NCBI GenBank assembly: GCA_001770425.1
Contig: MEQZ01000014.1
Coordinates: 5,300-38,426 of the forward strand
Reading direction: 5' to 3'
DNA from: Betaproteobacteria bacterium RIFCSPLOWO2_02_FULL_65_20
GTDB lineage: Bacteria > Pseudomonadota > Gammaproteobacteria > Burkholderiales > SG8-39
DNA length: 33,127 nt
Position 1 is the stretch's first letter. Each line of letters opens with the position of its first letter. This document shows, in pieces, positions 1-33,127 of this stretch. The notes beneath the pieces are model-generated. The model was not told where the DNA came from. It did not search any database and worked only from the letters and a program-made list of their open reading frames with translations. Both the position numbers and the translations under genes were made by a program.

Positions 1-200
1 TCGGCCTCCGCGCGCGAAACGAAACGCGCCGAGCCCATGAACACGATGGTGTCGTCGATCTTGTGGTACTCGAAGCGGCTCTTGGGCTCCAGGTACTCGG
101 CCAGGATCCGCAGCGGCCGCGCCTCGCCGCTTTTCAGGAACGGCTCCTTGAGGTACGCCTTGACCGAATGGCGGCGCCTTTCCCTGCGTTTTTCATCCAT
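1..200 (-). CDS. LOG family protein (TIGR00730-like Rossmann fold, nucleotide 5'-monophosphate nucleosidase type), partial, C-terminus beyond window start
   Basis: Reverse-strand reading from ATG at 200: MDEKRRERRRHSVKAYLKEPFLKSGEARPLRILAEYLEPKSRFEYHKIDDTIVFMGSARFVSRAEA; 'DDTIVFMGSAR' matches the LOG-family N-terminus. Absent from the ORF track because it is truncated. Confidence 0.7.
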   Translation of the reverse strand, partial: MDEKRRERRRHSVKAYLKEPFLKSGEARPLRILAEYLEPKSRFEYHKIDDTIVFMGSARFVSRAEA

Positions 201-367
201 GGGACAACTCCTTGCGCAAGCGCTCCGCGGGCGGCGCTGCGCGCCGATGGGTGATTGCAGCCGGGGAACTCCAGCCCATGGTAGCAGCCGATCCGGCAAC
301 GCCCGCATGCGCATGGGTAGGCGCCCGACGGCCCCTCAGAGCTTGTACCAAATCTGCCTCCGAATGC

Positions 368-769
368 TCAAGCGTCTGGCAGTGCGGCAATGGCGCTGAT
401 CTCGATCAGGTAATCGGGCGAGGTCATCTTGCAGACCTCGACCATGGTCGAAGCCGGTGCGGGTGGTTTGAAATATTCGCGGCGCACTTTATGGATCAGG
501 TCGAAATGCTCCATGTTCCGCACGTAGACGTCGACCCGGCAGATGTCGTCGAGCGTGCCCCCCGCCTCCTCGATAGCAGCCTTCAGGTTTTCGCACACCT
601 GGCGCGTTTGGGCTTCCACATCGCCGATTCCGGCTATGGAGCCGTCGGTGCGTCGCGCGGTCATGCCGGAGATGAAAACCAGTTTCCCTCGCGCCTCGAT
701 CATCGTGGCCTGCGAAAAGTGTCCGTTGGGCTGACGCAGCTTTGCGCTCGTTATCTGCTTCTTGGCCAT
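368..769 (-). CDS. RidA family protein (reactive intermediate/imine deaminase-like)
   Basis: MAKKQITSAKLRQPNGHFSQATMIEARGKLVFISGMTARRTDGSIAGIGDVEAQTRQVCENLKAAIEEAGGTLDDICRVDVYVRNMEHF...; typical RidA/YjgF architecture. The start is internal to the longer 368..1255 ORF. Confidence 0.88.
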   Translation of the reverse strand: MAKKQITSAKLRQPNGHFSQATMIEARGKLVFISGMTARRTDGSIAGIGDVEAQTRQVCENLKAAIEEAGGTLDDICRVDVYVRNMEHFDLIHKVRREYFKPPAPASTMVEVCKMTSPDYLIEISAIAALPDA

Positions 770-795
770 CCGTTTCCCCCTGTTTCCTCGATTCA

Positions 796-1872
796 TCACT
801 CGCCCGCAAACACGCCCGTCCCGGTAACGCCCAGCTGCTGCGCCGTCTGCTTGAGCTCCTTCACAACCTCTGATGCCAGGGGGCACATACCACCGTTCTT
901 CTGCAGCACGCGCCATGCGGGCTCTCCGGGCGTAAAGATACGATCCACGCCCATAGAGCGTCTTGAATGCCGGACGCGCTCCGCAAAGCCGGTCACACGC
1001 GCCCGGAACTGTGCGGGCTCGCAAAAGCGCTTCACGTCGATTCCAAGAAAGAAATGGGCGCATGCGTACGGTTCGGAAGCATCTCCGTACAGAGGCTTCA
1101 CCTCCCCACCTATCGCGCCGCAAGACAACCCCCCGCAGAACAGGTCGATCATGAAAGCCAGTCCGAATCCCTTCGGGCCAGCAGCAGGCAACAGCATTCC
1201 CTTGATAGCCTCCGCGGGATCTGTGGTCGGTTGTCCCGAGGCGTCGGTCGCCCAACCCTCGGGAATGTGCTCTCCGGCAGCTTGCGCGAGCCGGATCTTT
1301 CCCATCGCACTTGCGCTCATCGCCATGTCGAGCAAGATGGGTGGCCCTGATTCCGACGGCATCGCAATGGCGATGGGGTTGTTGCCCACGACGCGCTCCG
1401 CACCCCCGGGCGCCGGCATCAACGGTCTTGTGTTCGACATCGCGACACCAATCCAGCCGTGGTCGGCAAGCATTTGAGCCCAGCGCCCCGCCGTCCCGAA
1501 ATGGAATCCGTTGCGCACCGCAACCGTAGCGATCCCATGCTCGGGAACCCGCTCCTTGAGGATGTCGATCGCCTGCTGAGAGGTAAGCTGCCCGAGTGCG
1601 TTTTGCGCATCCAGCACGACTGCGGAACCACGATCGCTGGCAACGCGCGCCTGCGTCCTCAGAGAAACCGATCCGCCGCGGATGCGCTCGATATACAGGG
1701 GAACAAGCGTCACGCCGTGCGACGCCTGGCCTTCCATGTCTGCAGCGACCAGCGCCTCGGCCACCAGCCTGCCCGAGGGTCGCGACACACCCGCGGCCAC
1801 TAACAATGCTGCCGCAAACTCGATTAACTCGGCCTCCGGAATGCAGATATCTGAACCTGTTTTCACGATCAT
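796..1872 (-). CDS. Ldh family oxidoreductase (malate/L-lactate/ureidoglycolate dehydrogenase type, Ldh_2)
   Basis: 358 aa; 'ADMEGQASHGVTLVPLYIERI', 'GNNPIAIAMP', 'LLPAAGPKGFGLAFMIDLFCGGLSCGAIG' are Ldh_2 family motifs. Confidence 0.9.
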   Translation of the reverse strand: MIVKTGSDICIPEAELIEFAAALLVAAGVSRPSGRLVAEALVAADMEGQASHGVTLVPLYIERIRGGSVSLRTQARVASDRGSAVVLDAQNALGQLTSQQAIDILKERVPEHGIATVAVRNGFHFGTAGRWAQMLADHGWIGVAMSNTRPLMPAPGGAERVVGNNPIAIAMPSESGPPILLDMAMSASAMGKIRLAQAAGEHIPEGWATDASGQPTTDPAEAIKGMLLPAAGPKGFGLAFMIDLFCGGLSCGAIGGEVKPLYGDASEPYACAHFFLGIDVKRFCEPAQFRARVTGFAERVRHSRRSMGVDRIFTPGEPAWRVLQKNGGMCPLASEVVKELKQTAQQLGVTGTGVFAGE

Positions 1873-1959
1873 GTTCTGTCCGTTAGCCCTAAGATGCGTC
1901 CGGTACAGCGTGTCCGGGCGGCCATGCGGGACCGGGCATTGTTCGGCCAGATGCGCGAC

Positions 1960-2436
1960 CTAGCGCCTGGCACGCTTCGCAGAGCCGGACTTCTTCGCCT
2001 TGCTTGCAGACCGTTTTGCCGTCCTCGCCACCCTCGGCTTGCTCTTCTTCACGACGCTGCCCACGGTCGCGTCGGAGTGATACGAAGGTCGCTTGACATA
2101 GTGCGGCCCGTCGTACATCTCCAGAAGCAAGGACTCCTTGCGTGCCATCGTCGGGCCATGCGCATGTCCCTTGGGGTTCATGTAAAACGTGCCCGGCTTG
2201 AGCACGAGACCTGTAGACGTGTATTCGTATTCGCCCTTCAGGCAATACATGAACTGGTTCGACGCATGCTTGTGGCGGATCGGCACGCCCACGCCCTTGG
2301 GACAATGAAACAGCGCGATGCTCGCCCCGGTTTTCGGGTTTTCCCAAAGCGGATAAATCCGAAACCCCGCCGGTATGTTCCGCCATTTTTTTGGATCGAG
2401 TTCCGTGACCAGCAATTCCTTGGTTCTCTTCCTCAT
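1960..2436 (-). CDS. Cupin domain protein with a Lys/Arg/Ala/Ser-rich C-terminal tail
   Basis: 158 aa; 'GVPIRHKHASNQFMYCLKGEYEYTSTGLVLKPGTFYMNPKGHAHGPT' cupin motifs; tail VVKKSKPRVARTAKRSASKAKKSGSAKRARR. Confidence 0.8.
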   Translation of the reverse strand: MRKRTKELLVTELDPKKWRNIPAGFRIYPLWENPKTGASIALFHCPKGVGVPIRHKHASNQFMYCLKGEYEYTSTGLVLKPGTFYMNPKGHAHGPTMARKESLLLEMYDGPHYVKRPSYHSDATVGSVVKKSKPRVARTAKRSASKAKKSGSAKRARR

Positions 2437-2473
2437 CGCTGATTCTCCTTCAATTGATGGGTAAGGCTCGCTC

Positions 2474-3142
2474 TTACGATCTTCCGGCGGTCGCGCGTAG
2501 TGCTATTTCTATACCGTCGCAACTGGTCACCCGGCCGAAGTAGATCTCAACGTTCTTCAGCGTGGCGGCTTGCAGGTCTGGAAAGGTCGAAGCGACGCAA
2601 TCAGCCGGCACGATGATGTCATAATCGCGAAAGTAGGCATCGCGTATCGTCGACTCGACACAATAGTTGGTTGCGACACCTGTGACGATGAGCATCTGGA
2701 TCCCCAACATGCGCATTTTGGTGTCGAGGGTAGTGTCGAAGAAGCAGCTCGGCCGGTGCTTCTCGAATACATGATCCTCGGGCCTGAGTTCAGCCTGGAA
2801 TTCGCTGACGAGTTCAGCATCCCACGTGTCTCTCAGGCATGGGAAGTAGTTGCGCTTGTCCATGTGCGAAGGAATCTTGTGAATCCGCCGCGTTACGTCG
2901 TTCTGGAAATGAACCTGCCTCGACGCGAGAATCCGCAGGCCCGCGGCGCGACACAGTCGGACAATTCGTACGATATTCGGGACCACGGCTTGCTGACGTG
3001 TCGTATCGATGCCGGCCCGGGCCATTGCGCTATCCTTGTGGCAGAAGCCGTTCTGTATGTCGACGACGAGGAGCGCGGTATCTTTTCGGTCAATCGTGAA
3101 ATCGAGGGAGAGAGCGCCTGCATCGCTTTCGTTCTTGATCAT
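2474..3142 (-). CDS. Cysteine hydrolase, isochorismatase family
   Basis: MIKNESDAGALSLDFTIDRKDTALLVVDIQNGF...VFEKHRPSCFFDTTLDTKMRMLGIQMLIVTGVATNYCVESTIRDAYFRDYDIIVPADC; Asp/Lys/Cys catalytic triad present. ATG at 3142 is preceded by an AGGAG Shine-Dalgarno; the longer ORF to 3259 overlaps the divergent CocE gene. Confidence 0.9.
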   Translation of the reverse strand: MIKNESDAGALSLDFTIDRKDTALLVVDIQNGFCHKDSAMARAGIDTTRQQAVVPNIVRIVRLCRAAGLRILASRQVHFQNDVTRRIHKIPSHMDKRNYFPCLRDTWDAELVSEFQAELRPEDHVFEKHRPSCFFDTTLDTKMRMLGIQMLIVTGVATNYCVESTIRDAYFRDYDIIVPADCVASTFPDLQAATLKNVEIYFGRVTSCDGIEIALRATAGRS

Positions 3143-3225
3143 AATAGGCTCCTGTTCTGGTTCTTGTCTTCGATCGGCCAGCATTTCCGTGCCGCGCCCT
3201 CCGAAACTGTTGACGAGGATTCTAT

Positions 3226-4920
3226 ATGAGGTCGATGAAAATGCCATCGCGCGGTTCAAAACCCAAGTACGACCTAGTCATCGAGAAAGACGTCGAGATC
3301 CCGATGCGCGACGGCGCCGTCCTGCGCGGCGATGTGTTTCGGCCGAAGTCGGCACAGCGCGCTCCGGTGATCATGAATCTCGGCGCCTACCAGAAGGACA
3401 AGATCTGGCTGCCGCCGGACGAGGTCGACGAAAGGGCCAATCCCCACATGAACTGGGAGACGGCCAATCCACTTTGGTGGGTACCGAGAGGGTACGCGCT
3501 GGTGCGAGTCGACTCACGTGGCTCGGGCAAGTCCCCGGGACTCAACAATCCTTGGTCCCCTTCCGAAGCACGGGATTTCTACGATGCCATTGAGTGGGTC
3601 GCCAGAGCGCCGTGGTGCAACGGACGTGTGGGCACGCTGGGTATCTCCTACTACGCAATGAACCAATGGCTGGTAGCGAATCTGCGTCCGCCTTCCCTCA
3701 AAGCGATGATTCCCTGGGAAGGGGCGGCAGACATGTATCGCGATTTCGCGTACCACGGCGGCCTGTTCAGTTTCGGGTTCGCCGTAAACTGGTATCACGC
3801 ACAGGTCGCCCACCACAGGCTCGGCAAGCCCAGGTCGACGTCGCCGGATGGGTTCTCCAGCCCCTGGCTGCTCGAATACCTGCGGGAGAACCTGGATAGC
3901 GAGTGGTATTTCGGGAGACAGGCGCGCTGGAGTGAAATCGACATTCCGTTCCTCTCGGCCGGCAACTGGAGCGGCATGGGACTGCACCTGCGCGGAAATT
4001 GCGAGGCCTTCACACGCGCGGCGTCGCGGCACAAGTGGCTGCGAATCGATACAGGCACCCACTATGGCCCTTTCTACAGCGAGGAGGGCCGACAAGACCA
4101 GTTGCGCTTTTTCGACTATTGGCTCAAGGGCGTCGAGACAGCGCTGCTCAAGGAACCCCGAATAAAGTTGCGCATTCGAAAGGGCGGCAAAGACAACTAC
4201 GAATGGCGCCATGAAAGGAACTGGCCGCTCAAGCGCACGCGCTGGACCCGGTTTTACCTGAACCCTGTGAAGGTACCCGCCCGCCAAGATGCCGACGGCA
4301 CGCTCACGATTCTCGCGCCGCGCAAGGCAACATCGCTCACCTACTGGTCAAACGGACTGGCGCAACCTGGTCTCGGAACGCCAACTTGGATGAGCGGCAT
4401 GATCGGAAAGAGCAGTCCGCGCACGGGCATTTCATTTGAAACGGCACCGCTCGATCGGAATACCGAGATCACCGGCCCGGTAGCGCTTGTGCTCTGGGTC
4501 GCCAGCGGCACAGAGGACATGGATATCTACGCGACCATTCGCAACATCGATGCAGACGGAAACGACGTCTTCGAACAGGGGCAGCAAGGCCAACCGGTAC
4601 CGGTTGCCAAGGGATGGCTACGCGCCTCCCACCGCAAGCTCGACCCTAATCTCACTCTGCCCTATAGGCCATATCACGCCCACACCGAGCGACTCTGGCT
4701 CAAGCCTGGTGAACCGGTAAGAGTCGAGGTGGAAATATGGCCCACGTGCATGGTCTTCGCCAAGGGTCACCGGATCCGCCTCGATATCCAGCCGCGGGAC
4801 GGCATCGGCAGTGCACCCTACACGCACTATTCGGCAGACTACAACTGCGCGACAAATACAGTGTTTGCAGGAGGAAGCCGGGCGTCTTACCTCCTGCTCC
4901 CCCTCATCGCAGACCGCTGA
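3226..4920 (+). CDS. CocE/NonD family hydrolase (X-Pro dipeptidyl-peptidase S15 type)
   Basis: 564 aa; 'VEIPMRDGAVLRGDVFRP', 'RVDSRGSGKSPG', nucleophile elbow 'GTLGISYYAMNQW', C-terminal 'WPTCMVFAKGHRIRLDIQPRDG'. Confidence 0.92.
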   Translation: MRSMKMPSRGSKPKYDLVIEKDVEIPMRDGAVLRGDVFRPKSAQRAPVIMNLGAYQKDKIWLPPDEVDERANPHMNWETANPLWWVPRGYALVRVDSRGSGKSPGLNNPWSPSEARDFYDAIEWVARAPWCNGRVGTLGISYYAMNQWLVANLRPPSLKAMIPWEGAADMYRDFAYHGGLFSFGFAVNWYHAQVAHHRLGKPRSTSPDGFSSPWLLEYLRENLDSEWYFGRQARWSEIDIPFLSAGNWSGMGLHLRGNCEAFTRAASRHKWLRIDTGTHYGPFYSEEGRQDQLRFFDYWLKGVETALLKEPRIKLRIRKGGKDNYEWRHERNWPLKRTRWTRFYLNPVKVPARQDADGTLTILAPRKATSLTYWSNGLAQPGLGTPTWMSGMIGKSSPRTGISFETAPLDRNTEITGPVALVLWVASGTEDMDIYATIRNIDADGNDVFEQGQQGQPVPVAKGWLRASHRKLDPNLTLPYRPYHAHTERLWLKPGEPVRVEVEIWPTCMVFAKGHRIRLDIQPRDGIGSAPYTHYSADYNCATNTVFAGGSRASYLLLPLIADR

Positions 4921-4949
4921 GAGCCGCCCGTTAAGCAGCGGCTACGCGC

Positions 4950-5918
4950 CTATTCGGGCTGGATACCCGCCAGGCGAGCCCCTTCGGTCCAGCGGTCGAC
5001 TTCGCGCTTCAGAAACGCCGCGAATTCTTCGGGCTGTGATCCGACCGTATCGACACCCGAGGTGGCAAATCGGTTGTGCACCTCGGGCATGCGCAGGACA
5101 GCGACAATATCCGCGTTGATCTTGCGCACCAGTGCGGGGGGCATTCCAGCCGGACCAAATACGCCCTGCCACGGCTGCACGTCGAAGCCTGGGACGCCGC
5201 CCTCGGCAACCGTTGGTAACTCGGGGACCAGCGGCGCGCGAACCGAACCTGTGACGGCGATGCCAACGACCCGGCCAGCCTTGATCTGCGGGAGGACGGT
5301 AGGCAGATCGCCGATGATCATCTGCACCTGCCCCTGGATCACGTCGTTCAGGGCCTGGGCGGTGCCCTTGTAAGGCACATGCAACATCTTCAAATCCAAT
5401 GCCGAGCCCAGCAGTTCAAACGCAAGATGGGACGTGCCACCGATACCCGAGGACCCGTAGGACACCTTGCCCGGCCGGGCCTTTATGTAGTCCCTCAACG
5501 CGCGAAACGTATTCACACCAAGCGACGGGTGCACCGCTAGTACCCAATTTGCACGCGTGACCTGGGTAATCGGCGTGAAATCCTTCAGGGGGTCGTAGAG
5601 CATCTTCTTGATGCTCCCCACGTTCATCGCGTGGGACTGGATCGTGCCCACCACGAGCGTATAACCGTCCGCTGGCGCCTTCGCCACGGCATCCCCGCCT
5701 ATCATTCCGGACGCACCAGGCTTGTTATCGACCACGACCGATTGACCCCACCGTTCCTGGAGCTTCGGTTGCAGCAGTCTAGTAGTGAAATCAACGGGCC
5801 CGCCAGGGGGATACGGGACTACCACCCGGACCGGCTTCTGGGGGAAGCCCTGCGCGCCGACAAGTCCTGCCGAAAGGAAAAGAATCCATACGGAAATTCG
5901 GATTGCGAAAGAAAACAT
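4950..5918 (-). CDS. Tripartite tricarboxylate transporter (Bug/TctC family) substrate-binding protein
   Basis: MFSFAIRISVWILFLSAGLVGAQGFPQKPVRVVVPYPPGGPVDFTTRLLQPKLQERWGQSVVVDNKPGASGMIGGDAVAKAPADGYTL; signal peptide; ATG at 5918 preceded by AAGGAG. Confidence 0.92.
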   Translation of the reverse strand: MFSFAIRISVWILFLSAGLVGAQGFPQKPVRVVVPYPPGGPVDFTTRLLQPKLQERWGQSVVVDNKPGASGMIGGDAVAKAPADGYTLVVGTIQSHAMNVGSIKKMLYDPLKDFTPITQVTRANWVLAVHPSLGVNTFRALRDYIKARPGKVSYGSSGIGGTSHLAFELLGSALDLKMLHVPYKGTAQALNDVIQGQVQMIIGDLPTVLPQIKAGRVVGIAVTGSVRAPLVPELPTVAEGGVPGFDVQPWQGVFGPAGMPPALVRKINADIVAVLRMPEVHNRFATSGVDTVGSQPEEFAAFLKREVDRWTEGARLAGIQPE

Positions 5919-6301
5919 GTGCGCTCCTTTCATCTCATACGATTCAGCTTCCTGCGTCATTTTGCTCCCGTATCGTACCGCTGCCTATGCAGATCTTCTC
6001 GCCAAAGCAGGTCGGTATCTGCGATGGAGCTTCTGCACGCCGCAATCGGAATGCCGATCGGTGAAATATACATCCAATTGGGTGCCTTGCAGCAACGTCA
6101 GGACGGTTGCGCGGTTGCAGTCGGGGGGTGCCGTGCACTGCGGCCCGGCAATTTCCGCCAAAGAATTTGCGCCCAATCCGGGTCCGGAAGCCCTTGCACC
6201 AGTCGACACCAGCTTCGGCGTTCACGCCTCCAGGGGAGGCGCTGTCCGGGACGAATTCGAACCGGATTAAGGAGCGCCCGCGCGCATTCGCGTTTGTATG
6301 T

Positions 6302-6323
6302 GATCGGATTGAAGCTTCCGATC
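6302..6323. promoter_or_regulatory. Perfect 7-bp inverted repeat GATCGGA-N8-TCCGATC in an AT-rich island upstream of a Bug-family gene (candidate operator)
   Basis: Direct reading: gatcgga ttgaagct tccgatc. Confidence 0.4.
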
Positions 6324-6490
6324 ACTTTATGCAGTTAAGTAAAGTAGAATCGAATGTGTATTCAAGTGAAGAGGACTCGATAATGAACTCATGGTCAATT
6401 AAGTGTCGTCCGGCACATGCTCAGATATCCAATTGCGGCGCCAAGACGCGCGTCCTGCCGTTGACCACCCGCATCGAAGGAGCACTTATC

Positions 6491-7474
6491 GTGACGCGCC
6501 TTCGAACAGGAGTGGTGAGGTCGCTGTTCCTTGCCGCTGCCCTGCTTGCTCAGGGCGCGGCGTTCGCACAGACCTATCCCGACAAACCGATCCGGATCGT
6601 GGTGCCTTATCCGCCTTCCGGAGTGAACGACATCGTCGCGCGCGCGCTCGCCGTCCGGGTTACAGAAAGTATCGGCCAGCCGGTATTGGTTGAGAATCGA
6701 CCGGGCGCATCGGGCAAGGTCGGCACCGAGTACGTCGCCAGGGCCGCCGCGGATGGCTACACCGTGTTGGTAGGCGGTACCGGTACTCATTCGATCAATC
6801 CGGCACTGAACCCCAAGCTGAGCTACGATCCGGTGCGCGATTTCGCCCCGATCACGCTGCTCTCCACCTACTCCATGGTACTCGTGGTGAACCCCTCGCT
6901 GCCGGTCGCTACCGTCTCGGAACTGATCGCATGGGCGAAGGCCCGGCCCGGAGTGTTGACGGTGGCCTCGGCCGGCGCCGGCGGCGCCCAGCATCTCGCC
7001 TGGGAGATGTTCCGCCTAGCCACCGGCTTGGAGGGTGTGCACGTGCCCTACAAGGGCAGCGTTCCGGCGCTGAACGACGTTGTCGGCGGACAAGTGCAGG
7101 CCATGATCGACCTGCTCGCCTCCGCGGTGCCAATGGTCCGCGCCGGCAAGTTGCGCGCGCTAGCTGTCACCAGCAGCTCGCGCGTGGCCAGCCTGCCCGA
7201 TGTGCCGACATTCGCCGAAGCGGGCGTACCGAACTACGTCGTGGTCAACTGGAACGGACTGTTCGCGCCAGCAGGCACCCCCAGGCCGGCGATCGAGCGG
7301 TTGAACGCGGAGTTCGTGCGTGCGCTCAATATTCCGGAAGTTCGCAGGCTGTTGGTCACGCGGAACGCGGACCCGGGCGGCGGGACGCCGGAGGAGTTCG
7401 GTACCTGGGTACGCGACCAATTGCAGCGATGGACGAAAGTTATCCGAGAAGCTGGGATCAGCCCCACATCCTAA
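6491..7474 (+). CDS. Tripartite tricarboxylate transporter (Bug/TctC family) substrate-binding protein
   Basis: VTRLRTGVVRSLFLAAALLAQGAAFAQTYPDKPIRIVVPYPPSGVNDIVARALAVRVTESIGQPVLVENRPGASGKVGTEYVARAAADGYTVL; the GTG start at 6491 gives a sensible signal peptide. The upstream extension to 6107 is not convincing; ATG 6383 is an alternative. Confidence 0.9.
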   Translation: MTRLRTGVVRSLFLAAALLAQGAAFAQTYPDKPIRIVVPYPPSGVNDIVARALAVRVTESIGQPVLVENRPGASGKVGTEYVARAAADGYTVLVGGTGTHSINPALNPKLSYDPVRDFAPITLLSTYSMVLVVNPSLPVATVSELIAWAKARPGVLTVASAGAGGAQHLAWEMFRLATGLEGVHVPYKGSVPALNDVVGGQVQAMIDLLASAVPMVRAGKLRALAVTSSSRVASLPDVPTFAEAGVPNYVVVNWNGLFAPAGTPRPAIERLNAEFVRALNIPEVRRLLVTRNADPGGGTPEEFGTWVRDQLQRWTKVIREAGISPTS

Positions 7475-7611
7475 TATCCAAAACTGGGGTGCCATCGCAG
7501 GCATCGGCTCGTGCCCGGACCTGCGCGGCTCGTTTCCTACGGAGTACGTCGAATCGACCCGGCGGAGCGCGTAGCATCCGGTCAAATATGAACCTTGATT
7601 GAAGGAGTGCG

Positions 7612-8754
7612 ATGAGCCACTGTGTGGGCGTGCGCGAGGTCGGTTATCTGGACTGCGCGGGCGGCGGCCAGATAATGGTGGAAGGCAATTACGCCTACAT
7701 CGGACATATCACCGGGCCGGAGGGAACCAGTATCGTCGACGTGCGTGATCCTGGACATCCCAAGGTCGTCGCCGAATTGAGCATCGAAACGGGTTTGCAC
7801 TCGCACAAGGTACGCGTGGCAAACGGCATCATGCTCATCAATCGCGAAGTCGACCCGGCCACGAGAGCGACGACTGGACACGCTCCGCAGGGCGGCCTCG
7901 TAATATACGACGTCTCTGACCCTCGCCATCCGCACGAGATCCTGTTTTGGAAATGTGCCGGGTCCGGCGTGCACCGCTTCACCTTCGATGGCCGCTATGC
8001 CTACATATCTCCGGAGATGGAAGGCTACCGAGGCAACATCGTCGTGATCCTGGACCTCGCCGATCCGGCGAAGCCGGTTGAAGCAGCACGCTGGTGGATG
8101 CCGGGACAATGGACCGCCGGCGGCGAGAAACCTTCGTGGAAGGAGGAGGGTTCCCGCGCGCCGCGCTGCCACCATCCCATCCGAATGCGGGACAGGCTCT
8201 ACGTAAGCTACTGGCACGGCGGTGGATTCATTCTGGACATCGCCGACCTGTCCCGACCCAGGGTGCTCTCATCGATAGACTGGGGCTCGACTTTCCCGTG
8301 GCCGATGCACTCGCTGGTACCTGTACCGTTCCCGATCCATGGCCATCGCTGGATGCTGATCGCCGATGAGGACGTCCTGCCCCGCACTGCGTGCATCCCG
8401 TCCCGCATGCCTGCGTTCCTTTGGATGGTCAACATCACGGACGAAACGAAGCCCATTCCGGTGGGTAGCTTCCAGGTCGAAGGACTAGACGGCGGGGAAC
8501 ACCCAACGCAGACCGGATGCCATCAGCCGGTGGAGAACATTCGCGGCACCGAAGTGCCGTGCGCATGGTTCGCTAAGGGCCTGCGCATTGTGGACATATC
8601 CAACCCGCATACCCTGCGCGAGGTGGCCTCATACATGCCTGACCCGGCGCCCGGCGCAAACAAAGTCAGCAGCAACGACGTGTTCATGGACGATCGCGGG
8701 CTGATCTACTTGATCGACCGCATACGGGGTCTGCATATTGTCGAGCGCCTATGA
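7612..8754 (+). CDS. LVIVD repeat-containing protein
   Basis: 380 aa; repeats such as 'VEGNYAYIGHITGPEGTSIVDVRDPGHPKVVAEL', 'GGLVIYDVSDPRHPHEI', 'AKGLRIVDISNPHTLREV', 'IRGLHIVERL'; AAGGAG upstream of ATG. Confidence 0.85.
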   Translation: MSHCVGVREVGYLDCAGGGQIMVEGNYAYIGHITGPEGTSIVDVRDPGHPKVVAELSIETGLHSHKVRVANGIMLINREVDPATRATTGHAPQGGLVIYDVSDPRHPHEILFWKCAGSGVHRFTFDGRYAYISPEMEGYRGNIVVILDLADPAKPVEAARWWMPGQWTAGGEKPSWKEEGSRAPRCHHPIRMRDRLYVSYWHGGGFILDIADLSRPRVLSSIDWGSTFPWPMHSLVPVPFPIHGHRWMLIADEDVLPRTACIPSRMPAFLWMVNITDETKPIPVGSFQVEGLDGGEHPTQTGCHQPVENIRGTEVPCAWFAKGLRIVDISNPHTLREVASYMPDPAPGANKVSSNDVFMDDRGLIYLIDRIRGLHIVERL

Positions 8755-8923
8755 GTGCATCGGTGACCGCGCGGCTGGAGCCCCTGAAAACCTCCAGTCA
8801 GAGCTTGTGTCCGCTCGACAACAGGACGCCGCGGCGACCCCATCGACAACGAGCCCGGTCGTGCCCTCACCTGCTGCGAGCAATCGGGGCAACCGTATTC
8901 ACAAAACAGCATGGAGTAGACAA

Positions 8924-10639
8924 ATGACACAGAACAACACGGGCATCGGCAACGCGGGCGAGGTGTTTCTGCGCCTGCTGGCCAGCCGCGGCGTGGATTA
9001 TTTCTTCGCCAATCCCGGCACCGACTTCGCGTCGATCTGCGAGGCGCTCGCGCGCGCCCGGCAGGAAGGCTTCGCGGTGCCCAGAGCGGTGCTGGTGCCG
9101 CACGAGAACATCGGTGTGGGCATGGCCTACGGCGTGACCATGGTGACCGGCCGCGCGCAGGCGGTGATGGTGCACGTGAACGTGGGCACCGCCAACGCGA
9201 TCTGCGGCCTGATCAATGCCTCGCGCGAGAACATCCCCATGCTGATGGCCGCCGGGCGCACGCCGTTGTACGAATCCGGCAGGCACGGAGCCCGTTCGCA
9301 GAACATCCACTGGGCCCAGGAGATGTTCGACCAGTCGGCGATGCTGCGCGAGGTGGTGAAGTGGGACTACGAGCTTCGCGCCGGCGAGCAGATGGAAAGC
9401 GTGGTGGATCGCGCGCTGGCCATCGCCCGCAGCGAACCCAAGGGGCCGGTGTATCTGTCGCTGCCGCGCGAGGTGCTCGCCGAAGCGGGGGTCGCGCCCG
9501 GTTCGGCGGCAGCGTTGCAGAACCCGCCCGCCCCGCCCTCGCCGGACCCGGAGTCGATCGAGCGCGCCGCGTCCATCCTGGCCCGCGCGAAGAATCCGCT
9601 GGTGATCACCGCGCGCGCAGGGTCCGAGCCCGAGGCCGTGCCGCTGCTCGAGGCGCTCGCGGAGCGCTACGCGCTGCCGGTGGTCGAGTACCGGCCGCGC
9701 TACCTGTCGATCTCCAGCGCGCATCCGATGCACGCGGGCTACGAGCCGGGGCCATGGCTCGATGCCGCAGACGCGATCCTGGTGCTCGATTGCGACGTGC
9801 CCTGGATACCGGAGGCGAAATCGCCCGCGGCGGGCGTGCCGGTGATCCAGGTCGGCACCGACCCGCTGTTCGCGCGCTATCCGGCGCGGGGATTCCGCGG
9901 CGAGCTGAGCATAGCGAGCACCTCGCGCCGCGCGCTGGCCGCGCTCGGGGCAGCGCTGGAGCGCGCCGGCGTCGATCCCTCGCTGGTCGCGCAACGGCGC
10001 TCGCGCATCGAGGCCGCGGGCGCCGCGCGCCGCGCCGGCCTGGAGAAACTAATCGGCTCGGCGCGCAGCGCATCGCCCATGGGCATGGCGTGGGTGAGCC
10101 GCGCCCTTGCGGAAGCCATCGCGCGCGCTGGAGTCGGCGACGCGATCATCGTTAACGAATATTCGCTGCTCGCGCCCGCGGCGAACCTGACCCTGCCGGG
10201 CAGCTATTTCGGATCCAGCCCGGTCGGCGGACTGGGCTGGGGCCTGCCCGCGGCGCTCGGGGCGAAGCTGGCCGCGCCCGAGCGGCTGGTGATCGCGACG
10301 CTCGGCGACGGCAGCTACAGCTTCGCCAATCCGCTGGCCTGCTATCACGCCGCGGCGATGCACGACACGCCGGTGCTCACGCTGGTGTTGAACAACGGCG
10401 GCTACGGCGCCGTCGAGCGCGCCACGCGCGCGATGTATCCGAAGGGGATCGCGGCCAGCCAGGGCATACCGTTGGTGTCGCTCGATCCGCTGCCGCGCTA
10501 CGACGCGGCCATCGCCGCCTGCGGCGGACACGGCGAGCGCGTCGTCGAGGCCGAGGCGCTGCCCGCGGCGCTCGACCGGGCGATCCGCGCGGTGCGCGAG
10601 GACCGCCGCCAGGCGCTGCTGGACGTCGCCTGCGTCTGA
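8924..10639 (+). CDS. Thiamine pyrophosphate-requiring enzyme (acetolactate synthase/benzoylformate decarboxylase-like)
   Basis: MTQNNTGIGNAGEVFLRLLASRGVDYFFANPGTDF...; conserved activating Glu in 'VPHENIGVGMAYG'; ThDP motif 'LGDGSYSFANPLACYHAAAMHDTPVLTLVLNNGGYG'. Confidence 0.92.
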   Translation: MTQNNTGIGNAGEVFLRLLASRGVDYFFANPGTDFASICEALARARQEGFAVPRAVLVPHENIGVGMAYGVTMVTGRAQAVMVHVNVGTANAICGLINASRENIPMLMAAGRTPLYESGRHGARSQNIHWAQEMFDQSAMLREVVKWDYELRAGEQMESVVDRALAIARSEPKGPVYLSLPREVLAEAGVAPGSAAALQNPPAPPSPDPESIERAASILARAKNPLVITARAGSEPEAVPLLEALAERYALPVVEYRPRYLSISSAHPMHAGYEPGPWLDAADAILVLDCDVPWIPEAKSPAAGVPVIQVGTDPLFARYPARGFRGELSIASTSRRALAALGAALERAGVDPSLVAQRRSRIEAAGAARRAGLEKLIGSARSASPMGMAWVSRALAEAIARAGVGDAIIVNEYSLLAPAANLTLPGSYFGSSPVGGLGWGLPAALGAKLAAPERLVIATLGDGSYSFANPLACYHAAAMHDTPVLTLVLNNGGYGAVERATRAMYPKGIAASQGIPLVSLDPLPRYDAAIAACGGHGERVVEAEALPAALDRAIRAVREDRRQALLDVACV

Positions 10640-10688
10640 TCGCACCGCGGCCCGCATCGAGACGACCCGCTCATCGGAGGCGCGCGCC

Positions 10689-12395
10689 ATGTCCCGCGAT
10701 CCCGGACCATCCGATCCCAGCCTGCGCTACGGCGAGTTCCTGAGCGCGGTGCGCGTCAGGCAGCGGCTGGTGAGCTACAACCGCGTGCACGAAGAAGGGC
10801 GCAGCCAGGCCAGGGCGCCGCAGCTGCGCCTCGTCGATCTGCACCGCCTGCTCACCCCTTACGTGAGCGTGCGTTTCCTGGAACAGGCGCGCGCCGTAGT
10901 GCCGCTGGCGCTGTTTCTTGCGCTGTTCCAGACCGCCGCGCTGCGCGTTGCCGTGCGGGAGGGCGACGAAATCATCCTCGGCATGCTCGCGGTGATGCTC
11001 GGGCTGACGCTGTTCATGGACGGAGTCAAGTATGGGCTGATGCCGTTCGCCGAAAACATCGGCTTCAAGCTGCCCGGCCGCTCGCCCACGGCGGTCGTGC
11101 TCGCATTCGCATTCCTGCTCGGCGGGATCGCCACGTTCGCCGAACCGGCGATCGGCGCGCTGCGCGCCGCGGGCGCGGGACTGGATCCGGCGCGCACGCC
11201 CTGGCTGCACCTGCTGCTCACGCGCTATCCGGACCGGCTGGTATTCGCCGTCGGCGCCGGCGTCGGCGCCGCTGTGGTATTGGGCATGCTGCGCTTCATC
11301 TACGCGTGGCGCATGAAGACGCTGGTCATCGCCGTGCTCCTGCCCTGCCTCGCCGCTTCGGTCTACGCCGGACTCGATCCGCGTCTGGCGCCCATCCTCG
11401 GCCTGGCCTGGGACTGCGGCGCGGTCACCACCGGGCCGGTGACGGTGCCGCTGGTGCTGGCGCTGGGAATCGGCGTCGGGGCCGCTGCCGGCGACCGGGA
11501 CAACCCTCTCTCGGGCTTCGGTATCGTCACCCTTGCCTCGCTGTTTCCGGCCATGGCGGTGATCCTGGTCGCCGTGGGCCTGGTGGCCGAAGTGCCCGAC
11601 CCCGGCGCGCTGCCGGCGCTTGCCGAGGTTGGAACCGCGGCGGCGTGGTGGGACCAGACGCCGGTGGCCGAGATGATCGGCGCCCTGCGCGCCATCGCGC
11701 CGCTTGTCCTGCTCCTGTGGCTGGCGCAACGCTTCCTGCTCGGCGAGACGCTGGCGCAGCGCCAACTCATCGCCTACGGCGTGGTGACCGCCGTGCTCGG
11801 CATGAGCCTGTTCAACGTCGGCCTGAGCATAGGCCTGATCCCGCTGGGCGACCAGGCCGGCAACGTCGTTCCCTCCGCCTTTCACGCCGCGCAGGGCGGC
11901 ACGCCGCTCTACCCCTATGCTTTCGGCGTCGGCCTGACGCTGCTGTTTGCCGCCACCATAGGCTATGGCGCCACGGTGGCCGAACCGGCGCTCAATGCGA
12001 TGGGCGTCACGGTGGAGAATCTCACCGACGGCGCCTTTCCGCGCAAGCTGCTGATCCGGGCCGTGGCCACGGGCGTGGCCATGGGCACGGCGCTGGGGGT
12101 CGCGAAAATCATTTTCCAGTGGCCCATGCTGCCGCTGCTGCTGGGCGCCTACGCCGTGGCGCTGGTGTGCACGGTGCTGTCGATCGACGAGTATGTAAGC
12201 CTGGCATGGGACAGCGCCGGGGTCACCACGGGCCCGGTGACGGTGCCGCTCGTACTGGCGCTCGGCCTGGGTCTGGGCAAGGCGGTGGGCGCCGCGGAAG
12301 GTTTCGGCATCCTGGCCATGGCATCGGCCGGGCCGATCATCAGCGTGCTGGCGGTGGGGCTGTGGATCCGCCGCCGCAGCGCCGCCGAGCATTGA
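10689..12395 (+). CDS. DUF1538 domain membrane protein (two-repeat, putative transporter)
   Basis: 568 aa, strongly hydrophobic; duplicated signature 'AWDCGAVTTGPVTVPLVLALGIGVG' / 'AWDSAGVTTGPVTVPLVLALGLGLG' and 'GGIATFAEPAIGAL' / 'YGATVAEPALNAM'; GGAGG upstream of ATG. Confidence 0.85.
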   Translation: MSRDPGPSDPSLRYGEFLSAVRVRQRLVSYNRVHEEGRSQARAPQLRLVDLHRLLTPYVSVRFLEQARAVVPLALFLALFQTAALRVAVREGDEIILGMLAVMLGLTLFMDGVKYGLMPFAENIGFKLPGRSPTAVVLAFAFLLGGIATFAEPAIGALRAAGAGLDPARTPWLHLLLTRYPDRLVFAVGAGVGAAVVLGMLRFIYAWRMKTLVIAVLLPCLAASVYAGLDPRLAPILGLAWDCGAVTTGPVTVPLVLALGIGVGAAAGDRDNPLSGFGIVTLASLFPAMAVILVAVGLVAEVPDPGALPALAEVGTAAAWWDQTPVAEMIGALRAIAPLVLLLWLAQRFLLGETLAQRQLIAYGVVTAVLGMSLFNVGLSIGLIPLGDQAGNVVPSAFHAAQGGTPLYPYAFGVGLTLLFAATIGYGATVAEPALNAMGVTVENLTDGAFPRKLLIRAVATGVAMGTALGVAKIIFQWPMLPLLLGAYAVALVCTVLSIDEYVSLAWDSAGVTTGPVTVPLVLALGLGLGKAVGAAEGFGILAMASAGPIISVLAVGLWIRRRSAAEH

Positions 12396-12420
12396 AAGCG
12401 AAGCAACGGAGGGAGCCCGA

Positions 12421-12804
12421 ATGAAAAAACGCGACGAGATCGTGGTGCTGACCGATGCGGTGCTGATCACCTGCATCGTCCAGCGCGGTTCGGCCGACGC
12501 GGTGGTCGATGCCGCGACGGAAGCCGGGGCGCAGGGCGCCACTATTTTCTACGCGCGCGGCACCGGCGTGCGCCAGAAGCACCTTGGCGTGCTCGGCATC
12601 ACGGTCAATGCCGAGAAGGAAGTGCTCTATATCGTCGCCCCCAGCGACCATGCGGACCACATTTTCGAGCGCATCTACGTCGCCGCCCACCTCGACACAC
12701 CGGGAATGGGCATGCTCTACATGATGCCGCTGGAGAAGATGGCGACCTACGTTCCCCCCGAGGTCGCGACGCGTTTCGGTCACCATGCCGGCCGCCGTGG
12801 ATAA
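12421..12804 (+). CDS. P-II family (GlnB/GlnK-like) regulatory protein, divergent
   Basis: MKKRDEIVVLTDAVLITCIVQRGSADAVVDAATEAGAQGATIFYARGTGVRQKHLGVLGITVNAEKEVLYIVAPSDHADHIFERIYVAAHLDTPGMGMLYMMPLEKMATYVP; ferredoxin-like P-II pattern. Confidence 0.78.
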   Translation: MKKRDEIVVLTDAVLITCIVQRGSADAVVDAATEAGAQGATIFYARGTGVRQKHLGVLGITVNAEKEVLYIVAPSDHADHIFERIYVAAHLDTPGMGMLYMMPLEKMATYVPPEVATRFGHHAGRRG

Positions 12805-13165
12805 GCCGGACAAGGCTGCCGCGGCGCCGCCCGCAGGCGTCCGGTATCGCGTGATCATCTGCATCATGCCCGCCGGCCGCGGCGCGGAGATGCTGCAAGC
12901 CCTGCGCAGCGAGACCGGCGTCATCAGCGCCTACACCCACCATGCGCGCGGCATCGGCACGCACAGCCTGCGCCACCGCATCTATTCCGACGAAAAGCAG
13001 ATCTTCACCGTGCTGGTGGAGGACGAGCGCGCCGACGAGGTGTTCCACTTTCTCTATTACCGCGCCGGCCTGGACACGCCGCACGCAGGAATGATCATGA
13101 TGGGCCGCGCGGCACGCGGAGCCGGCGTCGTTCCGCTGCCCGAGGCCGCAAGCGGCGGCGCGTAG
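12785..13165 (+). CDS. Second P-II-like protein, divergent, overlapping the preceding gene
   Basis: GVRYRVIICIMPAGRGAEMLQALRSETGVISAYTHHARGIGTHSLRHRIYSDEKQIFTVLVEDERADEVFHFLYYRAGLDTPHAGMIMMGRA; shares 'LDTPxxGMxxM' and overall fold pattern with the preceding protein. Confidence 0.7.
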   Translation: MPAAVDKPDKAAAAPPAGVRYRVIICIMPAGRGAEMLQALRSETGVISAYTHHARGIGTHSLRHRIYSDEKQIFTVLVEDERADEVFHFLYYRAGLDTPHAGMIMMGRAARGAGVVPLPEAASGGA

Positions 13166-13194
13166 GCGCCCGTCTGCGGCACCCCGGGGCGCCG

Positions 13195-14427
13195 CTAGGA
13201 GATTTTCGGCGTCAGCACCAGACGCCGTATCGCGGCGCTCCTGGCCAGCGACAGCCACACGTAGCCCAGCACGATGGCCGCTCCGCCCGCGAGCGCCGCG
13301 CGGGGCCCGGTCAGCGAGCCGACGAAGTTCAGCAGGAAGCCGCTCAGGAACATCAGGCTCCACACCAGCGTGAACACGCCCATCACCCTGCCGCGGTACT
13401 GGTCATCCACGAGCGTCTGCAGGATCACCTGGCAGCTGGTCACAAAAACCGCGTGGTTGAGCCCGACCACGAGCAGCAACACGAACGAAACCCAGAACCA
13501 GCTGCTCAGCGCAACGCCGATAAGCGCGAAGCAATACGCGCTCAGCGAATACACCATCGCGTTCCTGGGCGTCGTGCGCGCGTGCAGCCACGAATAGAAA
13601 AGCAGCCCGCACAGCGCTCCGATCCCGGGCGCCGACGCGAGTATGCCGAGCCCGCGCGAATCGACCCCGAGCACGTCCTTGGCGAACACGGGCAGCGTGT
13701 AGATGTAGCCCATGGCGAGGGCCGCGTTCAACAGCGAGGCGACAATGACCTTGGAGAAGACTTCGTTCTTACGGATGTAGCGCACGCTGTCGGCGAGGTT
13801 GTCGATCAGGCTGCCATACGAGGGCGCGCCGCGGGTGCTGGACCGCACCAGGAACAGGATCGCGATCATCGAGCTGATCCCGATCGCCGAGAGCAGGAAG
13901 GTGACGGACGCGCCGGCCGCCGCGATCAGAAAACCGGCGAGCGAAGGCGCGACGATGCGCGAGCCGCCGAAGGCCATGGAGATGAGCGGGACACCCGAGC
14001 CCAGGTGCGACTTGGGGAGCAGCCGCGGAAAGAACGCCGTGCGGCTCGGCTCGTCGATGGCGTTGGACAAGCCGAGCAGAAGCGACCCGAGGGCGAGGTG
14101 CCAGAGCTCCGCCCGGCCCAGGAACGTCATGATCCCCACCCAGATGACCCCGACCGCCGCGAACGACTGGGCGGCCTGGATGAGCTTGCGCGGGTCGATG
14201 CGGTCGGCGAGCGCCCCGCCTATCATCGTCAACGCGAACTGCGGCACGAACGCGCACAAGTGGATCAGACCGAGCTGCGCCTGCGAGCCGGTGATCTCGA
14301 ACGCCAGCCACCCGAGCGTGAACTGGAACATGTGCTGGCCACTGATCTGCGCGATCAGGCCGCTCCAGTACAGCCTGAAGTCCCGCACCCGCAGAGCGAT
14401 CAGCGCGCCGCCTTTGAATTCGGTCAT
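13195..14427 (-). CDS. MFS transporter
   Basis: 410 aa; 'FRLYWSGLIAQISGQHMFQFTLGWLAFEITGS', 'GGALADRIDPRKLIQ', multiple TM segments. Confidence 0.9.
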   Translation of the reverse strand: MTEFKGGALIALRVRDFRLYWSGLIAQISGQHMFQFTLGWLAFEITGSQAQLGLIHLCAFVPQFALTMIGGALADRIDPRKLIQAAQSFAAVGVIWVGIMTFLGRAELWHLALGSLLLGLSNAIDEPSRTAFFPRLLPKSHLGSGVPLISMAFGGSRIVAPSLAGFLIAAAGASVTFLLSAIGISSMIAILFLVRSSTRGAPSYGSLIDNLADSVRYIRKNEVFSKVIVASLLNAALAMGYIYTLPVFAKDVLGVDSRGLGILASAPGIGALCGLLFYSWLHARTTPRNAMVYSLSAYCFALIGVALSSWFWVSFVLLLVVGLNHAVFVTSCQVILQTLVDDQYRGRVMGVFTLVWSLMFLSGFLLNFVGSLTGPRAALAGGAAIVLGYVWLSLARSAAIRRLVLTPKIS

Positions 14428-14517
14428 GCCCGCAGCTTACCCCGGGCGGGAGAACGGGGCAGAAGCGCCGGCGGCTCCACGGGCCGGCCCGGCGCGGGTC
14501 ATGGCACGCAGCGCGGC

Positions 14518-16845
14518 TTACCCCTTTGCCTCCCGGATCGCTCGCCACAGCTTTTGCGGCGTCGCAGGCATGTCGATGTGGGTGATCCCCAGCGGCGAGA
14601 GCGCGTCCACCACGGCGTTCATGATCGCCGCGAGCGCCCCGACGTTGCCCGCTTCGCCCGCGCCTTTGGCGCCCAGCGGATTGGTCTTGGTCGGCACCGG
14701 GTGGTTCTCCATGGTGAACGCGCACATGTCGTCCGCGCGCGGCATGCCGTAGTCCATGAACGAGCCGGTGAGCAACTGCCCCGAGTCCGGGTCGTAGACG
14801 ACGTGCTCGCTGAACGCCTGGCCCACGCCCTGGCCGATGCCGCCGTGGATCTGGCCTTCCAGCGTGAGCGCGTTGATCACCGTGCCGACGTCGTCGACCA
14901 CGGTGTAGTTCAGCACTTCGGACTTGCCGGTCTCAGGATCGATCTCCACCTCGCAGATATGGCAGCCGGTCGGGAAATTGGGAATCTCGGGCGAGTAGGC
15001 CGCCGATTCCGCCAGTCCGGTCTCCATGTCCGCGGGAATCTTCGAGCGCTGGAAGGCGGCCTGCACGACCTCGAGCAGCTTCACCTTGCGGTCGGTGCCG
15101 GCCACGCGAAACGCCGCTTCCTTGAACTCGACGTCGGCCGCGGCAACCTCGAGTATGTGCGCCGCGATGCGCCTGCCCTTGTCGATGATCTTGTCCATGG
15201 CGAGCGTCACCGCGCTGCCCCCCAGCACCGCGGTGCGCGAGGCGAACGTGCCCCCGCCGTCGGCGGCGACATCGGTGTCGTTGCGCGCCACCCGGATCGA
15301 ATCGGCGTCGATCCCCAGGCGGGCACTCACCAGGATCTTGTACATGGTCTCGTGGCCCTGGCCGTGCGAGATCGATCCGGGCACCACCGTCACCCCGCCC
15401 GCCGGATCGAAGCGCACCTGCACCGTCTCGCCGAAGCTCTGCGAGGTCTGTTCGATCACGTTGCCGATGCCGATTCCGCGCAGCCTGCCGCGGCGCGCGG
15501 ACTCGGCGCGGCGCGCCTCGAACGTTGCGTAGCCCGAGAGTTCGAGCCCGCGCTCCAGGTTGGCGGCAAAATCGCCGCAGTCGTAGGTGAACACGAGCCC
15601 GGTCCGAAACGGCATCGCGCTCGCCGGGATGGTGTTCCTGCGGCGCAGCTCCGCGCGGTCGATCTTCATCTCGCGCGCGGCATTGTCGATCACGCGCTCG
15701 AGGATGTACGCGGCCTCCGGCCGCCCCGAGCCGCGGTAGGGCCCGTTGCAGGAGGTGTTGGAGAACACGCCCGCGACTTCGACGTAGATCGCGGGCGTGG
15801 TGTAGGTGCCGGCCAGCCCGCCCAGATGAGCGGTGGGCGAGATCAGGCCGCCGGGCATCATGTAGGCGCCGATGTTGGACACGTTGGAGACGCGCAGCGC
15901 GAGAAACCTGCCCTCGCGGTCAAGTGCCAGCGCCGCCTCGCTGATGTGGTCGCGGTCGTGGTCGTCGCTCGCCATCGCATCGCCGCGCTCGCAGATCCAC
16001 TTGACCGCCCGCCCGACCTTCTTCGAGGCCCAGAGCGCGAGCGCGTACTCCGGATAGTGCCCGCCCTTCATGCCGAAACTGCCGCCGACTTCGCCCGCCA
16101 CGACGCGCAGCTGCGTCTCGGGAATCCTCAGCACGGCGTGGCCCACGTCGTGGCGCGTGCGGTGCGGGCGCTGGGTGCCGGTCCACAGCGTGTAGCGCTC
16201 GTCGCGCTCGTCGTATTCGCCGATGCAGCCGCGCGGCTCCATGGTCGCCGCGGTGACGCGGTTGATCACGATGCGCAGCCGGGTCACGTGGTGCGCGCGC
16301 GCGAACGCGGCCTCCACCGCGCCTCGATTGCCCTGCGTGAAGAAGAAGGTCTCGTTGTCGGGGCAGCCTTCCCACAGCGCGGGCGCGCCGGGTGCGCCGA
16401 TGCGCTCGGTCGCGGTCAGCGCCGGCAGCGGCTCGTACTCGACCTCGATGCGCTCGGCCGCGTCCCTCGCCAGCGAGACGGTTTCGGCGACCACGAACGC
16501 CACCGGATCGCCCACCAGCATGACGCGCCCGTGCGCCAGCGCGGGGCGCGGCGGCACGAATATCGGCTTGCCGTCACGCCGGCGGCGCGGAATGCTCGGC
16601 TCGATGTGGCCGAAGCCTTCCGCCGCCCAGTCCTCGCCGGTCAGCACCGCCAGCACGCCGGGCATCGCGCGCGCGGCGCGCGCCTCCACCGACACGATGC
16701 GCGCATGCGCGTGGGGCGAGCGCAGCACGCAGGCGTGGCACTGGCCGGGGACGAAGAAGTCGTCGACGAATTTTCCCCGGCCGGTCAGCAGGCGCGGATC
16801 TTCGGTGCGCGGCACCGACTGGCCAATTGCGAACTCTCCCATCAT
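14518..16845 (-). CDS. Xanthine dehydrogenase family protein, molybdopterin-binding (large) subunit
   Basis: 775 aa; 'AIGQSVPRTEDPRLLTGRGKFVDDF', 'GGSFGMKGGHYPEYALALWAS', 'NGPYRGSGRPEAAYILERVID', catalytic Glu region 'GAKGAGEAGNVGALAAI'. Confidence 0.92.
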   Translation of the reverse strand: MMGEFAIGQSVPRTEDPRLLTGRGKFVDDFFVPGQCHACVLRSPHAHARIVSVEARAARAMPGVLAVLTGEDWAAEGFGHIEPSIPRRRRDGKPIFVPPRPALAHGRVMLVGDPVAFVVAETVSLARDAAERIEVEYEPLPALTATERIGAPGAPALWEGCPDNETFFFTQGNRGAVEAAFARAHHVTRLRIVINRVTAATMEPRGCIGEYDERDERYTLWTGTQRPHRTRHDVGHAVLRIPETQLRVVAGEVGGSFGMKGGHYPEYALALWASKKVGRAVKWICERGDAMASDDHDRDHISEAALALDREGRFLALRVSNVSNIGAYMMPGGLISPTAHLGGLAGTYTTPAIYVEVAGVFSNTSCNGPYRGSGRPEAAYILERVIDNAAREMKIDRAELRRRNTIPASAMPFRTGLVFTYDCGDFAANLERGLELSGYATFEARRAESARRGRLRGIGIGNVIEQTSQSFGETVQVRFDPAGGVTVVPGSISHGQGHETMYKILVSARLGIDADSIRVARNDTDVAADGGGTFASRTAVLGGSAVTLAMDKIIDKGRRIAAHILEVAAADVEFKEAAFRVAGTDRKVKLLEVVQAAFQRSKIPADMETGLAESAAYSPEIPNFPTGCHICEVEIDPETGKSEVLNYTVVDDVGTVINALTLEGQIHGGIGQGVGQAFSEHVVYDPDSGQLLTGSFMDYGMPRADDMCAFTMENHPVPTKTNPLGAKGAGEAGNVGALAAIMNAVVDALSPLGITHIDMPATPQKLWRAIREAKG

Positions 16846-16920
16846 CTTCTCCCGTTGCTGCGCGCCGGAACATCCATTATGCGAGGCCTGCCGGCCGCGG
16901 GTTTCGCAGGCGAAACCGGG

Positions 16921-17919
16921 TCAGACGCCGAAGCTGAAGCGGCTGGCGACGTTGGAATAGACCAGCTTGCCGGGCATGCGCTCGCGCATCATCTCGATGA
17001 ACGGCGCGCCGGTGCAGTGCATCGGGATGATCACGTCCGGATCGAGCGCTTCGAGTTCGCGCAGGCTGTGCTGCAGGTACTCCGGCTTCGCCATGCCCAG
17101 GTGGAAGCCGCCGATCACCGCGTGCACCTTGTCCACGTTGGCCGCGGCCATCGCGCTCTTCACGCTGTTGATGATGCCCGCGTGGCCGCAGGAGGAGATC
17201 ACCACCAGCCCGCGTCCCTTCACGATGTAGCAGGTCGCGTGCTCGTCGGGGTGCAGGTCGCGCACCAGGTCGCCTCGACGCTCGGCTTCGCTGTAGTGGC
17301 CGCCGTCGTCCTCCACCATCGTGCCGCCGGTGACCTCCTCGAACGACTTGCGCTCGATGTAGCCCGAGGTGAAGGCGCCATCCAGCGCACGCGGCGCCGG
17401 GCAGCAAACGGTGGCGACGTTCTGCGCCCGCAGCGAGGCCCGGTTGGCCGCGCCCCAGGGCAGCGGCTCGCTGTCCTTTTCATTGAGCCACTTCTCGCGG
17501 AATACGGTCTCGCCGCCGACATAGAGCGCCAGGTCGTCGCGCATCTTGCTGCGGTGCTGCATGACGAAGCCGTCCATGCCGCCGAAGTGATCGCGGTGGC
17601 CGTGGCTGAGGATCAGCCCGTTGATCGCCACCGGATCGATGTCGAGCAGGTCGAAGTTGCGGTTGAGGATCTCCGGCGTGTAGCCGAAGTCGAGCAGGTA
17701 CTGCGTTGTTGCGCCCGCCTGTACCGAGGAAAGGTGCAGCGACAGCCCCCACTCGGCGGCGATGGTCGTCATCTGGCGCCCCGGCACCCGCCCCACGTGC
17801 TCGATAGCCACGTGCGGATGCGTGGCCTTGGGCAGGAAGCGCTCGTAGTGCGAATCGACCACCACGCGCACCGACAGCGAGTCGACCACCGGGGCCTTGA
17901 AGGGAGTGACGGCTTGCAT
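16921..17919 (-). CDS. MBL-fold metallo-hydrolase (dihydropterin synthase-like/AP superfamily type)
   Basis: MQAVTPFKAPVVDSLSVRVVVDSHYERFLP...'LILSHGHRDHFGGMDGFV' = HxHxDH motif; AGGAGG upstream of ATG at 17919. Confidence 0.88.
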   Translation of the reverse strand: MQAVTPFKAPVVDSLSVRVVVDSHYERFLPKATHPHVAIEHVGRVPGRQMTTIAAEWGLSLHLSSVQAGATTQYLLDFGYTPEILNRNFDLLDIDPVAINGLILSHGHRDHFGGMDGFVMQHRSKMRDDLALYVGGETVFREKWLNEKDSEPLPWGAANRASLRAQNVATVCCPAPRALDGAFTSGYIERKSFEEVTGGTMVEDDGGHYSEAERRGDLVRDLHPDEHATCYIVKGRGLVVISSCGHAGIINSVKSAMAAANVDKVHAVIGGFHLGMAKPEYLQHSLRELEALDPDVIIPMHCTGAPFIEMMRERMPGKLVYSNVASRFSFGV

Positions 17920-18028
17920 GACAAAACCTCCTGCATTGAATGCTGTTGCGGACCGGATAAGGATGAAGGATGCTGCAGCCAGTGGCAAGCGCCCTGGGGC
18001 GAATACGCGAACGAGGTCGCGCAGCGCG

Positions 18029-18814
18029 CTAGCGGCGGCAGTCGCCCGGTGCGATCACCCGCGGGCCCGAGGCGAGGCCGACCGACACCTCGCGCGGCGA
18101 AATCACCTTGACCGGGCCCGTGACCGGCGAGCCGAGCGCGCAGCGGCCGGTCTCCACCAGGCGCCCTTTTTGGAGCGCGACCATGCGCAGCGCAAGGCGC
18201 GAGGCATCCGGCACCAGCAGCCGCATGCCGCCTGCGACTGCCACCGGCGAGGACAGCGCGAGCTCGATCGTGCCGTAGACGTGATTCGAGAAGCCCGCGA
18301 GCGCGGCTACCTCGACCAGATCGCGCCCGCGCCGGCGATAGACCTTGAGCGTGCCGCCGATGTGCGGTGTGATCACGGCGGCGATCTCGGCGCGCCCGTC
18401 GCCGTCGAGGTCGGCCACGCCCACCGGATTGAGCCAGCGATTGGCCGTGCCGATCGCGGCCGACTGCGCGCCGATCGCCAGCACGCCTCCGCGCAATCCC
18501 ACCAGTGCGAGCCTCGAACCGGCATCGCGCCGGCTCACGATCACCAGCAGCTCCGCCGCGCCGCCCGGCGCCAGGCGCACCAGCCGCGGCGCCAGATCCT
18601 CGAATACCTCGTTCTCGGGCAACTCGAGCGCAATCGTGCGCCCGCCGTCGGTGGTGGCGGTCACGCGCGCGTATTCGTGCGGGGGCCCCAGCGCGTAGTG
18701 GCCGTAGCGCGCGACCGGCGCTTCGTAACGCGCTGCGGCGATCGTCTCCGCGCCTGCCTGCGCCGCGACCAGCAACAGCGGCGCGGCAAGGGCGAGCCAC
18801 CACATCACGCGCAT
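18029..18814 (-). CDS. Secreted FG-GAP/VCBS-repeat-like protein of unknown function
   Basis: MRVMWWLALAAPLLLVAAQAGAETIAAARY signal peptide; 'VGVADLDGDGRAEIAAVI' DxDGDG calcium-binding-like motif. Confidence 0.65.
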   Translation of the reverse strand: MRVMWWLALAAPLLLVAAQAGAETIAAARYEAPVARYGHYALGPPHEYARVTATTDGGRTIALELPENEVFEDLAPRLVRLAPGGAAELLVIVSRRDAGSRLALVGLRGGVLAIGAQSAAIGTANRWLNPVGVADLDGDGRAEIAAVITPHIGGTLKVYRRRGRDLVEVAALAGFSNHVYGTIELALSSPVAVAGGMRLLVPDASRLALRMVALQKGRLVETGRCALGSPVTGPVKVISPREVSVGLASGPRVIAPGDCRR

Positions 18815-18875
18815 GGCCCGATGATCCGACCCGCGCCGCGTGTCGGTCGTCGCAGCGCGAGTTCCACGCGCTCGC

Positions 18876-19790
18876 TCAGGCGAGATGCTTGCGGAAGAAC
18901 GCGACCGTGCGCTCCCAGGCGAGCTTGGCCGCCGCCTCGACGTAGCGCGGCGTGGAGTTGTTGTGGAAGCCGTGCTGGGTGCCGGGATACGTGTGCATCT
19001 CGTGGCGCACGCCCGCGGCCTTGAGCCCCGCCTCGAAGGCCGGCCACATCGAATTGACGCGCTCGTCTTTTTCCGCGTAATGGATCAGCAGCGCCGCCTT
19101 GATCTTGGGCACGCTCGCGGTCTCGGTCGCGGCGCCGTAGAACGGTGCGCCCGCCTGCAGGTCCGCGCCGAGTTCGGCCGCCATCCAGTTGACGATGCTG
19201 CCGCCCACGCAGAAGCCGGTCGCGCCGAGCTTGCCGCTCGAGAGTTTGTGCGCCTTGAGGAAGCGCGCGCTGTTCGCCATGTCGGTGCGCAGCTTCGCCT
19301 GGTCCAGCTTCGTCTGCATGTCGCGGCCCTCGTCGTCGTTGCCCGGATAGCCGCCCACCGGCGCTAGGCCGTCGGGCGCGAGCGCGAGGAATCCTTCGAC
19401 CGCAAAGCGGCGCGCGATATCCTCGATGTAGGGGTTCATCCCCCGGTTCTCGTGGACGGCGATCACCGCCGGCCAGGGCCCCGCGCCGGCCGGGTGCACG
19501 AGGTAGCCGCGCATGGTGCCCGAGTTCCCCCCCGGCGAGGGGTAGGTCACGTATTGCGCCTTGATGCGCGCGTCGGTGGACGCTATCGTCTGCGCGCGCG
19601 CGTAGCGCGGCAGCATCGCCTCGGCCATCGCCAGGCCCGACACGCCCGCGACCGTGATGACGCTCGAGCGCGCGAAGAACTCGCGCCGCGTGATGCGCCC
19701 GTGGCAATACTCGTCGTACAGATCGAACACACGCTGGTCTATTTCCGCCTGCGTCAGTTCGGGTTGCTGCGCCTCCTGGGTTCCGATCAT
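18876..19790 (-). CDS. Dienelactone hydrolase family protein with Tat-like signal
   Basis: MIGTQEAQQPELTQ...'RITRREFFARSSVITVAGVSGLAMAEAMLPRYARAQ' (TRREFF twin-arginine-like); 'GATGFCVGGSIVNWMAA' nucleophile Cys; 'GTQHGFHN' His. Confidence 0.9.
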   Translation of the reverse strand: MIGTQEAQQPELTQAEIDQRVFDLYDEYCHGRITRREFFARSSVITVAGVSGLAMAEAMLPRYARAQTIASTDARIKAQYVTYPSPGGNSGTMRGYLVHPAGAGPWPAVIAVHENRGMNPYIEDIARRFAVEGFLALAPDGLAPVGGYPGNDDEGRDMQTKLDQAKLRTDMANSARFLKAHKLSSGKLGATGFCVGGSIVNWMAAELGADLQAGAPFYGAATETASVPKIKAALLIHYAEKDERVNSMWPAFEAGLKAAGVRHEMHTYPGTQHGFHNNSTPRYVEAAAKLAWERTVAFFRKHLA

Positions 19791-19924
19791 GGTCCCTCCT
19801 CTCGTGAAAGGCGGCATTCTAGCCAGAATAAAGAAACGGGGACAGACCACGTTTTCCAGGGCACGGGTTGGCCCGCGCGCGAAAACGGATCAAACTGGCG
19901 GGAGATCCAATCACGGGAGGTGCG

Positions 19925-20059
19925 ATGAGCCACTCAAAGACGGTGCAGACCAGGCGCAGGAAGCACAGGGCGAGGAAGATCCTCGCGGTAGAAACCAAGC
20001 GGGCGAAGAAACTGAGGAAGGCGAAGACGGCCGCCGCGGCCGCGCCGAAATCCTCCTAG
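19925..20059 (+). CDS. Small, very basic 44-aa protein of unknown function
   Basis: MSHSKTVQTRRRKHRARKILAVETKRAKKLRKAKTAAAAAPKSS; GGGAGG Shine-Dalgarno just upstream of ATG at 19925; occupies an otherwise uncoded interval. Confidence 0.55.
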   Translation: MSHSKTVQTRRRKHRARKILAVETKRAKKLRKAKTAAAAAPKSS

Positions 20060-20090
20060 GGAGGATACGCCGGGCGGAACAAAGCCCAGC

Positions 20091-21170
20091 CTATCGATTC
20101 CTCTTTCCGCGGATCACCGCGGCAATCGTGCCGAGCACGAAAACCACGAGCGCGACCCCGTTCAGCATCCCGCCCCAGCCGCGCCACTCGGGCGAAAGCA
20201 TCCAATCGCCCGCAAGCCGGACGAACAGCGAGGCATGCAGCAGTGCGAGCGGCGCATAGAAGTAAGGGTGGTACGGCACGGCGACGCGCAGTACCGCGGG
20301 GAAAATGATGGGCGCGTGGCCGAATACCATCGAGAACACGAAACCGAGCAGCACCGCGTGCAGCGCCGCATCGTACGCCGCACCGCCAACGTCGAGCCCG
20401 CCCGAGGCGAGGATCGACATTGCGCCCACCGCGAGCCAGACATAGCCCGAGAGCAGGCACACGGCGATGAAGCGCACCAGGCCGTTCGCCTTCACCGTGC
20501 GCCTCGCAACGTCCTGGCGCATCAGCCACAACGCGAGGCCCGCGAGTCCGAACCCGAGCACCCGCGTTCCGGCGGACCAGTCGAAGAGCGACACCGTGAC
20601 TCCAAGGAGCAGCCCGGCGAGCAGCAAGGCAAAGACCTTCTTCGCCGTCGGCGAGGGCGGCAGCAAGCGCGACAACTCCAGGCGCTCGCCGGCGATGGTC
20701 AGCACGAGGAACGCGATCCACCACGGCACCAACTCATACACCGGGTGTCCGCCCAGCCACAGCAGGTTGCCGACGGTCCAGCAGGCCGCGCCGAGCGCGA
20801 GCGTAAGCGTGAACAACTCGCGTTGGCGCAGGGCGATGACCCAGGACGCGGCGAGCATCAGCGCGCTCCCCGCGGTACAAAGCAAAGGCGCCACGGCCGG
20901 CGGAGCCGCGAACATCGCGGCCAGCGCACCCAGGCCCGATGTGAGCGGTGCGAGGTACGCCCAGCGCCGGCCCAATGCGACCGCGCGCTCCAGGCTGATC
21001 ACGGTGCCGAAAAAACCCGACACCATGAGCGGCCCGTGCATGGCGGCAAGCCCTGCGCCGGGCGACGACCAGCCGAGCCGCGCGAGGCCCGCATCGATGC
21101 CGACGAACAACGACGCGAAAGCGAGCAGCAGCAGTGGCACCCGCAAGGGTGGTCCGATGTCGCCGGACAT
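20091..21170 (-). CDS. NnrS-like multi-TM membrane protein
   Basis: 'AAMHGPLMVSGFFGTVISLERAVALG' and 'DAALHAVLLGFVFSMVFGHAPIIFPAVLR' NnrS-like His motifs; polytopic. Likely start MSGDIGPPLRVP at 21170. Confidence 0.75.
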   Translation of the reverse strand: MSGDIGPPLRVPLLLLAFASLFVGIDAGLARLGWSSPGAGLAAMHGPLMVSGFFGTVISLERAVALGRRWAYLAPLTSGLGALAAMFAAPPAVAPLLCTAGSALMLAASWVIALRQRELFTLTLALGAACWTVGNLLWLGGHPVYELVPWWIAFLVLTIAGERLELSRLLPPSPTAKKVFALLLAGLLLGVTVSLFDWSAGTRVLGFGLAGLALWLMRQDVARRTVKANGLVRFIAVCLLSGYVWLAVGAMSILASGGLDVGGAAYDAALHAVLLGFVFSMVFGHAPIIFPAVLRVAVPYHPYFYAPLALLHASLFVRLAGDWMLSPEWRGWGGMLNGVALVVFVLGTIAAVIRGKRNR

Positions 21171-21181
21171 TCCCGCCGGTC

Positions 21182-21514
21182 TCAAGTGGGCCAGCCGAAG
21201 GTCTGCTTTGCGGACTCCGACATCCGGTCGGGCGTCCAAAACGGCTCCCAGACGAGTTCGATTTCGACGCCCACGCCATCCGGCGCCAGCGCGGCGACCG
21301 CCCTGCGCGCGTTGTCGGTGATCAAATCACCCATCGGGCAGGCCTGGGAGGTCATGGTCATTTCGACACGGATGCGTTCCGGTCCGACGTCGATGCCGTA
21401 GACCAGTCCCAGATCGACGATGTTGATGCCGACCTCCGGATCGTCCACAGAACGCAGTGCCTCGCACACCCGTTCCTCGGAAGGCATGATCTGCGCCACG
21501 TCGAGGTCTCCCAT
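21182..21514 (-). CDS. Metal-sulfur cluster assembly factor (DUF59/MIP18/PaaD-like)
   Basis: MGDLDVAQIMPSEERVCEALRSVDDPEVGINIVDLGLVYGIDVGPERIRVEMTMTSQACPMGDLITDNARRAV; 'DPEVGINIVDLGLVY' and 'TxxACPMG' motifs. Confidence 0.88.
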   Translation of the reverse strand: MGDLDVAQIMPSEERVCEALRSVDDPEVGINIVDLGLVYGIDVGPERIRVEMTMTSQACPMGDLITDNARRAVAALAPDGVGVEIELVWEPFWTPDRMSESAKQTFGWPT

Positions 21515-21543
21515 GCTTCGTTCAAGAGGCGCTAACGATAGCA

Positions 21544-21633
21544 CGCGGGCTGCGCCTGTCCGAGGAGCATCCGCTGCTCGGCTTCAAGCTGGTGCTTCGC
21601 ATCGCCAAGCTGATAAGCCGGCGCCTGCGCTAA
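21544..21633 (+). pseudogene. Candidate 3' remnant of a cyclic nucleotide-binding (CNBD/Crp-Fnr type) gene
   Basis: Open in frame 1: RGLRLSEEHPLLGFKLVLRIAKLISRRLR* (stop 21631-21633); resembles the end of the cNMP-binding domain helix (EHPxLgxkLxxxIAxLxSRRLR). No start or upstream domain present. Confidence 0.4.
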
Positions 21634-21654
21634 CGGCGGCATGGCAACGCCGCC

Positions 21655-22356
21655 CTACTCTCCGAGATAGGCTTCGCGCACGCGTTGGTCGGTTAGCAGC
21701 GCCCCGGCGTCCCCTGCAAGGGTGATGCAGCCGCTCTCCATCACGTAGGCGCGCCCTGCCAGCTCGAGCGCGAGTTTCGCATTCTGTTCCACCAGCAGGA
21801 TGGTCACGCCCCCGCGCGCGATCGCCTGAATAGTTTCGAACACCTTCTGCACCATGAGCGGCGCGAGTCCCATGCTCGGCTCATCCAGGAGCAACAGCTT
21901 GGGCCGGCTCATCAGCGAGCGGCCGATGGCGAGCATCTGCTGCTCGCCGCCGGAAAGCGTGCCGCCGGTCTGATTGCGCCTCTCGTGCAGCCTCGGCATG
22001 AGGGCAAAAACCTTTTCCAGGTCCTGTCCGACCTCGCCGTCGCTGCGGTGGTAAGCCCCCATCTCGAGGTTCTCGCGCACCGTGAGACGCCCGAACACGC
22101 CGCGCCCCTCCGGCACCAGTGCAAGACCCCGGCGCACCAGCTCGAAAGACGCCAGTCCGGCGGTGCTGTCGCCGCCCAGCCTGATGTCCCCTCGGGAGCG
22201 GGGCACCAACGCCGCGATCGCCTTCAGGGTCGTCGTCTTGCCGGCGCCGTTGGCCCCGATCAGGCACACCAATTCCCCCTTGGACACCTGGAGATCGATG
22301 CCCTTCACGGCTGCAATACCGCCGTAGTGAACCTCGAGGCCGCGAACCTCAAGCAT
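21655..22356 (-). CDS. livF: ABC transporter ATP-binding protein, branched-chain amino acid type (LivF)
   Basis: MLEVRGLEVHYGGIAAVKGIDLQVSKGELVCLIGANGAGKTTTLKAIAAL; Walker A, 'LSGGEQQMLAIGRSLMSRPKLLLLDEPSMGLAP'. Confidence 0.95.
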   Translation of the reverse strand: MLEVRGLEVHYGGIAAVKGIDLQVSKGELVCLIGANGAGKTTTLKAIAALVPRSRGDIRLGGDSTAGLASFELVRRGLALVPEGRGVFGRLTVRENLEMGAYHRSDGEVGQDLEKVFALMPRLHERRNQTGGTLSGGEQQMLAIGRSLMSRPKLLLLDEPSMGLAPLMVQKVFETIQAIARGGVTILLVEQNAKLALELAGRAYVMESGCITLAGDAGALLTDQRVREAYLGE

Positions 22357-23119
22357 GCAGCGCGCCTCCCAGGTAGGCCTCGATCACCGTCGGATCCCGC
22401 TGCACCCGGGCGGGCGGCCCCTCGGCAATCTTCCTGCCGTAGTCGAGCACGGCGACCCGGTCGCACAGGCCCATCACCAGCTTTACGTCGTGCTCGATCA
22501 GGAGAACGGTGACGCCATCGGCGCGGATCGCTTCGAGCAACCCGCGCAAGCTCGCGGTCTCGGTCGCGTTCATGCCGGCCGCTGGCTCGTCCAGCGCGAG
22601 CAGCCTGGGCTCGGTGGCGAGCGCACGCGCGATCTCCAGCCGGCGTTGATCGCCATAGGAGAGGTTCCTGGCTGACTCGTCCCTGCGCCCCGCAAGCCCC
22701 ACGTATTCGAGCAATTCGAGCGAGCGAGCGTGAATCGCGCGCTCCTCTGCGCGCGAGCCCGAATCGCGCAGCACCGCGCCGATCACACCGGTTCGCGTGC
22801 GCACATGGCGCCCGACCATGACGTTTTCAACGGCGCTCATGTTGGCGAACAGGCGGATATTCTGGAACGTGCGCGCGATGCCCGCTGCCGCCACGCGGTG
22901 CGGTTCGCCTACGGGCAGCGGTGCCCCGTCGAACAGAAATTCGCCCTCATCGGGCCGGTACAGCCCCGTGAGCACATTGAAGAGCGTGGTCTTGCCGGCG
23001 CCATTGGGGCCGATCAGGCCGTAGATCTCGCCGCGCTCGATCCCCAGCGATACCTGCATGAGCGCGTCCAGCCCGCCGAAGCGCTTGCCTACGCTACGCG
23101 CCTCCAGCAGTGCGCTCAT
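22349..23119 (-). CDS. livG: ABC transporter ATP-binding protein, branched-chain amino acid type (LivG)
   Basis: MSALLEARSVGKRFGGLDALMQVSLGIERGEIYGLIGPNGAGKTTLFNVLTGLY; 'LSYGDQRRLEIARALATEPRLLALDEPAAGMN'. Confidence 0.95.
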   Translation of the reverse strand: MSALLEARSVGKRFGGLDALMQVSLGIERGEIYGLIGPNGAGKTTLFNVLTGLYRPDEGEFLFDGAPLPVGEPHRVAAAGIARTFQNIRLFANMSAVENVMVGRHVRTRTGVIGAVLRDSGSRAEERAIHARSLELLEYVGLAGRRDESARNLSYGDQRRLEIARALATEPRLLALDEPAAGMNATETASLRGLLEAIRADGVTVLLIEHDVKLVMGLCDRVAVLDYGRKIAEGPPARVQRDPTVIEAYLGGALHA

Positions 23120-23140
23120 CGCGCGGCCCCGATCAGACTC

Positions 23141-23246
23141 ACGCCGCAAGCTCCCGCTTGACCGATTTCACGACGCAAGCTCCCGCTTGACCGATTTCAC
23201 GCCGCAAGCTCCCGCTTGACCGATTTCACGACGCAAGCTCGCGCTT
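23141..23246 (-). repeat. 29-bp tandem repeat, 3 full copies plus a partial copy; each carries a hairpin with GNRA-type loop and the livM stop-codon context
   Basis: Units 23141-23169, 23170-23198, 23199-23227 (acgMcgcaagctcccgcttgaccgatttc, M alternating c/a/c), partial from 23228 (acgacgcaagctcgcgcttgcgt). Confidence 0.93.
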
Positions 23247-24320
23247 GCGTGTGGTCGACGGCCAGATGCCGGCGGGCCGGAACAGCATCACCAGCACCAG
23301 CGCGAGGCCGAACAGCAGCATGCGCACAACCTCCGGATCGAACACGATCTTTCCGAACAGCTGCTGCTGCACCGGCACGATGGTGTTGCGGAACACTTCC
23401 GGCATCGCCGCGAGCAGCACCGCGCCCAGAATCACACCGGGGATGTGCCCCATGCCGCCCAGGACCACCATGCACAGCACGACCACCGATTCCATCAGGA
23501 TGAAGCTCTCCGGGCTGACGAAACCCTGAAACCCGGCGAACAGGCCTCCCGCGATGCCGCCGAAGCTCGCTCCCATCGCGAAAGCGAGCAGCTTGATGTT
23601 GCGGGTGTTGATGCCCATCGCCCTGGCCGCGACCTCGTCCTCCCGGATCGCCACCCACGCCCTGCCGATGCGCGAATTTTCCAGCCGCAGACTGACGAAA
23701 ATCACCAGCAGCGCGAGCGCGAGAAAGAGATAGTAATAAAGGTGCACCGACGGAACGTCGATGCCGAGGACCTCGACAGGCCTGGCCAGCGAAAAATTGC
23801 TGAATGAAATCGGATCGATCCTGTTCACGCCCTGCGGGCCGTTGGTGATGTTCACCGGCGCGTTGAGATTGTTGAGAAAGATCCGGATGATCTCCCCGAA
23901 GCCCAGTGTGACGATGGCGAGGTAGTCGCCGCGCAGCTTGAGCGTCGGCGCACCGAGCAGCACCCCGAAGACACCGGCCACACCGGCCCCCATCGGCAAC
24001 ACCAGCCACACCGGCAGGTGAATTCCGAAATGCGGTGAGGCGAGCAGCGCGTAGGTGTAGGCACCGACGGCGTAGAAGGCGATGTAGCCCAGATCGAGCA
24101 GGCCCGCGAACCCGACCACGATGTTCAGGCCGAGCGCGAGCATCACGTACAGCAGCGCGAAATCGATGATGCGCACCCAGCCGCGGCCGCCCACGGCGCC
24201 GGCCACGAACGGCAGCACTGCGAGCGCGACCGCGATGAGCGCCACCCCCAGCCACCTGGCGCGCGGATCCCGCTTCGCGGTCTCCACCCAGTCGCCCAGA
24301 TCCTTCGCGGCCCAGCTCAC
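23226..24320 (-). CDS. livM: ABC transporter permease, branched-chain amino acid type (LivM)
   Basis: 364 aa; 'FALLYVMLALGLNIVVGFAGLLDLGYIAFYAVGAYTYALL', 'GDYLAIVTLGFGEIIRIFLNNLNAPVNITNGPQGV'. Confidence 0.95.
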   Translation of the reverse strand: MSWAAKDLGDWVETAKRDPRARWLGVALIAVALAVLPFVAGAVGGRGWVRIIDFALLYVMLALGLNIVVGFAGLLDLGYIAFYAVGAYTYALLASPHFGIHLPVWLVLPMGAGVAGVFGVLLGAPTLKLRGDYLAIVTLGFGEIIRIFLNNLNAPVNITNGPQGVNRIDPISFSNFSLARPVEVLGIDVPSVHLYYYLFLALALLVIFVSLRLENSRIGRAWVAIREDEVAARAMGINTRNIKLLAFAMGASFGGIAGGLFAGFQGFVSPESFILMESVVVLCMVVLGGMGHIPGVILGAVLLAAMPEVFRNTIVPVQQQLFGKIVFDPEVVRMLLFGLALVLVMLFRPAGIWPSTTRKRELAS

Positions 24321-25261
24321 GCCCGCTCCGCCACCCGCTCGCCCATCAGGCCCGAGGGCCGGAATACGAGCACCATGATCAACACGAAGAACGCAAACAC
24401 GTCCTGGTAGTTGCTGCCCATGAACCCGCCGGTGAGATCGCCGATGTAGCCCGCCCCTAGGCTTTCGATGAGTCCGAGCAGCAATCCGCCCGCCACCGCG
24501 CCGCCGAGGTTGCCGATGCCGCCGAGTACCGCCGCGGTGAAAGCCTTCAGCCCCAGCACAAACCCCATGTAGTAATGCGCGATCGAGTAGTTGGCGGCCA
24601 CCATGACCCCCGCCACCGCGGCCAGTGCGGACCCGATGACGAACGTGATCGAAATGATGGCATTGATGTTGACGCCCATCAGCCCGGCTACCGACTGGTT
24701 CTCGGCGGTGGCGCGCATCGCGCGCCCGAGCTTGGTGCGGTGTACCAGAAACATCAGCCCCGCCATGATCGCCATCGCGACGACGATGATCACCACCTGC
24801 ACCGGCGTCATGGTCGCGCCGAACACCTGGAACGGCTCGGTCGACACGTAGGCCGGAAAGCTATGGTAACTGCGTCCCCACACGACCATGGCGATGTTCT
24901 GCAGCAGGATGGACACGCCGATCGCCGTGATGAGCGGCGCCAGGCGCGGCGCAAAGCGCAGCGGCCGGTAGGCCACTCGCTCGATCGTATAGCCCAGCGC
25001 CATGCACACGGGAATCGCCGCGAGCGTAGACAGCAGCAGCACGATCGGCCCTGGAAGCCCCGGCAGCACGCTCTGCAGCAGGCGCGCTGCGCTGAGCGTG
25101 CTCAGCGCGCCGATCATGACCACCTCGCCGTGGGCGAAATTGATGAGGCCCAGCACGCCGTAGACCATGGTGTAGCCGAGCGCCACCAATGCGTAAACGC
25201 TGCCGAGCACCAGCCCGTTGAGGATCTGCTGAAGCAGGATTTCGAAGTCCACGGCGCTCAT
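24317..25261 (-). CDS. livH: ABC transporter permease, branched-chain amino acid type (LivH)
   Basis: MSAVDFEILLQQILNGLVLGSVYALVALGYTMVYGVLGLINFAHGEVVMIGAL; 'VLGGIGNLGGAVAGGLLLGLIESLG'. Confidence 0.95.
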   Translation of the reverse strand: MSAVDFEILLQQILNGLVLGSVYALVALGYTMVYGVLGLINFAHGEVVMIGALSTLSAARLLQSVLPGLPGPIVLLLSTLAAIPVCMALGYTIERVAYRPLRFAPRLAPLITAIGVSILLQNIAMVVWGRSYHSFPAYVSTEPFQVFGATMTPVQVVIIVVAMAIMAGLMFLVHRTKLGRAMRATAENQSVAGLMGVNINAIISITFVIGSALAAVAGVMVAANYSIAHYYMGFVLGLKAFTAAVLGGIGNLGGAVAGGLLLGLIESLGAGYIGDLTGGFMGSNYQDVFAFFVLIMVLVFRPSGLMGERVAERA

Positions 25262-25274
25262 TGAACCACAAATG

Positions 25275-25304
25275 AAAAACGGCACCCGAAGTATTGGGTG
25301 CCGT
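25275..25304 (-). terminator. Rho-independent terminator/attenuator between livK and livH
   Basis: Minus-strand reading ACGGCACCC-aatacttc-GGGTGCCGTTTTT: perfect 9-bp stem, 8-nt loop, followed by a T run (stem arms 25279-25287 and 25296-25304 on +). Confidence 0.88.
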
Positions 25305-25321
25305 CGCGCAGCGTGTCGCAG

Positions 25322-26563
25322 CTATTTCTTCGCGGCGTCGGCCTTGGGCGCTTCGGCCTTGGGCGCTTCGGCGGCCGCGGGCGCCGCGCCACCGACCACC
25401 TCCAGCACATTCAGCTTGCCTTCCCTGGTCTCGTACATGGTGATGGCGCCGTTCTTGACGTCGCCCTTGTCGTCGAATTCGATCCTGCCGGTAACCCCCA
25501 GATACGACGTCTTGGGCAGTTCGGTGATGTAGACGGCCGGATCGGCCGACTTGGCGCGCTTCATCGCGTCGACGATCACGGCGACCGCGTCGTAACTGTA
25601 GGGCGAGTAGATCTGTACCTCGCTGTTGAAGCGCTTCTTGTAGCGTTCCGAAAAGGTCTTGTCAGTCATCCGCTCGAGCGGAAGACCGGCCTGAGTGCAG
25701 TAGAAACCTTCAGCCGCATCGCCGGCAAGCTTGATGAACTCCGGCGTGCAGGCGCCGTCGCCGGACATGAACTTGGCCTTGAGCCCGAGTTGCTTCATCT
25801 GCTTGGCCATAGGACCGGCTTGCGCGTCCATGCCGCCGTAGAACACGGCATCGGGCCGCCTGCCCTTGATCTTGGTCAAGATGGCTCTGAAGTCGGTTGC
25901 GTCGTTCTTGGTGAACTCTCTCGCGACTATCTTGACGCCGCCCGCCTTCGCGGCCTTTTCGACTTCGTCGGCCAGTCCCTGCCCGTAGGCGGTGCGATCG
26001 TCGATGATCGCGACGGTCTTGGCGCCGAGTTTGTGCACCGCGAACTCACCCACCACCTTGCCCTGCTGGATGTCGTTCGCCATCACCCGCATCGCGGTCT
26101 TGAAACCCTGCTGCGTATAAGTCGGATTGGTGGCTGAAGGCGAGATCTGGGGAATGCCGGCGTCGGCGTAGATTTTCGAGGCCGGGATGGTGGTTCCGGA
26201 ATTCAGGTGCCCGACGACGCCATTCACCTTTGCATCGACCAGTTTTTGCGCCACCACCGTGCCGGTCTTCGGATCGGCCTGGTCGTCTTCGCCGATGAGT
26301 TCGATCTTGAGCTTCTTGCCTTCGATCATGACGCCCTTGGCGTTGAGTTCCTCCACGGCGAGCCGCGCGCCGTTCTCGTTGTCCTTGCCCAGGTGGGCGA
26401 TGTTGCCGGTCAGCGGCGCGACATGGCCGATCTTGATCGCCAGTTCGGGCGGCGGCGCGGCTTTTTGCGGCGCCGGGGGCGGTGGTGCTTCCTTGCCGCA
26501 GCCTGAAAGCCCGAATGCAGCCAGCGCAGCGAGCGTGCACGAAACGACGTGTGAGCGGTTCAT
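25322..26563 (-). CDS. livK: Branched-chain amino acid ABC transporter substrate-binding lipoprotein (LivK/LivJ-like)
   Basis: MNRSHVVSCTLAALAAFGLSGCGKEAPPPP (lipobox LSGC); 'LAIKIGHVAPLTGNIAHLGKDNENGARLAVEELNAKGV'; Ala/Lys/Pro-rich C-terminal tail. Confidence 0.93.
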   Translation of the reverse strand: MNRSHVVSCTLAALAAFGLSGCGKEAPPPPAPQKAAPPPELAIKIGHVAPLTGNIAHLGKDNENGARLAVEELNAKGVMIEGKKLKIELIGEDDQADPKTGTVVAQKLVDAKVNGVVGHLNSGTTIPASKIYADAGIPQISPSATNPTYTQQGFKTAMRVMANDIQQGKVVGEFAVHKLGAKTVAIIDDRTAYGQGLADEVEKAAKAGGVKIVAREFTKNDATDFRAILTKIKGRRPDAVFYGGMDAQAGPMAKQMKQLGLKAKFMSGDGACTPEFIKLAGDAAEGFYCTQAGLPLERMTDKTFSERYKKRFNSEVQIYSPYSYDAVAVIVDAMKRAKSADPAVYITELPKTSYLGVTGRIEFDDKGDVKNGAITMYETREGKLNVLEVVGGAAPAAAEAPKAEAPKADAAKK

Positions 26564-26659
26564 GGAAGACTCCCTCCCTAGTAAGGACGGCTGATTATCC
26601 GTTTCGCACTCCAGAATGTCAATTTGCACAACCTGTATTTTCTTAGCCGAATCACAGTC

Positions 26660-28705
<2,046 letters not shown>

Positions 28706-28926
28706 CGGAAGCACCACCGAGGGGGAAGAGTGGGGGCGATTATCCCTCGCCGCGGCGCGACGGATCTACCGCGACGGCGGTAGGGCCATTGCGTTGCCGG
28801 GGCGTCAGCACGTCGTCGGGCACGGGGGTCGCTCGTGTCGACGGATCCGGCCCCGCTCAGCCAGACCGCCTTTCACGGTTCATCGGCGAAGGCTAGAATG
28901 GCCTCTCTCCGTCGAGTCCAGGCGCC

Positions 28927-31290
28927 GTGAGCACCCAAACCAGCCCCGAGGCAGTCCGCAGGATTCTAGACCAGAGCACGTCGCGTGCCGAAGTCGAGCA
29001 GCTTCTGCAGCGCCTGTCGGAGGCCGAAAAGGCGGATCTCGTCCTTCAGCTTGCCGAGGACGCGCGTCGCAAGACGCTGTTCGTGGACATCGCCAACAGG
29101 GTTTCCGACAGCCTGTCACTGGACGTCCTGTTCCCCCGCCTGATGGAAGTGGTGACCGAAATGCTCGACGCGGACCGCAGCTCCCTGTTTCTCCATGACC
29201 CGGAGACCGGCGAGTTGTTTTCCCGCGTGATGCAAGGCAGCGTTATGGGCGAGGTGCGCTTTGGGGCCACGCTCGGCATCGCCGGCTCGGTGTTTGCGAG
29301 CGGAAGCGGGGAGATCATCGCCGACGCCTATGCCGATTCCCGCTTCAACCGCGATATGGACCGGCGCACCGGGTACCGTACGCGCAACATCCTGTGCGTT
29401 CCCATCCGCAACAGGAAGCAAGAGGTGATCGGCATCACCCAGGCGCTCAACAAGCGCGGGGGCGATTTCGACGCCGAGGATATGCAGCTGCTCGAGGCGC
29501 TGTCGCATCAGGCGGCCTCGGCGCTCGAGAACGCCCGGATATTCGAGAAAGTGGAGCGCGCGCAGCGCGAGGAGTTGCTGCTGCTCGAAGTGGTGAGCTC
29601 CATCGCCTCCGAAATCTTCCTTGAGCCGCTGCTGCAGAAGATCATCGACGCGGCGACGCTGCTTCTGGAAGCCGACCGCGGTTCGCTGTTTCTGTACGAC
29701 CCGGCGCGGGGCGAGCTGTATTCCCGCGTCGCCGGCGGCGCGACGATCAAGGAAATCCGGTTCCCCAGCAACGCCGGGATCGCCGGCGAATGCTTCACCG
29801 CAGGCGCGCCGGTCAACATACCCGACGCCTACGCCGACTCGCGATTCAATCCGGAGGTCGACAGGCGCACCGGGTACGAGACCAACAACATGCTGTGCAT
29901 GCCCATCACCACCCATCACGGCACCAGGGTCGGCGTGATGCAGATCCTCAACAAGAGGGCCGGATCCTTCGACCCCGGCGACGAGAAACGCCTGGTCGCG
30001 CTGTGCGCGCAGGCTGCGGTATCGATAGAGAATGCCCAGCTGTTCGAGCAGGTGAACGCGGCCCGCAACTACAACGAAGGCATCCTGCGCAGCATGAGCA
30101 ACGGCGTGGTCACGATGGACGCTTCGTGGACGATCACCAAGGTGAACCAGGCGGCGGTCCGTATCCTGCGCCGGGCCGAGGAGGACCTGCAGGGGAAAAC
30201 GCCGCACGCAGTCCTCGGCGAGCGCAACGCCTGGATCCTCAAGAGCCTGGAAAAAGTCCGCTCATCGGGCAAGACCGACATCACGGTGGACACCGACTTG
30301 CTGCTGGACAATCGCGAGGCGGTTTCGATCAACATGAGCACCGTGCCGCTGGTCACCGCCCAGGACCAGCCGGTCGGCTACATGCTGGTGATGGAGGACA
30401 TCAGCAGGGAAAAACGGCTGCGCAACACCATGTCGCGCTACATGAGCAAGGCCGTGGTCGACCAGTTGATCGAAGGCGGAGAGAAGGTGCTGGAGGCCTC
30501 GGGCCGCGAGGTCAGCGTGCTGTTCTCCGATATCCGGGGCTTCACCACCATCTCCGAGCGCCTGGGCGCCCGCGAGACGGTCGCGCTGCTCAACGAATAC
30601 TTCACCGACATGGTCGACATCGTATTCGCCCACAACGGCATCCTGGACAAATACATCGGCGACATGATCATGGCCGTGTTCGGGTCGGTGATGGCGCGCG
30701 ATCACGACGCCGACGATTCGGTGACGGTCGGCAATACGATGATGGTGGGCCTGCGCGAGCTGAACGCGCGCAGGCTGAAGACCGACCGCGAAGCTATCCG
30801 CATCGGGGTGGGAATCAGTACCGGGCACGTGGTGGTAGGCAACATCGGCTCGCCCAAACGCCTCGAATACACGGTGATTGGGGACCGCGTGAACCTGGCC
30901 GAGCGTCTCGAGGCGGCCAACAAGTATTACGGCACCGGCGTCCTGATATGCGAGCATACGGCGGCCAAGCTGCGGCGACCCGTTACGCTGCGGGAGATCG
31001 ATTTCATACGCGTGCGCGGCTTGATGCGGCCGCTTGCGGTCTACGAAGCGCTGGATCACCACACTGAAGAGAGCTTCGTGCATCGCGCCGAGGTTCTGGC
31101 GGCGTACGCCGAGGGTCTGCGGCTGTACCGGATGCGCGACTGGGCGCGCGCGGCGAGTTGCTTCCGCACCGCGTCCCTGGCCAATCCGGACGACAGGCCT
31201 TCGCGCGTTTTCTGGGAACGTTGCCTGCAATACGTCGAGACGCCGCCGTCGGATAGCTGGGATGGCGTCTGGACGGTGACGAACATCTGA
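28927..31290 (+). CDS. Adenylate cyclase, class III, with tandem GAF and PAS sensor domains
   Basis: GTG start; two homologous GAF modules ('DADRSSLFLHDPETGELFSRV', 'EADRGSLFLYDPARGELYSRV'), PAS region, cyclase 'SVLFSDIRGFTTISERL', 'ILDKYIGDMIMAVFG', 'RLEYTVIGDRVNLAERLEAANKYYG'. Confidence 0.9.
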   Translation: MSTQTSPEAVRRILDQSTSRAEVEQLLQRLSEAEKADLVLQLAEDARRKTLFVDIANRVSDSLSLDVLFPRLMEVVTEMLDADRSSLFLHDPETGELFSRVMQGSVMGEVRFGATLGIAGSVFASGSGEIIADAYADSRFNRDMDRRTGYRTRNILCVPIRNRKQEVIGITQALNKRGGDFDAEDMQLLEALSHQAASALENARIFEKVERAQREELLLLEVVSSIASEIFLEPLLQKIIDAATLLLEADRGSLFLYDPARGELYSRVAGGATIKEIRFPSNAGIAGECFTAGAPVNIPDAYADSRFNPEVDRRTGYETNNMLCMPITTHHGTRVGVMQILNKRAGSFDPGDEKRLVALCAQAAVSIENAQLFEQVNAARNYNEGILRSMSNGVVTMDASWTITKVNQAAVRILRRAEEDLQGKTPHAVLGERNAWILKSLEKVRSSGKTDITVDTDLLLDNREAVSINMSTVPLVTAQDQPVGYMLVMEDISREKRLRNTMSRYMSKAVVDQLIEGGEKVLEASGREVSVLFSDIRGFTTISERLGARETVALLNEYFTDMVDIVFAHNGILDKYIGDMIMAVFGSVMARDHDADDSVTVGNTMMVGLRELNARRLKTDREAIRIGVGISTGHVVVGNIGSPKRLEYTVIGDRVNLAERLEAANKYYGTGVLICEHTAAKLRRPVTLREIDFIRVRGLMRPLAVYEALDHHTEESFVHRAEVLAAYAEGLRLYRMRDWARAASCFRTASLANPDDRPSRVFWERCLQYVETPPSDSWDGVWTVTNI

Positions 31291-31326
31291 CCGTCCTTGG
31301 AGCCGCCGACAGCGTGAACGTCCGCG

Positions 31327-31375
31327 GCCTGACTTGGGGAAATGAGGGGGCCGTGCCCCACTCATATCGTCAGGC
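31327..31375. terminator. Nested inverted repeats between convergent genes (candidate bidirectional terminator/structured 3' region)
   Basis: Outer arms GCCTGAC (31327-31333)/GTCAGGC (31369-31375), inner ATGAG(31342-31346)...CTCAT(31361-31365) with G-run/C-run between. Confidence 0.4.
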
Positions 31376-31379
31376 GGTC

Positions 31380-32684
31380 TCAATCCTCGTTTAATCCGTA
31401 CCGCTCGACGAACCCTTTGGGGTCGAGCGCCGGGCCCCTGTAATCGGCCTGCATGTAGTCGCAGCCGAGTTCCTTGAGCCGGCCCGCGGCCGCGTCGTCC
31501 GCAACGCCGACGGCAACAACGTCCAGTCTCAGGTGGTGGGCAAGCTCGATCAGCGACTGCAGGATGCGCTCGGACTTCTGAACGTCTGCCAGATCGCTCG
31601 CGGCAGCGACGTCGATCTTGATTTCCTGAAACGGCAGGGTCGCAAGCCAAAACAGAGACGAAAGCGCCTGGCCCGCGTCGTCGATCGACAGCTTCACGCC
31701 GAGCGCCTTCAGCCGCACCAGTGTTTCCCGCGCCGCGGCATCTGCGCGCAACACCGAAGTCTCCCCGATCTCGATGACGAGCCTGCCCGGCCTCAGACTC
31801 CAGGTGCGCAGCGCGCGTTCGACGACTTCGGGAAGCTCCGTGTGCAGCAGCACACGCCCTGGAATGTTGACGCCGATGCGCAAATCCAGCCCGGCGCTGT
31901 AGCGGAACTCCGAAACGTTTCGCAGCGCCCGATTCAGTATCGAAGAAACCAGTTCGGTGACCACGCCTGCCGATTCGGCCGCCGCAAAAGCGTCCTCCGC
32001 CGGGACCACGCCCAGTTTGGCGTCGCGCCCGCGCAGCAGGCTATCGGCCCCCATGATCTGTCCGAGGCGCAGATCGTACTGCGGCTGGAACAGCAGTTCG
32101 AGCGCGTCCTCCGCAACCGCCGTGCGCAGCCGGTTCTCGTACATGAACCGCGCCTGCCCCGGATTCTCCCGGTCTCCCGCGTACACCGCGATCCGGCCCG
32201 CAATGTCCCGCGCGGCAACGCACGCGCTCTTGGCCCGCTGCACCAGGGACTCGGCCTCATCGCCGTGGTCCGGATACATGGCGATCCCGATCGCGGGGCG
32301 CGTGTAGATCTCTTCCTCGCCCATCCAAAGCGGCGCGGCAACCACGCGCAGGATCTTCTCCGCCGCAAGCAGCGCCACGGCTGGACCCTCGACGGTCGAC
32401 AGTACGCAGGCGATGTCGTCCGGACCCATGTCGCCGACCAGATCATCCGGGCGGAGCACGTCTGCGCGCAGCGACGCGGCGATCCGGGCACGCACGGCGT
32501 CGCCGACCTGGTATCCCCACAGGGCGTTGATCTGCCCCATCACCCCGCACTTCATCAGCAGCACGGCCAGATTCCGGCCGTCGGCGCGCCGTTCCGCGAC
32601 GCGGCCGCGCAGCGCCTCCAGAAACGGGATTTCGGCGGCCGGCGAGCCGCGTGCCGCCGGCTCGGCAGAGTCCGCCTCGCTCAC
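31380..32684 (-). CDS. Degenerate GGDEF-EAL domain protein
   Basis: GTG at 32684 overlapping the upstream stop (GTGA); VSEADSAEPAARGS...; GGDEF position reads 'VGDMGPDDIACVL'; EAL position 'QIMGADSLLRG'; 'SIDDAGQALSSLFWL', 'IKID', 'VAVGVADDAAAGRLKELGCDYMQ'. Confidence 0.85.
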   Translation of the reverse strand: MSEADSAEPAARGSPAAEIPFLEALRGRVAERRADGRNLAVLLMKCGVMGQINALWGYQVGDAVRARIAASLRADVLRPDDLVGDMGPDDIACVLSTVEGPAVALLAAEKILRVVAAPLWMGEEEIYTRPAIGIAMYPDHGDEAESLVQRAKSACVAARDIAGRIAVYAGDRENPGQARFMYENRLRTAVAEDALELLFQPQYDLRLGQIMGADSLLRGRDAKLGVVPAEDAFAAAESAGVVTELVSSILNRALRNVSEFRYSAGLDLRIGVNIPGRVLLHTELPEVVERALRTWSLRPGRLVIEIGETSVLRADAAARETLVRLKALGVKLSIDDAGQALSSLFWLATLPFQEIKIDVAAASDLADVQKSERILQSLIELAHHLRLDVVAVGVADDAAAGRLKELGCDYMQADYRGPALDPKGFVERYGLNED

Positions 32685-33127
32685 AGGAAGAGCTCGCGCG
32701 GATCGATCTTCACGCTGTCGTACTCCAGTGTGCGCTGGATCCGGTACGGCTCGTCGGGTCCGACTTTCGGCTCCTTCATCAGGTCGAGCATCTTGTACGG
32801 AATGAGCGGGTTGCCCTTGGCGTCCTTGACGACCATGATGCGCGGCTGCAACCGGCGCACCATGTTCTGGGCGATCACGACCGCGACCTCGCCGCTGTTG
32901 AGTTCGACCACGCTTCCCACCGGGAAAACGCCTATGCACTGTATGAACTGCTCGACCAGTGCCGGGTGGAACTGCTTGCCGCGCCCCTTGTAGATGATGC
33001 TCAGCGCATTTGCAGGCGATATGTTCTCCCCGAACGGGGGCGGCGCCGTGAGCGTGTCGTATGCATCGACGATCCCCGCGATCAAGCCTGATAGAGCGAT
33101 CGCGTCGCCGCGCAGTCCGCGCGGGTA
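32681..33127 (-). CDS. HD-GYP domain protein, C-terminal part (N-terminus beyond window end)
   Basis: Frame is open to the window edge: YPRGLRGDAIALSGLIAGIVDAYDTLTAPPPFGENISPANALSIIYKGRGKQFHPALVEQFIQCIGVFPVGSVVELNSGEVAVVIAQN; 'GYPRGL..' and 'IVDAYDTLT' are HD-GYP hallmarks. Confidence 0.88.
   Translation of the reverse strand, partial: YPRGLRGDAIALSGLIAGIVDAYDTLTAPPPFGENISPANALSIIYKGRGKQFHPALVEQFIQCIGVFPVGSVVELNSGEVAVVIAQNMVRRLQPRIMVVKDAKGNPLIPYKMLDLMKEPKVGPDEPYRIQRTLEYDSVKIDPRELFL

Follow-up and report, generated by a model that had tools for sequence, protein, structure and literature searches.

A conserved DUF1538 membrane protein gene with two P-II-like genes: a candidate P-II-gated cation/proton antiporter module

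Introduction

Why should a gene for a polytopic membrane protein of the DUF1538 family be followed directly by two genes for P-II-like proteins? The locus that raises this question lies in a 33,127-nucleotide stretch of contig MEQZ01000014.1 from Betaproteobacteria bacterium RIFCSPLOWO2_02_FULL_65_20, and we refer to the whole of that stretch as the window. The first-pass annotation of the locus had left the substrate of the membrane protein as unknown, a statement that we correct from the literature: umpA and umpB of Halomonas zhaodongensis are split DUF1538 homologues whose products, assayed in E. coli KNabc and demonstrated to be active in everted vesicles, together carry out Na+(Li+,K+)/H+ antiport (PMC5484666). 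UmpA and UmpB form a heterodimer, with seven predicted membrane segments in each half (PMC5484666). Cation/proton antiporters set the pH and salt balance of the cell, and their metabolic control is poorly known.

We found no report of DUF1538–P-II pairing in the open-licence full-text literature, and a report elsewhere may exist. The pairing is nonetheless visible in databases, because NCBI annotation already names the DUF1538 neighbour 'P-II family nitrogen regulator'. Nor is it new in itself for a P-II gene to adjoin a cation antiporter, since PII-NG lies next to the CzcABC metal/proton antiporters in Geobacter (PMC7726332). The novelty here lies in the family to which the partner belongs and in the two-subunit form of the P-II protein. 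In the reading that we consider probable, the three genes constitute one module, which unites a UmpAB-family antiporter for monovalent cations and protons with a dedicated, non-canonical P-II sensor made of two non-identical subunits.

Results

Layout of the locus

The layout given in the first-pass annotation, a two-repeat DUF1538 gene followed after 25 bp by two P-II-like genes, agreed with the open reading frames (Table 1), and the second P-II-like gene (PII-B) overlaps the first (PII-A). The overlap of 20 nt that had been claimed holds if PII-B starts at ATG 12785. However, several PII-B homologues begin with Met-Asp-Lys or Met-Asn-Lys at a position that corresponds in the alignment to GTG 12797, so PII-B may instead start at this GTG, which would shorten the overlap to 8 nt. 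Pairwise dN/dS was ~0.15 for DUF1538, ~0.08 for PII-A and 0.2–0.4 for PII-B, values well below 1 throughout, which suggests purifying selection on each gene. Within the window the module is flanked by genes for a TPP enzyme and an MFS protein.

Table 1. Features of the DUF1538–P-II locus, in positions of the window.
Feature	Position	Strand	Basis
Fused UmpA-UmpB-type (DUF1538 x2) membrane protein, 568 aa	10689..12395	+	Pfam PF07556, internal repeat, conservation
N-terminal extension of the DUF1538 protein, ~60 aa ahead of the first repeat; candidate docking site	10689..10868	+	Alignment
Purine-rich acggagggag 5' of PII-A; likely ribosome-binding site	12404..12413	+	Read from sequence
PII-A, conserved P-II-like protein, 127 aa	12421..12804	+	Pfam P-II, residue map, T-loop composition
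PII-B, divergent P-II-like protein, 126 aa	12785..13165	+	hhalign, AlphaFold2, Foldseek; start perhaps GTG 12797

DUF1538 genes are accompanied by P-II-like genes

The gene-neighbourhood survey that the first-pass annotation had proposed gave a clear answer: by hand count, leaving out loci cut by contig ends, a P-II-like gene directly adjoins DUF1538 in ~95 of the ~96 loci inspected. The sole complete exception was a DUF1538 pair that has no P-II gene beside it (L132, genome G245, 828-2467). Among 399 Pseudomonadota genomes, 122 carried both DUF1538 and this type of P-II, 4 carried DUF1538 only (two of these by fragment matches alone), 11 carried the P-II type only and 262 carried neither. This type of P-II was thus found in 122/126 genomes with DUF1538 versus 11/273 without it (Fisher test, odds ratio ~726, p ~1.5e-83, where the p-value is a guide only because the genomes are related and not independent). 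Searching 72,556 plasmids with PII-A (tblastn, E up to 1) returned nine records, and in all nine DUF1538 lay beside or near the P-II gene. The genes that flank the module were mostly not conserved. Together, the locus adjacency, the genome table and the plasmid records bear out the suggestion that the three genes belong together as a conserved unit, and they rule out a chance neighbourhood of unrelated genes, in favour of which we found nothing; the strength of the association and the lack of conservation beyond the module both speak against that explanation, to which we give practically no credence.

The DUF1538–P-II combination occurred in two phyla and in four architectures: split umpA-umpB genes with one P-II gene; a fused DUF1538 gene (~500 aa) with one P-II gene; a fused DUF1538 gene (570–820 aa) with two P-II genes, which is the class found in the window; and, in Clostridia, a fused DUF1538 gene (~500 aa) with a single protein of 217–232 aa that contains two P-II domains. 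We looked for natural fusions of DUF1538 to P-II and found none.

Several individual loci deserve mention. One genome (G101; L133 2130-9640) carries both classes: split umpAB with one P-II gene and, close by on the same strand, a fused gene accompanied by two. The first DUF1538 gene of a conjugative Chelativorans plasmid (L128 2483-2755) has an annotated length of only 273 bp and is probably truncated. Next to a divergent DUF1538 class (L112 128-1501, 4187-4726) lie, among others, genes for a cyclic-nucleotide-binding ion channel and for an LEA_2 protein. Members of a Sulfuritalea-type clade have, as divergent neighbour, a gene for a TrkA-N-containing Na+/H+ exchanger of KefB-like architecture, located at L048 2185-3987 and at equivalent positions in about nine relatives. 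A search of viral contigs gave no useful relatives, and three UNVERIFIED phage-labelled records that carry DUF1538 and P-II genes (L073, L074, L125) are probably bacterial DNA in phage assemblies.

A few genomes carry P-II of this type away from DUF1538. One such solo gene lies at L130 4400-4774 (G022) and a second at the end of the frame at L131 4066-5028 (G181), and the gene order around the two is similar: each is flanked by argB together with an SH3-type gene and, on the opposite side, by a gene for an FAD-dependent oxidoreductase (gene names read from translations).

Relatives that occur without DUF1538, two of them between argB/SH3-type genes and an FAD oxidoreductase gene, could indicate that the transporter is not a target of the P-II-like proteins, which would signal ion or pH state elsewhere and share only a transcript with it. 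Compatible with this explanation is the finding that UmpAB is active in E. coli when no P-II partner is cloned alongside it (PMC5484666), from which it follows that P-II is not needed for transport, although the same activity fits a regulator that is dispensable for catalysis. Against it stands the near-perfect adjacency in two phyla and several architectures, a pattern usual for the genes of direct partners, glnK-amtB among them, and we consider this explanation decidedly improbable.

The membrane protein is a relative of UmpAB

The window protein matched Pfam PF07556 with 330.6 bits over two stretches (cut-off 22.6), which places it in DUF1538, and its two repeats aligned to each other with a score of 303, compared to 54 ± 10 for shuffled sequences. 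The repeats contain matched acidic pairs, E152/E432 in an AEPA motif and D242/D508 in D-x-(A/G)-(G/A)-V-T-T-G-P. In the family alignment, in which identity is 24–57%, D242, E432 and D508 were invariant from Betaproteobacteria to Clostridia and E152 was nearly so. The protein looks like a fusion of UmpA and UmpB halves. Because it scored below the cut-offs of the NCBIfam equivalogs for UmpA and UmpB (NF041627 and NF041628; 201.8/490 and 156.1/500 bits), we treat it as a family relative and do not file it as UmpAB, and for the same reason we take its substrate as inferred and not as established.

The low family identity and the equivalog scores, together with the occurrence of relatives in freshwater and groundwater bacteria and not in halophiles alone, would also accord with a fused two-P-II branch that moves another ion or a small metabolite and is still gated by P-II. 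We consider a different substrate rather unlikely, given that the acidic motifs are kept throughout the family and that a Na+/H+ exchanger gene adjoins the module in one clade.

The N-terminal extension was present in the window protein and in L063, L123, L105, L108, L112 and L114; it tracks the class with two P-II genes, being absent or far shorter in the single-P-II and clostridial classes. A separate DUF1538 protein of up to 817 aa (L122 4006-6459, G444), whose true start is possibly further in, has ~245 N-terminal residues without a Pfam match. The AlphaFold2 model of the window's DUF1538 protein was too poor for us to assign a fold (mean pLDDT 52.7, from 20 sequences of 58–87% identity). 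Foldseek of this model against the PDB gave no match better than E 0.27, and a PDB sequence search with the protein gave no relative even at E 10.

PII-A and PII-B are two dissimilar members of the P-II superfamily

PII-A matched the Pfam P-II family with 44.6 bits (cut-off 25), whereas PII-B reached only 12.5 bits. The PII-B orthologue of L105 nevertheless scored 32.6 bits, above the cut-off, and hhalign aligned PII-B to PII-A with 97.8% probability (E 6.5e-13). The AlphaFold2 model of PII-B has the order beta-alpha-beta-beta-alpha-beta with a core pLDDT of ~90, and its nearest PDB match by Foldseek was GlnK (E 2.4e-6). Judged by profile comparison, orthologue score and predicted fold, PII-B is a member of the P-II superfamily, and the placement of both small proteins there by the first-pass annotation was therefore sound.

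The two proteins differ in what they have kept. All 16 PII-A sequences retain G27, T29, G35, G37, G87 and G89 (GlnB/GlnK numbering), and all 16 lack K90, R101, R103 and Tyr51; the position of Q39 is R in 13/16 and Q in 3/16. PII-A accordingly falls outside canonical GlnB/GlnK as defined by Y51, Q39, K90, R101 and R103. PII-B has also lost G27/T29, leaving most nucleotide-site residues gone, which disfavours PII-B as a full second sensor. That neither protein has a canonical T-loop, as had been noticed from the letters, was confirmed by the residue map and extends to the effector residues: these P-II-like proteins have neither the Tyr that is uridylylated in GlnB nor its Lys/Arg residues for the phosphates of ATP. 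The source genome has two canonical P-II genes elsewhere.

The T-loop of PII-A is 19–20 residues long and hydrophobic (hydrophobic share 53%, versus 28% in PII-B, whose T-loop is net basic). PII-B also diverges faster, with a mean pairwise identity of 0.31 compared to 0.63 for PII-A. In a tree PII-A and PII-B formed separate clades and the clostridial P-II domain pairs grouped with neither, which would allow for two separate origins of paired P-II designs.

The separate, independently conserved clades and the purifying selection on both genes would accord with PII-A and PII-B forming two distinct homotrimers that answer to two different signals, giving a two-signal gate without a heteromer. 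Having lost G27/T29 and the hydrophobic T-loop, however, PII-B looks poorly suited to bind nucleotide or to plug a transporter alone, and in Clostridia the two P-II domains are one chain, which makes separate homotrimers improbable.

Discussion

We return to the module of antiporter and two-subunit sensor. Comparison of genomes shows that DUF1538, PII-A and PII-B make up one conserved gene unit. By extension from the characterised Halomonas relative, the membrane protein would move Na+, K+ or Li+ against H+. A PII-A trimer would sit at its cytoplasmic face, as in SbtB-SbtA and GlnK-AmtB, and the short hydrophobic T-loop of PII-A, by the same analogy the best candidate for a plug, would enter the transporter and arrest it. 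PII-B, its nucleotide-site residues lost, would join PII-A in a ratio of ~1:1 as a structural or modulating partner, a stoichiometry suggested by the fused two-domain proteins of Clostridia. These fused proteins also lend indirect support to the heteromeric or two-signal gate that the first-pass annotation had raised. Counting against the reading as a whole are the activity of UmpAB with no P-II partner cloned, the equivalog scores of the fused protein, the DUF1538 pair of L132, the P-II genes of this type that lie away from DUF1538 in a few genomes, and the poor AlphaFold2 model of the transporter.

The ligand is unlikely to be the classical pair of ATP and 2-oxoglutarate, and an adenine nucleotide (AMP or cAMP, as in SbtB) would be the first candidate. 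We also considered c-di-AMP, which controls K+ transport elsewhere; it is unlikely here because we detected no diadenylate cyclase in the source genome, which is 86.8% complete.

The retention of P-II beside nearly every member of an antiporter family favours direct metabolic gating, and this adjacency suggests a so far undescribed switching of ion and pH homeostasis by metabolic signals. We put forward, tentatively and at somewhat less than an even chance, that cation/proton antiport under P-II gating is the rule among DUF1538/Ump proteins, and that one branch, and perhaps Clostridia separately, uses a two-subunit gate in which one subunit no longer binds ligand. If true, these proteins would add a further large class of P-II-controlled transporters to AmtB and SbtA, and would tie the homeostasis of pH and monovalent cations to a P-II signal that is not ATP/2-oxoglutarate. 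The two-subunit version, if true, would show P-II splitting into a conserved and a degenerate partner. The DUF1538–P-II locus offers small protein pairs on which such proposals can be tested.

Among known systems, UmpAB is like the window protein in belonging to DUF1538 and in having two homologous seven-segment halves, in which the same acidic motifs are expected. UmpAB consists of two separate subunits, whereas the window protein is one fused chain, and the paper that describes UmpAB mentions no P-II gene (PMC5484666), whereas the window transporter adjoins two.

The PII-NG/CzcABC system likewise places a P-II-type gene beside a proton-coupled cation exporter, but it combines an RND metal pump with a single P-II where the window combines DUF1538 with two. 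We do not assign the module to PII-NG, a decision made on neighbourhood and not on sequence clade: the neighbour is DUF1538 throughout and not a CzcA/CusA-type RND protein, and the PII-A search of 72,556 plasmids retrieved no CzcABC-type locus.

In AmtB-GlnK a P-II gene also adjoins a transporter, which GlnK blocks, but GlnK keeps Y51, K90, R101 and R103 and binds ATP/2-oxoglutarate, whereas PII-A has lost these residues. SbtA-SbtB shares with the window module a dedicated, non-canonical P-II-like protein beside a transporter, in this case for bicarbonate (PMC8352866), and supplies the model of T-loop gating that we apply here, in which SbtB inserts its T-loop into the carrier's cytoplasmic cleft (PMC8352866). 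It has one P-II-like protein where the window module has two, and the systems are unrelated by sequence as far as tested. The C-terminal CGPxGC motif (R-loop) of some SbtBs is absent from PII-A and PII-B, and their neighbour is DUF1538 and not sbtA, which sets them apart from SbtB.

Finally, NifI1 and NifI2 of archaeal nitrogenase, like PII-A and PII-B, are encoded by two adjacent, non-identical P-II genes, and both are required for switch-off (PMC9765008). Their target is nitrogenase, and we distinguish the window module from them on neighbourhood, there being no nif genes near it. NifI1/NifI2 are the closest earlier example of a single target served by two P-II proteins that are not identical.
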